IMG/VR virus record: IMGVR_UViG_3300046048_000227
Location: 37,695 to 101,694 of that record
Reading direction: 5' to 3' (one strand)
Length of the DNA stretch: 64,000 nucleotides
From: a virus
Positions within the stretch are counted from its first letter, which is position 1; each line of letters begins with the position of its first letter. The translations under genes were made by a program, and so were the position numbers. Below are positions 1-64,000 of this stretch, piece by piece. Under the pieces are notes generated by a model that was not told where the DNA came from, searched no databases, and saw nothing but the letters and a program-made list of their open reading frames with translations.

Positions 1-109
1 GCGACCTAGACGTAACTCTAGACTAATTATATAAGGTGGTCTACGCATGGAAAAGCTCCTGCTGTTTGCATTACAGTCGGAGCATTCTTTGCTTTAGGAG
101 GAGATTGCT
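1..109. other. Leader before the first gene
   Basis: No substantial gene lies here. A 16-codon reading frame (47-97) has a Shine-Dalgarno-like AAGGTGG ahead of it and stops inside the AGGAGG that serves the next gene. It could be a leader peptide or chance. No promoter with both boxes is visible, so transcription probably enters from before the window. Confidence 0.4.
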
Positions 110-403
110 ATGGCTGTACAGATTATAGAATTTTGGACAGATTTACTTGAAGATGCTGGTGTTACTTGGAACATAGAATTTCACATGCTAGTTAGACAAG
201 CTAATGATGATCTTGAGTGGCACTATTACGGCACTGATCCAGTAGCTGTACCACCTACTGGTATATATGCTGGAGAAACAATAATAGAATACGCAAGAGT
301 GCAGTTTCCTTCTGGTTTTAATGACTTACCACAAGGTGAATCAGCACACCACTTGTACCAGCTTGGTAGATTAGCAGGAATGAATAGAGAAGGGCACTAC
401 TAA
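110..403 (+). CDS. Hypothetical small phage protein (97 aa)
   Basis: The product is an acidic, aromatic-rich 97-residue protein with no signal peptide or membrane segment and no family I recognise. Its start follows a strong AGGAGGAG site. Its stop overlaps the next start as TAATG, so it is translationally coupled to the beta-helix protein. Position at the head of a run of fibre and decoration genes suggests a small virion or assembly protein, but this rests on context alone. Confidence 0.6.
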   Translation: MAVQIIEFWTDLLEDAGVTWNIEFHMLVRQANDDLEWHYYGTDPVAVPPTGIYAGETIIEYARVQFPSGFNDLPQGESAHHLYQLGRLAGMNREGHY

Positions 404-1827
404 TGACAGTTCGTTACGTTGGTAAGGGTGGAAGTGACTCCGCAGATGGGCTATCTTGGGCTAACAGGAAGTTAACACTAAACGGCGCAGAAGACTCCCC
501 TGTAGTAGCTGGAGATATTATTTACGTTGGGCCTGGAGTTTATAGGGAAATGTTAACTTGTGACGTTAGTGGTACCGCTGGTAACTGGATAACTTATGTA
601 GGAGATGTTACAGGAGTCTACACAGATGGTATAGGAGAAGCTGTAACTATTACAGCTTCTGATGACGATATATCTGCTACAAGGTCAAGGGCTGTATATT
701 TAAATGCCACGGACTACAGACGTTTTGAAGGTTTTACTATGTTTGCTGGTGTAAATGACTGTCTTAATGGCTATGATATAGTACACGCTCACTTAGAAAA
801 CTGTACTTTTATGGGTAACGAATCAGCAACCGTAGAGCTAGTAAATATTAGAGGCCCCCTTGATGAAAATTTTTATGTTGGTGTCAAGAATTGTATATTT
901 ATTGGAGCAACAACACAACTAAAACTTTATTCAGACGCCCTTAACCAATTTATTTCTTATGAGGACGTAGAGAGTTGTCTTTTTATTGGTGGGAGAGGAG
1001 GAGGAACAACTACTTATGGTATTTGGTTCCAGCATTATGACGACTTTACAGCAAAAAACTGTACCTTTATTGGACTTGACCGCGCTGTGAGTTTCCAAAA
1101 TTTAGACGTAAGTATTGGCGGCGGAAGGGTATATAATTGTTTGTTTGATAATAACGGCACTGCTTTGTACTCTGACGGTACTGGAGCAGGTACAAAAGTA
1201 ATTGAAAATTTCAATAATGTATCAGACACTAACGAAATAGCTAGAACAAATATTAATACTGGCTCAGATTCAGTAGCGTATGCTACCTTATATAGCTCTC
1301 CAATACTACACGAGGCATTAGCAAGATTTCCTTGGCTGTATGGAGAGCTACTAAGCAGGTCTTCTTTTACAAGAAGAACGGGGACTGCAGCGGATTATGC
1401 AGCCAACGATCTCTACGATATAGTAAGACCAACTACTAATGCAAAAAGGTCTTGGGGTGCCTTTCAGTTTCAAGAAATTGAAAGAGAAACAACTACAGTA
1501 CACGATAGTTCAGTAGCTTCTATTAAACTACCAGATGCTGCTAGACACCAGATATTTTTACCAGTAAAAAATAGCAGTACAACAATTTCTGTTTACTGCT
1601 ACCGTGAAACTAATTATGCTGGCACTCTTCCTCAGTTAGTGGTCAAAGAACCAGGACAATCAAGTAGAACAGACACAGATACTGGAAGTTCTGGCGTTTG
1701 GAACCAGTTATCAATTAATTTTACTCCAGCCGTTAACACTAACTTCGTAGTAGTAGAGTTGGTAAGCAACAACACAGCTATAAGCGGCAGCTATGCTGCA
1801 TTTTTTGACACATTGGGAGTATCTTAA
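403..1827 (+). CDS. Right-handed beta-helix protein, tailspike-like (paralogue A)
   Basis: Probably a virion surface protein that binds or processes host polysaccharide. The N-terminal 60 residues carry the YVGPGVYRE signature common at the start of pectate-lyase-like solenoid proteins. Residues 60-300 show irregular beta-strand repeats rich in N, G and aromatic residues with recurrent CTFMG/CIFIG-type rungs. The last 110 residues form a separate jelly-roll-like module (ETTTVHDSS to the end) that may bind carbohydrate. The next gene is a tandem paralogue with the same head and tail modules, joined by a TAATG overlap. No catalytic residues can be assigned, so it could be a non-enzymatic fibre. 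Confidence 0.7.
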   Translation: MTVRYVGKGGSDSADGLSWANRKLTLNGAEDSPVVAGDIIYVGPGVYREMLTCDVSGTAGNWITYVGDVTGVYTDGIGEAVTITASDDDISATRSRAVYLNATDYRRFEGFTMFAGVNDCLNGYDIVHAHLENCTFMGNESATVELVNIRGPLDENFYVGVKNCIFIGATTQLKLYSDALNQFISYEDVESCLFIGGRGGGTTTYGIWFQHYDDFTAKNCTFIGLDRAVSFQNLDVSIGGGRVYNCLFDNNGTALYSDGTGAGTKVIENFNNVSDTNEIARTNINTGSDSVAYATLYSSPILHEALARFPWLYGELLSRSSFTRRTGTAADYAANDLYDIVRPTTNAKRSWGAFQFQEIERETTTVHDSSVASIKLPDAARHQIFLPVKNSSTTISVYCYRETNYAGTLPQLVVKEPGQSSRTDTDTGSSGVWNQLSINFTPAVNTNFVVVELVSNNTAISGSYAAFFDTLGVS

Positions 1828-3218
1828 TGACTACTTATTACGTAGGTAAAGGCGGAGATAACGCCAACAATGGAACAACTTGGGCACTTAGAAAACTTAC
1901 TTTAAATGGTGCTGAGGACATACCAGTAACTTCAGGTGACGTTGTTTATGTAGGCCCTGGTGTATATAGAGAGCAGTTAACACTAGATGTTTCTGGAACA
2001 AGTACAATAGAGTACATAGGGGATGTTACTGGAGCAAACACAGATGGTATAGGAGGGGAAGTAGTAATATCTGGATCAGATAATGATCAAACAACAACTA
2101 GAAACTACGGAATATGGGGCATTTCTAAAAATAATAGATCATTTACTAATTTTTGTTTCGAAATGCACGGAAGTATATCTATTACTTCAGATGATTCAGA
2201 TGATTTTGTTATAAAAAACTGTGTATTTCGTGGTTATGACGACTATGCTACGGGTGGTGCTATATTCTCTGGTGTTGGTTCTGGTTATACAATTCTTGTA
2301 TCTAGCTGCGCTTTTATTGGGGTAGGTGCAGCAGTTGTATTTTCTTCAATAAGCTCTGTTGATCTTACTTCTCCTAGCGGAGTTAATAATTGCGTGTTCA
2401 TTAATACTTCAACAAACACTACAAGAAGCTCAATAAAATTTACTAATGTAGGTGGTGCCACAGTAAAAGGTTGTACTTTTTTTGGTGCTCTTCGAGGAGT
2501 AGAAACTTCTGCAAGTATAAACTCATCTATAACTGTTATTGATTCTGTGTTCTTAGGCGTTGGATATGCTATGATAGCTGGAACTTCTGGAGACCTGACA
2601 GAAGATTATAACAGTATTTTTGATTGCGAAGTACCAAGAACTTTAGTATTTACTGGATCAAATTCAGACGAAAAGCCTTTATATCCAAAAGAACCAATTC
2701 TTTCAGGCGGTTATAAGTTTCCTAATAATATATTGTTTCTGTCCCAACTAAGTACTATAAAAGACGTAGGTGTTAACTCCTCTTCTCTACCTATAGATTT
2801 ATTTAGTTTAACAAGACCAGTAACAGATTCTAAAAAATCAAGAGGAGCAGTACAATTCAATAATTCTCCTACAAGAGAAACGACTACTACTCACGGAAGC
2901 TCTGCTGCTTCCATAAAACTTACCGACGCTCACAGGCACCAAATATTTGTGCCTGTTTCAGCAGAAAGCACTACAATTACAGTGTATTGCTACCGTGAGA
3001 CTAACTATGCTGGTACACTACCTCAAATGGTGATTAGAGAGCCTGGACAAACAGCAAGAACAACCACAGACACAGGCAGTTCAGGTGCTTGGAACCAATT
3101 AAGCGATACTTTCACTCCTTCTGGAGATACAGATTATGTAATTGTAGAATTAGTAAGTAACAACACAGCAACAAGCGGAGATTACGATGTGTTCTTTGAT
3201 ACTATGGGAGACTTGTAA
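1827..3218 (+). CDS. Right-handed beta-helix protein, tailspike-like (paralogue B)
   Basis: This is a tandem duplicate of the preceding gene. The first 50 residues (YYVGKGGDNANNG to YVGPGVYREQ) and last 110 residues (RETTTTHGSSAAS to FFDTMG) are nearly superimposable on it, while the central solenoid has diverged strongly. That pattern is expected if the ends are attachment and trimerisation or capping modules and the middle contacts a variable host surface. Start and stop are coupled to both neighbours by TAATG overlaps. No enzymatic motif is certain. Confidence 0.7.
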   Translation: MTTYYVGKGGDNANNGTTWALRKLTLNGAEDIPVTSGDVVYVGPGVYREQLTLDVSGTSTIEYIGDVTGANTDGIGGEVVISGSDNDQTTTRNYGIWGISKNNRSFTNFCFEMHGSISITSDDSDDFVIKNCVFRGYDDYATGGAIFSGVGSGYTILVSSCAFIGVGAAVVFSSISSVDLTSPSGVNNCVFINTSTNTTRSSIKFTNVGGATVKGCTFFGALRGVETSASINSSITVIDSVFLGVGYAMIAGTSGDLTEDYNSIFDCEVPRTLVFTGSNSDEKPLYPKEPILSGGYKFPNNILFLSQLSTIKDVGVNSSSLPIDLFSLTRPVTDSKKSRGAVQFNNSPTRETTTTHGSSAASIKLTDAHRHQIFVPVSAESTTITVYCYRETNYAGTLPQMVIREPGQTARTTTDTGSSGAWNQLSDTFTPSGDTDYVIVELVSNNTATSGDYDVFFDTMGDL

Positions 3219-3439
3219 TGAATTTTGATAAGTGGGTTAATGGAGTGCCCTTCTTTACAGCATACCCTAACGATCCAGCAATAAGTCCTGTTACCTTTGA
3301 TGTGCCTATCTTAGGGAATATGACTTTTCTTGATATCCCACTACAATCTATTATAAGAACATATCCATTCACAGACGCCTACACAGGTACAACAGGAGAC
3401 CCATGGAATGTGGAAAAATGGGATATAACTTCGGGATAA
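3218..3439 (+). CDS. Small protein ending in an orphan lectin-module head
   Basis: A 73-residue protein. Its last 25 residues (FTDAYTGTTGDPWNVEKW) resemble the opening motif of phage laminin-G or concanavalin-like domains, which normally continue for about 150 more residues, but here the frame stops just after the tryptophan. The neighbouring repeat protein ends with the same kind of motif (FFDDFTGVTGDPLDSTKW). Either a domain was lost by recombination or the tail is a short docking peptide. The start overlaps the preceding stop (TAATG), and the next gene begins 6 bases on. Confidence 0.55.
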   Translation: MNFDKWVNGVPFFTAYPNDPAISPVTFDVPILGNMTFLDIPLQSIIRTYPFTDAYTGTTGDPWNVEKWDITSG

Positions 3440-3444
3440 TATAA

Positions 3445-4341
3445 ATGGCAACCAGATTCTATTTACCTTTAAGCGGAACAGCGGCAGTATCTCCATCTTA
3501 TAGCAATCAAGCTTGGGGAGATACAACTATTGCTGCGCGACATGCGGCGGTAACTACTAGAATTAACTCTACTATGACCGACGTAGAGTTTCCAGATGAT
3601 GGGGACGATACCGATAAGGATATTCTGGTTAGACAACACGTATCTGACCCAATAGCCGCTCAAACTATTTCTGCACAAACTATAAAATTCCAAATACGGG
3701 GAGCGGAACCGTTTTCTGTAAATAATTTGTACACCTCTATTGCCATATATGTTGTTTCAAATGATGGCTCTACTGTTCGTGGTGTTATTTTATCTCTATC
3801 TAGAGACACCAGTGAGCTTGCTTTATACTTAGAAAACAGGCAATTCTCAGCAACATCCTCTCAAGTAGTAGCACAATCTGGTGATCGCATAATAATTGAA
3901 ACAGGTTTTGGTGGTAATCCCAATAATAACCAAGACCATGCTGGTACTCTCAGCTACGGTGATGATAGCACTACTGACCTAGGAGAAAACAATACTGATA
4001 CTGCCGCTTACAATCCTTGGGTTGAGTTTGCTAACACTCTGGACTTTGTTGGTACTGCTACATTTGCCTTTCCTGAAGTGGATGGATTTGTGACGATAAA
4101 CTGGAATAAGACTTCTCTTCTGCTAAATAGCATTAACTGGGACGTGAACAGTACTGGGTCTCTCAAGATATTGATGGAAAATGCTGGCACTCCAATTATC
4201 GACCTGGACATTACGTGCCCTAATACCGACAGCGAGGCTATACCTGGAACTTATAATCTAGAAAACTATAACGACCCCGATAAAGGGGAACGGTTGAGAT
4301 GGCCTACTGACCTTGTCTTCCTCGTGAGTATGCAATCATGA
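3445..4341 (+). CDS. Phage structural or decoration protein (298 aa)
   Basis: The sequence opens MATRFYLPLSGTAAVSPSY, a start I associate with phage minor structural proteins; this is recognition from memory, not a search. The protein is beta-rich, has no membrane segment, and contains a conserved-looking QAWGDTTIAARHA block near residue 30. It overlaps the next gene by 4 bases (ATGA). Its role is probably virion surface or baseplate periphery, inferred from neighbours. Confidence 0.6.
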   Translation: MATRFYLPLSGTAAVSPSYSNQAWGDTTIAARHAAVTTRINSTMTDVEFPDDGDDTDKDILVRQHVSDPIAAQTISAQTIKFQIRGAEPFSVNNLYTSIAIYVVSNDGSTVRGVILSLSRDTSELALYLENRQFSATSSQVVAQSGDRIIIETGFGGNPNNNQDHAGTLSYGDDSTTDLGENNTDTAAYNPWVEFANTLDFVGTATFAFPEVDGFVTINWNKTSLLLNSINWDVNSTGSLKILMENAGTPIIDLDITCPNTDSEAIPGTYNLENYNDPDKGERLRWPTDLVFLVSMQS

Positions 4342-6653
4342 CAATAGAGAACGGATACTTTATATACAGTGAGAACGACACTACTCACGATTTAACTGTC
4401 ACAGTCTCAAGTAATAGCGACAGGATATTGGATATTCAGATCATTGTATACGGTGGGGATTATTTATCTAGTGTTGTGCTAGACCCAGGTGGAAATGACG
4501 AGGTTGCACTAGAGTTGCAATCTGGTAATGATGGTGTGGCTTTCTACGGGTCTACCTACTATATAATTAATGCAACTCCTGGAGCAGGTCAAACGCTTAG
4601 AGTAATAACATCTTCTTCCTGTGATGTGCTTATCTCTGTGCTAGATTTGTCCAACATGGACACAACCGCTATTGAAAATGGCTATGCTGTTGGAACTGGC
4701 ACTACCAATGCTCCAACAGTATCATTTTCTACTACCGAAGATGGCGGTCATGTTCATAGTGCGTTTATATCTCAAGCAAATTCCGGTGCAGGAGTAGGAA
4801 CGTGGAGCGGGGTAACTGGGCAAACAACCTTAGATGCAACCGACCAAGGACTCGACCAAACAGGTAGTGCCTATGCTACGCAAACCAGTGCGGGTACTAT
4901 CACTATGAACTACTCAACAACACAAACTGATAACTGGTTGTGTATCGGCACAGCATGGGCAGTTTCATCTGGGCCGGCAGTAGTAACAGGAACAGCTACT
5001 TTATCTGGTACAGGTACATTAACTGCTGCTGGAGATCGAGTACCTATTGTATCTACTGGTTCCGCTACACTAACAGGAACAGGTACGTTAACTGCTTCTG
5101 GCGATAGAGTAATAGTTATTTACACTGGCTCTGTTACAATGAGTGGTATTGGAGCATTAAACGCCACAGCAATAGCCATAAACACAGGATCAGCTACTTT
5201 AGCTGGTACTGGCACATTAGCTGGTATAGGTATAGCATTAAGCTTTGGTACAGCTACGCTTACTGGAACAGGTACATTAACAGCGGCTGGTGAAGCAATA
5301 TCTGCTGTAATTACTGGCTCCGTAACCATGGCTGGAACTGGCACTCTAGCTAGCGCAGGCGTGCAGCTAACTACCGAAGTAGTCATTGGCGAAAACAATA
5401 ATGGTTATATCTCTGCTTTGCCTGGAGAGTATGGTAGAGCTATAAGTAGTATGGCAGACACACAAGATGTAATGCTAACCTACTCTCTACAATTCTCAGA
5501 TACTGGTGGTTCTTTCTTGCATAGAACGTTCTTAAGGGCTTCTGGAGACTGGGCAGCGGCAACATTGCCTACTACTGGTGTAGAATTTGAGATCGACAAC
5601 GTTAACGGTACCGTAGATATCTATAATATAACTACTGGTTCTAGATCAGCGTCACAAGCCAACGGTACCTACACAAATGATACTGTTCTTAAACAAGTTA
5701 AGATAGAAGTAGCTGGTACTACTGCTAGAATAAAAATTTGGAATGACGGTAGCGCAGAACCTGGAACTTGGGCTGCTACATGGTCTTCAGCACCACAAAA
5801 CTCTGGTACTTTACAGCTTGGGCTATGGTCTACCACAGACTGGCACAAAATAACTATAGACGATGTACTAGCCACGTATCCAGCAGTTACTGGTTCAGTA
5901 ACCATGGCCGGTACTGGTGCCTTGACTGCCTCAGCTATAGGAATTTCAAGCAGCACAGCTACGTTAGCTGGACAAGGAACATTGACAGCAACAGCGATAG
6001 CTGTAAGTAATGGTACTGTCACTTTATCTGGTACAGGCACGATTATAGCCGCTGGTTCTGTAATTGGTATCTTGCTAGGAACTGCTACACTGTCAGGAAC
6101 TGGCACGCTAACTGGTACTGGTATTGCTTTAAGCTCTGGAACCGTAACATTAACAGGTACTGGTACTCTTACAGCAGCAGGAGATATAGCTACTGCCATA
6201 GAAACAGGTTCAGCTACATTGTCTGGTACTGGTGTATTAACTGGTATTGGTATAGCCATAAGCAATGGTACAATTACTATGTCTGGAGCGGGTACTTTAA
6301 CAGCTTCAGGAATAGGTATTGCTAATGGCACAGCTACGCTAACAGGTACAGGTACTTTAACTGCTTACGGAACTGTTCCTGCTGGAATAGAGACTGGTAG
6401 TGCTACTCTTGTAGGTACTGGGGCACTAACAGGAATAGGTATTGCTATCTCCTTTGGTACAGCTACCTTAACTGGTGCAGGTACTTTAACAACAAGCAGC
6501 TTGGCTATAACTACAGGAGCAAGCACATTAACAGGAGTAGGCACACTTACAGCAACAGGGCAGGGAGCTTATCCGTTCCCATTCTTTGATGATTTTACTG
6601 GCGTAACAGGCGATCCACTAGACAGCACTAAGTGGACACAGGCGGTAACATAA
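4338..6653 (+). CDS. Gly/Thr repeat protein with one lectin-like domain (771 aa)
   Basis: Residues 1-214 form a beta-rich N-terminal domain. About six copies of a repeat of the type GSATLTGTGTLTASG follow, then a laminin-G or concanavalin-like domain (about residues 345-516, with LQFSDTGGSFLHRTFLRAS and WSSAPQNSG), then about eleven more repeats. The protein ends in FFDDFTGVTGDPLDSTKW, the head of a missing domain. The repeats have a 15-residue core within a period of 16-23 residues and should form an extended beta-roll stalk. The stop overlaps the next start (TAATG), and the next protein has the same architecture. Likely an extended fibre or decoration protein; the stalk length is expected to vary by recombination. 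Confidence 0.65.
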   Translation: MTIENGYFIYSENDTTHDLTVTVSSNSDRILDIQIIVYGGDYLSSVVLDPGGNDEVALELQSGNDGVAFYGSTYYIINATPGAGQTLRVITSSSCDVLISVLDLSNMDTTAIENGYAVGTGTTNAPTVSFSTTEDGGHVHSAFISQANSGAGVGTWSGVTGQTTLDATDQGLDQTGSAYATQTSAGTITMNYSTTQTDNWLCIGTAWAVSSGPAVVTGTATLSGTGTLTAAGDRVPIVSTGSATLTGTGTLTASGDRVIVIYTGSVTMSGIGALNATAIAINTGSATLAGTGTLAGIGIALSFGTATLTGTGTLTAAGEAISAVITGSVTMAGTGTLASAGVQLTTEVVIGENNNGYISALPGEYGRAISSMADTQDVMLTYSLQFSDTGGSFLHRTFLRASGDWAAATLPTTGVEFEIDNVNGTVDIYNITTGSRSASQANGTYTNDTVLKQVKIEVAGTTARIKIWNDGSAEPGTWAATWSSAPQNSGTLQLGLWSTTDWHKITIDDVLATYPAVTGSVTMAGTGALTASAIGISSSTATLAGQGTLTATAIAVSNGTVTLSGTGTIIAAGSVIGILLGTATLSGTGTLTGTGIALSSGTVTLTGTGTLTAAGDIATAIETGSATLSGTGVLTGIGIAISNGTITMSGAGTLTASGIGIANGTATLTGTGTLTAYGTVPAGIETGSATLVGTGALTGIGIAISFGTATLTGAGTLTTSSLAITTGASTLTGVGTLTATGQGAYPFPFFDDFTGVTGDPLDSTKWTQAVT
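4978..6565 (+). repeat. In-frame coding repeats, array 1 (about 17 units)
   Basis: Direct in-frame repeats, commonly 60 bp apart, each encode a core like GTATLSGTGTLTA. The array is interrupted by a lectin-like domain at about 5370-5885. Codons vary between units (synonymous drift), so the array is old and held by selection on protein sequence, not a recent tandem expansion. Confidence 0.85.
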
Positions 6654-9600
6654 TGGCACAATTTGGTCGTCCAGATGCAGACATTACCACAACTAACTGG
6701 GGAATAACTCCTTTATTTTCAAAAATAAATGAAGTAAGTCCTTCAGAGCTTGATTACATCACTGCGGTAGCTAACGCAACAGCAACCGCAGAAGTTGGCT
6801 TACCTGATCTGGACGACCCTACTTCTTCTAGCTTACATACAATTAGATTTAGAGCAAGAGCAGAGAAAACTAATAAGGCGGCACTGTTAACAACATCTTT
6901 GGTGCAAGGTACTACCATAATAGGATCGTTAGTACTGGACGCAGAAGTAGACATGACAACAAGCTTTGCGTCGTACTCCTTTACACTAACTAGCGGAGAA
7001 GCTGACAACATAACAGACTATACAGACTTGCGCTTACGTTTTGAACAAACAACTGCTACAGCAGGTAACTTTGTGGAAGTTTCTTGGGCTGAGTTTGAGA
7101 TACCAGATGCCATTGTTATTCATACAGGCACAGTAACTATGTCTGGTACTGGTGCGTTATCTTCAGGCAGCACAGTAATACCAGGAACTACAAAGTCTGG
7201 ATCAACTACGTTAGTGGGTACTGGTGCACTGTCTGCTGCTGGCATACGAATAGGCACAGAAGCAGCAATTAATGCAAATGCGGGAAGGTTATTTGTCCTT
7301 ACTGATAGCAATTATGTACGTGCTAGAGCCTACGTAGAGACTACCCACAGTGACTACGAAGTAAACCACACTCTACAATTCTCTGATATTACTGGTGCTT
7401 ACATATATAGGGTTTACGTGCGTGCTTCAGACGATTGGGCAGACAGTGATAAACCAACTACTGCTGTTGAGTTTGCTATAGACCCTGTAAACGGCACTAT
7501 TAATATATATAACATTACAAGTGGTTCTCGTGGAGCATCACAAGACAGTGATACTTTTACAGCAAACACTAACTTAAAGAATTTACGCATCCAATGTGAC
7601 GGTACTACAGTACGGGCTAAAATTTGGGAAGGCTCAGAACCTGCAACTTGGAATGTATCTTGGTCTTCAGCACCAACTAACAACGGTGTTGTACAAATAG
7701 GTCTTTGGTCTACTACAGGACAGCACTATGTAGACTTAGATGATTTTGACGTTGACGATGTACAAGGAGCAGTGTCTGGTTCTGTCACAATGTCTGGCAC
7801 AGGAACATTATCTGCTTCAGGAATAGCTATAAGTAGGGGAACTGCTACATTAACAGGCACTGGTGCGCTAACTACTGTTGGTTTGGCTATAAGCAATGGC
7901 ACAGCTACACTCTCTGGCACAGGCACATTAACTGCCGCAGGAGATAAGGTTGCAGTTATCTATACTGGCACAGTTACCATGTCTGGTTCTGGCGTGCTAA
8001 CTAGTGTTGGTATAGCAATTAGTTCAGGCACTGTAACATTCTCAGGAACAGGCGCATTAACTGGTATAGGTATAGGAATTGCCTCATCAACAGCTACTTT
8101 GGCTGGTATAGGAACGCTGGCTAGCACAAGTCTGGCGATCTCAAACGGTACCGCAACTCTTAGTGGAGTAGGTACACTGTCTGCTGCTGGAGATGTAGCG
8201 TCTGTCACTTCCTACGGCACTGTAACTATGTCAGGCACTGGTGCATTAAGTGCTTCAGCTATAGCTACCTCTTTTGGAACAGCCACACTAAGCGGGGCAG
8301 GAACGCTAGCTGCAATTGGTTTGGCTATTTCCTTGGGCACAGCTACACTTTCAGGCGTAGGTACATTGTCTGCACAAGGCACAGTAGGCGGAGTAGTAGA
8401 AGGCACTGTAACTATGACAGGGACAGGAGCACTTTCTGCTTCAGCAATTGCTATCAGCAACGGAACTGCTACATTAGCTGGTATTGGCGCATTAGACGCC
8501 ATAGGCATAGCTATAGCTAACGGCACAGCTACGCTATCAGGTGCTGGTGCTTTAACTGCCTTTGCTACAACGTTTGCAGTAGGAAAAGCAACGCTATCAG
8601 GTACTGGAGCGTTATCTGCTACAGCTATAGCGATCTCCACAGGCACAGCTACACTAGTAGGAACTGGAACTCTATCCGCTAGTGGTACAGTAGGTGGAGT
8701 AATCTCTGGTACTGTTACCTTAGCTGGCACTGGAACTATAACAGCTTCAGCTATAGCTATAAGTTCAGGAACTGCTACCCTAAGTGGTACAGGTACGCTA
8801 ACTGCTACTGGAGATAGGGTAGCTGCTATACATACAGGCACTGTTACTATGTCGGGCACTGGTGCTCTGTCTACATTTGGACTCCAGCTAACTAACGAGA
8901 TTATAATTGACGGGAACAGGGCAAAGATCGCCGCTCTTGCTGGTCACTACGGAACACTGATCACTAAGATGGATGATCAAGAACAGGACTACGTAACTAC
9001 GTATTTCCTACAATTCTCCGATACTGACGGTGCCTACGTTCACAGGCTATTTGTACGTGCCTCTGCTGATTGGGCAGCAAGTGACCGACCAACAACAGGT
9101 ATTGAGTTTGAATTTGACAACACAGACGGTTCAATCACTATATATAATATTGTAGCTGGTGTTCGCTCTGCTTCTCAAGACACAGGCACATTCACAAATA
9201 ACACTAACCTGAAACGTGTTAAGATAGAGAATGACGGCACAACAGTTAGGGCTAAGATATGGGATGATGGCTCCGGCGAACCTGGAACATGGGATGTATC
9301 ATGGTCTTCCGCTCCACAGAACGCAGGAGTAACACAAGCTGGTCTATGGTGCACAACTGGTTGGCACTCTATCCACCTAGACGACTTTAACGTATCTTAC
9401 TTAGCAATTACTGGCTCTGTTACTATGTCAGGGACTGGTACATTAACTGCCTCTGCTAGCACAGACGCTTACGCAACAGCTACATTAGCTGGAGTAGGTA
9501 CACTAAACGCAATAGGAATAGCTATTAGTAGTGGAACTGCTACACTAAGTGGCACTGGTACAATTACTGCTTCTTCTATAGCGATCTCTAACGGCACAGC

Positions 9601-10885
9601 CGCACTAACAGGTCTTGGTACCATAACAGCTTACGGTACTGTTGGTGGTATAGTTACTGGTTCAGCTACTTTAGCTGGTACGGGCGCACTAACAGCTACA
9701 GCAATTTCTATAACTAATGGAACCGCTACCATAACTGGTCAAGGAACTTTAACAGCCACAGGTGATGTAGTAGAAGTAGTTGTATACGGCACAGTAACAA
9801 TGTCTGGGGCTGGAACACTAACTGCTACAAGCATAGCTATTTCCTTGGGCACAGCTACACTAAGCGGTGTAGGTATCCTTACAGCATATGGTACTGTTGG
9901 TGGGATTGTTTCTGGTACCGTAACATTATCAGGAAATGGTGCGCTAACAGCTATAGCTATAGCTATCTCCACAGGTACAGCTACTATAGCAGGTACTGGC
10001 ACATTAACTGCACACGCCAACATAGATGCAGTAGCTAGTGCTACCCTAACAGGTGCTGGTAGTCTAACAGCACATGCCAACATAGATGCCCTAGGAAAAG
10101 CAACTTTGTCTGGTATTGGTGCTATATCTTGTTACGGAGAGATAGCTGGACAAGCGTGGGGTAGGGCCATACTGTCTGGAACAGGAAATATCACTGCTTC
10201 TGCTAACATAGACGCAGTAGCTAGTGCCACACTTTCAGGTACTGGTACTTTGTCTGCCTCTGCTATAGCTATAAGCAGCGGAACAACCACACTAACTGGT
10301 AACGGTGCTTTAACGGCGACTGCAATAGCTATTTCCAGCAGCACAGCCACGTTATCAGGTGTTGGTACACTTACTGCTAGTGGTACAAACTTCTCCATAC
10401 TGTACGGTACTACTACATTCATAGGAACTGGATTACTTACTGCTGTTGGCATAGCAATAAGCAGTAGTTCAGCAATATTAACTGGTACTGGTACACTTAC
10501 TGCCTCTGGTATAGCTCTGTCCTATGGTACTGCTACACTTGTTGGTGCTGGCGATCTAACAACTTCTAGCATAGCTATATCCTACGGCACTGCTGTACTA
10601 ACAGGATTAGGGACTATTACAGCACACGCCACACTAAAAATGTGGGGTACTGCTACACTTTACGGTATTGGTAATCTGTATGTAACCATTACAGAATTTA
10701 TGTCAATACCTATCTACGCAGACGCCATAGTAAGCAACTTAATTAATAGATCAGCTAGGTTAAATTCCTTTATTGATGCTGACGCTGAAATGTCTGATGT
10801 AATTAACGTAGATAACGTTAAGGTTAACGATACGATTGTAGTAGATGCAGAGATCATGGAAGAAGACAAAGACATTTACTTCTAA
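6653..10885 (+). CDS. Giant Gly/Thr repeat fibre with two lectin-like domains (1410 aa)
   Basis: The chosen start at 6653 overlaps the previous stop and follows AGGCGG; an upstream in-frame start at 6632 lies inside the previous gene. Residues 1-160 form an N-terminal domain opening MAQFGRPDADITTTNW, which I associate with phage structural proteins. By my count 41 repeats of the TATLSGTGTLTA type follow, interrupted by two lectin-like domains (about residues 200-376 and 742-920) homologous to the one in the preceding protein. The C-terminal 75 residues are non-repetitive and acidic, possibly a capping or attachment domain. A receptor-binding or decoration fibre is likely; whether it joins the tail or head is unknown. 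Confidence 0.7.
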   Translation: MAQFGRPDADITTTNWGITPLFSKINEVSPSELDYITAVANATATAEVGLPDLDDPTSSSLHTIRFRARAEKTNKAALLTTSLVQGTTIIGSLVLDAEVDMTTSFASYSFTLTSGEADNITDYTDLRLRFEQTTATAGNFVEVSWAEFEIPDAIVIHTGTVTMSGTGALSSGSTVIPGTTKSGSTTLVGTGALSAAGIRIGTEAAINANAGRLFVLTDSNYVRARAYVETTHSDYEVNHTLQFSDITGAYIYRVYVRASDDWADSDKPTTAVEFAIDPVNGTINIYNITSGSRGASQDSDTFTANTNLKNLRIQCDGTTVRAKIWEGSEPATWNVSWSSAPTNNGVVQIGLWSTTGQHYVDLDDFDVDDVQGAVSGSVTMSGTGTLSASGIAISRGTATLTGTGALTTVGLAISNGTATLSGTGTLTAAGDKVAVIYTGTVTMSGSGVLTSVGIAISSGTVTFSGTGALTGIGIGIASSTATLAGIGTLASTSLAISNGTATLSGVGTLSAAGDVASVTSYGTVTMSGTGALSASAIATSFGTATLSGAGTLAAIGLAISLGTATLSGVGTLSAQGTVGGVVEGTVTMTGTGALSASAIAISNGTATLAGIGALDAIGIAIANGTATLSGAGALTAFATTFAVGKATLSGTGALSATAIAISTGTATLVGTGTLSASGTVGGVISGTVTLAGTGTITASAIAISSGTATLSGTGTLTATGDRVAAIHTGTVTMSGTGALSTFGLQLTNEIIIDGNRAKIAALAGHYGTLITKMDDQEQDYVTTYFLQFSDTDGAYVHRLFVRASADWAASDRPTTGIEFEFDNTDGSITIYNIVAGVRSASQDTGTFTNNTNLKRVKIENDGTTVRAKIWDDGSGEPGTWDVSWSSAPQNAGVTQAGLWCTTGWHSIHLDDFNVSYLAITGSVTMSGTGTLTASASTDAYATATLAGVGTLNAIGIAISSGTATLSGTGTITASSIAISNGTAALTGLGTITAYGTVGGIVTGSATLAGTGALTATAISITNGTATITGQGTLTATGDVVEVVVYGTVTMSGAGTLTATSIAISLGTATLSGVGILTAYGTVGGIVSGTVTLSGNGALTAIAIAISTGTATIAGTGTLTAHANIDAVASATLTGAGSLTAHANIDALGKATLSGIGAISCYGEIAGQAWGRAILSGTGNITASANIDAVASATLSGTGTLSASAIAISSGTTTLTGNGALTATAIAISSSTATLSGVGTLTASGTNFSILYGTTTFIGTGLLTAVGIAISSSSAILTGTGTLTASGIALSYGTATLVGAGDLTTSSIAISYGTAVLTGLGTITAHATLKMWGTATLYGIGNLYVTITEFMSIPIYADAIVSNLINRSARLNSFIDADAEMSDVINVDNVKVNDTIVVDAEIMEEDKDIYF
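7123..10680 (+). repeat. In-frame coding repeats, array 2 (about 41 units)
   Basis: Same repeat family as array 1, arranged as 2, 18 and 21 units separated by lectin-like domains at about 7252-7780 and 8880-9415. Units alternate between TATLSGTGTLTA and TVTMSGTGALSA variants. Linkers such as IAISNG (5-6 residues) or VGGVVSG give spacings of 16-23 residues. Long antisense frames over this region are a by-product of the periodic codons. Confidence 0.85.
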
Positions 10886-10894
10886 AGGTGACAT

Positions 10895-11221
10895 ATGGTA
10901 GATAAAAGATCACAAGTACATGTAGGGGATGTAGGAAATGTTATATACCTTACAGTAAGGAATAGAGAAACTAAAGCAGCAATTGATATTTCTCAAGCTA
11001 CACTTATGGAAATTAATTTCTGGCTGCCTGGAGAAACATCTGCTATTAAGAAAACTGGTTCGTTTTATACAGACGGTTCTGACGGAGTAGTACAATATGC
11101 CATTGAAGCAGACATAACTCCTACTGCTGGTGTAATAGACTATGAACTTGAATTAACGCTTCCTAATAGGTTCTGGACTAGTGACCCTATACAATTATAC
11201 GTAAAAGAAAATTTGTCATAA
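10895..11221 (+). CDS. BppU-type baseplate or fibre N-terminal Ig-like protein
   Basis: The 108-residue protein reads like the immunoglobulin-fold N-terminal domain of lactococcal-phage baseplate upper protein BppU. It has an opening VGDVGNVIYLTV, an ISQATLMEINFWLPG strand pair, then DGSDGVVQYAIEADITPTAG and a final beta strand. In that family the domain docks receptor-binding proteins to the baseplate; here it stands alone as a one-domain gene. AAAGGTGAC precedes the start. It closes the fibre gene run and may act as an adaptor for the repeat fibres upstream. Confidence 0.7.
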   Translation: MVDKRSQVHVGDVGNVIYLTVRNRETKAAIDISQATLMEINFWLPGETSAIKKTGSFYTDGSDGVVQYAIEADITPTAGVIDYELELTLPNRFWTSDPIQLYVKENLS

Positions 11222-11241
11222 TTTAAAAAATGTGGTATAAT
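11213..11241 (+). promoter_or_regulatory. Sigma-70-like promoter for the tRNA and zinc-ribbon genes
   Basis: TTGTCA (11213-11218), 17 bp, then TATAAT (11236-11241) with an extended TGTGG before the -10 box. The -35 box sits in the last codons of the BppU-like gene. Predicted start is about 11248, a few bases before tRNA-Gly. Confidence 0.8.
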
Positions 11242-11251
11242 AAGTAATCAA

Positions 11252-11324
11252 GCGTTTATAGTGTTTAACGGTAGCATAACTGGCTTCCAACCAGCAGGTG
11301 AGAGTTCGACTCTCTCTAGACGCT
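11252..11324 (+). tRNA. tRNA-Gly (anticodon UCC)
   Basis: The acceptor stem GCGTTTA pairs with TAGACGC with one wobble. The anticodon stem is CTGG/CCAG around the loop CTTCCAA, giving UCC. The T arm is GAGAG-TTCGACT-CTCTC, and U73 is normal for bacterial tRNA-Gly. The outermost anticodon-stem pair is an A-C mismatch, and no CCA is encoded. It reads GGA and probably GGG, and lies just after the Gly-rich fibre genes. Confidence 0.88.
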
Positions 11325-11336
11325 CAGGAGAAAAGT

Positions 11337-11555
11337 ATGGCATTATACGAATATGAGTGTGAAACATGTGGGAACATAGATACTTTGTTTGTTCTATCAG
11401 AAGATCGTGATAACCCGCCACAAAAATGTCCTGTTTGTGGAGAAAGGGAGTATAGAAGGTTCTTTGCTACACCAAGTATAAAAATAAAAAACCCTGTTGT
11501 CCAAACAGGCAACTCTTCTGACGCTGTTATAAAAGAAAGAAGGAATGTTGAGTAA
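11337..11555 (+). CDS. FmdB-type zinc ribbon protein (72 aa)
   Basis: The sequence starts MALYEYECETCG and has a second cysteine pair CPVCG, the C-x2-C...C-x2-C layout of FmdB-family putative regulatory proteins. The family's function is not settled; its members bind one zinc through four cysteines. The chosen start follows AGGAGAAAAGT. A longer in-frame version would run back into tRNA-Gly and is rejected. It sits between two tRNA genes and shares their transcript. Confidence 0.75.
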   Translation: MALYEYECETCGNIDTLFVLSEDRDNPPQKCPVCGEREYRRFFATPSIKIKNPVVQTGNSSDAVIKERRNVE

Positions 11556-11629
11556 GGAGGCGTAGTTTAACTGGTCAAAATATTTGGCTTACATCCAAGA
11601 GATGGGGTTCGAGTCCTCCGCCTCTACCA
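11556..11629 (+). tRNA. tRNA-Val (anticodon UAC), short T stem
   Basis: The acceptor stem GGAGGCG pairs with CGCCTCT through a terminal G-U. The D stem GTTT/AAAT and anticodon stem TTTGG/CCAAG surround the loop CTTACAT, giving UAC. The T loop TTCGAGT is canonical, but the T stem is only GGGG/CCTC (4 bp) if the acceptor keeps 7 bp. A73 and an encoded CCA follow. It reads GTA, a common valine codon here. It abuts the zinc-ribbon stop codon directly. Confidence 0.82.
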
Positions 11630-11634
11630 GAATA

Positions 11635-11674
11635 CCCCTCCAGTCCACGGACATTAACCAGGAGGGGTTTATTT
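11635..11674 (+). terminator. Rho-independent terminator after tRNA-Val
   Basis: CCCCTCC (11635-11641) pairs with GGAGGGG (11661-11667) across a 19-base loop and is followed by TTTATTT. The stem is GC-rich; the loop is long for an intrinsic terminator. Confidence 0.7.
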
Positions 11675-11728
11675 CAAAAATAGGGCATCTATACACCCTA
11701 GAAAAATAATTCAACCACGAGGCTAAAA

Positions 11729-12013
11729 ATGGCTGCTACGATGAAGTCCGCAATTAGGCTGCTAACCACAAACCATAACGAGTTGGGATCATGGAAAGCA
11801 GTATCAGAAGAAATATACAATGGAAAGATACCACCAGGAACACTCTCTTCAATAGCTAAAGGAAGGGAGCCAAAGAATGAGCTACATAGAGAATTACTTG
11901 GTTTACCTGCTGCCTGTATAGCCTGCGGTAAAAAGAAAAAGAAGCTTACATTTAACAAATGGAGAGACCTACCAACTGCCTTGCTAAAGAAGGCTATAGA
12001 GAACAGGGGCTAG
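11729..12013 (+). CDS. Putative small DNA-binding regulator (94 aa)
   Basis: A basic 94-residue protein with a plausible helix-turn-helix in the N-terminal half (GSWKAVSEEIYNGKIPPGTLSSIAKGR). A short CIACGKKKKK segment follows and a second helical stretch ends the protein. It resembles small phage transcription regulators by shape only; I cannot name the family. A CACGAGG site precedes the start. A second promoter lies directly after the stop. Confidence 0.6.
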   Translation: MAATMKSAIRLLTTNHNELGSWKAVSEEIYNGKIPPGTLSSIAKGREPKNELHRELLGLPAACIACGKKKKKLTFNKWRDLPTALLKKAIENRG

Positions 12014-12039
12014 TCAAACAGAACCTAATGTGGTATAAT
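12011..12039 (+). promoter_or_regulatory. Extended -10 promoter
   Basis: TAGTCA (12011-12016), 17 bp, then TATAAT (12034-12039) preceded by TGTGG. The -35 box is weak (4 of 6), so the extended -10 probably carries it. It serves the small genes from 12082. Confidence 0.65.
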
Positions 12040-12081
12040 GGTTTTACAGCCGTTGTACCACTTTTTATTTATGAGGTAGCT

Positions 12082-12345
12082 ATGACCAATATGTACGCTT
12101 TGACATATACACATTCTATAAGTAAAGATAGGGAAAGACTTAAAGTGTTTACTGTAGTTAAGATATCCCCAAATCAGAGGGAAGGAAATACTGTTTGGGA
12201 TTTCTTCCCTCCAACATTTGAAGGGCATACTTTGTACAACGTAATGTCAGGTAGCATGGGATACACCTTAATTTTAGACGGTACAGCTTTAAGGGAGCCT
12301 ACTATGGAGGAAAGAGCCAATGCCACCAGCGTCCAATCCCTTTAA
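12082..12345 (+). CDS. Hypothetical protein (87 aa)
   Basis: The start at 12082 follows ATGAGGTAGCT and lies about 40 bases after the predicted transcription start; a longer in-frame version would overlap the promoter and is rejected. The small mixed alpha/beta protein has no recognised motif. It overlaps the next gene by 26 bases and contains that gene's ribosome site (GGAGGAAAG). Confidence 0.5.
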   Translation: MTNMYALTYTHSISKDRERLKVFTVVKISPNQREGNTVWDFFPPTFEGHTLYNVMSGSMGYTLILDGTALREPTMEERANATSVQSL

Positions 12346-12688
12346 TTCCCGCTACTACCTAGTCTTAGAGCTTCCGTTTGATAAGCTACTAGTATTTAAA
12401 AAGATTTTCTCCAGCCTAGATGACGCTGAAGAAGTTCTTGACGAGCTACCCTGGTTCTCTTTATGGGATCAACAAAAGTATGAAAACTGTAGTAGCCAAA
12501 AAATACTAATACCACTTAAAAATATGGACAGTAAGGCAAATGAGTATAAAATTGCAGTAAACTTTACTGTAGCAGTACAAGCTAGAGACCCTTATACAGC
12601 ACACAGAACAGTACGTAACACACTAAAGAAACAACTAGACGCTAAAGACGTAACAACCTATATAGAAAAAACAGAGGAGTTACTATAA
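12320..12688 (+). CDS. Hypothetical protein (122 aa)
   Basis: No family recognised. The C-terminal half (YKIAVNFTVAVQARDPYTAH followed by a basic helix) reads like a beta-alpha domain such as a small RNA- or DNA-binding fold, but this is only a visual impression. GGAGGAAAG precedes the start. The stop overlaps the next start. Confidence 0.5.
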   Translation: MPPASNPFNSRYYLVLELPFDKLLVFKKIFSSLDDAEEVLDELPWFSLWDQQKYENCSSQKILIPLKNMDSKANEYKIAVNFTVAVQARDPYTAHRTVRNTLKKQLDAKDVTTYIEKTEELL

Positions 12689-12909
12689 TGCCAGCCGTTG
12701 GATTTGTTTTGGTGTCAAGTCTAAACTTAGACAAAAGGATTACTGAACAAGTAAAGAGATGCGAAAGCTACTACGGGTTCACACCAAAATTTATGCTTTA
12801 CTCACCAAATCTACAAAATCAATTGCCAACAGTAGTGGGGATCAGGAGATATGTAGACAGTGACCTATCACCTTCTATGATAGTCTTATCAGATTCTAAA
12901 AATTTCTAA
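12688..12909 (+). CDS. Hypothetical protein (73 aa)
   Basis: Small protein with an initial beta strand (AVGFVLVSSLNL) and an amphipathic helix (RITEQVKRCESYYG). No known motif. It is coupled to the preceding gene by an overlapping start (TAATG) after a GAGG site. It ends just before a promoter, so it closes a three-gene unit. Confidence 0.5.
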   Translation: MPAVGFVLVSSLNLDKRITEQVKRCESYYGFTPKFMLYSPNLQNQLPTVVGIRRYVDSDLSPSMIVLSDSKNF

Positions 12910-12916
12910 ATTGCCC

Positions 12917-12945
12917 TAGCCAAACGCCTAAAAGTGTGGTAAAAT
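12917..12945 (+). promoter_or_regulatory. Extended -10 promoter for the replication genes
   Basis: TAGCCA (12917-12922), 17 bp, then TAAAAT (12940-12945), preceded by GTGTGG. It drives the zinc-ribbon, polymerase and helicase genes. Confidence 0.65.
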
Positions 12946-12975
12946 AGGGGTACCTTAGTTACGGAGAAAACCTCT

Positions 12976-13452
12976 ATGAAGTGCCCACACTGCGGAAAAG
13001 ATATATGTAAACTCAATTACAAAGAGTGTATTGAGTGTGGTAAAACTATTGTTGAGTTTGAAGGTTACTACTTCAAATCCTCTCCAATAATTGCAATCCT
13101 TGAACACTTTGAAAAATTAGTATCTAGGCACTTAAGTAAAGAAACCAACGAAAAAATAATCTTTAGAGTTAAAAGAAAAGGTCTCATGTGGCGGTATGAA
13201 TGTGCTAGGGCTAAGCAACTGTTAGCAGAAGCAGACTACGATCTTGACCTACTACTTGAAACACTAACTTATTTGTCTGAAAGCAATAAATATTCCTGGA
13301 GATTTAAAGATACCCTTGGTGCCGTCCTGCCTATGATAAATGCAGGCATATCTATTATCAAATCCAAACGGGATAGAGAGGCACTGAAAGAAGAGAAGGC
13401 TAAAGTATTTGACAGCTACCTAGATGAGAGAGGCGATATATTAAATGTTTGA
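12976..13452 (+). CDS. Zinc-ribbon protein of the replication operon (158 aa)
   Basis: The N-terminus has CPHCGK and CIECGK cysteine pairs 11 residues apart, a zinc ribbon. The remaining 120 residues are predicted helical, with basic and acidic faces and a KSKRDREALKEEKAK coiled segment near the end. No family recognised. It is the first gene after a promoter and overlaps the polymerase gene by 8 bases, so it may be a replication accessory or DNA-binding factor. Confidence 0.6.
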   Translation: MKCPHCGKDICKLNYKECIECGKTIVEFEGYYFKSSPIIAILEHFEKLVSRHLSKETNEKIIFRVKRKGLMWRYECARAKQLLAEADYDLDLLLETLTYLSESNKYSWRFKDTLGAVLPMINAGISIIKSKRDREALKEEKAKVFDSYLDERGDILNV

Positions 13453-15271
13453 TGATTTCTCTATACCAGACTTTCCGCATACTATAATCACAGACCCAGA
13501 CAAAGTTAGTGAACAGTTCATCCAAAAGGTAGGAAGGCAACCACTCCTATCTTTTGACTTTGAAACTACTGGACTACACTTTAAAAAACATAAAGCTGCG
13601 GGAATAGCTATAGCTAATCAAGAGCACGCTTGGTACATACACGATAAGGCTATGCACCAGCTAACGCCGTGGTTGAAAGATAATTTTGTTGACTCAAACA
13701 TAACATGGGCGGCACACAATTCAATCTTTGATATGCACTTTCTTAAAAATGATTTTAATGTACTGCCTGCTTCGCTAGTAGATACACAGCTTGCCCAGTG
13801 GATGTTAAACGAAGAAGACTCACTTGCCTTGAAAGAAGTTTCCAAGTTCAAACTTGGGATCACTGAAAACTTACCTTCCTTTAGAGACCTACAAAAACAT
13901 GCTAAAGAACTACGGGATATTAAAAAAATTGATGATGTATCTATTTTTGATATTCCAGTAGAAATGCTAGGAATATACGCCGCATTTGACGGAAGACTAA
14001 CCTTTGACTTATGGAATAAATTAGAAGGCGAGTTAGAAGCTGAAGGACTAAGAGAAGTCTATGATGAAAACATTATACCGTTTACCTATGTTCTCCTAGA
14101 CATGGAAGATCGTGGTGCTTACATAGATCGTGATAGAGTAATAGAACTTAAGGATCAGTACGAGGAAATAGCCGATGATCTTTTAACAAAATGGAAAAAG
14201 AAAGTAGGCGACGTTAATCCAAACTCTCCCCAACAGCTAAGGGAACTCCTGTACACTCAAATGAACTTGAGAACAAGCAGGAAAACCAAGAAAACAAAGC
14301 TTCCCTCAACAGACTCTCTCGCCTTACTGCGCCTTAAAAGAAATGATAAAACAGGTATTGTATCTTTGCTAATAGAGTACAAAGAATATAACAAACTAAT
14401 AAGTACGTACCTAACACCACTGCTAAACAAAACTATTGACAACTATATATATACTAACTTCAAACAAACTGGCACTGTAACAGGGCGACTTAGTTCTAGT
14501 GGTGATATCAATCTACAAAACATTCCTAGCCGTACAGAAATAGGAAAAGAAATCAGATCATGTTTTATCGCTCCGCCAGGAAGATCATTATTGGTTACAG
14601 ACTATTCGCAAATTGAACTACGAATTTTAGCACACTATACTAGAGATGAAAATCTAGTAAGAGTATTCTACTGGGGAGAAGACCCGCACCAATTAACAGC
14701 TAACAAAATGGGAGTACCTAGATACGTTGGCAAAACTCTTAACTTTGGTATTATCTATGGAGCACAAGCACGGACAATAGCTGATCAGATTGAGAAAATT
14801 CCTAAGCCAAGACCTAAAGAATCTGTAGCAAGGAAATGGTTATTAGACTTTGAAAAAATTATCTACCCTTCAATCCCTAAATGGAAAAAGACTGTTATAA
14901 ATACCGCTATTCAGCAAGGGTACATAACTACGATTGGGGACAGGCACAGACACGTAACTAACCTGGATCATTATGATGAGTACACTAGAGGACGGGCAGA
15001 AAGACAGACTATTAACAGCTTAATTCAGGGCAGTGCAGGAGATTTTATTAACCAGTCAATGTTATCATCTAGCAACACTGCTAAAGAACTGGATATTTGG
15101 TACCACATTCAGGTACACGATGAACTGGTTACAACCTGCCCAACAGAATTGCTAGATGAAGCTAGCAGATTTATGCAAACCAGCATGGAGTCTATGAGAG
15201 AAGTATTCAACCTATCAGTTCCTATTTTAGCACAGCCTGCTACAGGCGCAAACTGGATGGAGTGCAAATGA
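13445..15271 (+). CDS. polA: Family A DNA polymerase with 3'-5' exonuclease domain
   Basis: Replicative DNA polymerase of the Pol I / T7 type, 608 residues. The proofreading domain covers about residues 1-190: ExoI FDFETTG, ExoII AAHNSIFDMHFL, ExoIII YAAFDGRLTFD. The polymerase domain holds motif A (VTDYSQIELR, near 385), motif B (RYVGKTLNFGIIYG) and motif C (QVHDELV). All catalytic carboxylates appear intact. There is no 5' nuclease domain, as is usual in phage polymerases. The stop overlaps the helicase start (ATGA), indicating coupling. Confidence 0.93.
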   Translation: MFDDFSIPDFPHTIITDPDKVSEQFIQKVGRQPLLSFDFETTGLHFKKHKAAGIAIANQEHAWYIHDKAMHQLTPWLKDNFVDSNITWAAHNSIFDMHFLKNDFNVLPASLVDTQLAQWMLNEEDSLALKEVSKFKLGITENLPSFRDLQKHAKELRDIKKIDDVSIFDIPVEMLGIYAAFDGRLTFDLWNKLEGELEAEGLREVYDENIIPFTYVLLDMEDRGAYIDRDRVIELKDQYEEIADDLLTKWKKKVGDVNPNSPQQLRELLYTQMNLRTSRKTKKTKLPSTDSLALLRLKRNDKTGIVSLLIEYKEYNKLISTYLTPLLNKTIDNYIYTNFKQTGTVTGRLSSSGDINLQNIPSRTEIGKEIRSCFIAPPGRSLLVTDYSQIELRILAHYTRDENLVRVFYWGEDPHQLTANKMGVPRYVGKTLNFGIIYGAQARTIADQIEKIPKPRPKESVARKWLLDFEKIIYPSIPKWKKTVINTAIQQGYITTIGDRHRHVTNLDHYDEYTRGRAERQTINSLIQGSAGDFINQSMLSSSNTAKELDIWYHIQVHDELVTTCPTELLDEASRFMQTSMESMREVFNLSVPILAQPATGANWMECK

Positions 15272-16257
15272 CAGAGTACGATCCAACAATTAGTTCCCTT
15301 CTTGATTTAGCTCAAGTACGATGGGAAAACAGGGAAGAGAACAGAGACCTTTTAGTTAGGTGGGGTATCCCATTCTTAGATAAAAGACTGTTCGGTATAA
15401 ACACTGTTGACGGTGAATTAATATTAATAATTGGAGAAGAAAAACAACGCAAAACTACTCTAGTGATTAACACAATAGTAAACATAATGACAGCAGAGAA
15501 ACCAGAAGTAAAACCGCACACAGTTATAGACACACTAGAAAGCGGTATGCCTCCAGGCAGATACACAGATCAGCTTGTTAGCAACCTAGCTTCCAGGTAC
15601 CTAATGGAGATTGACCACATACCAGCATCCATGGGCAAGTGCCAAGTTTGCGGGGATTTCTGTAAAGAATTACGGTTATCACCAGAACATTTAAACTACC
15701 TACCACTGTCCTCGCAACAAAGAGTAGCAGTAACCAAAGCTGTAGCTCACATGAAAGAGTGGCCCGTAGATATATGGGGTGCTGGAATGAACCAAGGCGA
15801 CACTAGAAACCTAAAGAATACTGTTGGCGATCTTGATCAGGAGTCTAGGTGGATATGGTCAGCAGAAAACAAAGGCAGTAAGATTTTTGTGATAGACCAC
15901 GTTCAACAATACAGGTTTGATGACATTGTTAACTCAGACTACGAAAAACTTATCAGAGCGGTAAACTCTATTGGCTCTTTCGTAGCCGCATACAAGACAG
16001 CAGTGTTCTTAGTGTCACAAATTTCTATGTGGTCTATGAGAGAGGCTAAAGCTGGAGGAAAAGCTAAAGCGTCTGGAGGAAAAAAACCACACGAGGAAGC
16101 TAACGTTATCATTAAGTCGTCTTATGAGGACAACTCTGGTCAGCTTGGCGTATCTCTAGAGGACAGCAGGAAAAGTGGTTCAGGGTTCCAGCATTTAATT
16201 ATTGATGATATCTCTGGAGCAATAGTACCTAATAAGGATAACAACCCATATGAGTAA
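15268..16257 (+). CDS. DnaB-like (SF4, RecA-fold) ATPase or helicase
   Basis: Probable replicative helicase or helicase-like ATPase, 329 residues. The Walker A segment is GEEKQRKTTL, where R replaces the usual glycine before KT. Walker B is KIFVIDHVQQ, and VFLVSQIS matches the SF4 sensor motif. A CQVCGDFC cysteine cluster near residue 125 may bind zinc. The ATG at 15268 has GGAG 5 bases upstream and overlaps the polymerase stop; a GTG two codons earlier is possible. The altered Walker A and the lack of a separate N-terminal primase-binding domain are notable; it could be a DnaC-like or RecA-like accessory ATPase instead. Confidence 0.75.
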   Translation: MTEYDPTISSLLDLAQVRWENREENRDLLVRWGIPFLDKRLFGINTVDGELILIIGEEKQRKTTLVINTIVNIMTAEKPEVKPHTVIDTLESGMPPGRYTDQLVSNLASRYLMEIDHIPASMGKCQVCGDFCKELRLSPEHLNYLPLSSQQRVAVTKAVAHMKEWPVDIWGAGMNQGDTRNLKNTVGDLDQESRWIWSAENKGSKIFVIDHVQQYRFDDIVNSDYEKLIRAVNSIGSFVAAYKTAVFLVSQISMWSMREAKAGGKAKASGGKKPHEEANVIIKSSYEDNSGQLGVSLEDSRKSGSGFQHLIIDDISGAIVPNKDNNPYE

Positions 16258-16675
16258 CAAAAAAACAACCAACGAACTACTAATATCTATTAACGATAAC
16301 CTTGGTCTACTGTCTGAGGCACAAGAAGACTTCACTAAAAAGTATCAAGTTAGCCCTATCAGTCATGATGAAAGTATAGCCGCTTTTAGGCGCAGACTTA
16401 AAATTAAACAGATCACGGAGGGCAAGAAACTAGCTGCGTATAACAGAGTACTCTCTAACTGCACGCAAGATACTGTAGAACAGTGCAGGTGTGGGGAAAA
16501 GCACATGGGAATAAAGTTTACTGACGAGTATGGAACAGTGCTTGAAGAAAATATGTGCCCCAGAACATGGTACATAAAACTTGTGAGAATGGCACTTGAG
16601 GAAGGGCACGGCACAAAATTTACAAAAACTAACCCGATCAAAGGGTTCATGAGGTACTATAAAAATGGAAAATAA
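16250..16675 (+). CDS. Hypothetical protein of the replication operon (141 aa)
   Basis: Mostly helical, basic protein with a CRCGEKHMG cysteine-histidine cluster (about residue 80) and a later Cys, a possible zinc site. No family recognised. It overlaps the helicase gene by 8 bases and the next gene by 11, so it belongs to the same transcript. Confidence 0.55.
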   Translation: MSNKKTTNELLISINDNLGLLSEAQEDFTKKYQVSPISHDESIAAFRRRLKIKQITEGKKLAAYNRVLSNCTQDTVEQCRCGEKHMGIKFTDEYGTVLEENMCPRTWYIKLVRMALEEGHGTKFTKTNPIKGFMRYYKNGK

Positions 16676-17744
16676 ACTAGTAAACGAACTAAGCATAACC
16701 TTTACTGAAAACCCAGAGCAAGAAGTCCTTCGCTTAGGCAACGAACTTAAACTTAAGAACATAGTAGAGCAACTGAACTCCGGTAAAGCTCTCTCCGAAA
16801 CGTTTAAGGAAGACATTAAAGACTTGTTATGGATAATTACTGATCTATTTACTACGTCACTGCCTATCCTTGATAGTTCTCCAGAAGAAACTTTAAGGAA
16901 AGCAAGCAGAGACGTTAACCTATCAAGACTTCTTAGGGAGAGGGGCATGGCTAGGCTGTACCTATTATCCCAAAGCAAGAAAACGATAGAAGTTTATGAT
17001 GAACAAAACCAACTTGTGCAAAACATTAAAGTAAACGTGTTCCAAACTATTAAAGACCCTTACTCTGGCGATCCATTTAAGACACAGCAAGACTTTCTAG
17101 CTTGGTTCTGTAAGGACGCCAAGGTATCTAGAGCACTGGTGTTTATCAGATTTGGCACCTACCTAAAACTAACTACTGCTCTTGGCTATACACTAGAAGA
17201 GGCATTCAACATAATTATAACTAAACCAACAGTAATTAAAGACGCCCTTGAAGGTATTGGACAGTGGGAGAAAGGCAGACTTCTTGGGATTAACCCAGAC
17301 ATAGCAAAGAACTTGGTGCACAATATCCTACCTGTTGGTGATGAGCTACGAGAACAGATAGAATGCCTAGCTGACGATGTAATAGATGCCCACAACAGGG
17401 GAGATGAAGAGGAGGAGTATAGACTAGCTGACGAACTAGCCAACATGTCTGTTCCAGCAATTAGAAAACTTATTGAAGAGCTTGCTACGCACGAAAGCGT
17501 AAGGGATGCAACTAAGTTGGTAAAGAATGACATACTTAAATCACCAGAGATTGGCTATTGGTGGGATGACTACTTAGTAGGGATCAAAGTAGAACTTATA
17601 GTTAAAGGTGTTGATGAGAATGGTACAGAAAGGATCAACGATATCTATACTGTAACATTACTACCAGACAGTAAAGAAAAACTACCAGAAGAAATAGTTA
17701 AAGACCTTAGCAAAAGACTTTCTATTAGAAACTCCCTTGACTAA
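16665..17744 (+). CDS. Hypothetical helical protein of the replication operon (359 aa)
   Basis: Large soluble protein with a central block around residues 140-170 (DFLAWFCKDAKVSRALVFIR) that vaguely recalls the helix-turn-helix of ParB-like proteins, and an acidic helical segment near 235-255. I cannot assign a family. The last codons contain the -35 box of the promoter for the ERF gene. Context suggests replication, recombination or DNA binding. Confidence 0.5.
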   Translation: MENKLVNELSITFTENPEQEVLRLGNELKLKNIVEQLNSGKALSETFKEDIKDLLWIITDLFTTSLPILDSSPEETLRKASRDVNLSRLLRERGMARLYLLSQSKKTIEVYDEQNQLVQNIKVNVFQTIKDPYSGDPFKTQQDFLAWFCKDAKVSRALVFIRFGTYLKLTTALGYTLEEAFNIIITKPTVIKDALEGIGQWEKGRLLGINPDIAKNLVHNILPVGDELREQIECLADDVIDAHNRGDEEEEYRLADELANMSVPAIRKLIEELATHESVRDATKLVKNDILKSPEIGYWWDDYLVGIKVELIVKGVDENGTERINDIYTVTLLPDSKEKLPEEIVKDLSKRLSIRNSLD

Positions 17745-17765
17745 GGCACAAGTTTGTAGTATAAT
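17737..17765 (+). promoter_or_regulatory. Strong sigma-70-like promoter for the ERF gene
   Basis: TTGACT (17737-17742), 17 bp, TATAAT (17760-17765), with an extended TGTAG. An AGGAGG site lies before the ATG at 17793. Confidence 0.88.
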
Positions 17766-17792
17766 TAACTAATAAAGAACAGGAGGATTTAA

Positions 17793-18578
17793 ATGGCAAC
17801 TGCTAAACCTAAAAGTGTGCAAGAAGCTATCCTACGAGTGATGAATGATGTAGGTTACGTAAAGAAAACAGGTACTATGGAATTTGGTAGAACTTCGTAC
17901 ACCTTTGCTCAAGAACGTGAGTTGATCGCCGCTCTACGTCCTAGTATGGTAGCTAATGGTCTTATAATGGTTCCTAAAGGAGTTACTCCTGGAACAGAAA
18001 CATACGATACCTTTACTAAAAACAGCAAGCTTTGGAGAATTTATAGAGCAGAGTTTCGTTTTGAAATTAGCCACCCAGACTCTGATACATCTATCCTAGT
18101 ATCTGTTCCTGGAGAAGGTGCGGATAATGGTGACAAAGCTTCAAATAAAGCGGCTACTGGTGCAGTGAAATATGCTTTACGGCAAACTTTCTTAATTGAA
18201 ACTGGTGACGATCCAGACAATACTAGCTCAGATGAAATATCTGGTGATGAGCATAACACTGTTACCAAGGCAGAAGACAGCAAAGAAAAAGCTACTACAC
18301 CAAAAACAGATGACACAGCTATGCAGAAAGCACTAGCGTACAAAGTACCTGCGGGGCTTCCTCACAAAGGGGACACCATTGCTAAAGCAATGACACAGAA
18401 ACCAACAGGCGTTATGGTAATCAGCTTCTTGGCTGGTATGGAGCCTTCTGGTAATGGCACAATGTATGAGCCAAAAGATGAGGAAGGACAGAAGGTGCAA
18501 GCTGCCGCAAAGTTTGTCTACGGGAACCACGCTGAATTTAAAAAGCTGTTAGCAGAATACAAAAAAACAGTTAACTAG
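17793..18578 (+). CDS. erf: ERF-family single-strand annealing protein
   Basis: Phage recombinase that anneals complementary single strands, used with SSB in recombination-dependent replication. The N-terminal half has the ERF-family core: ELIAALRPSMVANGLIMVP, then GADNGDKASNKAATGAVKYA and FLIETGDDPDN. The acidic linker (about 155-185) leads to a C-terminal domain with YKVPAGLPHKGDTIAKAM of unknown role. It has its own promoter and a strong AGGAGG site, so it is likely abundant. Partners elsewhere in the window are SSB (48.0 kb) and the RusA-like resolvase (49.5 kb). Confidence 0.85.
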   Translation: MATAKPKSVQEAILRVMNDVGYVKKTGTMEFGRTSYTFAQERELIAALRPSMVANGLIMVPKGVTPGTETYDTFTKNSKLWRIYRAEFRFEISHPDSDTSILVSVPGEGADNGDKASNKAATGAVKYALRQTFLIETGDDPDNTSSDEISGDEHNTVTKAEDSKEKATTPKTDDTAMQKALAYKVPAGLPHKGDTIAKAMTQKPTGVMVISFLAGMEPSGNGTMYEPKDEEGQKVQAAAKFVYGNHAEFKKLLAEYKKTVN

Positions 18579-18602
18579 TAATACAGAAACAGGAATAAGA
18601 GA

Positions 18603-18632
18603 AACCCCCCTAAACTAGGGGGGTTATTTTTT
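18603..18632. terminator. Bidirectional intrinsic terminator
   Basis: AACCCCCC pairs with GGGGGGTT around the loop TAAACTA (18603-18625), with T-rich runs on the plus side (ATTTTTTCC) and AAA on the far side. It separates the convergent ERF and metallophosphoesterase genes. Confidence 0.9.
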
Positions 18633-18662
18633 CCTCAAATAGATACAAAAGATACAGCTTAT

Positions 18663-20108
18663 TTAAAATTCCCACTGCTCTCCAACGTCCTCTACCAACT
18701 CAGCTACAATATCTACCTCTTCCCTGCTGCGGACAGTGCCATCGTATAAGTACCCAACACCTTCAGTTACTGGGATTTGGAACGGTACACTATCAAAGAT
18801 ATCATACCTAACAAGAGCTAACCCCTGTTGCCAGACACTTTTAAGTGTACTACCTGGAACTGTTCCATCTATCTTACAAGCTGTGCCAGGGGAAAAGGCG
18901 TATACATGGTCTGTGCCTTCTGCGTATCTAAGGTTATTTGTTGCAAACTCTCGTCTATGTATATGACCAAAAATAGTATTAACATGGCTTTCTCTAGCTA
19001 TCTTAGAGGCTGTCATACCAGCACCAGCAGACACAGTGTTACCGTGGATAACTCTAGTATGCCCATTACCTAACCATACCTCATTATTAGGATAGCCCCC
19101 GTACCAATCTATATCTAAGTTGTCAAAACCTAACAAGTTCGGTATGCTCCAAGCATCAAAACTTTCTACAGCATCAGCAGATCGTAAACCATATGCCCAA
19201 GGTACGTGCTTAGCTATAGCATCTCTTAGTCGTTTGTCATGGTTCCCTTCTATAACATCTATGTCTGCATCTTGTGCCTCTTGTCTAAACTTAGACAACC
19301 ACCAGCTAGCCTCAATAATAGCAGGCTGTGTGTGGCGCACAAACTCAGGTGATCTTAAGAATTTATCAGACCAGTCAGGAAGATCAAGCATATCTCCTAA
19401 GAAGATAACCTTACTTACCTTTATTTCCTGAAGTATCTGTAAAGCTATGTCTAGTACTCTCCTGTCATGGAAAGGCACCAACTTTCTATACTTACTATAT
19501 GGATCAGAAGTAAACCCAAACTGTGTGTCTGGAATTATCAAAGCACTATGGTCATAAAATGTCTTTTTACTTGTAGGGGTCTGGTAATCAAACGAAAAAG
19601 ATACGCTCTGTATTGTTGGGTTTATCGGTACTGGGTTTCTGCGTACTAACCAAACCTTAACTTGGGTTAGCCCTTCTTTATGTATCTTACCGGAGTCTTC
19701 TAACTCCCCTTCTACTACAACACCGTCTATCCACCGCATACTAACTTGTTTATCTTTCCTGCCCATATGCCAGTTATTAACTATGTACCTGTCAATCTTC
19801 CACTCTTCTAAATCAACGTTGCAGTATTCTAATAACTGATCTAAGGTAGTAATCTCACTACCTTTAAGGCTAGATAAAACTTTATGGTTAAGGTCTTCAT
19901 TGTTTTCTTTAATGCCTACACTAGCATCTTCTCCTAGCATTTCTTTAGCAAATCTTCTAAGATACCTTCTTAGACTGTTATCTTTTATGCCGTCTAGATG
20001 AACATCTTCACCTGCTTGGTACCTCTCATATAAATCAAGCTTCTCATCCCACGGCATACTAGACCAGCTACTACGTCCTGGTCTTCCTCTTCTGCGTTTA
20101 GAAGTCAC
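18663..20108 (-). CDS. Calcineurin-like metallophosphoesterase (481 aa)
   Basis: The first 190 residues start with a basic RGRPGRSSWSSMPW segment that may bind DNA. The catalytic domain then shows the metallophosphoesterase series: IPDTQFG (Gln in place of the first His), GDMLDL, EGNHDKR, RVIHGN and FGHIHR. Such proteins cleave phosphodiesters with two metals; in phages they are often Mre11/SbcD-like nucleases or RNA/cNMP phosphodiesterases. The substrate cannot be told here. The start is GTG at 20108 after AAGGAGC. It is the last gene of the minus operon. Confidence 0.82.
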   Translation of the reverse strand: MTSKRRRGRPGRSSWSSMPWDEKLDLYERYQAGEDVHLDGIKDNSLRRYLRRFAKEMLGEDASVGIKENNEDLNHKVLSSLKGSEITTLDQLLEYCNVDLEEWKIDRYIVNNWHMGRKDKQVSMRWIDGVVVEGELEDSGKIHKEGLTQVKVWLVRRNPVPINPTIQSVSFSFDYQTPTSKKTFYDHSALIIPDTQFGFTSDPYSKYRKLVPFHDRRVLDIALQILQEIKVSKVIFLGDMLDLPDWSDKFLRSPEFVRHTQPAIIEASWWLSKFRQEAQDADIDVIEGNHDKRLRDAIAKHVPWAYGLRSADAVESFDAWSIPNLLGFDNLDIDWYGGYPNNEVWLGNGHTRVIHGNTVSAGAGMTASKIARESHVNTIFGHIHRREFATNNLRYAEGTDHVYAFSPGTACKIDGTVPGSTLKSVWQQGLALVRYDIFDSVPFQIPVTEGVGYLYDGTVRSREEVDIVAELVEDVGEQWEF

Positions 20109-20112
20109 TATT

Positions 20113-20445
20113 CTACTGCTCCTTGTTCTTTAGGGCTTTGAAAAGTCTCCTGAAATCTCCAACTGTAATTATCTTTGAGTTAATTTCTACTAGCGTTGAA
20201 GAGTCTGGATAATCATTTTTCCAGGCTTTAGCAAATTCTTTTGCCACTGGTTTAAATGGGTCTAACGCTACGTCCAGTGGATCACGTACAGCTTCTATGA
20301 TACTTGGAATAGCCGTTCTTCGTATACCAGCTACAGCTAAAAGCTCTGTCCTAGAGGCAGCTAATACTTTTTCTGGGGTGTCATACTCAGCTTCTATAAG
20401 AGCGTCAGCTATATCTTCAGGTAAAAGTTCTTTAAGATCACGCAT
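20113..20445 (-). CDS. Helix-hairpin-helix protein (110 aa)
   Basis: The first 55 residues contain two helix-hairpin-helix-like units (PEDIADALIEAEYDTPEKVL and LLAVAGIRRTAIPSI), a fold that binds DNA backbones without sequence preference. The rest is helical. It has its own promoter and an AGGAGG site, and stands directly before the metallophosphoesterase gene (4 bases apart), suggesting joint action on DNA. Confidence 0.65.
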   Translation of the reverse strand: MRDLKELLPEDIADALIEAEYDTPEKVLAASRTELLAVAGIRRTAIPSIIEAVRDPLDVALDPFKPVAKEFAKAWKNDYPDSSTLVEINSKIITVGDFRRLFKALKNKEQ

Positions 20446-20470
20446 AAAACATACCTCCTACTATAGGTAT

Positions 20471-20499
20471 ATTATACCACACTTATCTAATTTATACAA
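20471..20499 (-). promoter_or_regulatory. Minus-strand promoter
   Basis: On the minus strand: TTGTAT, 17 bp, TATAAT with extended GTGTGG. It drives the helix-hairpin-helix and metallophosphoesterase genes. Confidence 0.8.
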
Positions 20500-20503
20500 G
20501 TTA

Positions 20504-20866
20504 TTAGGCTCTAGGAAGTTTCAAAGCAGCAACTGTTACTGAAGCAGTTGACTCATAAGTAACTATAAAAGCTTGTTCAATTGCATTATCAGCGTCATAC
20601 TGTTCGTACATACTTGGGAAGGGGCCAATCATCCGTTCTTCTCCAGCGGTTACTGTTACAACACGATCAGCAATTACTAAGCCATCTGCTGTATTAGGTG
20701 TTGCTATTGTAACATCAACATCCCCGCCGCTGCCATTAATAACATGAAGAAACGTCCTTCTTCCCGCGTTATCTACAGCGTGCCCGTCTCCAGATACAGC
20801 AGCTACATAAACTGCCTCTAGCCCTGTTCTTACAATATCTTGTACTACTAATTGAGTGGTAGCCAT
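20504..20866 (-). CDS. Small beta-rich virion protein (120 aa)
   Basis: Opens MATTQLVVQDIVRTGLEAVYVAA and contains a GRRTFLHVINGSG strand pair, a pattern I associate with small phage head or fibre decoration proteins. No membrane segment. It overlaps the upstream gene's stop by one base. Its place next to the lysis genes is not informative about its role. Confidence 0.55.
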   Translation of the reverse strand: MATTQLVVQDIVRTGLEAVYVAAVSGDGHAVDNAGRRTFLHVINGSGGDVDVTIATPNTADGLVIADRVVTVTAGEERMIGPFPSMYEQYDADNAIEQAFIVTYESTASVTVAALKLPRA

Positions 20867-21177
20867 TATTTTGTCTCCTTAACTTTACTATTACCGTTCA
20901 TATCGGCTAGCTTTCTACTTAAATTTAAAATTATCCTATCTTTCACCAAGCTTTCAGCCTGTGCTTCTATACATTTTTCTTTTAACCTTTCTAGCTCGAT
21001 CCGTAAATAAGCTATTGTCTCTGTTGATGCACCAGCAATTTCATCAACAGCTTCAGTAGTTTTAGTAAATTTATCTAATGGTTCTTTCCTTTTAGCTATA
21101 GCATAATCAAACGCCTTAGTCAAAAGAACAGTAATAATACTAGCAGCTATTGGGAGTACAACATTTAATTCATCCAT
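20866..21177 (-). CDS. Single-TM coiled-coil protein of the lysis region (103 aa)
   Basis: The start at 21177 has GGAG nine bases upstream; a longer in-frame version overlaps the neighbour and is rejected. An N-terminal membrane segment (VVLPIAASIITVLLTKAFDYAI) is followed by a cytosolic or external coiled coil (about 45-85). That shape fits hemolysin-XhlA-like or spanin-like lysis accessory proteins, but the sequence is not diagnostic. Confidence 0.6.
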   Translation of the reverse strand: MDELNVVLPIAASIITVLLTKAFDYAIAKRKEPLDKFTKTTEAVDEIAGASTETIAYLRIELERLKEKCIEAQAESLVKDRIILNLSRKLADMNGNSKVKETK

Positions 21178-21577
21178 TTCCAAGTCTCCAGTAAGCCCAG
21201 GATGTAAGCAACGTAAGTAGAGCGTATGTGCCTGCTGGAAAGGAAAACGGTATACTCTTAAAAAGAAGTGCTGATACAAAAGCCCATATACCTACAGAAA
21301 ACAGCATAACTCCTCTCTGTAGTCTTACATTACCAAGCGATTTAGCTATAAGGTTCCCAAAACCGCATAAAGTAAAAACTGATATCCAAAAAACATTTGA
21401 AGCGTGCTGTGCCATAGGCACTGTTACACCACAAGCTGGCCCGTTGCAGCCAATAAGATAAATGATCACCCACCACAAAGCAGTGAAGGAAGTAAACAGC
21501 ACAACTGGTGTAGGATCAGCCGTAACGAGGGGCACAAGCAGCGGCTTTACTATTCTTTCGTTTATAAAATTTTTCAT
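21170..21577 (-). CDS. Multi-spanning membrane protein of the lysis region (135 aa)
   Basis: Three to four hydrophobic segments (about residues 24-43, 58-78, 90-108, 112-130) with short loops. It may be a holin or antiholin. It overlaps the next gene (coiled-coil membrane protein) by 8 bases. One copy of the ATTGTAG-type motif lies upstream. Confidence 0.55.
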   Translation of the reverse strand: MKNFINERIVKPLLVPLVTADPTPVVLFTSFTALWWVIIYLIGCNGPACGVTVPMAQHASNVFWISVFTLCGFGNLIAKSLGNVRLQRGVMLFSVGIWAFVSALLFKSIPFSFPAGTYALLTLLTSWAYWRLGNG

Positions 21578-21597
21578 ATTAATTCCTCAACCTCTCT

Positions 21598-21610
21598 CTA
21601 TATCTACAAT
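21598..21610 (-). promoter_or_regulatory. ATTGTAG motif copy 1
   Basis: Minus strand reads ATTGTAGATATAG, the weakest of five related intergenic motifs upstream of late genes. An inverted relative (GTTGTAGGATATT, plus strand) is at 21627-21639. Confidence 0.4.
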
Positions 21611-21636
21611 CGAGTTACCGTTGAGGTTGTAGGATA

Positions 21637-22047
21637 TTAAGGCTCTAAGTCATCCTCTGTAGGTTGTTTAGCCACTTCTTCTGTTGGTTCCTCAAAGAAA
21701 AATGATAGTGTTCTATATGTTGACCCCTTAAGCTTAACATCACCCAACAAATCTTCGGTCATTAAAGGAATAGATATCTCTACTTCTTCGTTTTCTAAGA
21801 AATCATTAAAGGCATCGTCAACTTCTTTCTTTCGACTATCCTTAAGTTTGGCATAGTCAACAGAGACGTTTAATGAAGCAAATAAACTCTTACGTCCTTC
21901 TTCAATAATTTTTAGTTGCTCTACCAATTGCTTAGATAATACACTAATTCTTCTACCAGCCCTTATGTTCCATTCTTTACTTTCAAGTTCTTGTAAAGCT
22001 GGTTGTGTTGCAAATACTTCTCTTAATGTTAGTGTTACTTTTTCCAT
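21637..22047 (-). CDS. DUF1617-like phage protein (tentative)
   Basis: A 136-residue soluble protein. The first 75 residues have the layout of the DUF1617 family found near holin genes in lactococcal and related phages: a strand, a helix with PALQELESKEW, then a long helix LSKQLVEQLKIIEEGRKSL. The C-terminus is acidic. The assignment is from memory of the pattern and is uncertain. Confidence 0.45.
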   Translation of the reverse strand: MEKVTLTLREVFATQPALQELESKEWNIRAGRRISVLSKQLVEQLKIIEEGRKSLFASLNVSVDYAKLKDSRKKEVDDAFNDFLENEEVEISIPLMTEDLLGDVKLKGSTYRTLSFFFEEPTEEVAKQPTEDDLEP

Positions 22048-22113
22048 AATTCCCTCTCAACTCAAATAGGGAGGATATTGCTATCCTCCCTTTAATTCAT
22101 CTCTTATAAAATA

Positions 22114-22518
22114 CTAACCCTGCCCGTCTGGTAGTTCTGGTTCAGTCGGTTGGATTCCAATTTTACCCAACACTCCTGTAAGAACTCCAAAGGATGCAAA
22201 GTGACCAAACAAAGAGGCTAGTATTTTAGCAGACACGGTAGCATATATAGTCCACCCAATACCACTAGACACGGTTTGGTACGCTTCAGGAACAAGTTCA
22301 GCGGGTGCCAAGAGTACAAACTCCGCAACTAACCAACCCAAGATTGGGAGACCGTTGCTTGATAAGTAGTCAGTAATCTTGTCCCATGTAAACCTTTTTT
22401 GAGCTACGGCTGTAAGAACTCCGAAGCCTAAATCTAGCAGTGCAAAAATCACTAGCCAGATCAAAGGTGTCGCCACAGTATTAACATAGGCTAGAAAATC
22501 AGGAAGTATAATATCCAT
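22114..22518 (-). CDS. Probable holin
   Basis: A 134-residue protein with at least three hydrophobic stretches (residues about 12-38, 55-75, 85-115) and a hydrophilic PTEPELPDGQG tail. It lies 12 bases downstream of the endolysin gene on the same transcript, the usual lysis cassette order. Holins let endolysin cross the membrane at a set time. No class can be stated. Confidence 0.7.
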   Translation of the reverse strand: MDIILPDFLAYVNTVATPLIWLVIFALLDLGFGVLTAVAQKRFTWDKITDYLSSNGLPILGWLVAEFVLLAPAELVPEAYQTVSSGIGWTIYATVSAKILASLFGHFASFGVLTGVLGKIGIQPTEPELPDGQG

Positions 22519-22530
22519 GTTGCTCTCCTC

Positions 22531-23634
22531 TTACTCTACAACGTCCACCCACTTCATGAGAGGTGTACCGTTATAGTCTACGAAGCAGACGTACATTTTG
22601 TCTGCACCAATCTTAGCCCATATACGCCCATCTGCCTCTTTAAATAGAGTGCCGTGTACAAAAGGCTTCTGTCCTTTACTTAAGTAACCAGCGTATGTAG
22701 CACTAGATACAATAGGAGCAGTTCTTTGGTTTAACCTATTAATTACTACCTCTGCTGCTCTTGGAGATGTTCCAGCAGGAGGCGGAGGAGGAGGTGTCTC
22801 ACTCATCTTAGGCTTACCAGTTAAAGCTTCCATCCAGTCAGCACCAGAAGTATAAGTAGTGGCGTTATAGTGCTGCCATACTTTATCTAAACTGTATACT
22901 CCATATCCAGGCAGGCTTAACTCATTCACCCTTACCTTAAAAGCTTTAAGGTCTGCTACTGTTGGCCCCCAAGAGCCTTCTACTCCTGGCTTACCTCTCC
23001 AGTAAGCGGGGGCAATAGGAACAAAATCATTAAATGGTGTGTTATCTAGAGCTTTATACTCTACGTAACACCTGTTTAACTGGGCTGTAGGGTTATGGGA
23101 AAACTCCCAATAAACTTGCGGAGAGTTAAAACCATTAACCTTATCGTGCCTTAACGCAGGTTTAAAAGGAAACTGCGGGAAGTTGGTAGGGAACCTATAA
23201 GAGTCTAGGTAAATAGGGATTCTTTTTGGTACAAAAGTAGAATCTAATAGTGTTTCCATTTTACTCTTGCTTCCGTACTGGTTCCAAACTCCTGACTCAG
23301 CATCTAAATCAACAAAACAAAGACCATACTTTTCAAACTTTTCTATAACTTCAGAAATCATAGAACCATCTGGCCCTGGCTTGTACCCGCTGGTATAAAT
23401 CCAAAACCCAACCTTTTTACCGCCGTCAGTCAGCGTTTTGATAAAGTGCGTAACCGCAGCAACATCACCATTTCTCCAGTTATAAGGGAAAGGGCCATCG
23501 ACTCCTGCTGAGTCAATCATCTTAAGGCTAATCCAGTTAGCTCCATAATAATTCATAAACTCAAGGACTTCTTCCGGTGTAGGAAGACTCCTTAGCTGCC
23601 ATGCCATAAAACCAAGACCTTTCTTTACAGTCAT
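22531..23634 (-). CDS. Endolysin: glycosidase-like barrel plus SH3b
   Basis: Residues 1-250 look like a TIM-barrel glycosidase of the GH25/DUF1906 kind; CFVDLDAESG has the D-x-D-x-E acid cluster expected near a strand end. A proline linker (ETPPPPPPAG) leads to a C-terminal bacterial SH3 domain (LNQRTAPIVSSATYAG, about 295-367) for wall binding. Together these fit a peptidoglycan hydrolase for host lysis. The start at 23634 follows AAGGTGGAGGT at ideal spacing. A consensus promoter lies directly upstream. Confidence 0.78.
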   Translation of the reverse strand: MTVKKGLGFMAWQLRSLPTPEEVLEFMNYYGANWISLKMIDSAGVDGPFPYNWRNGDVAAVTHFIKTLTDGGKKVGFWIYTSGYKPGPDGSMISEVIEKFEKYGLCFVDLDAESGVWNQYGSKSKMETLLDSTFVPKRIPIYLDSYRFPTNFPQFPFKPALRHDKVNGFNSPQVYWEFSHNPTAQLNRCYVEYKALDNTPFNDFVPIAPAYWRGKPGVEGSWGPTVADLKAFKVRVNELSLPGYGVYSLDKVWQHYNATTYTSGADWMEALTGKPKMSETPPPPPPAGTSPRAAEVVINRLNQRTAPIVSSATYAGYLSKGQKPFVHGTLFKEADGRIWAKIGADKMYVCFVDYNGTPLMKWVDVVE

Positions 23635-23662
23635 ATGTACCTCCACCTTTATATAGTACTTC

Positions 23663-23691
23663 ATTGTACCACACTAGTATCTCTATGTCAA
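23663..23691 (-). promoter_or_regulatory. Strong minus promoter for the lysis genes
   Basis: Minus strand: TTGACA, 17 bp, TACAAT with extended GTGTGG. It is a separate entry point inside the late operon, giving lysis genes their own timing. Confidence 0.88.
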
Positions 23692-23714
23692 GCTACATAC
23701 TACAATCACGCAGC

Positions 23715-24101
23715 TTATGTGTCTGTTCTGAATTTATTCATAGTCACACGATAGACAGTATCGACTAACGTATCATCACCCTCGACGAACTTTTCGTAGT
23801 TCTGCATCAGGGTGGCAATACTTGCTACGTCGGCGGCAGTTAGCCCAATTGCTTCTAAATCTGCATCAACTATTGGGTCGTCTCCGGCAGCATTATAGCC
23901 GCGGTCAAAATACACCTGTACCATGTCGGGTATTGTGTCACTAACTTTGGCTAGGTCAGTAACCAAGCCTTTCAATGTATTTACAAAAGTAATTTTATTG
24001 CTCATGTTCCACGCCTCCTCGGCCGTGTCAAAACGAATTATTGTGCTAGCATCTAATTGAAGATACCATTGTTCTAAAAGGGGGTCATAGCCAATTTCCA
24101 T
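23715..24101 (-). CDS. Small protein paired with the tail fibre (128 aa)
   Basis: The second ATG (24101) is chosen because the AAGGAG site lies over the first. The C-terminal part (AVG-free, helical, with IVDADLEAIGLTAADVASIATLMQNYEKF) looks helical and acidic, like small fibre assembly or decoration partners. Higher GC and GAC/GGC/GTC codons match the 3' part of the adjacent fibre gene, so both were probably acquired together. Confidence 0.55.
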   Translation of the reverse strand: MEIGYDPLLEQWYLQLDASTIIRFDTAEEAWNMSNKITFVNTLKGLVTDLAKVSDTIPDMVQVYFDRGYNAAGDDPIVDADLEAIGLTAADVASIATLMQNYEKFVEGDDTLVDTVYRVTMNKFRTDT

Positions 24102-24102
24102 T

Positions 24103-27100
24103 TTATACTCCTTCATACCAGAATGAAGCCTTGATATGTTTGTTAGCTCCGCCAGTAGACCAATTACCGCCAGTTACTGCTGGGAAAAATGCCGCAACTG
24201 TATAGCTTGCATTTATTTGAATTAGCCCCACAGCAGTAGTGCCACTATTAAGTATCCTGCAGAATTGGTATGAGTCAACATTGCTACTATTACGTTGGAC
24301 AGGTAAAGATACTTGACATGCGGTATTGTCACTTAGACCTTCAATATCTATTAGTACGAAAACCATCTTACCAACACGCTTGTAGTAACAGGCTGTTCTT
24401 GACCTAGACGACCATCCAAGAAATGTTGATGGTGTGTACGAAGTCCATGCGTTTCGGTAAACATCGCTGGTCATTGTAATACAATCGTTTGTTGGCGCGC
24501 TGTTATCTCCAACGTGTAATCCACCAGATATTATCGCCATGTTGCTTGCTGGATTGGTGCCAATCGTAGGCCCAACATAAAGACCACCCGTGCCTTTAAT
24601 GTCACCACCAATGGCAAGGACTTGGCCCGCAGTTGGATTGTATGTTCCAGGCGCGATACTGCCGGAGACTATTCCACCACCGACATGAAGGTCATTGTCT
24701 ATACCAAGATAGCCTGAGGCTCCTGATTGCCAAGAAGTCGTGTTATTCCCAATAAAGACACTCCCGTTATTAAGTTCAATATAGCCAGTTGGCGAAGTGG
24801 TCAGCCCTCTAACGGAAATATAAGCGGCTAAGGTATTATCAGGATAAGTCCATATTCCAACCTGAGCATAGGTTGATGTGGCAGACGATTCGGCTATAAG
24901 GTCAAGGTAAGCATCTTCACCAGAGTAATTTCTCGCAAATCCTACGACGGTTGTATAGGATTCAACACCTTGCAACCAGTGACTATTCAAATATCCAACA
25001 GAGTCGCCATAAATATTAACAAGTCTATAAGAATGAACATCTGCATAATGGTCTCCGACAGTCATACTTATTCCACCAGCATCAATTTTGACTGAACCAG
25101 AACCAGCAGTAATCACGCCTGGACTTGTAACATCCAATGTCCCTATTATCTGAGCATTTCCAGATGATGGCAAAGTAATAATATTAGTTGTACCCCTTCT
25201 CAGGTACAGAGTTGATGCGCTGTAATCGTACCAAAGATTGCCAATCGTACCCGTACTTAGGCCAATATGCACATCACCACTACTTAACAGTTGCATCGTG
25301 TTATAAGTACCACCGTACATATAAATACCAGCACTTGAAACGGTTACATATTCGCCACCAGCCACTCTACCAACGGTTACTGTTGAATCTTTGACAGTAA
25401 ACCACGCATTGCCGTCAGATATAAATTCCATCCCAGTTCCGCTTGCCTTCAAGTAATCACCAGAATCACCATAGATTCGAACATCTACTCCTGTGTAGTA
25501 GAAAACACCACTTGCAGAGTTGCCTATTCGCATCTTATAAGTTCCGCTATCGACACCCATCCAAATGCCGTTTCCACTAGCATAAGTATCTGTGGAAGCT
25601 CCATCACCCATGACAAACTTCGGCGTAGCAGGGTCTAGCCAAACTGTATTTGTTGTTCCTTCGTACAGCTTGAGGTCAAGACCATGTGCCTCAAATGATG
25701 TATCGGTCAATAGTAAATAGGTGTAGTTGGTATCCTGCCCCGCATAAAGCCCATACTCGCCCGTGAATCCAAGACCTGTCAGTTCACCCAAACGAGTATG
25801 AGTAGTGAAATTGGCAGGAGTCCACGGATTGGTTGTCCATGTGGTCACTTGACTGTAAGGCGCACCTGCCGCGTCGAGTACAGTTGCTTCCCAAACTCCA
25901 TTACCAGATGCGCCGTAGTCAAGAGCAATCGAGCCTGTAAAGACTGTGGCTAATGGAACGCCTCCATCGTCCATAGCATCCCACATCCATCGTTGTTCGC
26001 CGCCTGTCAGGTCTGTATAAGTATAAACTTGACCCCATACATCTGTAACTATTAGACCTCCGCCGCTAGTATCAATTACTCTCAGCTTTACATAGTCTCC
26101 AGAAGCAAAGATAGAAACATCTTCCCACCCTTCTAAGTCCTCTACATACAGGTCTTGCGCCATGTGCAGAGTACCATCAGCGACAGCACTTGGAATTTCT
26201 GTTGTCACGTAAATATCAGTTTCATCGTTTCCACTATCGTAGCTTGTGCTTGAAATGGTATACCAACCATTATTTCCTGTTGAGTTTTTAACACGACAAT
26301 TTTGTCTTGGGTTATCATCTATTTCTGTTGTCAAGTCACCAGCAACTGAAAAGTAATCGAGCGTTTGGTTGACCCCTACGATAGCACCTGGGTACACTGG
26401 AACAGTAAAATCTCTGCTTAGTCTAGCCCTGCTTTTAGTGATAATCAGACCACCAACAACAGCTTGATAAATGTCCGCTATAAAGGCTTGTACATGCAAC
26501 TCATCAGCATACAACGAGCGGAAATCGCCATGTCCTGCATAAGTTATGCCCCACCCTGTACTCTGGGACACCCAATGATCTGACTTCAAGGTTACATCTG
26601 TATACATCTCTACAGTACTAGTACCTCCAGGATGGAAAGTAATATCTCCATCAACAGTTCCTATTACCGTAGCATCTGAAAATAAAATGTCTCCGCCATA
26701 GTAGTCAAATGAACTAGCAGTTTCATCGAACACAATACGCAAACCTGTGGCGTCACCAATCCCACCCCCGTCTGTCATCTGTATCCAATTATCAACACTG
26801 CACACCTCACCAATACCAAGACGCAATAATTGCAGTTGTCCAGTCGTATCAGAAGCAAGGATAAAATCATTGGCTCCTGGATTAGAAGAAGTTGTAACAG
26901 CATGTTCGTGATCTGCTCTTACAAAAGAAGTACTGGTTCCTTCCACATTAGCAGTAGACTCTACATCAAGCGTAATTGGGGCGGCTGCTACTATAGCATG
27001 TACATGGTCTGCTCTAGAAAAAGAAGTACTAGTACCTTCAGCAGCAGCATCGTCAGGCTGTATAGTACCAGCAGCCGCAGCAGCTATAGCATGAGTGTGG

Positions 27101-27729
27101 TCTGATCTAGCTAAAGAAGTACTTGAGCCTTCAGCCGCACTAGCATCTGGCTGTATTGTGCCAACAATAGCAGTAGACACAGGATGTTCATGATCGTGGT
27201 GTGAAGGATAAGCACTAGCACCTGTGCTTCCAGCGTCTCCAGCGTTAACAGTTGTAGGTGTTGTACCAGAGAAATCAAGTGATACTTGCTGTCCTGTAAT
27301 ATCCAAGCCTGTAGTTACAGTAACTAAATCATGATGAGCATCAACATCAATTATGTGTGCATTGTAAGCAATCTCAAATGTAGCAAGATCAACACCATCT
27401 ACAGTACCGCCAAGTATTATATTCCTTTCAACATTTAAGTCTGCTTCGTATGTAACATCTGTATTTTGTATATATACAGTAGTGTGCTGTCCAGCATGAA
27501 CAGGCTCTATATTCATGTCGCCGCCGTATGTCCATGTTTGACCACCAAGTGTGCCACCTATAGTATCAGCAGTAATTGACTTAGCATAAACATTGTCATA
27601 ACGCCTATTAGACGCACCAAGATCATACGTATCTGTGGCACTGGGACGAATATCACCGCTGTGTACTTGATCCTTATCTTTTCTTACAAAATAAGGAGTT
27701 AATAAACTTACTTGTTGCTGGTCAGCCAT
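24103..27729 (-). CDS. Large tail fibre or receptor-binding protein (1208 aa)
   Basis: The N-terminus has DTYDLGASNRRYDNVYAKS, a motif seen in phage fibre shafts. Residues about 180-300 hold four repeats of the type EGSSTSLARSDHTHAI, whose His-x-His pairs can bind metal in fibre shafts. A long beta-rich shaft follows. The last 115 residues (from NAWTSYTPSTFLGWSS) form a compact beta domain like receptor-binding tips. The section encoded by 24.1-26.5 kb is richer in GC than the N-terminal section, pointing to a mosaic gene. It overlaps the upstream gene by one base. Confidence 0.8.
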   Translation of the reverse strand: MADQQQVSLLTPYFVRKDKDQVHSGDIRPSATDTYDLGASNRRYDNVYAKSITADTIGGTLGGQTWTYGGDMNIEPVHAGQHTTVYIQNTDVTYEADLNVERNIILGGTVDGVDLATFEIAYNAHIIDVDAHHDLVTVTTGLDITGQQVSLDFSGTTPTTVNAGDAGSTGASAYPSHHDHEHPVSTAIVGTIQPDASAAEGSSTSLARSDHTHAIAAAAAGTIQPDDAAAEGTSTSFSRADHVHAIVAAAPITLDVESTANVEGTSTSFVRADHEHAVTTSSNPGANDFILASDTTGQLQLLRLGIGEVCSVDNWIQMTDGGGIGDATGLRIVFDETASSFDYYGGDILFSDATVIGTVDGDITFHPGGTSTVEMYTDVTLKSDHWVSQSTGWGITYAGHGDFRSLYADELHVQAFIADIYQAVVGGLIITKSRARLSRDFTVPVYPGAIVGVNQTLDYFSVAGDLTTEIDDNPRQNCRVKNSTGNNGWYTISSTSYDSGNDETDIYVTTEIPSAVADGTLHMAQDLYVEDLEGWEDVSIFASGDYVKLRVIDTSGGGLIVTDVWGQVYTYTDLTGGEQRWMWDAMDDGGVPLATVFTGSIALDYGASGNGVWEATVLDAAGAPYSQVTTWTTNPWTPANFTTHTRLGELTGLGFTGEYGLYAGQDTNYTYLLLTDTSFEAHGLDLKLYEGTTNTVWLDPATPKFVMGDGASTDTYASGNGIWMGVDSGTYKMRIGNSASGVFYYTGVDVRIYGDSGDYLKASGTGMEFISDGNAWFTVKDSTVTVGRVAGGEYVTVSSAGIYMYGGTYNTMQLLSSGDVHIGLSTGTIGNLWYDYSASTLYLRRGTTNIITLPSSGNAQIIGTLDVTSPGVITAGSGSVKIDAGGISMTVGDHYADVHSYRLVNIYGDSVGYLNSHWLQGVESYTTVVGFARNYSGEDAYLDLIAESSATSTYAQVGIWTYPDNTLAAYISVRGLTTSPTGYIELNNGSVFIGNNTTSWQSGASGYLGIDNDLHVGGGIVSGSIAPGTYNPTAGQVLAIGGDIKGTGGLYVGPTIGTNPASNMAIISGGLHVGDNSAPTNDCITMTSDVYRNAWTSYTPSTFLGWSSRSRTACYYKRVGKMVFVLIDIEGLSDNTACQVSLPVQRNSSNVDSYQFCRILNSGTTAVGLIQINASYTVAAFFPAVTGGNWSTGGANKHIKASFWYEGV

Positions 27730-28883
27730 TAGCTCATACTCCCTACTGAATATCCTAATCTTGTCATCAAGAAATCAAATGCCGCTGCTTTAGTTCCTAG
27801 TGTGATAGAAATAGCACCAGAACCTATATTGTAGCTAGTGGAAAACACGATACCTTGAGCTACCGCCCTTCCTGGATTATCAGAATCTCCAAAATCTACT
27901 GCTGTATCAACACTGTCTACCCTAACTACTTGTCCTGCTCTCATAAGATGTTCTTTTCTTCCTCCTTTTCCTTTTATATAACCAGTTTGCCTGTTAATGT
28001 TGAGCGTAAAAGATTGTTCAGGTTTAGCATATCTTGTCAATAACATTTGTGCTACTAAAATAGCCAAGTTAGAAGTACTTTCTCCTAAAGAGTAAGAACC
28101 TTCTACTAAACCGTACAAATCTTGACTTTCTAAGTCTGAGTACCAAGCACTAAAATCCGCTCCATCTAAGTCTGGGTCATCGTACAATACTTGTATCTTA
28201 TTAAATATATTATCTATAGATAAAGTAGTTGCTACTGCTCCGTTTGTTCCAGGAACTACCCAAGCAATATAGTCTGGATCATCTGTATCTACATCAGTCT
28301 CGCTAGATAAATGACAAACCCTATCATCCCACACTTGAAAGTGCATACGCTTTGGTGGACTATCGTCATTGCCAAACTTCAAAACTTCTTCTATAGCGTC
28401 CTTTAATTTTTTTTCTCCAGTAAAATCAAGAGGTGTTATGTCTGTTATTGTGTTTTCCACAAATGCTTTTGATGTATCCCATGTATTTCCAACATCTATT
28501 ACGTCTTCTATAACATCAGATATACTCGTTGGTGTTGACGTAGGATATACCAAACCAAAATGTAAATCTTTAGCTTGACTGTAAAAACCAACAAAAAACA
28601 TTTTTATCCCTTTGCCTCCCACTTCACATTTTGTTATCTTTCCTTCAAATACTCTATTCCCTAATTCATCATAGACAACTCCTTTTTTCCCTAAAACCTT
28701 GCTATATACAATTCTAGCAAGCGTAGGAGGAAGGTACACCTCCATAAATGCAGTTTTATAGCCGCCATCTATACTAGTACTATACGTTCCATTATCCACT
28801 GGATAAGTAAATAGAACATTTGCATCTATATCAAAATTATCCAAAGGATTTTTAGCAATATGTAGTGTAAACCTACTAGACAT
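27729..28883 (-). CDS. Tail-tip or baseplate protein, ReqiPepy6 gp37-like (tentative)
   Basis: A 384-residue protein following the distal tail gene. The layout (GNRVFEGKITKCE strand pair, a helical insert, LTLNINRQTGY late strands) resembles siphovirus tail-tip hub proteins such as the gp37-like family. It likely forms the hub between the tail tube end and the fibre. Stops and starts overlap by one base on both sides, so the tail tip genes are strictly coupled. Confidence 0.6.
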   Translation of the reverse strand: MSSRFTLHIAKNPLDNFDIDANVLFTYPVDNGTYSTSIDGGYKTAFMEVYLPPTLARIVYSKVLGKKGVVYDELGNRVFEGKITKCEVGGKGIKMFFVGFYSQAKDLHFGLVYPTSTPTSISDVIEDVIDVGNTWDTSKAFVENTITDITPLDFTGEKKLKDAIEEVLKFGNDDSPPKRMHFQVWDDRVCHLSSETDVDTDDPDYIAWVVPGTNGAVATTLSIDNIFNKIQVLYDDPDLDGADFSAWYSDLESQDLYGLVEGSYSLGESTSNLAILVAQMLLTRYAKPEQSFTLNINRQTGYIKGKGGRKEHLMRAGQVVRVDSVDTAVDFGDSDNPGRAVAQGIVFSTSYNIGSGAISITLGTKAAAFDFLMTRLGYSVGSMS

Positions 28884-30346
28884 TAAAACCCTCCGTAAGT
28901 AATGGAAGTAGGAACAGTATAGACTGAAACAGCAGCATCAATGGAACTAACATATTCTAGTCCTCCGTAAGTTGGCACTACTCCACCCAAGAATAAAAAT
29001 TTAATAATAAACGGAGTGTTAGAAGGCACCCAAAGTGGATTATGTAAAGCTTGCACCATAGCTGCTGTATCAAAATAATCTGAGCCTCCAAGACTCCCTC
29101 TAAAAGCATCATCCCACATATCACTAGTGTACAATAATGGATCACCAGTAAACTCATAAACTCTATATCCTAAATCTTGTGGTATAAAGTATAAAGCATC
29201 AAACTCTACTTGAGTACTAACCCCATCTGTAGTCCAAAAGTAGAGCCAAGGAGTAGGTCTTTCTGTGCTAATAGAAGTCATGTATGGGTCAGCAGTATTA
29301 GGGTTGTAGAAACTTCCTAAGTCCAGCGTGTACAACTCACTTATATTAGAAGGTTTGTAAGAGATAGGCCCAAAATCACTTACACTTTGTGTGTACCCCA
29401 AGCGCAGTTGGCACTTTATGTTATCTGGAACACTGCTTCTAAAAATAGCAAACACTCTAAAAATTCCTTTAGCTGGAAGGTTAGTTTCCCACCTAGCAAA
29501 AGCAGACCTATTATCTGTTGTTGCTACGTTAAAACGCTTATACTGGTCACTAGAAGAAAAACCAGTATTGGTTTGTGTAGATTCGCTAGTTACACCTGAC
29601 CAAAGAGAGGCAGACTCTCCTTCTTTAACATACCTTGCACTATTATAAGTACCATCTTGTTTTCCAATACCTACTATAAGTCTTGTAGTTGCTCCCCCAT
29701 TAGGACTAACAGATATGTAAAGCGGATTTAGATAATCTCCTTTTGGTAAACTTGTAGTTATACTAAGTCCATTATCATCAGAACCATCAATCTGATTTTC
29801 TATAGTTCCTCCGCCTACTAACGAATAAATACTTATCCTATTTAAATTTGTAGGGTCAACCCCGTAAAAAAATGGTTTACAAGTAAGAGTAAGTACAACA
29901 TCCCTTAGATAGTATGTGCCTGTAGTTGCATTAAATTGGGATATTTGGGCAGCAGAAAAAGCATTTCCTGGTAATTGTACTCTCCCAGACAACACCCACA
30001 GATAGTGTGTATTTGTCTCAGCACCTATTTTTACAGCAAGACTAGCTACTTCTCCGCTACCATGAGAAACATAATATGTCCAAGCTTGTGAACATGCTTT
30101 ATCTATGGCTGCTAAGTTAGCTATTAAATCATCTTCATTTTCTCCGTAAACACTAAATCTTATCACCACTGTTCTGTTAGATAAAGTTTTGTTTTCTGGT
30201 ACTTCTCCTTCTGGTGTAGAAATATACTCTTCCTTAATGTTAGGTGAGTTTATTTGTAAGCCTCCATCAGCTAACTCATAGTTAGTACCTGAAATAAAAT
30301 CTAAGTTGCCTCCAGAAGCTGTACGTAAATATAGTGTTGTTGCCAT
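28883..30346 (-). CDS. Distal tail protein (Dit-like)
   Basis: A 487-residue protein directly after the tape measure gene, the usual position of Dit. The first 165 residues (from MATTLYLRTASGGNLDF, with NRTVVIRFSVYG and TYYLRDVVLTLTCKPFFYG) fit the Dit N-terminal belt domain; the rest is beta-rich with galectin- or carbohydrate-module-like strands. An evolved Dit with an inserted binding domain is possible, given its length. Confidence 0.65.
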   Translation of the reverse strand: MATTLYLRTASGGNLDFISGTNYELADGGLQINSPNIKEEYISTPEGEVPENKTLSNRTVVIRFSVYGENEDDLIANLAAIDKACSQAWTYYVSHGSGEVASLAVKIGAETNTHYLWVLSGRVQLPGNAFSAAQISQFNATTGTYYLRDVVLTLTCKPFFYGVDPTNLNRISIYSLVGGGTIENQIDGSDDNGLSITTSLPKGDYLNPLYISVSPNGGATTRLIVGIGKQDGTYNSARYVKEGESASLWSGVTSESTQTNTGFSSSDQYKRFNVATTDNRSAFARWETNLPAKGIFRVFAIFRSSVPDNIKCQLRLGYTQSVSDFGPISYKPSNISELYTLDLGSFYNPNTADPYMTSISTERPTPWLYFWTTDGVSTQVEFDALYFIPQDLGYRVYEFTGDPLLYTSDMWDDAFRGSLGGSDYFDTAAMVQALHNPLWVPSNTPFIIKFLFLGGVVPTYGGLEYVSSIDAAVSVYTVPTSITYGGF

Positions 30347-30357
30347 CTAATTTCTCC

Positions 30358-33300
30358 TTATCTGTACCCTACTCCAAAAGCCATTCCATTATTTATGGAC
30401 TCTTCTACTTTCCTTATAACTTCTTCTGCTAACCTATCAGCAGTCTCTGCACTGTCTACTGATCCAATCTCAAATGTTAGATTTACCTGCATTCCTCCAC
30501 CGCCCATACCATCTGCACCCGCATAACTATTTATTCTATTAAGTAAAGAAGGTAACTTGCTTAGTGGTATGATCGCTTCAGGTACTTCACCAACTATAGC
30601 ACGCATACGGGAAGTAACAATACCGCCAGTAGCAAACTCAGCGTCTCCTCCTCCACTGTTGTCTTCAGTTGTATCGCCATCACCACTCCAAGGCAACTTT
30701 ATCTTTGGCATTTTAGGAGGATTATTAACAAAATTAAGGATTTTTTGAATAACATTTAATAATGGTTGTATAGCTTCTATAGCTTTTTCTACCAAACCTT
30801 CGAATGCGCCAACTACTGCACTTACTCCACCATCAATACCATCCTTAATAGCTGTTAGCCAACCTTCTGCCCACTCAAAAAAACTAGTTTTTAAACCCTC
30901 TGCCCAAACTCTAAAGTTCTCTTTTATAGTATCTATACTAATTCCTATTGCTGTTTTTATTTCTTCCCACTTAGTAGAAAAACCTTCTTTAACGGTTTCC
31001 ATAAACACATCAAAATCGCTTATTCTCTCTGCTATCCACTCACCTATTTTGTTTGTAAGATTAAAAAAACCAGCAATGAATCTCAATCCTAAGCTAACAA
31101 AGAAAATTGTAATCTTTGTTTTAATTGACTCTATCCAAGCGTCCCACTTAGCCTTAGATTCATCTGCAAACATAGTAATTCTTGCTAATAGCGTAGCAAA
31201 ACCAGTAATGAAGGCTTCTCTTACTTCCCCTAAAATCCTAGGAGCAGATTCTTTTAAGTAATCCCACAAAGCTCCTAAGAAAGCAATAGCGTTGTTCCTA
31301 AAGGTAAGAATATTAGCTAGGATGTACTCCCACATAATACCCCAAATAGCTTTTAACTTCTCTCCAAAGGACAAGTTATCGTCAAGCAGGATAGCAAGAT
31401 AGTCCATTATGAAAGAAATAGCGTGTAAAACATAGTCAACAAACATACTAAACAAAAATACAAAACCGCCAATAAACATAACTGCTATATTAGCCAACCA
31501 ACCAAGAACAACACCTAACATTAAGAAGAACGCTCCTAGCTTTCTCATAGCAGAGCTTTCTTTAAACTTGCTTTTAAGATTATCCCAAGACTCTCCTAAC
31601 TTGTCTACAGCAGGTGCCACGGCTTTTTTAAAACCTTCCCAGATTATTTGAAGACCTTTTAGAGCAGGCCCAAAAACTAGAGTAAGCACTAATCCTATCC
31701 CTTTAAAGACTCTTTCAACACTTTCCCAAGCCTCTATTGCTCCTGGTGGAAGTTCTACCCCACCGCCAAACACATTAGATATGGCGTCACTTAGATTACT
31801 CATTGTAGTAGTTATGTCTGTATACGTCTTATTAATCTTAAGACCTATCTCATTCATAGTGTAGAATAACTCTATGTCTTTTGGCTGAACTCCAGCATCC
31901 ATAGCTCTTTGCTGTCTTCTCTCACTAAGAGGAACATCAATCAACATTTCATCAGTAATAACAGCTTTAGTTGTTTCTCCTCTTAAACCAGCCATAAATG
32001 AATCCCAAAGACCCTCTTTGGATTTAATTCTTAGTTCTAGCTCAATAATAGGTGCTGCCATTTCTCCAAAAATATCTTCTGGCTCAGGTGGTTCGTCTCC
32101 TCCTAAACCACCAAACTCAAAATCGGTTTCTGCCATACCACCAATAGCACTAGCTAAATCTTCAAGAGTTTCTACTAGTTTACTTTGTATATCATCCTGC
32201 TTCTGCATAGCTTCTATCATAGCTCTTTGTGTTTCTAGCTGTTCTTCCGCTATAGTCTTTTGCTTTTCAAGTTCTTTTTCCTCTTTTGCTATAGCCTTAA
32301 GCTCATCATTACGAGCACGCATAGCGTCCCTGATCAAACTAACTCGTTCTTCAGCAGATTTCCCTGAGCCAGCTATATCGTCAATTTGTGAAGCATAAGA
32401 TTCTTGTGTATCAGTTCTTCTTTGTTCTAAAGCAAGTAATGCTTTTTCTATACCAAGCATAGTTAGCTCTAGCTTTATTAATTCTTTTACTTCTTCCTTA
32501 GCAGAGCGTAAATGCTTAACTATATCGTTAAGTACTTTCTCTGAAATTTTACCAGTCTCATTCCAAATAGATAGCAGTTTTGCTAAATTCTGTCTAGCCT
32601 GCAATAATAACTTATACTGTTTTTTGTCACCAAGGATTCCTACTAATTCAAATGTAGCAAAAATCTTTCCTATTGTGTCCCCTATCTTGGACAGTATAGA
32701 AAAGTCTGCGCTAGCCATACCCTTTAGGTATGTGTCCATTAAAGTTTCTCCCCATTTATCTATGTGGGAAAGAGGCCCAACATCAGGAGGTGAGTGACCT
32801 TCAAGGAAAGAAGCTATTAGGTTAGCTATCGCTGTAAGAGCTTTAGCTATAAATTTTACTGCTCCAGATATTAGTCCATTAGCTATGTTGGCAGATAAGC
32901 TTTCTCCCCAAGCAGTGGCTTTCATTGCTAATCCTCTAAAGAACCCAGAAACATCTTTTCCCATATTCTCTAGAACTTTAAGTATACCACCAGCAGCTAC
33001 AGCTAAAACTCCAACTAAGGCAAGTATCCAAACATTTAAACTTGCCAGACCAACAAGGACAGTTCCTATAGCCTGTCCAGCACCATACAGCACACCCACG
33101 AACTTAATCAAACCCAACCCAACCATAGTTAGACCAAAAAATATCTGAGAGAACAAGAACAGCAATGGCCCTATAGCTACAACAGCAGCAGTTATCCCTG
33201 CTGCCATGTATATTAGTTGAGGATTAGTAGCAGCAGTTACTTTTATAAACTCAACTATTCTTCTAGCAGCAGGGATTAGCAACTCTATAAAGTCATTTAG

Positions 33301-34563
33301 TATAGGAAGAAGAGTGTCTCCAAGTTCTATTGCTATGTCAGTTACGTTATTTTTCATAATAGACATATGACTTTGTGTAGACTCCAACTGTCTATTATAC
33401 TCTTTAACTAAGGATGAAGCTTCCTCCCACTCCATTCTAGCAATATTCATTGCTTCACCCAAGTTTGCGTGACCAGCAGCTAAAGCACCAAGAGCACGAC
33501 CACCACGTAGACCTACAAGATCGAAAGCAGCAGCAAGCTTACCAGCCCTATCATCTGTGTTGCCCATCATCTCAATTAAATCTTGCAATACCTGTACAGC
33601 ATCTTCGTTAATAGCATTAGTAACATCTGAAGCTTCTGCGTATTTTTCTGTACCAGCAGCAAGCTTAGCAAATTCTTCTGTATTCTGAGTTAGCTTAACG
33701 TACATAGTACCAAGTCTTGTACCAGAAGATTCAGCACTAACACCTACAGAGATAAGAGCAGCAGCTAGTGCAGCAGCGTCAGCAGCAGCTATGTTTAGTT
33801 GGTTAGCAATAGGAGCAAACCTAAACAAAGCATCTGCTATTTCTCCAGCAGTTGCCGCTGTATTATTTTCTAGCTCATTTAGTACGTTGGAAAGTCTTAT
33901 TATATTATCTGCGCTTTCGTCAATGTTCCAACCAAAAGCTACAGCAATTTTACCCATAGTCTTCACTACTTCGTCAGCAGTAATGTTAGTAGAAGACGCA
34001 AGTATTTCCATCCACCTAACAAACGTAGTAATACCTTTAGCAGACTTAATACCTAGCTGACCTGCTTGCTCAGCCATCATACCTAATTGGGTGTGACTTG
34101 TTGGAGCTTGCCTTGCTATTTCTCTAAGTCCTGCTGTCAATGTTTTCAGGTCATTGCCAGACTTAGCATAGTTTGGAAGATCAGTAACCTTAGCTACTTT
34201 AACCATCTGTTCTTCAAAATCTACAGCAGCTTGAAAACCTTGACGCAAAAACATAGCCAGAGGAAGGCTTATAAAGAAAGTAAGAGCACGACCAGCAGAC
34301 ATTAAACCTTGGGTAACAAGTCTAAAACCATCTACAAATCTTTGCGCTGTACCTAAAACCCCCTTTATGACAGCACCAAGCCCACCAAAACCTTTGCTGC
34401 CGGCCATTATGCCAGTAGCAGCACCAGTTTGCCTGCTTGTGCTGCCTATTTTTCTAGTAAGCTCGTTTAATCTGCCATTTAAAGTATTAATGGCAGCAAC
34501 AGCACCTTTGGCGTCTCCGCCGAAAACTAGAACAGCGTTTAGTTGATTACCACCAGCAGCCAC
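30358..34563 (-). CDS. Tape measure protein (1401 aa)
   Basis: The N-terminal 330 residues show the TP901-type phage minor tail core (FEEQMVKVAKVTD, then LGMMAEQAGQLGI, SSGTRLGTMYVKLTQNTEEF). Several hydrophobic stretches (about 445-480, 495-530, 1000-1060) and a long coiled coil (about 690-790) follow. Near the C-terminus is FATGGIVTSRMRAIVGEVPE, a common tape measure ending. From 1401 residues and about 0.15 nm per residue, the tail should be near 200 nm; this rule-of-thumb estimate is inference. The upstream G/GT chaperone genes support the call. Confidence 0.92.
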   Translation of the reverse strand: MAAGGNQLNAVLVFGGDAKGAVAAINTLNGRLNELTRKIGSTSRQTGAATGIMAGSKGFGGLGAVIKGVLGTAQRFVDGFRLVTQGLMSAGRALTFFISLPLAMFLRQGFQAAVDFEEQMVKVAKVTDLPNYAKSGNDLKTLTAGLREIARQAPTSHTQLGMMAEQAGQLGIKSAKGITTFVRWMEILASSTNITADEVVKTMGKIAVAFGWNIDESADNIIRLSNVLNELENNTAATAGEIADALFRFAPIANQLNIAAADAAALAAALISVGVSAESSGTRLGTMYVKLTQNTEEFAKLAAGTEKYAEASDVTNAINEDAVQVLQDLIEMMGNTDDRAGKLAAAFDLVGLRGGRALGALAAGHANLGEAMNIARMEWEEASSLVKEYNRQLESTQSHMSIMKNNVTDIAIELGDTLLPILNDFIELLIPAARRIVEFIKVTAATNPQLIYMAAGITAAVVAIGPLLFLFSQIFFGLTMVGLGLIKFVGVLYGAGQAIGTVLVGLASLNVWILALVGVLAVAAGGILKVLENMGKDVSGFFRGLAMKATAWGESLSANIANGLISGAVKFIAKALTAIANLIASFLEGHSPPDVGPLSHIDKWGETLMDTYLKGMASADFSILSKIGDTIGKIFATFELVGILGDKKQYKLLLQARQNLAKLLSIWNETGKISEKVLNDIVKHLRSAKEEVKELIKLELTMLGIEKALLALEQRRTDTQESYASQIDDIAGSGKSAEERVSLIRDAMRARNDELKAIAKEEKELEKQKTIAEEQLETQRAMIEAMQKQDDIQSKLVETLEDLASAIGGMAETDFEFGGLGGDEPPEPEDIFGEMAAPIIELELRIKSKEGLWDSFMAGLRGETTKAVITDEMLIDVPLSERRQQRAMDAGVQPKDIELFYTMNEIGLKINKTYTDITTTMSNLSDAISNVFGGGVELPPGAIEAWESVERVFKGIGLVLTLVFGPALKGLQIIWEGFKKAVAPAVDKLGESWDNLKSKFKESSAMRKLGAFFLMLGVVLGWLANIAVMFIGGFVFLFSMFVDYVLHAISFIMDYLAILLDDNLSFGEKLKAIWGIMWEYILANILTFRNNAIAFLGALWDYLKESAPRILGEVREAFITGFATLLARITMFADESKAKWDAWIESIKTKITIFFVSLGLRFIAGFFNLTNKIGEWIAERISDFDVFMETVKEGFSTKWEEIKTAIGISIDTIKENFRVWAEGLKTSFFEWAEGWLTAIKDGIDGGVSAVVGAFEGLVEKAIEAIQPLLNVIQKILNFVNNPPKMPKIKLPWSGDGDTTEDNSGGGDAEFATGGIVTSRMRAIVGEVPEAIIPLSKLPSLLNRINSYAGADGMGGGGMQVNLTFEIGSVDSAETADRLAEEVIRKVEESINNGMAFGVGYR

Positions 34564-35335
34564 TATCGGTCTCTCCTAAGTACTTTGCTATCTTTAAACA
34601 AAGGATCATCTTTAGAATCACCTGGGTCTAAGAGAACAACTACTTCGCCTTCTTTTACTCCCATTCTCTTTAGTCTTTCTCTGTTGTACTTCCTAGAATT
34701 AATCCACGGAGTTAGACTATCTAACTGGGCATTAACACTCTTCTGATACTTCGTCATCTCTCTTCCGCCGCTCTTCGACATTGGAGACCTTGCTAGTGGC
34801 ATTAATGTTGCCAATAGTTTATAGTGTTCTTTCTTGTCTTCTTGTATGTACTTATACGTTTCGTCTAACCAGTCAGTACCAGACTGTAGGATATGATCTA
34901 AAATTTGATCATATGTCCAACCGTATGCTGCGCTTATTGCGTGGAGGATTCTTCCTCTTCCTCCTTCTCTGAGCTTTGAGAGGAGAAAAAACGCTGTACA
35001 ACACTCCTAATTCCTGGTTGGTTATCCCAAAGAATAGTAATAGACTCAATCAAAATTCCTATATCAAAATACTCTTTTGATACTTTTTGTGTACAACCAA
35101 TAACAACGGAAAACAAAGATAGCAAAGCTTCTGGTTCAAGGTTCTCAAACAGCTTTGCAAACATATCTAAGTATGATCGTTCTCCCTCTTCTTCAACATC
35201 TAGGGTACTGATAACTGGCATACCATATTCTGTTAACCATTTTCCTACTTGGATTACCTGCGCAGCTTGGTCGTACCCTCTTTTAACAAGCTCATACTCT
35301 TTACCACCTACCTCAACAATATGTTCGTCTAACAT
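34563..35335 (-). CDS. Tail assembly chaperone GT fusion (-1 frameshift, 257 aa)
   Basis: Ribosomes that slip -1 at TTTTTTC (34991-34985) leave the G frame after residue 117 and continue to 34563 for 140 further residues. The -1 frame is open from the slip site onward (SAAYGWTYDQILDHILQSG, then a basic C-terminus), so the downstream frame needs no start of its own; its first possible start is only a TTG. This matches the G and GT proteins of lambda-like tails, where the fusion loads tail tube subunits on the tape measure. Confidence 0.85.
34934..35335 (-). CDS. Tail assembly chaperone G (133 aa)
   Basis: Acidic helical protein between the tail tube and tape measure genes. It ends in a Glu-rich tail (KEEEEESSTQ) reached only without frameshifting. 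Together with the GT product it should coat the tape measure protein before tube assembly and is not expected in the virion. The start at 35335 follows AGGAGGAGAGT. Confidence 0.82.
   Translation of the reverse strand: MLDEHIVEVGGKEYELVKRGYDQAAQVIQVGKWLTEYGMPVISTLDVEEEGERSYLDMFAKLFENLEPEALLSLFSVVIGCTQKVSKEYFDIGILIESITILWDNQPGIRSVVQRFFSSQSSEKEEEEESSTQ
34985..34991 (-). promoter_or_regulatory. -1 frameshift slippery site in the tail chaperone gene
   Basis: Minus strand T TTT TTC in the G frame, a canonical X XXY YYZ heptamer. The -1 frame past it is open for 140 codons. Confidence 0.88.
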
Positions 35336-35350
35336 ACTCTCCTCCTAATT

Positions 35351-35388
35351 TAAAAATAGCCCAGACCCGTACCACACCGATCTGGGCT
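35351..35388 (-). terminator. Intrinsic terminator after the tail tube gene
   Basis: AGCCCAGA/TCTGGGCT stem (35358-35365 with 35381-35388) followed on the minus strand by TATTTTTAAA. It should partly stop transcripts so that tube protein is made in excess of chaperone and tape measure. Confidence 0.85.
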
Positions 35389-35424
35389 TTGTAATCTGGT
35401 AACAACATACTAGCAGTACTACCT

Positions 35425-35844
35425 TTACGGAGCAGTACGTGATAGTGTTGAGTCACCCTCAAAGTCAACGGACAACATGGCAAAGTCATCTGTAGTTACG
35501 CTGTGATCAACAGACGTTAGAACTGCCTGTCCTTCCCAGTAACGTGTAAGGTCACTTCTTGTTGTGTAGAAGCGAAGCAGAATGATATCACCAGCAACAA
35601 CTGTATCAAAAATGCTGTCGTCAGTGTCGTCATAGTAACCTGCAAGTGAACCGCTCCAACTCATCCATGTTCTAGCCTTTCCTACCCAAGCATCTGAAAT
35701 GCTTGCTACGAAAGGTCGGTGTTCCGCTACGTCAACAGCTACATTAATAGAAAACTCGTTCCTCTCAGAAAATGCTGTCCACGACGGCGTAGTTAAATCT
35801 GTTGAATAATCAATACGGGCATCAATGCCTACTAAAGCACTCAT
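35425..35844 (-). CDS. Major tail tube protein (139 aa)
   Basis: The gene lies between the tail completion genes and the G/GT chaperone, and it alone is framed by a leader and its own terminator, as expected for a very abundant protein. The sequence is beta-rich: ALVGIDARIDYS, SINVAVDVAEHRPF, SWSGSLAGYYDD, then DFAMLSVDFEG. These match the single-barrel tail tube fold of siphoviruses (SWSGS-type segments are common there). Two GGAGG sites occur in the leader. Confidence 0.82.
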   Translation of the reverse strand: MSALVGIDARIDYSTDLTTPSWTAFSERNEFSINVAVDVAEHRPFVASISDAWVGKARTWMSWSGSLAGYYDDTDDSIFDTVVAGDIILLRFYTTRSDLTRYWEGQAVLTSVDHSVTTDDFAMLSVDFEGDSTLSRTAP

Positions 35845-35932
35845 GGTGTTCCTCCTAGTTTATGATAGCACCTCCTTCTCACCAGGAAGTGAAGACTAAT
35901 GTTTGTTTTTAAGCTCTTCGTACTACTATACT

Positions 35933-35945
35933 CATAATCTACAAT
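35933..35945 (-). promoter_or_regulatory. ATTGTAG motif copy 2
   Basis: Minus strand ATTGTAGATTATG, 90 bases upstream of the tail tube start codon, in a leader without a sigma-70 promoter. Confidence 0.5.
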
Positions 35946-35964
35946 TGGTACTTTAAAAGATACG

Positions 35965-36414
35965 TTAAGCTTTGTCCCAAAACTCAACTGCAAATGATAT
36001 TAACTTCCACGGCTGATCACTTATATATACTTCTTCTGGTATATCTATAGATGTAATCTTGGCATAATCAACAGTACCGCCTAGTCTAGGATCGTCGTCA
36101 AATAAACCTTTAAGTACTTCTATAGCCTCTTCTGTTTCATTCTCTATCTCTTCTGCGTCACCCTCATATCTAGCTAAAAGGGTACAGTAAACAGACCATA
36201 TCCAAGTTCTACCTCTGTTAGAGCCTACTTGCAATGCTTCAGTTGCTGCTCTATTTCCTCCAGCAAACGACAGTACACAAGCATACTTAATCTTGTTCCT
36301 GGCTGCTACCTTCATAACTTTGTCTATAGATATTCCTGTTGCATCTGGAATAATATTAAAGGCAGCAGATATTTTTGCTGCAAGTGCTTTTCTTCCATCA
36401 ATATAGCGTCCCAT
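35965..36414 (-). CDS. Tail completion or terminator-like protein (149 aa)
   Basis: The start at 36414 overlaps the preceding stop (TAATG); a start ten codons earlier lies inside the neighbour. An alpha/beta protein with SFAGGNRAATEALQVGSNRGRTWIWSVYC and late strands. Its place between the HK97 gp10-like gene and the tail tube gene is that of the tail terminator (Gp-U-like) in siphoviruses. Assigned mostly by position. Confidence 0.6.
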   Translation of the reverse strand: MGRYIDGRKALAAKISAAFNIIPDATGISIDKVMKVAARNKIKYACVLSFAGGNRAATEALQVGSNRGRTWIWSVYCTLLARYEGDAEEIENETEEAIEVLKGLFDDDPRLGGTVDYAKITSIDIPEEVYISDQPWKLISFAVEFWDKA

Positions 36415-37175
36415 TATAGTACTCTCACTCTCTTGGAACCCCAAGACGTTCTCTGCCTAGACCCAGTTTTCATGTAATGTACCATTAACCTGTTAATCAT
36501 TGGCATCTGCGTCTGCGCCATAACAGAATACAATTTTTGTACCATCTTTTTTCTAACAACAGCGTATCCTACGTAGTCAAATCTTTTTTGATTTCCTGGG
36601 TACAAAGACTTGTGCCCTCGTGAAGTACCGTACTTTTTAATCGAACCAGATATAGCCCAAGCCAAATCGTCTAGTGGACTTCTACTAGGAGTACCAATAT
36701 GTGTGACTTGGTTTGGCCCAGATGCTAACTGATTAGGGTTTCTTTTCGGTGGCTTCCTTTTTAAAGCAAAACTGCTAAACCCTTTTGTCATAATCCATTC
36801 TTTTATATTATCAAGAGGAGGGTTTTTACCCTTCTTTCCTCTAGCTGCTGTACCAGTTCGAATAAACTGGTTAGCTGGAGTTTTTGTGCCTTCGTATACA
36901 GCGTGGGCAGGGCCGGCTAAACCAGAAGCTAGCTCAGCAACCTCTATATTTTTGGATGACATACCGGAAGCACCAACTCTAACTCCATCTACTATATTAC
37001 CAGGCCAAAGCAGCCAAGCTAGTCCAGTCATAGAACCAAACGCCATAAACTTAGTAGCTTGCCTAAGTATGTCCTCATTTACCATAGTAGCAAAAGTTTT
37101 AGGATCGTAAAGACCTTTTATCTCGTCTTGTGTCATCCTTACATTAAGTTTTAGTACTTCACCAGAAAAAGGCAT
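36414..37175 (-). CDS. Head-tail joining protein, HK97 gp10-like (253 aa)
   Basis: Basic protein following the connector gene. N-terminal helices and the AGPAHAVYEGTKTPANQF and KNPPLDNIKEW segments are compatible with the HK97 gp10 / minor capsid family, and position matches. Longer than typical gp10 proteins (about 150 aa), with a C-terminal extension rich in basic residues. It overlaps the upstream stop by one base. Confidence 0.6.
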   Translation of the reverse strand: MPFSGEVLKLNVRMTQDEIKGLYDPKTFATMVNEDILRQATKFMAFGSMTGLAWLLWPGNIVDGVRVGASGMSSKNIEVAELASGLAGPAHAVYEGTKTPANQFIRTGTAARGKKGKNPPLDNIKEWIMTKGFSSFALKRKPPKRNPNQLASGPNQVTHIGTPSRSPLDDLAWAISGSIKKYGTSRGHKSLYPGNQKRFDYVGYAVVRKKMVQKLYSVMAQTQMPMINRLMVHYMKTGSRQRTSWGSKRVRVL

Positions 37176-37747
37176 TAACTAATCCTCACTTTTTCTCTCT
37201 TGAGAAGTCCTACCATAATTCTTTTTAGGTGAGATATTAAACCTATATTAAAAGAGGGTGATCTTTCTCCGCCTTCTTGTGTGGTTTCTGCTGGTACTCC
37301 CCAAATGATAGACCCATCTGCCCCTTGCCTTCCCTGATAATTAATAAGAGCTATCATCATGCTAATTGCCGCCATCCTAACACTAGTAGGAACAATAGAA
37401 GAGCCTGAAGTGTAGTCTAAAATAATGTTAGCTCTACCAGCAGTAAACACTCCACTAAGAAGTTGTATTTTGTGGGTGCCAACTATATAAGTAGAGGGGT
37501 CTACAACAGCACTATCTATCATCAAAGACTGCACTGACACAATTAAAGGTTTCTTTACCATAAGGGTGTCAGAACCATTCCCGTTATAATACTCATCTGT
37601 AATAACAGAGGTTGTTCCTAAGTACGGTGCGCCCATGTACTCACGAATAAGACCTTCTACTAGATCACTGTGGATTGCAAGTAGGTCTGATTCTTCTATA
37701 GGGTATAGAGCTTGAACATCTTCTTTTGTGCATAGTTCCCAAGCCAT
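37175..37747 (-). CDS. Head-tail connector (gp6-like adaptor)
   Basis: First gene after the capsid gene. The sequence CTKEDVQALYPIEES ... LVEGLIREYMG and the later KPLIVSVQSLMIDSAVV and IVPTSVRMAAISMMIALI fit the HK97 gp6 / SPP1 gp15 adaptor family, which forms the ring under the portal. It has its own leader with a strong terminator upstream and an ATTGTAG motif, so it is probably transcribed anew from within that leader. Confidence 0.7.
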   Translation of the reverse strand: MAWELCTKEDVQALYPIEESDLLAIHSDLVEGLIREYMGAPYLGTTSVITDEYYNGNGSDTLMVKKPLIVSVQSLMIDSAVVDPSTYIVGTHKIQLLSGVFTAGRANIILDYTSGSSIVPTSVRMAAISMMIALINYQGRQGADGSIIWGVPAETTQEGGERSPSFNIGLISHLKRIMVGLLKREKVRIS

Positions 37748-37775
37748 ATTCTTCTCCTAGTCTAAACTTATACTG

Positions 37776-37788
37776 CATATTCTACAAT
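37776..37788 (-). promoter_or_regulatory. ATTGTAG motif copy 3
   Basis: Minus strand ATTGTAGAATATG, about 30 bases upstream of the connector start and directly after the capsid terminator. Its position fits a late promoter element or transcript start. Confidence 0.55.
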
Positions 37789-37800
37789 CGTTATTTGCTC

Positions 37801-37836
37801 TAAAAAGACAAAGAGCACCAGTCGCGAAACTGGTGC
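37801..37836 (-). terminator. Intrinsic terminator after the capsid gene
   Basis: GCACCAGT/ACTGGTGC stem (37815-37822 with 37829-37836), followed on the minus strand by TCTTTGTCTTTTTA. It should limit read-through so that capsid protein exceeds the connectors. Confidence 0.85.
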
Positions 37837-37868
37837 CCTTGTGTGAGAAGAGGTAGTACCAATAGTAA

Positions 37869-37894
37869 TATACCCCCTCGTAAAAGGGGGTATA
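37869..37894 (-). terminator. Second hairpin after the capsid gene
   Basis: TATACCCCC pairs with GGGGGTATA across 8 bases. There is no real T-tract, so it may protect the capsid mRNA 3' end or act with the following terminator. Confidence 0.55.
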
Positions 37895-37909
37895 TAATTA
37901 AAGTTAATA

Positions 37910-39247
37910 TTAGGCAAGCTTCGCGTGACGGATCATAGCAACCAAATTTGGGTGAACCAAACGTGCGGCTAAGTAACCTTTCAACATATAGTCGTAGGTA
38001 TCCTTCACTTGTGCCAATGGAACGTAGCGGAACAATGTGTCAATCGGACGACCATTTTCGTCAACGTTTCCAATAAATGCCGCTCCTCTGCGTGAGTTAC
38101 GGTTAACAAGAAGGATGTTCTCTTCGCCTGTGGACAAAGGCTTAACAGCGACAGGTGTTCTAGAACCGTCATCTGTGTAAGCTTCCACTACGCCGTTAAC
38201 TGTACCAGCAGCATCGTAAGTCAAAGCAGGAATAATATCTAGTAACTGAAGGTTAGCATTTCCTGTAGTTAAACCACGCCAGATCATATAAGCAACTGCG
38301 TTAGCATCTGCTGTCCATGTTAGGTCAATGGCATCACTACCGCCTGTAACAGCGGTGCTATCCTCAGTTCCAGCTACTTGCTCACCGTAAACGGTAATGC
38401 TGGAAATGTTGTAGAAATATTCATCTGCGGGAAGCGCACCTGCCCCTGTATCTTCAGCACCAGCCAAGTCGGTAGGACTTGTGCTTGTGGAAGCAGGAAC
38501 AATGAAGTCGCTTTCCAAAATAGGAACACCGTTGTAAGCAGCCATGATAATCTTACCATCAGCTAGTTCAGCCTCAGTCAGAGGAATATTAACTGCGGTC
38601 TGGAGACCGTCAACAACATTCTTCATCTTAAGACCCATCAGCCAAAGCTTAGGATCACCACGTACACCACGGAAACCCGCAGCAGCCGCAATAGCGTTAT
38701 CAAGATCAGGTAAACCAATCTTGTCTCCACCAGCGTCAATAACGTTGCCAGGAGCATACGCTAGTAAACGGGGAATAATACCGCTGTACTGATAAGCATC
38801 ACCAGTAAACCCAACGTCATTTGCAACACCCCACATAGAGCCAAACTCTAACACGTTAGACATTCCTTCAATAGAACCTTCCAGTTCTGTAGCAAGAGCA
38901 TCAATAAACATGTCATCAACAACCTGTGCATAGCCAGTTACAGAACCCCAGATTCTTTGAATCTTAGTCTGAACGGTCTTACGTGCGTAAACACTGTTCT
39001 TAGCGTTTGCAGGAGTTGTTTCACCTTCGAACCAAGCTTGGGGATGACTTGAACGAACATTATATTCGTGTGTCTTTCCGCCAGCAGGTAGGATATCCAA
39101 AAGTTCTGCCAATGGCTGAAGCTTTAGAAGTTCCTCATGAAGGATAGGGTCAAGATCATAGGGGTTAAGGGCTGCACCGTCTCCACTAGACGTAAGTGCC
39201 TTTTGGAGTTCGGTTTCAACATTTCGTTTAATGCTATAATTAGCCAT
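37910..39247 (-). CDS. Major capsid protein with Ig/FN3-like insertion
   Basis: A 445-residue HK97-fold-like capsid protein. The N-terminal arm and E-loop region (EYNVRSSHPQAWFEGETTPA) and the P-domain (LRDP-like GDPKLWLMGLKMKNVVDGL) are recognisable, and the C-terminus resumes the core (SRRGAAFIGN ... YMLKGYLAARLVHPNLV). Residues about 270-375 read as a separate beta-sandwich of fibronectin-III or Ig type (YFYNISSITVYGEQ, AIDLTWTADANAVAYMIWRG), which would sit on the capsid surface. The protease-scaffold gene is directly upstream, supporting the call. Confidence 0.85.
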   Translation of the reverse strand: MANYSIKRNVETELQKALTSSGDGAALNPYDLDPILHEELLKLQPLAELLDILPAGGKTHEYNVRSSHPQAWFEGETTPANAKNSVYARKTVQTKIQRIWGSVTGYAQVVDDMFIDALATELEGSIEGMSNVLEFGSMWGVANDVGFTGDAYQYSGIIPRLLAYAPGNVIDAGGDKIGLPDLDNAIAAAAGFRGVRGDPKLWLMGLKMKNVVDGLQTAVNIPLTEAELADGKIIMAAYNGVPILESDFIVPASTSTSPTDLAGAEDTGAGALPADEYFYNISSITVYGEQVAGTEDSTAVTGGSDAIDLTWTADANAVAYMIWRGLTTGNANLQLLDIIPALTYDAAGTVNGVVEAYTDDGSRTPVAVKPLSTGEENILLVNRNSRRGAAFIGNVDENGRPIDTLFRYVPLAQVKDTYDYMLKGYLAARLVHPNLVAMIRHAKLA

Positions 39248-39261
39248 TTTACACCTCTAGT

Positions 39262-40527
39262 TTATGTACGACGACGACGGATTACAGCGTTACCTGTGCT
39301 CCTTGAACTTACGTACCTGCCAACAGCAGAGCGCAAGTCTTCAGGCTTATCAAGGTTTTCTGCATCCTCTTCGTCTTCGTTAATTTCTTCCACTTGCACT
39401 GCGGCAGGACGAACCTTTGGCAGTGAGAGTAGGTATTCTACGGAGTCTTGAAGTTCCTTTACTTCTTCGTTAAGTGCAGCGTTAGCAGCTTCAAGTTCAG
39501 CCACTCTATCAGTTGTGTCTTCCTCTACTGCTTCTTCATCAGCAGACTTATCGCTATCTTCTCCTTCCTCCTCTAGAACAGGAGCTTCGGGAGTACTAGC
39601 CTCTTCGTCAGCTTCGTGAATAAACAATTCGAAAAGATCAACTAATCTTGTGAGCGCATCATTTTGTTTAATAAGTAGCTCTTTAAGTTCTTGAGTACTT
39701 ACACTATCTTCAATAGACTCTTCAACATCTATGTCAAGTTCTTCTTCAGTTTCAGCAATTTCCTCTGTTTCAATAGCGTCTTCGCCTGGAACAGTAACAT
39801 CAAACTCCTCTTCAGTTTCAACAGCAGTTTCTACCTCAAGGGTTTCAACTTCTGCCTCTACTTCCAAGTCTTTCTCTTCAGTTGGCTCTTCATCTTCAGC
39901 TTCTGGAGCCTCTTCTGTCTCAATATCTTTCTCTTCAATTACTGCGCCTTCTACTTCAGGTTCAGCAATTTCGTCTTCCTCTGCATCATGCAAAGATAAG
40001 GAACGTACAGCACTATACACTCCCTCAGACCTAGCTTTATCCCTGAAGTCTTCTGGTAAAGCAGCAAGGTCTAATTTAGCGTCGTAGTTAGCTGGATGAT
40101 CAACTAGAGAAATCTCTGCTAGTGTGTAGCTGTTAATCTGCCAACCACCATCGTCTAACAATTCGAAGTCATCCCAACCAAAAGAGATACCTACGCTTAA
40201 GGCAGACAGCAAACCATTCTCCACCTGAAAGGCGGCGTCAGGATCAAGAACCTTGATTTCAACTTCGTTCCAATCAAGATCATCGTCTGAACCAATACGA
40301 GAAACCTTACCCACTGGGCGAGGTTGGTGCATATAACGGATATTACCCCACTGTCTATATGCGCCGATAGCATTTTCTGTAGCGTCTTTGGTGATGATAT
40401 CACCTAGCATGTCCTTCTGGTCGGAAGTGAACTTTCCTCTAACAAGTGGATGACCATCTTCACTGTGCGTGATCTCCTTACTTAGAGGGATACCAAAAAC
40501 CTTAGTTTTCATTTTTGTGTCTTTCAT
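39262..40527 (-). CDS. Prohead protease fused to an acidic scaffold
   Basis: Residues 1-170 match HK97-type prohead proteases: catalytic His in IRYMHQPRPVGKV, catalytic Ser in LLSALSVGISFGW, and EISLVDHPAN after it. From about 190 to the end a strongly acidic, helical tail (ETEE-rich, with LKELLIKQNDALTRLVDLFELF and ELEAANAALNEEVKEL coiled coils) serves as scaffold. The basic C-terminus (SSRSTGNAVIRRRRT) could bind the capsid subunits. In this family the protease cuts the scaffold and itself during maturation. The capsid gene follows 14 bases on. Confidence 0.85.
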   Translation of the reverse strand: MKDTKMKTKVFGIPLSKEITHSEDGHPLVRGKFTSDQKDMLGDIITKDATENAIGAYRQWGNIRYMHQPRPVGKVSRIGSDDDLDWNEVEIKVLDPDAAFQVENGLLSALSVGISFGWDDFELLDDGGWQINSYTLAEISLVDHPANYDAKLDLAALPEDFRDKARSEGVYSAVRSLSLHDAEEDEIAEPEVEGAVIEEKDIETEEAPEAEDEEPTEEKDLEVEAEVETLEVETAVETEEEFDVTVPGEDAIETEEIAETEEELDIDVEESIEDSVSTQELKELLIKQNDALTRLVDLFELFIHEADEEASTPEAPVLEEEGEDSDKSADEEAVEEDTTDRVAELEAANAALNEEVKELQDSVEYLLSLPKVRPAAVQVEEINEDEEDAENLDKPEDLRSAVGRYVSSRSTGNAVIRRRRT

Positions 40528-40543
40528 AATTCATTCCGTCCTT

Positions 40544-40816
40544 TTACCTAGTTACTTGGTTAGTTTCCGCAACACTCAAAAGTTCCTTAGCCGCTCTTAC
40601 GCCATATACTTTCTTTAACTCTGAGTACCCCACAGAAGCAACCATCTCACAAGTAATAACTGTTGTGCCTCCTCTGTGCATAATTGGCGTTCCCCATTCA
40701 TCTTTCCATCTATCGTACAGCTTTAGTGCAGTAGCACTATCAAGGAACCCGTCAATTCTGACCCCTTGTGTTTTTCCAAGCCCAGACTTTGTACGCAAAA
40801 CTACATCGTTGTACAT
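40544..40816 (-). CDS. Hypothetical small protein (90 aa)
   Basis: A short alpha/beta protein between the portal zinc protein and the protease gene. No family recognised. A GAGGTGAGC site precedes the start, and an ATTGTAG motif lies in its leader. Confidence 0.5.
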   Translation of the reverse strand: MYNDVVLRTKSGLGKTQGVRIDGFLDSATALKLYDRWKDEWGTPIMHRGGTTVITCEMVASVGYSELKKVYGVRAAKELLSVAETNQVTR

Positions 40817-40825
40817 AGCTCACCT

Positions 40826-40838
40826 CATATCCTACAAT
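40826..40838 (-). promoter_or_regulatory. ATTGTAG motif copy 4
   Basis: Minus strand ATTGTAGGATATG, overlapping a TATAAT on its 5' side, 10 bases upstream of the small gene's start. A TTGACA occurs upstream, but only 13 bases from the TATAAT. Confidence 0.5.
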
Positions 40839-40869
40839 TATATTTAAAATTATATTGTCAATTTGCACG

Positions 40870-41154
40870 TTATTTAGAAAAATCTTGTAACTCTCTTGAT
40901 ACTTTCTTTACCATACGCTCTGCTGAGACCGTAGTAACTGTATCAATTAGTTGATAGATAGCTCTAACTATTGGATCAGCGGTATACCAGACTTTGACAG
41001 TATCACAAGAAGGACACTTAATTGCTAAGTTAACTCCCCTAGTTTGCAAATTGGTAACTTCTTCGCTAACTTCTAATTCTGATCCAAGCACCCTACCAAG
41101 GACAAATCCACAACTTTGGTTTATACAAAACCACCTAGTGTCTCTTCCCTCCAT
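40870..41154 (-). CDS. Zinc-ribbon protein beside the portal gene (94 aa)
   Basis: Cysteine pairs CINQSCG (C-x4-C) and CPSC are 36 residues apart and can form a zinc ribbon like the Com-type proteins near phage portal genes. The remainder is helical. It overlaps the portal gene end by 20 bases. Confidence 0.55.
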   Translation of the reverse strand: MEGRDTRWFCINQSCGFVLGRVLGSELEVSEEVTNLQTRGVNLAIKCPSCDTVKVWYTADPIVRAIYQLIDTVTTVSAERMVKKVSRELQDFSK

Positions 41155-42754
41155 GATTAACTCCTTTTATTACGTCTAAGATATCATCCATAAACTCCTT
41201 AGCTTCACTAATTTCTGTGAGCGTAAGGGCACGTTCATTAATGTCATCCATAATCTCTTGCGGAATTATGTCTGACTTAAACTCTCTTAAAGGTTTCCCT
41301 TTCCTAATACTATTCACTAAATAAGACCTAGCCTTAAGAATTTCATTACGCCACTTAATGCTTTCATCATCATGGTTATCCCCCCTTGGCGGGTCTTGGT
41401 CATCATTAGTTGGTTCCCCTGTATTTGCTGGTGCATCTGGTTCATCTTCTCTGCCTTCTGGGGGAGAGCCAGTATCTGGATTTTCTAGAGGAGTGTTAGA
41501 AGGAGCATTCATTTGATCAACTTCATCTACAAACATGTCTCCTAGCTCATCTGTACGTTCATCCAAACCACGCTGGTTCCGAATCTCATTAGGAGTAAGG
41601 GTACCAATAGAATAGTACCGCATATCTACAGTAGCTTTTTCTACTTCTGTTAAGAAGTCTGGCATCTTAAATTTAAAGTCCCAACCAGAATAATCAAATT
41701 CTCTAACATGAATTTGATCATAAAATCCTTGCTCAACAAAAGTAAAGATAGGCTCCATAGATGATTCATGAAATTCACGCCTCAGTTCTCTAAGGTTCCC
41801 ACCAGACAAGTCCTCACTAATACCTAGCTTAGCTCCTGGTACACCAGAAACAGCTAAGTTCTCAGTCCTTGTATCTTTCCTAGCTTCTTGGTATGGCAGG
41901 TCTCTAGGAAGTTGTCTCGTTTCTTTAATATCAAGCTCTCCCTGTAGTACAACAGGATTTCTACCAATGTTACTTGGCCCGCTATACTTAGCCTCAATAG
42001 CTCCAACAAGCTCGTCAAAAGCTGTATCACTTATATCATTTGACACAATGTAAAATGCCTCTGGCTTGTTCCTATTCTTAAGATACTCTCTAGCTGCTGT
42101 CTGCAAATAGATATCAAGAGGTAAGGAGTAGTTAACCAACGACCTAATATCTGTACCACCAGTAGAGTACCCTTCCCAATCTGGGTTTACTAAATACACT
42201 ATATCTCTTGGATCATTGTAACTTACAAACTTTCTTCTGTCGTTTAGAGGGAATTGAAAAAAAGCTCCACCTTCTTTAAAGTAACCCATTTCATCAACAT
42301 TAGGAATAACAAATCCATGGAGAAAATCCATGCCTATAGGTCTATCTGCGTTATCTCTAAGTATATGGAAAGCAGCCTGCCCGAAGTAGCGAAGGTACAT
42401 AACAGAAATCATTAACTTATAAGGCATACCGTAATAATCTTTGATATTGTCCCATTCCCTTTTCTTCATGAAGTAAAACTCTTTTAGTTTCCTTCTTTGC
42501 AAGTCTCTAGCTTTTTCCTTATTTTCCTTGTTCTTAACTATATCAAACCATGTGCCTACGGATGTTCTACCAATAACGCTCATAGCTGCACGAGTGTAAC
42601 CATGGGCATTGATAGTATCCATTAAATCCCAAAACAATGTAAAACGATCATCAGTTGTTAGTTCATCATCAACCGTCTTAACTGGTGCCGTATTATTCTG
42701 TAAAACTTTTACGTTACCTGGGGAGTATTCTCTACCAAAACTGTGTACACGCAT
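41135..42754 (-). CDS. Portal protein (539 aa)
   Basis: Dodecameric ring at the head vertex through which DNA is packaged. The chosen start (42754) has GGAGG 7 bases upstream; a start 15 codons earlier lacks a site. The sequence has the long helical and beta alternation of phage portals, with NPDWEGYSTGGTDIRS, then RGLDERTDELGDMF and MRYYSIGTLTPNEIRNQRGL, a stretch typical of the HK97/SPP1 portal clip and stem. An acidic Pro-rich segment (PPEGREDEPDAPANTGEPT) follows. It comes after the DnaQ-like gene, behind a terminator. Confidence 0.85.
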   Translation of the reverse strand: MRVHSFGREYSPGNVKVLQNNTAPVKTVDDELTTDDRFTLFWDLMDTINAHGYTRAAMSVIGRTSVGTWFDIVKNKENKEKARDLQRRKLKEFYFMKKREWDNIKDYYGMPYKLMISVMYLRYFGQAAFHILRDNADRPIGMDFLHGFVIPNVDEMGYFKEGGAFFQFPLNDRRKFVSYNDPRDIVYLVNPDWEGYSTGGTDIRSLVNYSLPLDIYLQTAAREYLKNRNKPEAFYIVSNDISDTAFDELVGAIEAKYSGPSNIGRNPVVLQGELDIKETRQLPRDLPYQEARKDTRTENLAVSGVPGAKLGISEDLSGGNLRELRREFHESSMEPIFTFVEQGFYDQIHVREFDYSGWDFKFKMPDFLTEVEKATVDMRYYSIGTLTPNEIRNQRGLDERTDELGDMFVDEVDQMNAPSNTPLENPDTGSPPEGREDEPDAPANTGEPTNDDQDPPRGDNHDDESIKWRNEILKARSYLVNSIRKGKPLREFKSDIIPQEIMDDINERALTLTEISEAKEFMDDILDVIKGVNHGGKRH

Positions 42755-42783
42755 TAATATCCTCCGTGATAAGGTATACCTGT

Positions 42784-42796
42784 CATATTCTACAAT
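42784..42796 (-). promoter_or_regulatory. ATTGTAG motif copy 5
   Basis: Minus strand ATTGTAGAATATG, identical to copy 3, 30 bases upstream of the portal start and directly after a terminator. It repeats the terminator-motif-gene arrangement seen at the connector gene. Confidence 0.55.
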
Positions 42797-42810
42797 CAAA
42801 GTCTTCTATA

Positions 42811-42843
42811 AAATGCAAAAAGCTGACGGCTAAGCGTCAGCTT
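42811..42843 (-). terminator. Intrinsic terminator before the portal gene
   Basis: AAGCTGACG/CGTCAGCTT stem (42820-42828 with 42835-42843), followed on the minus strand by TTTGCATTTT. Confidence 0.85.
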
Positions 42844-42863
42844 CGGCAGATAAACTTACTCTA

Positions 42864-43742
42864 TTATAGTTTTACTAAAATTGGTGGGGCACCTGCTAGG
42901 TAAGACAATCTCTGTCCCTCCTTATCAACAAATACATGTGACCCCGCCGTACTATCAAGGCTAACCCAACCTAAACTTTTAGCTTTTACTTTAAACTCCT
43001 CTAATGTTGTTACACCATCTGGAACTTCGTAGGCATTCTTGTAGTTCTTAGACATAACTTCTTTGCGGTACTTACTTATTACAGCTTCAACTCTGTTTTG
43101 AAGTGCCCAATAATTCCTAAACACTACCCTTGCTCCTCCTATAGCAGTATGTACCTTATCTTCCTCTTCAACATTCAATGCCTGTGAGATAGAGTGACCG
43201 TTGTACCTTCCGCCCTTAGTCTTAAGGGTAGGATCATACTTCATGGCGTGCTTCATAATATCAATAACATCAACAAAGTCATCAAAAGGAAAACCAACAA
43301 ACTGTAAACTATCCCCCATAAAGTGGTTCAAAAACCTAAGATCAAACTTTGGGTTTTGTCCAACACAAAATACTTTAGTACTAGCCAACTTATTTAACTC
43401 TGGGGTATTTAGTTCAAGCAACCAAGTAACTAGTTTGATCTGAGCATCTAATAAAGAAATACCCTCTTTCTCTAAGTAGTCCCAGGTCATGCCGTTAACT
43501 TCTAAAGCTTTTGGACTGGCAACAGCCCACTCTTCTTGAGTAGGCTTAATAACAAGCTCAAGTTCTTTTGTTGGTGCCTTCTCCATACGAACATCATCTA
43601 CTTGTTGCTGGAATATAAATGCAGCAGATAAGATAACAGCACCCTCAGCTTCACTAAGCCCAGATGTTTCTATGTCCAAGTAAATTCTTGGACGTTCCTT
43701 GAAATACTTACTTCTAGTTCTCACTGGATCGGGTTTGAACAT
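42864..43742 (-). CDS. DnaQ-like 3'-5' exonuclease with altered active site (292 aa)
   Basis: The exonuclease fold shows ExoI YLDIETSG (D23, E25), ExoII GQNPKFDLRFL and the ExoIII-like HTAIGGARV. In the DEDDh family the last motif reads H-x4-D; here Gly (coded GGA) occupies that Asp position, so one metal-binding carboxylate is missing. The protein could be inactive and used for binding, or another acid may substitute. The C-terminal 75 residues (from YEVPDGVTTLEEF) form a separate small domain. Its place between terminase and portal genes is unusual for an exonuclease. Confidence 0.75.
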   Translation of the reverse strand: MFKPDPVRTRSKYFKERPRIYLDIETSGLSEAEGAVILSAAFIFQQQVDDVRMEKAPTKELELVIKPTQEEWAVASPKALEVNGMTWDYLEKEGISLLDAQIKLVTWLLELNTPELNKLASTKVFCVGQNPKFDLRFLNHFMGDSLQFVGFPFDDFVDVIDIMKHAMKYDPTLKTKGGRYNGHSISQALNVEEEDKVHTAIGGARVVFRNYWALQNRVEAVISKYRKEVMSKNYKNAYEVPDGVTTLEEFKVKAKSLGWVSLDSTAGSHVFVDKEGQRLSYLAGAPPILVKL

Positions 43743-43914
43743 TCTCTTCTTCCTTTCGTGCAGCTACTATAGCCGCAGCATGTACCTTGTCCCAATCAAA
43801 GGTATTGTTTTTAGCCCATTCAGCGTACTCGTTTATCACAATATCTACAAAGTCATCAACTGATAGGCTTGCAAGTTTCTCAAACTCTTTAACGTACTTT
43901 TGTACCTTAACCAT
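43714..43914 (-). CDS. Hypothetical small helical protein (66 aa)
   Basis: A small helical protein that overlaps the DnaQ-like gene by 29 bases, with GGAG before its start. The sequence (VSKEFEKLA... WDKVHAAAIVAARKEEE) resembles DUF-type head-module orphans, but no family is recognised. Confidence 0.5.
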   Translation of the reverse strand: MVKVQKYVKEFEKLASLSVDDFVDIVINEYAEWAKNNTFDWDKVHAAAIVAARKEEENVQTRSSEN

Positions 43915-44151
43915 TTAGTACTCCAATAGCTTTACATTACCAGCTACTATAACTAACTTTATGTTCGGTGTATCCTCTAAACCAAGCACATCATATAATA
44001 GCTTGGCAGTCTCATCTGCTTGCTCTTCTTCTCTCACAATAAGAAGGTACCTTTTGTTTTCATCAAGTTCTGAGATTCCATCTTTAATGGCTTGTGAAAG
44101 CATACTCACAATCTCATCTCTCTGGTTTTTAGATAAAAAACTTAGTACCAT
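43915..44151 (-). CDS. Hypothetical protein downstream of the structured RNA (78 aa)
   Basis: A small alpha/beta protein beginning MVLSFLSKNQRDEIVSML. AGGAGAGGTTT precedes the start, at the 3' end of the structured RNA region. If the RNA is a leader, this is the first gene it could control. No family recognised. Confidence 0.5.
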   Translation of the reverse strand: MVLSFLSKNQRDEIVSMLSQAIKDGISELDENKRYLLIVREEEQADETAKLLYDVLGLEDTPNIKLVIVAGNVKLLEY

Positions 44152-44164
44152 AAACCTCTCCTAG

Positions 44165-44618
44165 TACATCTCTATATAGTAGTACTATATTAAAGCTAAG
44201 TACATTACTTTAGTTTTGTTTGCTCGACCTATTCACAACTTAGCTACACCTCCCCCATACGGTGTAAGCTATTAGCCCTAGCTTACAACATATGAAGGAG
44301 GAGCAGTCACGGTACATGTTTGATCTTGGAGCACCAAGATAGGGAGATTTTGAGCCTAAGAAGACTCCATGATCCCTTTTACACGCTGTATCTGCTTATT
44401 GTCAGGAGCTATGCTCCACTGCCCAGGTAGGTCTTTACCAGCTAGCTTTCGCTATGACAATAACTCCCTTGCTCTCACGAGCAACCTTACGGTGTCCCTA
44501 ATGGGTTCTGGGATTGGGCTAGGACAGTACCTAAGAAGGCGTCCTTCGTCCGCGGACAACAATCGGGGGGTTCCCGATATTAGTCTATGTACTTCACGTT
44601 TCCGCATTCGTGAAGATT
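44165..44618 (-). ncRNA. Large structured RNA (about 420-450 nt), class unknown
   Basis: No reading frame fits this stretch. It has its own consensus promoter and perfect hairpins. They include a 5' CTTCACG/CGTGAAG stem three bases from the predicted start, ATCGGG/CCCGAT, GAAGG/CCTTC, TTGCTC-GTGA-GAGCAA with a GNRA-type loop, TAGC-GAAA-GCTA, GGAGC/GCTCC, ATCTTGG/CCAAGAT, and a 9-bp TTATTGTCA/TGACAATAA stem enclosing several of them. The ends pair over AAGTACAT/ATGTACTT (44587-44594 with 44198-44205), giving a closed multi-domain fold. Large ornate phage RNAs such as GOLLD and ROOL look like this in size and habit, but I cannot assign it. RNase P, tmRNA and group I features are absent. Confidence 0.75.
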
Positions 44619-44624
44619 ACAGTT

Positions 44625-44653
44625 ATTATAACACACTACAGTTACAAAGTCAA
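44625..44653 (-). promoter_or_regulatory. Consensus promoter for the structured RNA
   Basis: Minus strand TTGACT, 17 bp, TATAAT with extended GTGTGT. The -35 box lies at the end of the large terminase gene, so the RNA is made even when the late operon read-through is low. Predicted start about 44618. Confidence 0.9.
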
Positions 44654-46531
44654 GGACTTGTCTGCGTGTAAGTACTTAATGGCGTATCTAACAACGTTCT
44701 CTGGGTAAGCTGCTCTAGCTTTAACCAACGTAACGGACAACGGGAATGGGGTTTTCTCTGTGCCTTCTTTGTTATCAATGAACCACTTAAGCTGGTCTAA
44801 AGGTACCTGTGCTAGGAAATAAACTGCACCTGATAAAGCACCCCTAGTAATCCCTTCGTCAACTATTTCGTTTGGATCGTTAAGCGTTGATACTCTCCCT
44901 CCAGCACCTACTACTACAATTTTGTAATCTTTTCCTCTTGCTATTTCTACAGCAGTCATTAAGTACAGTAAAGCATGTGCATAGTGAGACGGTCTTAGTT
45001 CTACCCATACAGGCTCTTCTACAACACCACTAGGTTTCTTTACTTCTCTAAGGTCTCTCTTAATAGCAGTAAGGTGATCAATAATTGTTTCTGTTTCCTG
45101 GGGCAACTCACTAAGACTTCCAGGTAATAGCACACCACCGTCTTTAATTTTTTCCATAAGCCTGTCAAACCCTTCAGACCTGCCTATTAAAACACTGGTA
45201 TTTACTCTTCCGTCTTTCTCTTTCTTCAGTGTCCACTCAATACTACTTTGAGTATAGTCTGCTAACAACAGCTTACCCATAAAATCTTTTTGTAGATTTC
45301 TAGCTGAGTGTCTATTTGGATCAGCGTCTAGTACAGCTTTGTTAACATTAAACAAGCGCATAAGTACGCCTAGCCTATCAAACCCAATCTCGAATGGGAT
45401 AGACTCCATGTGTACAATTCTAGGTATGCTTTCACCCTTCGGTATTTTAGCTATTAAAACTTGCAACTCGTTGCCCTGATCTGCACCCAAATAATAAGTT
45501 GAGTTTCCATCATAGGATTCTTCTAAGGTAACATAGAACTCGCTAGACAATGTGCTAGCTAGAATATCATCTCTAGAAAGAGAGCCGACACCGCTCTCTC
45601 TAGGAACACCTAAGTTTTTCCTATAAAATTCCCGTATCTTAGTTAGTGGGTCACGGTATACAGCGTACAAATGGGGTGCTGTGTGTGTCATCATCTGTGA
45701 GATGCTATAGCCAACCATAGTACTGCTGCGCTCTGGGTATTCTGGTACCCACATACCTTCTTGAATTTGTTCTAAAGTTAGGGGTTTGTCGCAACGAGCA
45801 CAGCCAAAGAACACTTTGGTCGGATTAGCCTCTGGCCCCTTTATACGTAGATTAACTTCCCAATTTAGTACTTGTAGGTGGTTACAAGCAGGGCAGGAGA
45901 CAAACCATTGCCGACGGTCACTAATACTGTACCTAGCATTAATGCCGTAGTTAGCTAGGGTAGGGGTGGAGAACATAAGAGATAGCTTCCAGTCTGAATC
46001 ATCCATTCTGTTCTGCGCTGTAGATACATTATTCATATCAGATAAATCTAACTCATCTATGAATACTACATCAGCAGGCATCATCCTAGGTTCTACTGTT
46101 GATTCCATAAAGAAGAGAAAGGAGTTACCAAATTTTTTAGCTCTGGTAGAGTCAGGAGAACCTAACAATCCTCTCAACCTATCAGAGTTAGAGATCATTG
46201 GGTCTATACGAGTAGTAACAAAGTCTATGTAGTCTTGCTGTCTTGGCAACATGTACATAGCTCTGATTGACCAAAAATCAGCAAAGTGAAATAGCCGCAC
46301 AGCAGCCATAGTTGTCATACCACATTGTGTTGACTTTTGAATAACTAAATTTTTAGCTTCACCCACTGGATTGTTCTCTATCCTGTATGGGTTAACTGAT
46401 TTATATATTTCAGGAGTCCACTTACGTTCAGCAATTTCCCACTTTTTGCTCTCTAGCAAATCAACATAAGAAATACCGTAAGTTAATATATCTCTCCTAG
46501 CTAGCGTCTCTATCTTCTTCTGTTTGTTCAT
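44642..46531 (-). CDS. terL: Large terminase subunit (GpA-type), 629 aa
   Basis: DNA-packaging motor and nuclease. The start is the ATG at 46531 rather than the TTG before it. Walker A-like KSTQCGMTT and Walker B VVFIDELDLSD mark the ATPase. A zinc-binding CPACNHLQVL ... CARCDKPLT segment (about 215-255) is typical of the GpA (lambda-like) family. Nuclease acids are in YYLGADQGNELQ and VLDADPNRHSARN. Small terminase lies directly upstream with a 35-base overlap, as usual. Confidence 0.9.
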   Translation of the reverse strand: MNKQKKIETLARRDILTYGISYVDLLESKKWEIAERKWTPEIYKSVNPYRIENNPVGEAKNLVIQKSTQCGMTTMAAVRLFHFADFWSIRAMYMLPRQQDYIDFVTTRIDPMISNSDRLRGLLGSPDSTRAKKFGNSFLFFMESTVEPRMMPADVVFIDELDLSDMNNVSTAQNRMDDSDWKLSLMFSTPTLANYGINARYSISDRRQWFVSCPACNHLQVLNWEVNLRIKGPEANPTKVFFGCARCDKPLTLEQIQEGMWVPEYPERSSTMVGYSISQMMTHTAPHLYAVYRDPLTKIREFYRKNLGVPRESGVGSLSRDDILASTLSSEFYVTLEESYDGNSTYYLGADQGNELQVLIAKIPKGESIPRIVHMESIPFEIGFDRLGVLMRLFNVNKAVLDADPNRHSARNLQKDFMGKLLLADYTQSSIEWTLKKEKDGRVNTSVLIGRSEGFDRLMEKIKDGGVLLPGSLSELPQETETIIDHLTAIKRDLREVKKPSGVVEEPVWVELRPSHYAHALLYLMTAVEIARGKDYKIVVVGAGGRVSTLNDPNEIVDEGITRGALSGAVYFLAQVPLDQLKWFIDNKEGTEKTPFPLSVTLVKARAAYPENVVRYAIKYLHADKSLTL

Positions 46532-47294
46532 CAATACCCTTTATGACCTCTGAGATTGTGCCAGGGGCTAGCATGAATATTGTTTCATACATCTCTGACG
46601 ATAGTTTTTCTTTTATCCTGATATGAATATCAAGTCTTTCAAATCGTTTTCCACAAACATGACAAAGAATACCTTCTTTGTTTTTCTCAAGCACACCAAG
46701 CTCCCCATGGTTAGGGTTTCCCTCTTCATCAAGCAGTGGCCCTTTAGGCTCTTCCTCAATAATTCTAATAGTAGTCTCTATTGCATCGTCCTCGTAGTCT
46801 TTTGCGGTGTCTACTACGTAATCAAGAGCACTCTGCCTAGCTTTAAATAAAGGAGTTTCCTCGCTGATCTTAATATTGATATCAAGTTTGTTTCCGAAGA
46901 ATAGGGATAGTACATAACGAGCGTGCTGTGCTTTTATTCCTAGTAGTTTAGCGTTAACATCTTCGTTGGCAGAAAACACATCAGCAGATGTTTTTAGTGC
47001 CTCTAAAAATTGCTGTTCCATCTGACTCATCCGCCACAGTGACAAATCTTTCCTAGCCAGTGCCACTGCTCTTGTCATGTCAGGATATTTTGTCATATAA
47101 TTTTTAACTGTCTGACGTTTGACGCCTAATTTGTCAGCGATTTTGTATGTCGGATATCCTGCCACTAACATCTCTGCCATTTCTACAATCTTGTTTGGCA
47201 TGTCAGATTCTACTAATGTTTCTGTCAAAGTATTGATTGTTTCTTGCCAAGTTACTGCATCAATCTCTGGGTATTTTACTATCTCGTTTGTCAT
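46497..47294 (-). CDS. terS: Small terminase subunit with Ros/MucR-like zinc finger
   Basis: Recognises the packaging site. The start at 47294 follows TGGAG; a longer frame begins 11 codons earlier. Residues 40-75 hold a helix-turn-helix (AGYPTYKIADKLGVKRQTVKNY), as in small terminases. A C-terminal segment near 220 (CHVCGKRFERLDIHIRIKEK) matches the C-x2-C...H pattern of Ros/MucR zinc fingers, with a helix after it. This would give a second DNA-binding element. It overlaps the large terminase by 35 bases. Confidence 0.8.
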   Translation of the reverse strand: MTNEIVKYPEIDAVTWQETINTLTETLVESDMPNKIVEMAEMLVAGYPTYKIADKLGVKRQTVKNYMTKYPDMTRAVALARKDLSLWRMSQMEQQFLEALKTSADVFSANEDVNAKLLGIKAQHARYVLSLFFGNKLDINIKISEETPLFKARQSALDYVVDTAKDYEDDAIETTIRIIEEEPKGPLLDEEGNPNHGELGVLEKNKEGILCHVCGKRFERLDIHIRIKEKLSSEMYETIFMLAPGTISEVIKGIDEQTEEDRDAS

Positions 47295-47295
47295 G

Positions 47296-47526
47296 TTAGT
47301 ACTCCAGGCTATCAGTGTCACGTTCAAGATCGGTTAATGGCACTTCGTTATTTGTTACTCTAGTATCTTGTCTGCGCTCTCTTTGTTCTGCATTCCACAA
47401 GTATCTTAACCAGTTGGGCCAATCTCTCGAACTTCTCCCATATATTTTTTCGCAGCTAGAACAAATTGCAAATCTCCACGTTATTCGTCTCCCACAACCA
47501 GTTAAGCATTCATGGTATCTGGACAT
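47296..47526 (-). CDS. Cysteine-rich zinc protein (76 aa)
   Basis: CLTGCGRRITWRFAICSSC gives two close cysteine pairs, a short zinc ribbon, followed by a basic C-terminus. It overlaps the sigma-like gene by 25 bases. The small terminase start follows its stop. Its role is unknown; it may modify transcription or DNA recognition. Confidence 0.55.
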   Translation of the reverse strand: MSRYHECLTGCGRRITWRFAICSSCEKIYGRSSRDWPNWLRYLWNAEQRERRQDTRVTNNEVPLTDLERDTDSLEY

Positions 47527-47867
47527 TTTATTTTTCCTCGTATTAAAATCTTCAAAGAGGCGAGGGCTTCCAGCTTTTTACTCCAGATGGTAGTTCTCGA
47601 TACCTCCAATATAGTACATATCTCTGTTTGTTTAAAACCAGCAGTTATTAGGGCAATTATAGCTTGTTGGTCTTCAGGCAAACAGTCAACAGCCTCCCAT
47701 AGAGCAACAGTATCTAGGTACTCTACGTGGCTATGGTCTGTCATATAATCCATTTCTTCTGGTAGCACTTGTTCCTCCTCACCTTCCAGGTAACTGTGCC
47801 AATAATGTTCTTTTTCTATGTAAAACTTTACTTTGTCAATCTCCAACAACCAAAGAGGGCTACTCAT
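47502..47867 (-). CDS. Sigma-region-4-like late regulator (tentative)
   Basis: First gene of the late operon. The C-terminal half (ALWEAVDCLPEDQQAIIALITAGFKQTEICTILE) reads like sigma-70 region 4 or the LuxR-type/ArpU-like helix-turn-helix: a helix with LPEDQQAI, then a turn and KQTEICTILEVSRTTIW as recognition helix. It may direct RNA polymerase to late promoters such as those with the ATTGTAG motif. The second of two adjacent ATGs (47867) is better spaced from AAGGAG. Confidence 0.65.
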   Translation of the reverse strand: MSSPLWLLEIDKVKFYIEKEHYWHSYLEGEEEQVLPEEMDYMTDHSHVEYLDTVALWEAVDCLPEDQQAIIALITAGFKQTEICTILEVSRTTIWSKKLEALASLKILIRGKIKCPDTMNA

Positions 47868-47898
47868 CATGCTCCTTTCAGCTATAATGTCCCGCTTA

Positions 47899-47927
47899 AT
47901 TATACCATAACAATCTTATTTTGTCCA
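47899..47927 (-). promoter_or_regulatory. Minus promoter of the late operon
   Basis: Minus strand TGGACA, 17 bp, TATAAT with extended TATGG. It opens the 29-kb late operon with the sigma-like gene first. Confidence 0.85.
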
Positions 47928-47932
47928 GAACA

Positions 47933-47961
47933 TTGACTCTTTGCGAGTTATGTAGTATAAT
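47933..47961 (+). promoter_or_regulatory. Plus promoter of the early operon (SSB)
   Basis: TTGACT, 17 bp, TATAAT with extended TGTAG. It diverges from the late operon promoter, with only 5 bases between the two -35 boxes, so both cannot be fully occupied at once. Confidence 0.88.
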
Positions 47962-47998
47962 GATATCAAACATCTTGGTAGAGAAAAAGGAGTAGTAA

Positions 47999-48349
47999 AT
48001 GAATTTCAATCTTTGTATTTTTACAGGACGGTTGGGAAAAGACCCAGAGTTTAAAGAGCATGGGGAAACGCAAGTAGCTAAGTTCTCTTTAGCTGTTGAC
48101 AAGTATAACTCTGAAGAACCAAACTGGTTTAGGATCACAGCTTTTGGAAAGAACGCTGTAAACTTAACCAAACTGGCACATAAGGGTGATTTTGTCACTG
48201 TACTATGTCGGGCAGAAAATAGTACATACGAGAAAGAGGGAGAGACTAGGTACTCTACTGACTTTATTGTTGACCGTTGGGACTTAGTATTTACAGGCAA
48301 CACTGGTAACAGCAAAAATAAAGAAGAGGAAGAAGACTACGGTTTCTAA
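47999..48349 (+). CDS. ssb: Single-stranded DNA-binding protein
   Basis: An OB-fold SSB of 116 residues. It opens NLCIFTGRLGKDPEFKEHG, has AKFSLAVDKY and WFRITAFGKNA, and ends in a short acidic tail with terminal DYGF in place of the usual DDDIPF. It covers single strands during replication and recombination and is the partner for the ERF annealer. GGAGTAGTAA precedes the start. Confidence 0.92.
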   Translation: MNFNLCIFTGRLGKDPEFKEHGETQVAKFSLAVDKYNSEEPNWFRITAFGKNAVNLTKLAHKGDFVTVLCRAENSTYEKEGETRYSTDFIVDRWDLVFTGNTGNSKNKEEEEDYGF

Positions 48350-48682
48350 ATGAAGGGAGCATATCCAAACCATGAGGACATGATCAAATTTCTGTCGGGG
48401 GAGACTGACTTAACCTCCGACAGAGATTGGTCAGCGGAAATTTTAATGTTCATTGCCCTTGCAATTAATGCTTGTAATCAATTGAAGAAACTAGGGTATG
48501 ATGCAAGGTTTAAGAACAGAAAAATAATATTACCCTCACTGGAACGTGCGTGGCGAGAAGCAATACATCAAAGACAACAACTACCTCTAACTTACTTTAC
48601 AGAAAACCCAGACAGTAAGGCAGTAGAGGTGACAAGGTTTGGGAACATTGAAAACAAAACCAAAGGTAGAGATATGGACTGA
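48350..48682 (+). CDS. Hypothetical protein after SSB (110 aa)
   Basis: Starts directly after the SSB stop (TAAATG), with no ribosome site of its own, so it is coupled. The helical, acidic N-terminus and basic C-terminus show no known motif. It overlaps the RNase H gene by 44 bases. Confidence 0.5.
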   Translation: MKGAYPNHEDMIKFLSGETDLTSDRDWSAEILMFIALAINACNQLKKLGYDARFKNRKIILPSLERAWREAIHQRQQLPLTYFTENPDSKAVEVTRFGNIENKTKGRDMD

Positions 48683-49178
48683 TGGTTCAGTATACCCGCA
48701 AAATCCAGGTACAGGTGGGTGGGGAGTAGTCTTAATATACGACCACCCAGACAATACCAGAACGATTTTACAAAAAAACGGTACTATGGAAGATGGTGAA
48801 GTTACTAAAAGTGACGGGACTACTGTTATAGGGACAACGAACAATCAGGCAGAAGCGCAAGCATTAATAGAAGGAATTAAATTACTCAACAAACCTGCAA
48901 TAGTTAATATAATTACAGACAGCAGGTATGTTGAGATTTGTTATAAAAAAACTATGGCAGGAAATCTTCCTAATAAGAACAAAGAGGTTTGGAAAGAGGC
49001 TAGGAAAGCTGTAAAAAACGGTAAACACGTTGTATCTATAACGAGGGTAAAAGGGCACTCTAACTTTCGTTTTAATACTATGGCAGATAAACTAGCATAC
49101 GCCGCTGCCACTAAACAAGAACCTATTGAAATAAGGGAACAGCACAATGGACATAAACCGACCTTTGAGGATATATAG
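48639..49178 (+). CDS. rnhA: RNase HI
   Basis: Removes RNA in RNA-DNA hybrids, for example Okazaki primers. The catalytic set D-E-D-D is visible: WTDGSV, NNQAEAQAL, ITDSRYV and MADKLA, plus the basic KGH motif. A 50-residue insert (DHPDNTRTILQKNGTMEDGEV) lies in the second-third strands. The start is TTG (48639) after AGAGGTGA, overlapping the preceding gene. An unusual start codon may keep expression low. Confidence 0.88.
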   Translation: MGTLKTKPKVEIWTDGSVYPQNPGTGGWGVVLIYDHPDNTRTILQKNGTMEDGEVTKSDGTTVIGTTNNQAEAQALIEGIKLLNKPAIVNIITDSRYVEICYKKTMAGNLPNKNKEVWKEARKAVKNGKHVVSITRVKGHSNFRFNTMADKLAYAAATKQEPIEIREQHNGHKPTFEDI

Positions 49179-49461
49179 AGAAACCAACTACATGCTCTGT
49201 GTTGACAGAGACTTGGCTTCTTGCGTTATCTGTTGGTTTAATGAAGGAGTTAAAACACCGTACAACCATGTTCACCACGTAATGGGGAGAGGAACAGAAG
49301 CAGGAGATACTAGAGAGCATTACAAAAGTTTGATGTGCGTGTGTGCTGATTGTCACCCATCTCCAGCACAAGACGCTGGAAGTAAACAACGATGGGTTAT
49401 CGACCTTTTGGATAAAGCTAATAGCACTCCAATAAACAAAAGTTTTGAACATCAAGAATGA
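49147..49461 (+). CDS. HNH endonuclease-like protein (104 aa)
   Basis: The core NHVHHVMGRG followed by MCVCADCHPSP matches HNH nucleases: paired histidines, then a C-x2-C zinc pair; another Cys pair (CVIC) precedes it. Such genes occur in early phage regions and near terminases. The gene overlaps RNase H by 32 bases and RusA by 4. Confidence 0.75.
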   Translation: MDINRPLRIYRETNYMLCVDRDLASCVICWFNEGVKTPYNHVHHVMGRGTEAGDTREHYKSLMCVCADCHPSPAQDAGSKQRWVIDLLDKANSTPINKSFEHQE

Positions 49462-49904
49462 TTATAAAGCTTTCCCCTAGTGATTACGAGCTAGTCTGTG
49501 AGTTTACTATTCCTGGAAAGCTACCCAGAAAATCTAATTCTAGGATATTTGTTGGTACCAAAGGTACTCCTAGATTAATTAAAAGTAAAGAAGCAATTGC
49601 ATATGTAAAGAACCTTACAGAAGAAGTGTCGGAAGAGTACAGAAATGAGATAGGATCGCTAACGGAACACCTGCTTGTTGTAGCAAATGTGTATTATCCG
49701 TCTAGAAGATCAGACCTTTCAACAGAGCTATTATTAGATGGGCTAGAGGAAATAGGGGTTTTTAAAAATGACCGCTATGTAACAGAGAAGCTGGAATCTG
49801 GCTTAGTTGATCCAGATAACCCAAGGGCAGAGGTACAGGTTTACAAGGTTCTTAACAATCACACGCCTATTAAGGTTATCTTGGAGGATGACAATGACGA
49901 ATAG
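49458..49904 (+). CDS. rusA: RusA-like Holliday junction resolvase
   Basis: A small endonuclease that cuts Holliday junctions, closing recombination-dependent replication. Motifs: TIPGKLPRKSNSRI, then RRSDLSTELLLDGLEEIGVFKNDRYV, which fits the RusA catalytic RRsD...D...ND pattern, and a late AEVQVYKV. Length (148 aa) is close to the family's about 120-140. The ATGA overlaps with HNH and RNR genes show a single operon. Confidence 0.82.
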   Translation: MIIKLSPSDYELVCEFTIPGKLPRKSNSRIFVGTKGTPRLIKSKEAIAYVKNLTEEVSEEYRNEIGSLTEHLLVVANVYYPSRRSDLSTELLLDGLEEIGVFKNDRYVTEKLESGLVDPDNPRAEVQVYKVLNNHTPIKVILEDDNDE

Positions 49905-51795
49905 TTGGTTTCCTAATAAGTTTGCTGAAGATATATGGAGGAAAAAGTATGCGGGGAAGTACGCAGAAGGACTAAAAGTAAAAGAATATTTTAAAGACAT
50001 GGCAACTACAGTTGCTTTGGGGGATAAAGAGCTTGAGAAAAAGTTCTTTGATATCTTATTTGGTAAGAAGTTTTCTCCTGGTGGAAGGATACTTGCTTGG
50101 ATAGGAAGACCAAACTCAAAAGTATCCTTAATGAATTGCACAACTCACAGTATTGAAGAAGACACAATAGAAGCTATAGCTGATACTACCTACTCTGTTA
50201 TGCGTGCTAGCAGCAGAGGTCAGGGTATTGGCATTAATTTATCTAAACTTAGACCTGCTAATGCTCCAGTAAATAACTCAGCGATAACCTCTACTGGTTC
50301 GATTTCCTTTATGGAATTAATAAATCATGCTGGAGGGATTATAGGGCAGCAAGGACGACGCGCTGCCCTGTTGTTTAGCTTAGACATTGATCATCCTGAT
50401 TTATGGAGACCAGAGAACTTAGACCTAGAATGTACTAATTGTTCTGGAAAGGGTTGTATGAGGTGCAGAGGAAAGGGGAAGTTTCCCTACGATTTTCTAA
50501 ATGTTAAAAAGGTAGCAGGAAAAATAGAGAATGCAAACATATCAGTCAATATATCTGACGTTTTTATGCAGGCAGTGGATGACGATGCTATGTGGGAAAT
50601 GAAATTCAGTGGGGATAGCGATGGTGAAAGTTTTTCTGATTCATCAAAAGTACCAGCAAGAGCACTGTTTAACGCTCTGGCTAGCTCTGCTTTTGTGTCT
50701 GCTGAGCCTGGAGTTTTGTTTACGGATAACACAGTAAAGTACTCTAACTCCGATCTATTTGGTAAGCGATGGAAAGTTGTAGGAGTAAACGCTTGCACAG
50801 AACAATTATTAGATCAAGACGGTGTTTGTAACTTAGGATCAATGAACCTAGCAGCCTACGTAGAAAATGCTTTTACAGGTGCTGCTAGTTTTGATTCAGA
50901 AAGTTTTATGGAAGATGTTGACACTGCAATAAGGTTCTTAGATAACGTAATAGATATTGAAGTAAAACGAGGATTTTCTATTAGTGATAGCCAGAGAGAG
51001 TCTTTAGTATTCCTGAGAAGGATAGGTCTTGGGGTAATGGGGTATGCTGATACTCTAACAATGATGAACCTACAGTACACTCACGATGCACCAACTATTA
51101 CTTTCACTAAAAGAATCTTTTCAATGTTACGGGACAGTTCATATTTAGCCTCTATAGCTGTTGGAAAAGAAAAAGGAAAAGCTTTAGCATGGCATACTAC
51201 CCCAGGGCTTGATACAAAAAGTATAGTGTCTGGTGGTTTTTTCAAAACACTACCAGCTAAAATAAAAGAGTATATAATAGAGTACGGGACTAGAAATATA
51301 ACTACAATGTGCATAGCCCCTACTGGTTCTATATCTAATTTGTATGGGGTATCCTCTGGTATTGAGCCTCTTTTTGCACTGGAGTATACACGTAGAACAC
51401 GTATGAACGGGCATGAAGAATACGTAAACTACGTGCATCCGTCTGTCCAGAGATCAAGAGATTTAAAACTCCCCGATAATATCTGGAAAACCGCTTATGA
51501 AGTAACCCCAGTAGACCACGTAATGATACAAGCTTTAATTCAAAACTACGTAGATCAATCCATTAGCAAAACAACCAACTTACCAGAAACTGCTACAGTA
51601 GAGGATGTTGCCACTGTATATAAACTTGCCCATGAGATGGGCTTAAAAGGCATGGCTGTGTACGTTAATGGAAGTAGGGATAAACAAATACTATATGAAG
51701 CTACACAATGCCCAGAGTGTGAAGATGGTGGAAATGTTATAGAGGAGGGAAGTTGCAAAACCTGTGTTGCTTGTGGCTGGTCAATGTGTACCTAA
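49894..51795 (+). CDS. nrdJ: Class II (B12-dependent) ribonucleotide reductase (633 aa)
   Basis: Reduces ribonucleotides for phage DNA synthesis using adenosylcobalamin. The start at 49894 has GGAGG 6 bases upstream; longer frames run through RusA. Signature segments: RGQGIGINLSKLRPANAP, NACTEQLLDQDGVCNLGSMN, GLGVMGYADTL, then APTGSISN and the NrdJ-type tail NLPETATVEDVATVYKLAHEMGLKG with terminal CVACGWSMC. A 30-residue insert at about 170-200 (ECTNCSGKGCMRCRGKGK) has a zinc-like Cys cluster, and there is no small-subunit gene nearby, as expected for class II. Confidence 0.88.
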   Translation: MTNSWFPNKFAEDIWRKKYAGKYAEGLKVKEYFKDMATTVALGDKELEKKFFDILFGKKFSPGGRILAWIGRPNSKVSLMNCTTHSIEEDTIEAIADTTYSVMRASSRGQGIGINLSKLRPANAPVNNSAITSTGSISFMELINHAGGIIGQQGRRAALLFSLDIDHPDLWRPENLDLECTNCSGKGCMRCRGKGKFPYDFLNVKKVAGKIENANISVNISDVFMQAVDDDAMWEMKFSGDSDGESFSDSSKVPARALFNALASSAFVSAEPGVLFTDNTVKYSNSDLFGKRWKVVGVNACTEQLLDQDGVCNLGSMNLAAYVENAFTGAASFDSESFMEDVDTAIRFLDNVIDIEVKRGFSISDSQRESLVFLRRIGLGVMGYADTLTMMNLQYTHDAPTITFTKRIFSMLRDSSYLASIAVGKEKGKALAWHTTPGLDTKSIVSGGFFKTLPAKIKEYIIEYGTRNITTMCIAPTGSISNLYGVSSGIEPLFALEYTRRTRMNGHEEYVNYVHPSVQRSRDLKLPDNIWKTAYEVTPVDHVMIQALIQNYVDQSISKTTNLPETATVEDVATVYKLAHEMGLKGMAVYVNGSRDKQILYEATQCPECEDGGNVIEEGSCKTCVACGWSMCT

Positions 51796-51797
51796 CA

Positions 51798-51832
51798 CTA
51801 GTTACAGAATACTTGACTCTAGTTACAGAATA
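51798..51832 (+). repeat. Direct 14-bp repeat, operator candidate
   Basis: CTAGTTACAGAATA occurs at 51798-51811 and 51819-51832, exactly 21 bp apart (two helix turns), with the promoter's -35 box between them and the second copy in the -35 to -10 spacer. A dimeric or tandem repressor could bind both. Confidence 0.65.
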
Positions 51833-51841
51833 TGGTAAAAT
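51813..51841 (+). promoter_or_regulatory. Promoter of the Mom-like gene (leaderless)
   Basis: TTGACT (51813-51818), 17 bp, TAAAAT (51836-51841) with extended TATGG. Seven bases after the -10 box is the A of the gene's ATG (51848), the expected start point, so the mRNA likely lacks a leader. Confidence 0.85.
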
Positions 51842-51847
51842 ATATTA

Positions 51848-52744
51848 ATGGATTACACAACATATGCTACAGAGAACGATGTTTGCTGGCAGTATAAGGT
51901 AAAGCAAAGTACGGTCTTAGAGGATTACAGCAAATACGGCTTGTCTCCAGGAGACATTTCTGTAAAAGACTTAAGGTTTAAGTACATCCCTAATACTAGC
52001 AAGAAAGTTAAGGATGTAAAAAATTTCATAGAAAGATATGAGTGGCTAGGCAAGATGCCTGTATGGGTCACTCATAGATTCGGAGCATACTTCAATGACT
52101 TGTTAGTATGCTCTGTTGTTATGGCTACACCAAATAGCTTTTCAAATATGCTAGGCAAAGAGAATAAGAACAGGGAAAAACTTATCTCTAGAGGTGCCTC
52201 TATTTCGTTTGCACCAAAAAACGTAGCTTCTTGGACAATAATGAATAGCATACGTTGGATGGCAAAGAATACAGACTTTGTTTTCTTTACCGCCTACTCC
52301 GATCCCATGGCAAACGAACTTGGTACTGTGTACCAAGCATGTAATTTTATATACTTAGGAAATACATACGGCGGAAGCAAAGTATTTGTACATCCAGAGA
52401 CTGGACAGATGTACAGTTCAAGTTATTTCAATCAGAGAAGCGTTATAAAGAAAATTGCTATTGCTTCTGGAGTACAGTGGCAGCAAGAGTACATTAAACC
52501 TAATAGGTCAGGCTCTAAGAGGATAATAAATTGGGATGCTATACCTAAACCACTAATAGCTTACATAAAAGAGAAAGTTAAAGAAGAGAAGAGCAGGTAC
52601 CACGAGGTACTTACTATGCCCAAGCATAAGTATGGGTATATCTTAGGAGAAAATAAGACAGAAACCAAGTACTTCAAAAGGTTATTTGCTGACCTAAACC
52701 CTGAACTAGTAAATTTACCTTATCCAGGAGTACGAGGACTATGA
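51848..52744 (+). CDS. Mom-like GNAT-fold DNA modification protein
   Basis: The 298-residue protein has the two conserved stretches of the Mom family: LISRGASISFAPKNVASWTI and FFTAYSDPMANELGTVYQAC followed by NFIYLG. In phage Mu, Mom adds a carbamoylmethyl group to adenines and so shields DNA from restriction. The N-terminal 60 residues and a basic C-terminal extension (about 215-290) are additional. The gene has its own promoter and operator-like repeats, in keeping with Mom toxicity if expressed too early. The chemistry here is inferred from the family. Confidence 0.75.
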   Translation: MDYTTYATENDVCWQYKVKQSTVLEDYSKYGLSPGDISVKDLRFKYIPNTSKKVKDVKNFIERYEWLGKMPVWVTHRFGAYFNDLLVCSVVMATPNSFSNMLGKENKNREKLISRGASISFAPKNVASWTIMNSIRWMAKNTDFVFFTAYSDPMANELGTVYQACNFIYLGNTYGGSKVFVHPETGQMYSSSYFNQRSVIKKIAIASGVQWQQEYIKPNRSGSKRIINWDAIPKPLIAYIKEKVKEEKSRYHEVLTMPKHKYGYILGENKTETKYFKRLFADLNPELVNLPYPGVRGL

Positions 52745-52980
52745 AAACTTTAACAGGAATAATAACTACCCTAGAGAGAATGAATACTAACTGGAACAAT
52801 AAGTATATGTTATTCGCTGACAGTGGCTATTTATGTATTATTAACCGTGATGACGGACATGTTATACGAACCTTTGAAAATATTGTATGCGATGGAGGAG
52901 ACCCAGACGATATATATATTGATGGTGAAAGGTACTTAAAACACTATTACTACTTATCTAAAGGAGAAGCGATAGGATGA
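52741..52980 (+). CDS. Hypothetical protein (79 aa)
   Basis: Starts 4 bases before the Mom-like stop (ATGA overlap). A small beta-rich protein (KYMLFADSGYLCIINRDDGH), no family recognised. Overlaps the next gene by 4 bases. Confidence 0.5.
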   Translation: MKTLTGIITTLERMNTNWNNKYMLFADSGYLCIINRDDGHVIRTFENIVCDGGDPDDIYIDGERYLKHYYYLSKGEAIG

Positions 52981-53546
52981 ATAACGGAATTAAAAAAGTG
53001 ATAACGGCTATACTATTCTTGTTGTTGTTTGCTGGTTTGATTGCTTTTGAGATGTTTAACTTTGAGACTACTAAGACTGCTCTTACCTATATCATGGGAA
53101 CCACGCTCTTTCTTGGAATATCCAGAGCAGCGTGGTTAGCACTAGGTGCTTGTGCAATGGATTTTGGTGGCTTATCTAGAATGTTTACAGCAGAGAAGAG
53201 ATTTGCTAAAGAATCTATGGAAGTTAAAGCTATGTTCCTAGCTTGGCTTGCTGCATCCTTCTTCAATGCGATCCTTACATGGTGGGTTATTATGGTAGCC
53301 CTAGAGGAAGCAGGAAGAACGTTGCCAACAATGCTTGTCGGATATGAACCTTATATAGCGTTTGGTATTGCTACGTTTGTGTGGCTGATCAGGATACTTA
53401 CTGTGTTTGGCTTTGCTACTGCTGGAGATAACTTTGATGTTAGTTTTCCTTCTTTTAGTTTACCAAAAAAAGGCAGAATTACTTCATATCAACCAAAACA
53501 ACCTACGACAGCACCACAAGCTCTTAGCTTAAAAAAAGTAAGGTAA
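52977..53546 (+). CDS. Four-helix membrane protein (189 aa), short form
   Basis: Four hydrophobic segments (about residues 9-26, 35-56, 85-110, 125-148) place both ends on the same side, and a 40-residue soluble tail follows (TAGDNFDVSFPSFSLPKKGR). This is the product when ribosomes read to the in-frame TAA at 53544. Directly before the stop is an A7 run followed by a hairpin, described as a separate site. No family recognised. Confidence 0.65.
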   Translation: MNNGIKKVITAILFLLLFAGLIAFEMFNFETTKTALTYIMGTTLFLGISRAAWLALGACAMDFGGLSRMFTAEKRFAKESMEVKAMFLAWLAASFFNAILTWWVIMVALEEAGRTLPTMLVGYEPYIAFGIATFVWLIRILTVFGFATAGDNFDVSFPSFSLPKKGRITSYQPKQPTTAPQALSLKKVR

Positions 53547-53680
53547 GACCTGCTAAGGGAAAGCTACTAAAGCGGGTCGAGAAACTTATGGGCAGCCTAT
53601 CTCCGGCAGAGATAGGTAAAAAGCTTGGTAAATCTGAAAGAACGATCTATAGATATATAGAGGAAATAAATAAACAATGA
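52977..53680 (+). CDS. Membrane protein fused to helix-turn-helix by -1 frameshift (234 aa)
   Basis: If ribosomes slip -1 on the A7 run, codon 187 is followed by 47 residues in the other frame: a basic linker (SKVRPAKGKLLKRVEKLMG) and a short helix-turn-helix (SPAEIGKKLGKSERTIYRYI). This would place a DNA-binding domain on a membrane protein. The -1 frame has no plausible start codon with a ribosome site (its only ATG, at 53588, lacks one) and its stop overlaps the next start (ATGA), so it is coupled. A sequencing indel in the A7 run would look the same. Confidence 0.6.
53531..53578 (+). promoter_or_regulatory. -1 frameshift signal: A7 slippery site, spacer, hairpin
   Basis: A AAA AAA (53531-53537, reading in the membrane-protein frame), a 9-base spacer holding the zero-frame stop, then stem GACCTGCT/AGCGGGTC (53547-53554 with 53571-53578) around a 16-base loop. 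A second perfect 8-bp hairpin follows at 53596-53616. This is the architecture of programmed -1 sites. Confidence 0.65.
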
Positions 53681-53892
53681 GTAACTACAAAGGTTTGACG
53701 ATTTATGGAAGCGTTTCAGAATACGAAGATACTTTTTATTGTGATGGGATTGCTGTATTTACCCCACTAGACATGGAGGAAAGAAGGCTGTTTATAAATT
53801 GTATTAATATTGCAGAGTCAGTATTTGAGCGCAAGCTAACCTTAAAACAAGTAAACAGAATTATATACTTAATAAATAACAGAGAAAGATAG
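53677..53892 (+). CDS. Hypothetical protein (71 aa)
   Basis: Coupled to the helix-turn-helix frame by ATGA. A small alpha/beta protein, no family recognised. Confidence 0.5.
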   Translation: MSNYKGLTIYGSVSEYEDTFYCDGIAVFTPLDMEERRLFINCINIAESVFERKLTLKQVNRIIYLINNRER

Positions 53893-53899
53893 GAGAGGT

Positions 53900-54106
53900 A
53901 TGTCATTTAAATTAATAGCATTAATGGATGGGAAAGAAGTAAAATCACACATGGTATTAAAATCAGATACTAATCCAACACATACTATGTGCGGCTTAGA
54001 AATACGTAGGCACACAATGGCGAAGCTAGTTCCTACTCCAAATACGTGCATGAACTGCTTCACCATTGCAGCTAAAGATAAAGGGAAGATTACTAAAGAA
54101 ACTTAG
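53900..54106 (+). CDS. Small Cys-rich protein (68 aa)
   Basis: Cysteines in HTMCGLEIRRHT and TCMNCF suggest a small zinc fold. AGGAGAGG precedes the start. Its end overlaps the convergent gene by 14 bases. Confidence 0.5.
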   Translation: MSFKLIALMDGKEVKSHMVLKSDTNPTHTMCGLEIRRHTMAKLVPTPNTCMNCFTIAAKDKGKITKET

Positions 54107-54551
54107 AAAGGTCACTAGCAACACGTATTCCTTTTCTATCTTCTTTTGTAACGAACTCTTGGTCTGGATCGTTTATTGCAAGTTCAGCTACTTTATCAGT
54201 ATCTGAGATAGTTAATAGGTAGGCTAGGTTATGATCCAAGCACCACTTAACAGCCTTATCCGTATCTGTAATAATATACGTAGGAGATACTGTGGCAGTA
54301 AGAACAGAAGTAATCTTCTGAATCCCCGTTTCTTTGAAAAGACGGTGAGAAATGACTAGTAGCTTTTCTCTTATCTTTCTCTCTCTTGCTCCTGTTTCTG
54401 TTATCGCAGCCTTTACTTTAGCGTACTTAGTTTCTAACTCTAGTTCTTTCTTAGAATCTTGTGCATTCTTTTTCCTAACAGAGTTTGCTGCTAAAGCTTT
54501 CAATAGCCTGTTAACCCTAGTCATATCTTTCCTTACTTCTGCTTTGTCCAT
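54093..54551 (-). CDS. Gp157- or Gam-like protein (tentative)
   Basis: The only minus-strand gene in the early region, with its own promoter. The start at 54551 follows AAAGGAGCGTGTT. A long coiled coil (about 15-80) precedes VSPTYIITDTDKAVKWCLDHN, SDTDKVAELAINDPDQEF and a basic end. Gp157-type and Gam-type phage proteins that bind DNA ends or nucleases have this layout, so it may shield phage DNA from host nuclease. The family call rests on pattern only. Confidence 0.45.
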   Translation of the reverse strand: MDKAEVRKDMTRVNRLLKALAANSVRKKNAQDSKKELELETKYAKVKAAITETGARERKIREKLLVISHRLFKETGIQKITSVLTATVSPTYIITDTDKAVKWCLDHNLAYLLTISDTDKVAELAINDPDQEFVTKEDRKGIRVASDLSKFL

Positions 54552-54570
54552 AACACGCTCCTTTTCTACA

Positions 54571-54599
54571 ATTATATCATGGAAGATACCCATTGACAA
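54571..54599 (-). promoter_or_regulatory. Minus promoter of the Gp157/Gam-like gene
   Basis: Minus strand TTGTCA, 17 bp, TATAAT. The -35 box overlaps that of the divergent plus promoter by 5 bases. Confidence 0.85.
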
Positions 54600-54621
54600 G
54601 ACTGAATCCTCATGATATAAT
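54593..54621 (+). promoter_or_regulatory. Plus promoter of the second early operon
   Basis: TTGACA (54593-54598), 17 bp, TATAAT (54616-54621). It shares its -35 region with the minus promoter and drives the genes from 54646. Confidence 0.88.
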
Positions 54622-54645
54622 TGACCCATAAACTAGGAGATTAAA

Positions 54646-54780
54646 ATGTACACAGGTCGATACAGCGGGCCACCAACAAGAAGATTAAAGAGCACAGGAA
54701 CAGGTTGTTGCGGTTGCTCAACTCTAGTAATTATGCTGGTTTGCGTAGCTATTTTGTCTGCAATACTAATAGGAGTTTAA
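54646..54780 (+). CDS. Small membrane protein (44 aa)
   Basis: A 44-residue protein with an Arg-rich N-terminus, a CCGC motif and a C-terminal membrane segment (LVIMLVCVAILSAILIG). AGGAGATTAAA precedes the start. The first gene after a consensus promoter; unknown role. Confidence 0.6.
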   Translation: MYTGRYSGPPTRRLKSTGTGCCGCSTLVIMLVCVAILSAILIGV

Positions 54781-54963
54781 ATGTTACCAGAGATTTTACT
54801 TATTTACTTACTAATTGGTACTATACTTGTAGGGATATCTGTACTACTTGGAGTGAAAGAAGGAAAGATAAAGCTTGAGTTAGCTACAGTTATTGCTATT
54901 TTTCTTTGTATTATTGGATGGCCCGTTTTAGTAGGTTCTGCTATTTATAGGAAAGCACGATGA
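54781..54963 (+). CDS. Small two-TM membrane protein (60 aa)
   Basis: Starts directly after the previous stop, with AGGAG in that gene's last codons. Two hydrophobic helices (about 3-23 and 34-54) with a basic loop. Unknown role; may form a membrane unit with its neighbour. Confidence 0.6.
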   Translation: MLPEILLIYLLIGTILVGISVLLGVKEGKIKLELATVIAIFLCIIGWPVLVGSAIYRKAR

Positions 54964-55229
54964 AAACTTTAGAAGTCACTGTATCAGACAACGGAGAACT
55001 ATTAAATATAAGCGCAATATCTAACTTACAGATTAATACATTTAGGATTAAATATATATCTGTGTTAAGCCTAGTAAAAATGGGGGGTAGTTATTACGTT
55101 ACTATTGAGCTTTCTAACAGGGAAGAATATAGTTATTATATATCTGGCGAAAACGAAAAAGCAGAAGAAGAAGCCAAAGAATTGTATAACACTTTGAGAG
55201 GAATACTAGCTGACTATGTTCAGAGGTGA
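54960..55229 (+). CDS. Hypothetical protein (89 aa)
   Basis: Beta-rich N-terminal half and helical acidic C-terminus (ENEKAEEEAKELYNTL). Overlaps both neighbours (4 and 14 bases). No family recognised. Confidence 0.5.
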   Translation: MKTLEVTVSDNGELLNISAISNLQINTFRIKYISVLSLVKMGGSYYVTIELSNREEYSYYISGENEKAEEEAKELYNTLRGILADYVQR

Positions 55230-55662
55230 CTTTAAACAAACAACAAAAATATGCCAGGAAGTAGAGAATTTTGGCAAAGATACAGAAGACTTAATAGATG
55301 AGCTTTTTACTTTATGCTCCGACGAAGCGCATATAGGATTAGCTGCACCTCAAATAGGCGTTGATAAAAGAGTTTTTGTAGTAACCTACGAAGACATAGT
55401 AGACGCCTTTGTAAATCCACAAGTAACTATTTTAGTTCCATACACCTTTAGTCACTGGGAAGAATGCCTATCTCTCCCTACTATTACTGCGCTAGTTGAT
55501 AGGTACTATAAGATAAAAATAGTATACTTAGATCGTGAAGGCAGGACAAGAACAAGAGTTTTACAAGAATTTAAAGCTGCTGTAATCCAGCACGAAATGG
55601 ATCACCTAGTAGGAAAAATGATACACACAGTAGGAAGTCAAGTACAAAGGGTAGAGAGATGA
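55216..55662 (+). CDS. def: Peptide deformylase
   Basis: Removes the formyl group from new proteins. The three family motifs are present: GLAAPQIG, EECLSLP (first Gly replaced by Glu) and QHEMDHLVG with the zinc histidines and catalytic Glu. Length 148 is shorter than bacterial enzymes, as in other phage versions that lack the C-terminal extension. It is known from phages of photosynthetic and other bacteria. A tiny 23-codon frame overlaps its stop (55659-55730). Confidence 0.88.
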   Translation: MFRGDFKQTTKICQEVENFGKDTEDLIDELFTLCSDEAHIGLAAPQIGVDKRVFVVTYEDIVDAFVNPQVTILVPYTFSHWEECLSLPTITALVDRYYKIKIVYLDREGRTRTRVLQEFKAAVIQHEMDHLVGKMIHTVGSQVQRVER

Positions 55663-55716
55663 CAACTAGTAGCCCTATTTCAAAACTAACACAACACCTA
55701 AAGGAGAATAGTAACA

Positions 55717-56316
55717 ATGGCAAAGACTAATACAATTCAAGCAATTTTTTTGCTAGATGAATCAGGTTCTATGAACACGGTCAAAAAACAGGTTATCAGC
55801 GGGTTTTATGAGTATCTTCGATCTCTTAAAGAAAGAAAAGACAAGGTTAAATTTACCCTTACTCTATTTAACTCTGACAAGATAGAGCACAGGTACATAA
55901 GCAAAAATATTAAAAAGGTTGAAGACCTTACAGAGGAAAACTACCAACCAGACATGCTAACTCCTCTATATGATGCTATTGTGCATACTATCAAAGCAGT
56001 GGAAAAAGCTGTGGGCAAAGATGACATTGTTTTGTTTGCCATTCAAACTGATGGTATGGAAAATTTCAGTAAGGAGTGTGAGCCAAAACTGGTTGGTGAG
56101 CTTATTAAGGAAAAACAAGATGCCGGATGGGAGTTTGTATTCTTAGGTGCTGATCAAGATGCTTTCTTAGCTAGCAATGCTATAGGTATTCATAATAGTA
56201 TTAATTACGAAAGTAGAGAAACCTTTTCTACACTCACCAGTCTAGCACAAGATACAAACCAGTACTTAGACAGAAAACAAGCAGACCCTGATGCTAAATG
56301 GGATCAGTCCACATGA
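55717..56316 (+). CDS. Von Willebrand factor A domain protein
   Basis: VWA fold with the metal-site motif DESGSM, the conserved Thr in DMLTPLYDAI and Asp in IQTDGMEN. Such proteins make metal-dependent protein contacts. The remaining C-terminus (about 140-199) is helical. AAAGGAGAATAGTAAC precedes the start. The next gene, a zinc-finger protein, overlaps by 4 bases, so the pair may act together. No target is evident. Confidence 0.85.
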   Translation: MAKTNTIQAIFLLDESGSMNTVKKQVISGFYEYLRSLKERKDKVKFTLTLFNSDKIEHRYISKNIKKVEDLTEENYQPDMLTPLYDAIVHTIKAVEKAVGKDDIVLFAIQTDGMENFSKECEPKLVGELIKEKQDAGWEFVFLGADQDAFLASNAIGIHNSINYESRETFSTLTSLAQDTNQYLDRKQADPDAKWDQST

Positions 56317-56636
56317 TGATAGACGCTGGTGAACGTGTTGCTGTCTCTATTACTAAAGATGATGGAGAGATAATAGACTTTGCTGGACTTGTAAGTTCTC
56401 TGTCGTGTAACATGCACTATGATGGTCTTGTTACTCTAGACTTAGAGATTACTGGTACAGCAAAGGATATCTTTAATACTACAGCAGACGAAAAAGCTAA
56501 AAAGTACAAGAAAAGAAAAGAAGAAAAAGAGTGGCTATGTATTTATTGTGGTACTGTAAACAACTGGAATGATAAAGTTTGCGGAGAAAATGTAAGATAT
56601 GGATGTGATGCAAGAAGACCTTGGGAGTATGATTAA
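56313..56636 (+). CDS. Zinc-finger protein coupled to the VWA gene
   Basis: The start overlaps the VWA stop (ATGA). A beta-rich N-terminus (about 1-50) and a charged helix (KAKKYKKRKEEK) lead to WLCIYCGTVNNWNDKVC, which resembles a RanBP2-type zinc finger. A partner for the VWA protein is possible. Confidence 0.6.
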   Translation: MMIDAGERVAVSITKDDGEIIDFAGLVSSLSCNMHYDGLVTLDLEITGTAKDIFNTTADEKAKKYKKRKEEKEWLCIYCGTVNNWNDKVCGENVRYGCDARRPWEYD

Positions 56637-56639
56637 CCT

Positions 56640-56780
56640 ATGCTAGACAGTGAAAACCAACGAAGACGAGAGTTCTGGGGAGCTTGTCTGTTCAATACAT
56701 TCCTATATTTAATCCTAGTAACTGGAGGTTGTGCGTTAGGAATTTTTGTATTGTACTTGTTCGCTTACTTTATAATATAA
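56640..56780 (+). CDS. Small membrane protein (46 aa)
   Basis: A basic N-terminus (ENQRRREFW) and a long hydrophobic stretch (about 15-46). It starts 3 bases after the zinc-finger stop, without a clear ribosome site of its own. Unknown role. Confidence 0.5.
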   Translation: MLDSENQRRREFWGACLFNTFLYLILVTGGCALGIFVLYLFAYFII

Positions 56781-56795
56781 GAGAGAGTATAACAA

Positions 56796-57305
56796 ATGAA
56801 TGACATTGAAAGACAAATTTACGATGAGTGTGTTATTGCAGCAAGTTATAGTGACTGTACAAAACGAAGGTTTGGTGCTGTTGCTTACTACAATACTCCG
56901 CATAAAAACACAAGCGGCATACTAGGAGTATCTAACAACCACATAATGCTATACCACAAGTTTCTTTGTGCTGGTGGATGTATAAGAAATACAATAAACT
57001 CTGGTACAGATAGTATGCTAGGTTCTTGCGGTCATGCTGAAGAAGAGTTAATGTGGAGATTAGCAAAACAAGGAAAAACAAATTACGACATTTATATTAT
57101 GCAAGTAGGACTAGACGATAACCCGATCCCAAAGGAAGATAAGTATTTTTACTGTGCTAGATGCGCTACAGCTATGTATTACGCAGAGGTTCGTGGAGTC
57201 TGGGTACTATTAAAAAAACAGGGGAAGCCTGTTTGGAGTTTCTTATCTACTAAAGAAGCTATTGAATCATCTTACAAATTTGCTTTAAGAGAAAAGGTAG
57301 TATGA
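56796..57305 (+). CDS. Cytidine/deoxycytidylate deaminase-like protein
   Basis: Zinc deaminase fold: SCGHAEEELMW gives the histidine and proton-shuttle glutamate, and YFYCARCATAM the C-x2-C zinc pair (the usual Pro before the first Cys is absent). Likely converts dCMP to dUMP for dTMP supply, or another nucleotide or nucleobase. The length (169 aa) fits dCMP deaminases. It starts a run of zinc-protein genes coupled by ATGA overlaps. Confidence 0.78.
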   Translation: MNDIERQIYDECVIAASYSDCTKRRFGAVAYYNTPHKNTSGILGVSNNHIMLYHKFLCAGGCIRNTINSGTDSMLGSCGHAEEELMWRLAKQGKTNYDIYIMQVGLDDNPIPKEDKYFYCARCATAMYYAEVRGVWVLLKKQGKPVWSFLSTKEAIESSYKFALREKVV

Positions 57306-57520
57306 CAGTTAATTTTATTTTTGAAGTTTACGATATAGAATGTCCAAACTGCGGGAAAAAACATGCTGCTGGTTATACCCCTGGAGAATATAGTGTTAAG
57401 GAAACTATAAAACTACCTGAGACACTTTTAACTTGCCGCAAATGTAAACAGTATTTTACAGTAGAGATACTTTTAAAGCCTATTCTAATTGTAAATAGCT
57501 TGGAGAAAACAAAATCATGA
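57302..57520 (+). CDS. Zinc ribbon protein, tandem copy 1 (72 aa)
   Basis: Cysteine pairs ECPNCGKKH and TCRKCKQYF lie about 35 residues apart, with a hydrophobic C-terminal strand (FTVEILLKPILIV). It is the first of three tandem paralogues with the same layout, joined by ATGA overlaps. Confidence 0.7.
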   Translation: MTVNFIFEVYDIECPNCGKKHAAGYTPGEYSVKETIKLPETLLTCRKCKQYFTVEILLKPILIVNSLEKTKS

Positions 57521-57744
57521 CAATACCTTTTACACTATCATTAACTAACTTAAAATGTCCGCACTGTGGTAGTATATTTAACGTAGACTACAGTATGTAC
57601 GAGATTGAATCTTTTACTGAAAACAAGACTGTTGACCTAATAGATAAAGCAGTAACTTGCTGGAATTGTAAGAAGTACATTGCTGTGGAAGCACACCTAC
57701 GTCCTACAATAACTGTATCAGCTTTAAATAAGGAAAAGCCATGA
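57517..57744 (+). CDS. Zinc ribbon protein, tandem copy 2 (75 aa)
   Basis: KCPHCGSIF and TCWNCKKYI pairs, then IAVEAHLRPTITV, parallel to copy 1. Divergence is large, so the triplication is old. It may encode nucleic acid or protein docking units. Confidence 0.7.
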   Translation: MTIPFTLSLTNLKCPHCGSIFNVDYSMYEIESFTENKTVDLIDKAVTCWNCKKYIAVEAHLRPTITVSALNKEKP

Positions 57745-57959
57745 TTGAATTAACTGTACAAGACGTAGTATGCCCTCATTGTGGTATTAGTGCAGGTACA
57801 AAAATAATTAAAGCAGGCAGTCGATACTTTACTCCAGGAAAAGATAATTACGCACATGAATTATATGCTAGGTGTTATAGTTGTAAAAAACCTTTTCTTA
57901 TACAAGCAAGGATAACAGTAAATTTACTTATGGAAGCACTAGAACCTATAAATGTTTAA
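57741..57959 (+). CDS. Zinc ribbon protein, tandem copy 3 (72 aa)
   Basis: VCPHCGISA and RCYSCKKPF pairs with IQARITVNLL at the end. It overlaps the glycosidase gene by 8 bases, so all four genes share one transcript. Confidence 0.7.
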   Translation: MIELTVQDVVCPHCGISAGTKIIKAGSRYFTPGKDNYAHELYARCYSCKKPFLIQARITVNLLMEALEPINV

Positions 57960-58866
57960 AACATTCCTGCCCATAATACAGAAAGAAACATACGAACCAG
58001 AGTTGGGTGCCCATGTAGTAAGTCCTAACGCAGACCGTATGCAGTATGCTGTGGATGGGCAAAGCGTAGCTTGGGTAATAGAAACTGATAAGATAGAAAA
58101 GCTTGATGAAGGGGGATCAGTTTTCTTGGACTGGTCATTGTACGACAAACAGTACGAACATATACGTTATTTCCCTACTTGGATACAAGTCAAGTACTCT
58201 CCAGAATGGATGAGGAGCATTAAAGACAAACGGTGTTCTGCCCCGTTTGTGCAGTACTGGGAGCATTTTGCTGACATGACTGTTAAGGTACTAGACAGGT
58301 ACAAACCTTTCGCTGTTGAAATATGGAATGAACCAGAGATACGTCCAGATGCTGTTGACGATTTCTGGTCTAATATATATGGTTGCTGGTGGTCTGGTAG
58401 AGAGTTTGGTTTATTTTTAGATGCTATATACCCAAGAATTAAAGAAGCTCACCCGTTTGTTACTTTTATGGGCGGAGCATTAATGTTAGAAAGTGACTAT
58501 CACTACGAATTTGCTGAGCAAATGAGCAGGTACGGACAGTTTGATGTACTTTCTTTCCACGCTTACCCAGGTTTTGGACAAAAGAATTATGACGAACCTT
58601 TAAGGAAAGCAGAAAAGTTAATGCAGTTTACAGATAAACGATTGTGGTTATCAGAGACAGCGTATAGAACCAGGGAGTGGTACGCGAACTTTGAGCAGGA
58701 AAAGAAAGAGTATTTAGCTTATCTGTGGAAGTACGCCCTTGATTATAGAATACATATGATCATGTGGTACACACTAGCAAATAACAATTGGGATTTTACA
58801 GACCTAGTACTTAAGAGCATTAAGAATCCAGCATGGTATTTGTTCAGAGACTTAACAAAACCCTAG
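57952..58866 (+). CDS. TIM-barrel glycoside hydrolase, clan A-like (304 aa)
   Basis: Two acids sit where clan A retaining glycosidases have them: EIWNEPEIRP (acid/base, near residue 127) and LSETAYRTR (nucleophile, near 230), with SFHAYPG between. It has no signal peptide, so it should act inside the cell or be released at lysis. Placement among early zinc-protein genes, far from the lysis cassette, makes a lysin unlikely. It might process a host glycan, glycogen or a nucleotide-sugar conjugate; the substrate is unknown. Confidence 0.72.
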   Translation: MFKTFLPIIQKETYEPELGAHVVSPNADRMQYAVDGQSVAWVIETDKIEKLDEGGSVFLDWSLYDKQYEHIRYFPTWIQVKYSPEWMRSIKDKRCSAPFVQYWEHFADMTVKVLDRYKPFAVEIWNEPEIRPDAVDDFWSNIYGCWWSGREFGLFLDAIYPRIKEAHPFVTFMGGALMLESDYHYEFAEQMSRYGQFDVLSFHAYPGFGQKNYDEPLRKAEKLMQFTDKRLWLSETAYRTREWYANFEQEKKEYLAYLWKYALDYRIHMIMWYTLANNNWDFTDLVLKSIKNPAWYLFRDLTKP

Positions 58867-58892
58867 ACAAGAGAAGAACTATAGAGTATAAT
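58864..58892 (+). promoter_or_regulatory. Promoter giving a leaderless mRNA at 58899
   Basis: TAGACA (58864-58869), 17 bp, TATAAT (58887-58892). The ATG of the next gene begins at 58899, seven bases after the -10 box. The promoter starts in the glycosidase stop. Confidence 0.8.
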
Positions 58893-58898
58893 ACTTAT

Positions 58899-59210
58899 AT
58901 GATTGATTATAGTAGATGTGATGTATGCGGAGACAAGTTAATAGAAATATCAAGAGAAGAATTAACTGAAGGCATACTTAAGTACATACACGTAGAGTGT
59001 AAGAAGAAGCACTACTCCTTCTATTGGGAAAACGGATGGACTTATAAGTTCCTTGACTACACCTTAACTCAACAGTACATAGTACAACCTAAACGATCAG
59101 ATAAAATTAACCATTATATAATAATTAAATATATTAGAATAAAAGAAAGATTAATTAAAATAATAAACAATTTATTTAAATTAATTCACAGTTTTAAACA
59201 AAAATTGTAG
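58899..59210 (+). CDS. Small zinc-finger and basic-tail protein (103 aa)
   Basis: CDVCGDKLIE near the N-terminus and a later Cys/His (HVECKKKH) can form a zinc site; the C-terminal 50 residues are very basic and helical (KYIRIKERLIKIINNLFKLI). The start at 58899 coincides with the predicted transcript start; a longer frame would begin in the glycosidase gene. AT content is very high. Confidence 0.6.
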   Translation: MIDYSRCDVCGDKLIEISREELTEGILKYIHVECKKKHYSFYWENGWTYKFLDYTLTQQYIVQPKRSDKINHYIIIKYIRIKERLIKIINNLFKLIHSFKQKL

Positions 59211-59223
59211 AGGAGATTGAGAG

Positions 59224-59571
59224 ATGCTAGCAGACTTAACGTTTAAAGACAGCAACAAGAATAGATGGCACTTGTTCTTCAGAGAGCGGGACGAAGTAAT
59301 AACTGTGCTTGACTCTGGTAAGGTAGTTGTGCGTGCTGGTGTAGCATGTGATGTTGCTGTGCGAGTAAAGGTTTCAGACACCCGTCCTAAGTATGCTGAT
59401 CGCTTTGTATCAAAAGGCTCGTCAGCTAAGCACCCTAAAGATAAGAACATAACCTTTTATACTGGTGCAAGGTTTGCTTTAGCAGAGGCTTTACTTCCTT
59501 TTCCTAAGCAAACAAGGGCAGACATATGGGCTGGTTTCTTAAAACATTTCTATTCTAATATACAAGCATGA
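59224..59571 (+). CDS. Hypothetical protein (115 aa)
   Basis: Beta-rich N-terminal half and a helical end (ARFALAEALLPFPKQTRADIW). GAGGAGATTGAGAG precedes the start. Overlaps the next gene by ATGA. No family recognised. Confidence 0.5.
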   Translation: MLADLTFKDSNKNRWHLFFRERDEVITVLDSGKVVVRAGVACDVAVRVKVSDTRPKYADRFVSKGSSAKHPKDKNITFYTGARFALAEALLPFPKQTRADIWAGFLKHFYSNIQA

Positions 59572-59729
59572 GCAGGGATATCAGAAAGCTTGCGGCTATA
59601 GCAGCGTCAGGCTGTATGCTTATGCTACTAGTGTATACTGCTACTGAATTTGATATAGCTATAGCTTTAATTCTAGCAGGAGCCATTGTGTTACTTTATC
59701 TGATCCTACTTGAGCTTGGTTCTAAATGA
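59568..59729 (+). CDS. Small two-TM membrane protein (53 aa)
   Basis: Coupled by an ATGA overlap to the preceding gene. Two hydrophobic helices (about 8-25 and 29-48). Unknown role. Confidence 0.6.
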   Translation: MSRDIRKLAAIAASGCMLMLLVYTATEFDIAIALILAGAIVLLYLILLELGSK

Positions 59730-59735
59730 GGTAAA

Positions 59736-59972
59736 ATGGGCTGGATTGAATTATGCCAAACAGACATAGCTACCTTATACACAGGAGACGATCCTTGGGA
59801 TATAATGGGAGAGGCTGTAGAAAAGCTGAAGGCTGTGTATCTCAGAGACATAGGTAGACTTCCTTACTTAGAAGAGATCAAAGATACTTTAAGGTTTGTG
59901 ATTGGTGACGATATTGAAAGAGCAGGAACACCTTATGTCCAGCTAGAGTTGCCTTTAGGAGAAAAATTGTGA
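59736..59972 (+). CDS. Hypothetical protein (78 aa)
   Basis: Helical acidic protein with LYTGDDPWDIM and a PLGEKL end. GAGG lies 4 bases before the ATG. No family recognised. Confidence 0.5.
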   Translation: MGWIELCQTDIATLYTGDDPWDIMGEAVEKLKAVYLRDIGRLPYLEEIKDTLRFVIGDDIERAGTPYVQLELPLGEKL

Positions 59973-60046
59973 TAACAAAACAGTCTAATACAGAAGCTGT
60001 GAGCAAAGCAGCATTACTTTCTGTAATAAGGGACAGGGTAAGGTAA
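59969..60046 (+). CDS. Very small protein (25 aa), GTG start
   Basis: A 25-codon frame overlaps the previous stop (GTGA) and ends just before the next start. Helical basic peptide. Weak evidence; it may simply be a coupling leader. Confidence 0.35.
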   Translation: MITKQSNTEAVSKAALLSVIRDRVR

Positions 60047-60048
60047 GA

Positions 60049-60246
60049 ATGAGTCATTCTGTAAACTGGAAAGATGCTTATAAAATATTTTTAGTTGAAA
60101 CTCCGTTTGAAGACTTACTAGCAGATTTAGTTGAACAGTACATTGACGCCTGTAAAGAAGAAAGTGAGTACCAGAAAAAGTCTAAGTGGAGGTACTTCGC
60201 CTGTAAGGGAGAAATACTTAAGAGGTGGAATGAAACTACGAATTGA
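60049..60246 (+). CDS. Hypothetical protein (65 aa)
   Basis: Helical protein with PFEDLLADLVEQYIDAC. AAGGTAAGA precedes the start. No family recognised. Overlaps the next gene by 17 bases. Confidence 0.5.
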   Translation: MSHSVNWKDAYKIFLVETPFEDLLADLVEQYIDACKEESEYQKKSKWRYFACKGEILKRWNETTN

Positions 60247-60418
60247 AGACATAACTGCATTAGAAAATACCGTCCGTAAATACAAGAATGGTTGGTATGA
60301 GGGTATTGAGATCAAAGCGTACAACGAAGCTGATGCTAAAAAATTAATTGCCTACGCAGAAAGTAGGTGGCCGAATATTAACTGGTATTGTAGCTGGCTA
60401 GATTTTGGAGAACTATGA
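60230..60418 (+). CDS. Hypothetical protein (62 aa)
   Basis: The ATG at 60230 follows TAAGAGGTGGA and is preferred to a longer in-frame start inside the neighbour. Small alpha/beta protein, no family recognised. Confidence 0.5.
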   Translation: MKLRIEDITALENTVRKYKNGWYEGIEIKAYNEADAKKLIAYAESRWPNINWYCSWLDFGEL

Positions 60419-60588
60419 CCCTAGCCCATAAACACAACTGGAGTATAACCAGAACAATTTGGCCTTACGCAGATGGGTGGGGCACCTACTGTGATAAGTG
60501 CAAAACAGTAGTAGACACTGGTTTAGAAAAAGAGGAAGCAATAAAAAGAAGGGATGCACTAAGAACAAAGGAAGGGCTAAATGTTTAA
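60415..60588 (+). CDS. Small Cys-containing protein (57 aa)
   Basis: Coupled by ATGA. Contains WSITRTIWPYADGWGTYCDKC, where WS...R..WP.AD.W......C..C resembles a small zinc or nucleic-acid-binding knuckle; not assigned. Basic end. Confidence 0.5.
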   Translation: MTLAHKHNWSITRTIWPYADGWGTYCDKCKTVVDTGLEKEEAIKRRDALRTKEGLNV

Positions 60589-60769
60589 CTGGAAAGTTTT
60601 ATGGGGTATTATTGGGACTGCTGTATCTGGTTTTTGTATGCTCACAGCTATTGACATGCTAAGAAGTGGATTACTAACTGGGGAAGAAACATTCTCTATA
60701 ACTGTTGGTTTTATTTTATTTGCCCTAGTTTTTATTGCTAGTATTGCCGCTATCTTTATAGATGAATAA
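60581..60769 (+). CDS. Small two-TM membrane protein (62 aa)
   Basis: Two hydrophobic helices (about 7-26 and 39-60) with a short loop. Overlaps the preceding gene by 8 bases. Unknown role. Confidence 0.6.
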   Translation: MFNWKVLWGIIGTAVSGFCMLTAIDMLRSGLLTGEETFSITVGFILFALVFIASIAAIFIDE

Positions 60770-60820
60770 GAGACATACATGACTTGTATTGTTGGATTAG
60801 CACACGAAGGAGGAGAGAAA

Positions 60821-61003
60821 ATGAGTATTGATCACATTACTGTAGGTCAGCTAATGGCTCTTTCTGATAAGATTTTAGAAGACAAAAAGTTAACTCTTGA
60901 AGGATGGAAAAACATAGTTAGAGAGTTTGGAAAAGAAAACAACCTAACAAATAAAGAAGCTGTATTTATCGCTAGGCTAGCCTATAGGAGTTTCGGATGG
61001 TAA
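60821..61003 (+). CDS. Hypothetical helical protein (60 aa)
   Basis: The ATG at 60821 follows GGAGGAG and is preferred to an upstream ATG at 60779 without a site. Helical throughout, no family recognised. Confidence 0.5.
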   Translation: MSIDHITVGQLMALSDKILEDKKLTLEGWKNIVREFGKENNLTNKEAVFIARLAYRSFGW

Positions 61004-61269
61004 TAAACATGCAGACGCTACAAAAATATGTAAATACAATAGGCATAGGAGATAGGGTTAACGAAATAATAGTAACTGATTATGCAGAAGGCATAACCCT
61101 AGTTACTGTTAAAGCTACTGGTACTAAGTACATTGTCATGGATAAGAAGTCCTGGGAAGAACTTCAAGAGTTTGTTGCAAAAGATATGGACGGTTTAAGT
61201 GATGATGTAGAGAACTTAAGATGGTATGGCATACCTATTCGTATTATGAGGAACGTGTATGAAGACTGA
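60997..61269 (+). CDS. Hypothetical protein (90 aa)
   Basis: Alpha/beta protein with IVTDYAEGITLVTVKATGTKY. Overlaps both neighbours. A second start at 61009 is possible. No family recognised. Confidence 0.5.
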   Translation: MVINMQTLQKYVNTIGIGDRVNEIIVTDYAEGITLVTVKATGTKYIVMDKKSWEELQEFVAKDMDGLSDDVENLRWYGIPIRIMRNVYED

Positions 61270-61498
61270 AAAAGTGCACGCAAGAAGTGGTGACAGAAGA
61301 GTAATTAAAAAATTTGCTTTATTCCCAATAACCATTACAGAGTTTAATCCTTCTGAACAGCGATATAAAAGTAAAATTAGGTGGTTAGAACGAGTAAGAA
61401 TTTTACAGGTGTTTGTAGAGCCTTTAGATGGAAGGAAAGGATACTGGGTTAATTGGTGGTTTCTAGAGCCAGAAGATAATGAGGAGGATTGTGTCTAA
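61259..61498 (+). CDS. Hypothetical protein (79 aa)
   Basis: Basic, beta-rich protein. Its stop overlaps the next ATG as TAATG. No family recognised. Confidence 0.5.
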   Translation: MKTEKVHARSGDRRVIKKFALFPITITEFNPSEQRYKSKIRWLERVRILQVFVEPLDGRKGYWVNWWFLEPEDNEEDCV

Positions 61499-61731
61499 TG
61501 CTTCAGGATAATTCTCCTACATGTGGTTGTTACTCATATGGCTATGCTGGTGAGTTTATTGAATACTGCGTTGTACACGCAAACGCAGAGAAACTTTTTA
61601 CCTCTGTTTCTCTCACAGCAGAGCTACCAACATTCCATGGTAATTGCAACTGTAGGTACTGCAACGCAATTAATATTGCAAAAAATACTATGGCTGATAT
61701 ACTAAAGGAGCAACAAGGTGGCGATAATTAA
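61498..61731 (+). CDS. Small Cys-rich protein (77 aa)
   Basis: Starts at the ATG overlapping the previous stop; a GTG start 9 bases earlier is possible. CGC near the start and CNCRYC near the middle suggest a zinc site. No family recognised. Confidence 0.5.
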   Translation: MLQDNSPTCGCYSYGYAGEFIEYCVVHANAEKLFTSVSLTAELPTFHGNCNCRYCNAINIAKNTMADILKEQQGGDN

Positions 61732-61921
61732 TAAGATGCTGCTTTCGTGTTGTGGGTGCGGTGTAGATGTAGGTATTAAAATTACACTTAGAGAAAACGG
61801 AATAGTACAATTTAATATTCCTGATACTTGGCTTTCTCGGTGGGATTCCCTTGCACAGCAACATAAATACTTTTGCGAAAAGTGCAAGAAACTTTACGCT
61901 AAAAAAGAGGAAGACAGTTGA
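61718..61921 (+). CDS. Small zinc-ribbon protein (67 aa)
   Basis: CCGCG and CEKCK pairs, GTG start after AAGGAGCAACAAG, with a central beta stretch (IKITLRENGIVQFNI). Possibly a zinc ribbon, as in other early genes here. Confidence 0.5.
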   Translation: MAIINKMLLSCCGCGVDVGIKITLRENGIVQFNIPDTWLSRWDSLAQQHKYFCEKCKKLYAKKEEDS

Positions 61922-62181
61922 TCTGCCTAGTCTGTAAAGAACCAGCTTATAGTGGCGCAAGAGATTTAATTGAAACGACGCCAGTGGCAGATAAGAACGG
62001 TGTACTATGGAAGACATATAAGTATGCTGGAGAAGCACGCTACGGCTGTAAAAAGCACCCTCCAGCTAGAAGTAAGCTAACTACCAGAACTACGCAAGAA
62101 ATGTTTTTACAAGCGAATAGCCAAGTATTATTAGAGAGGAGTTATGAAAGCTATATTAAAGAAGGACATAACTGTTACTAG
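61918..62181 (+). CDS. Hypothetical protein (87 aa), TTG start
   Basis: CLVCK and a later CKKH pair. The start is TTG overlapping the previous stop (TTGA). No family recognised. Overlaps the next gene by 38 bases. Confidence 0.45.
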   Translation: MICLVCKEPAYSGARDLIETTPVADKNGVLWKTYKYAGEARYGCKKHPPARSKLTTRTTQEMFLQANSQVLLERSYESYIKEGHNCY

Positions 62182-62350
62182 CTACTCTGACAAAACACTT
62201 GTTCCTAAAGGAACAGAAGTAAGAATAGTACTAGATAGAGGAGTAAATGGATATTATAGAGTAGCTACAGAAGAAGGGCTTGCCTTTACAGCTTATGAAA
62301 ATGAGCTAGCTTTTTTGTGCCAAGAGTGCGGAAAAGTTTGTGGCCGTTAG
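62144..62350 (+). CDS. Small protein with C-terminal CxxC (68 aa)
   Basis: GAGAGGAGTT precedes the ATG. Beta-rich with an end CQECGKVCGR. No family recognised. Confidence 0.5.
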   Translation: MKAILKKDITVTSYSDKTLVPKGTEVRIVLDRGVNGYYRVATEEGLAFTAYENELAFLCQECGKVCGR

Positions 62351-62351
62351 G

Positions 62352-62750
62352 ATGAATAAAACCTTACTTGTTGTGTTACAAAACGCCTACGGTGTAGAAG
62401 AAGGGTATCGTCCTTCCTACGAGAGAGAGTCCTTTGTTAACTGCCATACAGGTAGACGCCTTCGGGAAGCCTTGCCCACTAACTGTATGGTAGAGATAAT
62501 TAACTCAAACCCTGCTATTGGCAATAACCCAGACTCTTGTTTTAAACCTGCGCCGGAGTACGTAAAAGATTGGATCGCTAAAATAAAACCTGATGTTATC
62601 CTGGTCTGTGGTAAGGTCGCTAAGAAGACTATGCAACTACTCACTATTGATATCCCCACAGTTTATATGCCACATCCTGCTTACAGAGCATTGAGTAAGC
62701 AGATGACTAGCAGTACTAGAAATTCTTTACTTAGCTTGTTGGAGGAGTAA
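62352..62750 (+). CDS. Uracil-DNA-glycosylase-like fold protein (tentative)
   Basis: ATG at 62352 chosen; a GTG four codons upstream is possible. PDVILVCGKVAKKTMQLLTI and YMPHPAYRAL resemble the second half of UDG-superfamily proteins (strand with CG, then PHP...R). The N-terminal NAYGVEEGYRPSYERES is not typical. Could act on uracil- or modified-base-containing DNA, or be a nucleotide-binding relative. Confidence 0.45.
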   Translation: MNKTLLVVLQNAYGVEEGYRPSYERESFVNCHTGRRLREALPTNCMVEIINSNPAIGNNPDSCFKPAPEYVKDWIAKIKPDVILVCGKVAKKTMQLLTIDIPTVYMPHPAYRALSKQMTSSTRNSLLSLLEE

Positions 62751-63028
62751 TGGATAGTTGTCGTAAGTGTAGGTATGATGAAGATTTTGGTTGTGTAATA
62801 TTTTGTAAAGAACATCTTCAAAAATTTAAAGAAGCTTGTGGTGGTTGGTTACGTTCTGATCTTGATCGTCTTATGGACATGACTGCCGAAGAGTTTTTAA
62901 GTGAAAAAACTATTGAAGAGTTCGTTGATCAAGATGAGCTTGTACATTTTAATGTAGCAGCTATGGCTGATCGTAGAGAGTTATGGCTTAAAGTAGCTAA
63001 GTGGAGATTTGGGGGACATGATGGATAG
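62750..63028 (+). CDS. Cys-rich helical protein (92 aa)
   Basis: CRKCRYDEDFGC followed by a later Cys (FCKEHL) near the N-terminus, then helices. Coupled to the preceding stop (TAATG). Codon use shifts here: CGT and CTT become frequent where AGA and CTA dominated before. Confidence 0.5.
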   Translation: MDSCRKCRYDEDFGCVIFCKEHLQKFKEACGGWLRSDLDRLMDMTAEEFLSEKTIEEFVDQDELVHFNVAAMADRRELWLKVAKWRFGGHDG

Positions 63029-63098
63029 TATTGGTTTAAGAATTGTCTCAATCGTGACTGATAATGTCACGAGTAGGATGATTTTCAACGGATGCTGA
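63018..63098 (+). CDS. Very small protein (26 aa)
   Basis: A 26-codon frame overlapping the previous stop. It contains the CGTGAC/GTCACG hairpin (63053-63071). Weak evidence. Confidence 0.3.
   Translation: MMDSIGLRIVSIVTDNVTSRMIFNGC
63053..63071. other. Hairpin (CGTGAC/GTCACG)
   Basis: Perfect 6-bp stem with a 7-base loop, no T-tract. Possible operator or RNA element. Confidence 0.4.
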
Positions 63099-63128
63099 AA
63101 AGGAATGGATTAGTGAAAGGAGTGAGTG

Positions 63129-63335
63129 ATGAGATACATAACAAAGCGTAATATTCCTAATGAGCTATGTCAGTGCATAAAGAGCGATTGTGTTTATAAC
63201 GATGAAGATAGTTTATGTGACGAACCGAGGATCAATCGTGGCAATAGTGATGCAAAATGTTTTCGCATACGTCCGAGAATTGTGTTGACTTGGCTGTGTG
63301 AATATAATGACAACTTCCATTTTACGATTGAATAA
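63129..63335 (+). CDS. Cys-rich protein (68 aa)
   Basis: Five cysteines in 40 residues (CQCIKSDCVYNDEDSLCDEP and AKCF), likely a zinc or disulphide-rich fold. AAGGAGTGAGTG precedes the ATG. No family recognised. Confidence 0.55.
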   Translation: MRYITKRNIPNELCQCIKSDCVYNDEDSLCDEPRINRGNSDAKCFRIRPRIVLTWLCEYNDNFHFTIE

Positions 63336-63377
63336 CCTATACAGAAGTGTATAGGATAAGGAGAGAGTGATGGGCGA

Positions 63378-63617
63378 ATGAACCGAAAATTTTGTGAGAA
63401 ATGTACTAGACATAGCTTTGCGAATGATGTGGATATTATTGAACTCTGCCCGAAGCATCGCATGGTTGATGAATTGATAGCGGTGGTGAAGGCAGTAGAA
63501 TTTGACACTGGTCTATGCCCATGGTGTCAAGCAATTTTTCAGCACATGGAAGATTGTCAACGGCAAGCAGTCCTCGCTAAAGTGGAGCCGAAGGAGAATG
63601 GGCAAAATGAAGTATGA
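63378..63617 (+). CDS. Zinc-ribbon-like protein (79 aa)
   Basis: FCEKCTRHSF and CPKHR at the N-terminus and CPWCQAIFQHMEDC in the middle give two zinc-like sites. GGAGAGAGTGATGGGCGA precedes the ATG. Coupled to the next gene by ATGA. Confidence 0.55.
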   Translation: MNRKFCEKCTRHSFANDVDIIELCPKHRMVDELIAVVKAVEFDTGLCPWCQAIFQHMEDCQRQAVLAKVEPKENGQNEV

Positions 63618-63838
63618 TATACTGTGACGGTGTACATGTCGTTAGCGATACTTCCCTACAGGAGCTACACGACTGGGCAGTTTCTGTAGGGATCGGGCTG
63701 CACTGGTTTCATAATAGTAGGATTAAGCACTACGATATCCCTGTGCGAAGGCGAGGAGAAATATTTGCTGGTGTGAGTTATGCGGGGGAAAGGGGACTGG
63801 TTGTGGTGTATATGGGTGGGAATTTTAAAACAAAATAA
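63614..63838 (+). CDS. DUF4031-like protein
   Basis: MIYCDGVHVVSDTSLQELH, then GIGLHWFHNSRIKHYDIP, matches the layout of the DUF4031 family of small phage and bacterial proteins (D..ELH.fA...G....WF....HYD). Function unknown. Last gene of the window. Confidence 0.7.
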   Translation: MIYCDGVHVVSDTSLQELHDWAVSVGIGLHWFHNSRIKHYDIPVRRRGEIFAGVSYAGERGLVVVYMGGNFKTK

Positions 63839-64000
63839 AAAATATCGAGCGACCCCCCTCCCATGGCGAAAATCGCCAAAATTCCCCAACTACCCCCTTC
63901 ATTGTGGCGCACGCGCGACCTGACGACACCTGACGATCTTCATTGGCACGCGCGCGTGCATATGCGCCCGCACGTTAAATCGAATCACGCGTGAATCTTA
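63839..64000. other. GC-rich gene-free end
   Basis: No reading frame. Contains a C-rich run (GACCCCCCTCCC), a hairpin GGCGA-AAA-TCGCC, repeated CACGCGCG and CTGACGA-CACCTGACGA motifs. The composition contrasts sharply with the AT-rich genome. It may be a packaging or origin region, a terminus, or foreign DNA. Confidence 0.45.

Follow-up and report, generated by a model that had tools for sequence, protein, structure and literature searches.

A putative stand-alone RNA of the EGFOA class between the large terminase and head genes of a virus genome

The window analysed here is a stretch of 64,000 nucleotides, positions 37695-101694 of a 101,694-base IMG/VR virus record. The gene for the large terminase subunit (terL, GpA_ATPase, 44642-46534) lies on its minus strand and is preceded in the order of transcription by a gene for an HTH protein (46497-47327, minus). 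An initial annotation had placed an ornate non-coding RNA between terL and the head genes, and the gene order bears this location out. Beyond the RNA there follow on the minus strand, in the sense of transcription, a 78-aa ORF (43915-44151) with its own ribosome-binding site (AGGAGAGG), a 66-aa ORF, a gene for an exonuclease-domain protein, the portal gene and the head genes. As the flanking genes are on the minus strand the RNA was read on this strand, to which the coordinates of all its elements refer.

The RNA is headed by a sigma70-type promoter (TTGACT-17-TATAAT, 44653-44625, minus) with an extended −10 element (TG). This promoter had been described as perfect with a 17-bp spacer; the promoter and its spacer of 17 stand, while the match is near-perfect with 11 out of 12 consensus positions. 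It is one of 11 sites in the 64-kb window that score at least 11/12. Other features of the window concern promoters and stable RNAs as well. At 54593-54620 a 12/12 sigma70 promoter on the plus strand and an 11/12 promoter on the minus strand overlap, with starts within 6 bases of each other. Genes for tRNA-Gly(UCC) and tRNA-Val(UAC) are located at 11213-11629 (plus) downstream of an 11/12 consensus promoter, and a 122-aa protein with a sigma-70 region 4 domain is encoded at 47502-47870 (minus), with divergent consensus promoters nearby at 47927/47933. A 1417-aa protein (6632-10885, plus) with many near-identical short repeats of the TATLSGTGTLTA type probably belongs to the virion as a tail-fibre or adhesin-like protein.

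The conserved extent of the structured RNA is 44236-44618 (minus), with ends that we infer; the transcript may reach approximately 44165 or beyond. This leads to a size of approximately 370-450 nt in the phage of the window and of 300-500 nt across homologues. Since the conserved RNA ends near 44249, followed by a short conserved tail, the extent and length of the initial annotation hold to about 70 nt, the deviation lying on the 3' side. The minus strand folds with z = −5.06 and none of 100 shuffled sequences was equally stable; the plus strand folds more weakly (z = −3.44). Two ORFs overlap the RNA, one of 100 aa on the plus strand and one of 51 aa on the minus strand. In view of the conserved RNA pairing of this region, the ORFs were put aside as candidates for coding sequences.

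The 5' part of the RNA begins with hairpin P1 (CUUCACG-(AAUGCGGAAA)-CGUGAAG, 44592-44615), the loop of which contains the segment GCGGA (44605-44601). The complementary segment UCCGC (44556-44552) is located in the loop of hairpin M2 (GUCC-(GCGGACGAA)-GGAC, 44541-44557), and both together form the predicted five-base kissing pair KL1. In 11 out of 11 RNAs the complement of their own M2 5-mer was found in the 5' region, in contrast to only 8 out of 44 matches with the 5-mers of other RNAs, and five variants of the pair occur among the 11 RNAs. A further stable hairpin (AUCGGG-AACCC-CCCGAU, 44562-44578) appears in the minimum free energy fold of the window. P1 and several of the window's hairpins have little comparative support. 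Pairing of the ends AAGUACAU/AUGUACUU (44594-44587/44205-44198) had been suggested to close the whole molecule. The letters exist, yet L119, the nearest relative, did not show this helix when inspected by eye, and it competes with P1; we rejected it.

The central part is organized around one conserved loop. Hairpin H4 (GCU-GGUAAAG-ACCU-ACCUGGGC-AGU, 44418-44442) carries the partners of two pseudoknots. In PK1 the segment CCCAG (44508-44512) pairs with CUGGG (44426-44422) on the 3' side of the H4 loop; the pairing is kept via UCCAG/CUGGA in two relatives (L115, L119) and via CCCAA/UUGGG in a third (L116), with one failure (L123). In PK2 the four bases after CCGUN pair with the four bases between GGUAAAG and ACC of the H4 loop, which in the window are AGGU (44484-44487, after CACCGUA) and ACCU (44432-44429). 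The other hairpins described before are all present, including those with GUGA and GAAA loops and a 9-bp stem that encloses three smaller ones. H1 (GCUC-GUGA-GAGC, 44471-44482) matches a hairpin of the Rfam EGFOA model, and the 9-bp stem P4 (UUAUUGUCA, 44455-44463, paired with UGACAAUAA, 44396-44404) surrounds H3 (UAGC-GAAA-GCUA, 44443-44454, found in the fold and in the Rfam EGFOA alignment), H4 and a hairpin GGAGC-AUA-GCUCC (44405-44417), the counterpart of which in L119 is GAAC-UUCG-GUUC. Eleven relatives possess a helix P2 around the CCCAG segment, and P2b joins the next 4-7 bases to the strand beyond P2, which results in an H-type pseudoknot. The window and L119 do not possess P2, and their P2b is a hairpin of 3-4 bp that is weak alone (in the window 3 bp, CCC-AUUA-GGG, 44496-44505). 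An earlier reading of P2b in the window as AACC/GGUU was dropped because it would overlap the AGGU of PK2.

The 3' domain (44303-44395) is a predicted three-way junction of P5 (44395-44392/44306-44303), P6 (44377-44373/44345-44341, with a hairpin at 44367-44352) and the P7 hairpin (44340-44323). The last helix of the conserved RNA is P8, a pyrimidine/purine hairpin (CCUCCUUCAUAUG...CGUAUGGGGGAGG, 44249-44301), after which a conserved GUNUA follows. A perfect-stem version of P8 was counted in 25 out of 45 loci; the underlying 'CCC..GGG' test misses mismatched hairpins, that of the window included, and catches some unrelated ones, for example in L015. We saw no intrinsic terminator downstream of P8 in the window, and read-through into the head genes is therefore possible in the clade of RNAs linked to terL.

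Covariation among homologues downstream of terL, a check proposed together with the initial annotation, was calculated from a MAFFT alignment of 14 terL-linked cores for a named structure of 18 pairs including one pseudoknot. The covariation score was 0.595 compared to 0.201 ± 0.026 for shuffled alignments, and none of 500 shuffles reached the observed value. Paired cells amounted to 85.5% (63.9% shuffled), a value which drops to 30-46% if the partners are slid by 1-3 columns, and 57 double-sided changes were found compared to 18.3. RNAalifold on the MAFFT alignment A7 recovered H4 alone, with 5 pairs that are all changed on both sides, because variable insertions split P4 and pseudoknots are not modelled; for this reason the count over the named structure was used. 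Together with the fold stability, this comparison argues for the ornate RNA that had been called from the letters of the window.

The individual helices show the same tendency. The 14 RNAs possess 14 different P4 strand pairs, all of which pair, and the strand pairs of P2 (11) and P2b (14) are likewise all different and all fully paired; P2, P2b, P4 and H4 are fully paired in each relative scored, in a strand table that was partly picked by eye and thus leans towards pairing. The same holds for the strands of the 3' domain, where 118 out of 120 cells are paired over 7-8 RNAs (P5 33/34, P6 37/38, P7 48/48) and all or nearly all strands differ. Least open to a bias of this kind are the alignment-based count and the fixed-position test of PK2. 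In the latter, PK2 forms in 42 out of 59 non-redundant loci, chance hits included, whereas the mean of the permutations was 4.1 and the largest value of 5000 was 15; the 59 loci contain 28 strand combinations. In the alignment of the 14 cores 98.2% of the PK2 cells are paired, and all four pairs (4/4) have double-sided changes.

The initial annotation could not match the RNA to a class. Such a class exists: a covariance search with the Rfam models, proposed as a check as well, leads to EGFOA (RF02955), which matches at 44396-44517 (minus) over the full length of the model (positions 1-108) with 36.9 bits. This is 0.8 bits under the gathering score of 37.7, with an E-value of 5.6e-5 in 801 bases and of 1.7e-6 over the whole record. 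At curated thresholds Rfam reports two tRNAs only, and at an E-value threshold nothing but EGFOA has a meaningful score. Five relatives at the same site behind terL exceed the EGFOA cut-off (L112 49.0, L123 42.9, L125 40.8, L127 38.5 and L118 37.8 bits). The conserved letters of the EGFOA core (CCCAG, ACCGU and GGUAAAG....ACCUGGGC) are present in the window RNA, which shares the consensus CCCAG/CCGUN/GGUAAAG-NNNN-ACCUGGGC with the class, and the consensus helices H1, P4, H3 and H4 occur in the same order.

For the reciprocal direction a model (R1) was built from the 14 terL-linked cores only. It finds EGFOA loci in place and over the full length, among others L010 (2.1e-7), L095 (4.7e-6), L097 (1.3e-5), L019 (3.1e-5) and L062 (1.1e-4), with L095 and L097 being EGFOA loci of bacteria. 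R1 gave no match in the chance hits L008, L016, L025 and L033 nor in the terL relatives L128, L130 and L131, which do not carry the RNA, and for two further chance loci, L106 and L107, its E-values were only 0.7-0.9. As these reciprocal searches succeed, we regard the window RNA, on the grounds of sequence comparison, as a divergent EGFOA homologue that falls marginally below one curated number.

Further members were collected by scanning for the H4 loop. The pattern GGTAAAG-N4-ACCTGGGC yielded 68 loci in IMG/VR; of 37 records that were examined, 10 exceed the cut-off for EGFOA, and many others with the same architecture score lower. The scan of bacterial genomes yielded 19 loci, and all 13 genomes tested (13/13) pass. 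Culturable Bacillales are among the bacteria with a chromosomal copy, for instance Cytobacillus firmus NBRC 15306 (L108), Lysinibacillus alkalisoli (L096) and Paenibacillus sediminis (L110). Three hits of the bacterial scan (L102, L106, L107) read as chance hits in coding DNA, and the same applies to quite a few other loci of the pattern scans, among them L008, L016, L025 and L033; these have no PK2 partner. In the genomes EGFOA occurs sporadically (6 out of 151 genomes, one bacterial family). The Rfam model comprises 108 nt and does not contain the pairs of PK1, PK2 and P2b, in contrast to the 300-500 nt of the window RNA and its relatives with their 5' and 3' domains. Judged from these alignments, EGFOA RNAs exceed the catalogued core several times in length and are more elaborate. 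The RNA is not categorically new, since the class is already known; compared with the 108-nt model, the novel elements are the domains on the 5' and the 3' side, PK2, PK1, P2/P2b and KL1, and the terL-linked group, whose promoter is conserved, is new as well.

Relatives of the window were gathered by searches with terL and portal. The RNA is located directly after terL in at least 13 of them (L077, L112, L115-L120, L122, L123, L125, L126, L127). Most relatives of this group possess a 10-12/12 promoter at −36 to +16 of the terL stop, and by this comparison the promoter is conserved in the terL group: it was found at the 3' end of terL in 11 out of 13 RNA-bearing relatives. The scan detected none in L112 and L122, although in L122 ATGGTATAAT can be read by eye at the promoter site. 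A 10-12/12 sigma70 promoter occurs at the 3' end of terL also in L002, L003, L114, L121 and L124, which have no recognisable core. Class loci that do not belong to the terL group mostly yielded no near-consensus promoter. Neither this RNA nor any of five relatives or members of the class had a nucleotide match among 50,697 cultured phages, and thus no cultured phage with annotation or RNA-seq coverage turned up; the TerL protein reached at most 26% identity among the 40 matches listed.

The 3' site of terL looks as if it were an insertion site for stable RNAs. One tRNA-Gly precedes the RNA immediately in L115 (4783-4854), and six tRNAs in L121 (5460-6790) and five in L124 (5677-7777) are located at or just beyond the site; in most loci no tRNA gene is close. 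Behind terL, L124 carries a different non-coding segment (4950-5330) that is headed by a promoter and seems to be structured, with a similar terminal hairpin (CTTTTTCCCTTTCGTAGGGAGAG) and no recognisable EGFOA core.

We consider it likely that the locus encodes a structured EGFOA-class RNA which stands alone, acts in trans and has its own host-type sigma70 promoter. We infer a distinct, stable transcript that works in trans. By comparison the RNA appears to be dispensable or accessory, being absent in some terL relatives and sporadic elsewhere. This reading of a stand-alone, trans-acting accessory RNA, comparable in its biology to ROOL and GOLLD, is based on the convergent orientation of the next gene in half of the loci and the absence of the RNA from distant terL relatives; its own promoter and the change of neighbours from host to host likewise speak for a stand-alone gene.

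The convergent orientation concerns the possibility that the RNA is a cis-acting 5' leader which controls the expression of the portal and capsid operon as an antiterminator or in the manner of a riboswitch. In the terL clade promoter and RNA do precede the small ORF, the exonuclease gene and the portal gene on the same strand, the missing terminator after P8 would fit, and in L002 and L003 the promoter at the 3' end of terL is retained with a gene directly after it. A leader is nevertheless hard to reconcile with the neighbours: the nearest downstream ORF is convergent to the RNA in 24 out of 47 loci, so that there is no co-directional gene to be led. Moreover the 78-aa ORF of the window has its own ribosome-binding site approximately 90 nt from P8, the fold is far bigger than in most leaders known to date, and the class shifts from one unrelated context to another. 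We regard a leader as rather unlikely.

A packaging or virion RNA that works with terminase or portal seems more improbable still. The position directly after terL is conserved in 14 phages, and there is a precedent for an RNA in a packaging motor, the pRNA of phi29, which is encoded by the phage near packaging and head functions and oligomerises by loop-loop pairing. Size and fold of pRNA are different, though, and neither pRNA nor another packaging family is matched by Rfam. The class is not tied to packaging genes: in large phages it adjoins a baseplate-hub gene (6 loci), and other neighbours in phages include genes for capsid/protease, portal, an AAA/Toprim protein, helicase, primase-like proteins and recombinases, while the chromosomal copies in bacterial genomes have serine recombinases and phage integrases among their neighbours. 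The class occurs in phages as well as in integrated elements. In terL relatives with 33-36% identity (L128, L131) the small ORF follows immediately upon terL, with no RNA in between, and no EGFOA match was found in these records. A packaging function is hard to reconcile with such varied contexts, an inconsistent linkage to the motor and relatives that lack the RNA. The same findings, and the frequently convergent neighbour, weaken the argument from location by which a role in packaging or late expression had been proposed.

That the RNA belongs to no known class and resembles EGFOA by convergence of a short motif could be concluded from the 0.8 bits below the Rfam cut-off and from the 5' and 3' domains outside the model. 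It is already contradicted by the reciprocal searches, the common architecture of PK2, PK1, P4 and H4 and the orthologues at the same site over the cut-off, which makes convergence very improbable. A packaging or replication signal at the level of DNA, without any RNA, would account for the dense inverted repeats beside terL and is hardly credible in view of the dedicated promoter, the G-U-tolerant pairs, the strand asymmetry of stability and pseudoknot pairings that are unexpected from simple inverted repeats.

A hint towards the mechanism of the stand-alone EGFOA RNA arises from its predicted tertiary contacts. Transcribed from its own sigma70 promoter as a separate stable RNA, it would adopt a compact body held by loop-loop contacts, with KL1 connecting the loop of the 5' hairpin to that of M2, and PK1 and PK2 both docking on the single H4 loop. 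The three-way junction of the 3' domain and the terminal pyrimidine/purine hairpin would complete this body. Two contacts on one conserved loop and a kissing pair in the 5' part suggest a rigid scaffold. The most likely action would be that of an RNA scaffold or oligomer which holds a macromolecule of the host or the phage, as proposed for ROOL and GOLLD; by this analogy EGFOA RNAs may oligomerise. No functional description of EGFOA was found in the open literature searched.

The initial annotation had already pointed to GOLLD and ROOL, and size and ornament are indeed comparable, while the window contains no Rfam covariance match to either at gathering thresholds. ROOL is a large ornate RNA of phages and prophages whose function is unknown and which often occurs near tRNA genes; GOLLD, also large and ornate, is found in phages near tRNA islands and consists of a conserved and a variable domain (PMC12286853). 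Both form RNA-only cages through loop-loop contacts (PMC12286853). Loop-loop contacts are common to ROOL and the window RNA, and ROOL differs in its length of approximately 660 nt and in its motifs; many members of GOLLD exceed 800 nt, and their core is different. As a tentative idea, to which we attach a low probability, full-length EGFOA could represent a further family, distinct in sequence and fold from ROOL and GOLLD, that self-assembles by loop-loop contacts into an RNA-only particle, with KL1 or PK1/PK2 being intermolecular and the particle serving as container or scaffold during infection.

With respect to the recent discovery of cages formed by other ornate phage RNAs, what had been a short motif without known meaning becomes a defined RNA of approximately 400 nt, which is open to expression, in vitro synthesis, imaging and deletion from a phage genome. 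The syntenic phages of the terL-linked group provide an RNA with its own strong promoter and natural relatives with and without it.

Two loci of the class offer additional observations. In Peribacillus deserti two near-identical EGFOA RNAs (L101, 3289-3387 and 4906-5004) are located 1.6 kb apart, upstream of genes that by eye encode an HTH protein and a CHC2-like zinc-finger protein. Near the EGFOA RNA of L096 an 18-nt fragment (4506-4523) matches the 3' end of tmRNA; it may be the attachment site of an element that has integrated in ssrA.
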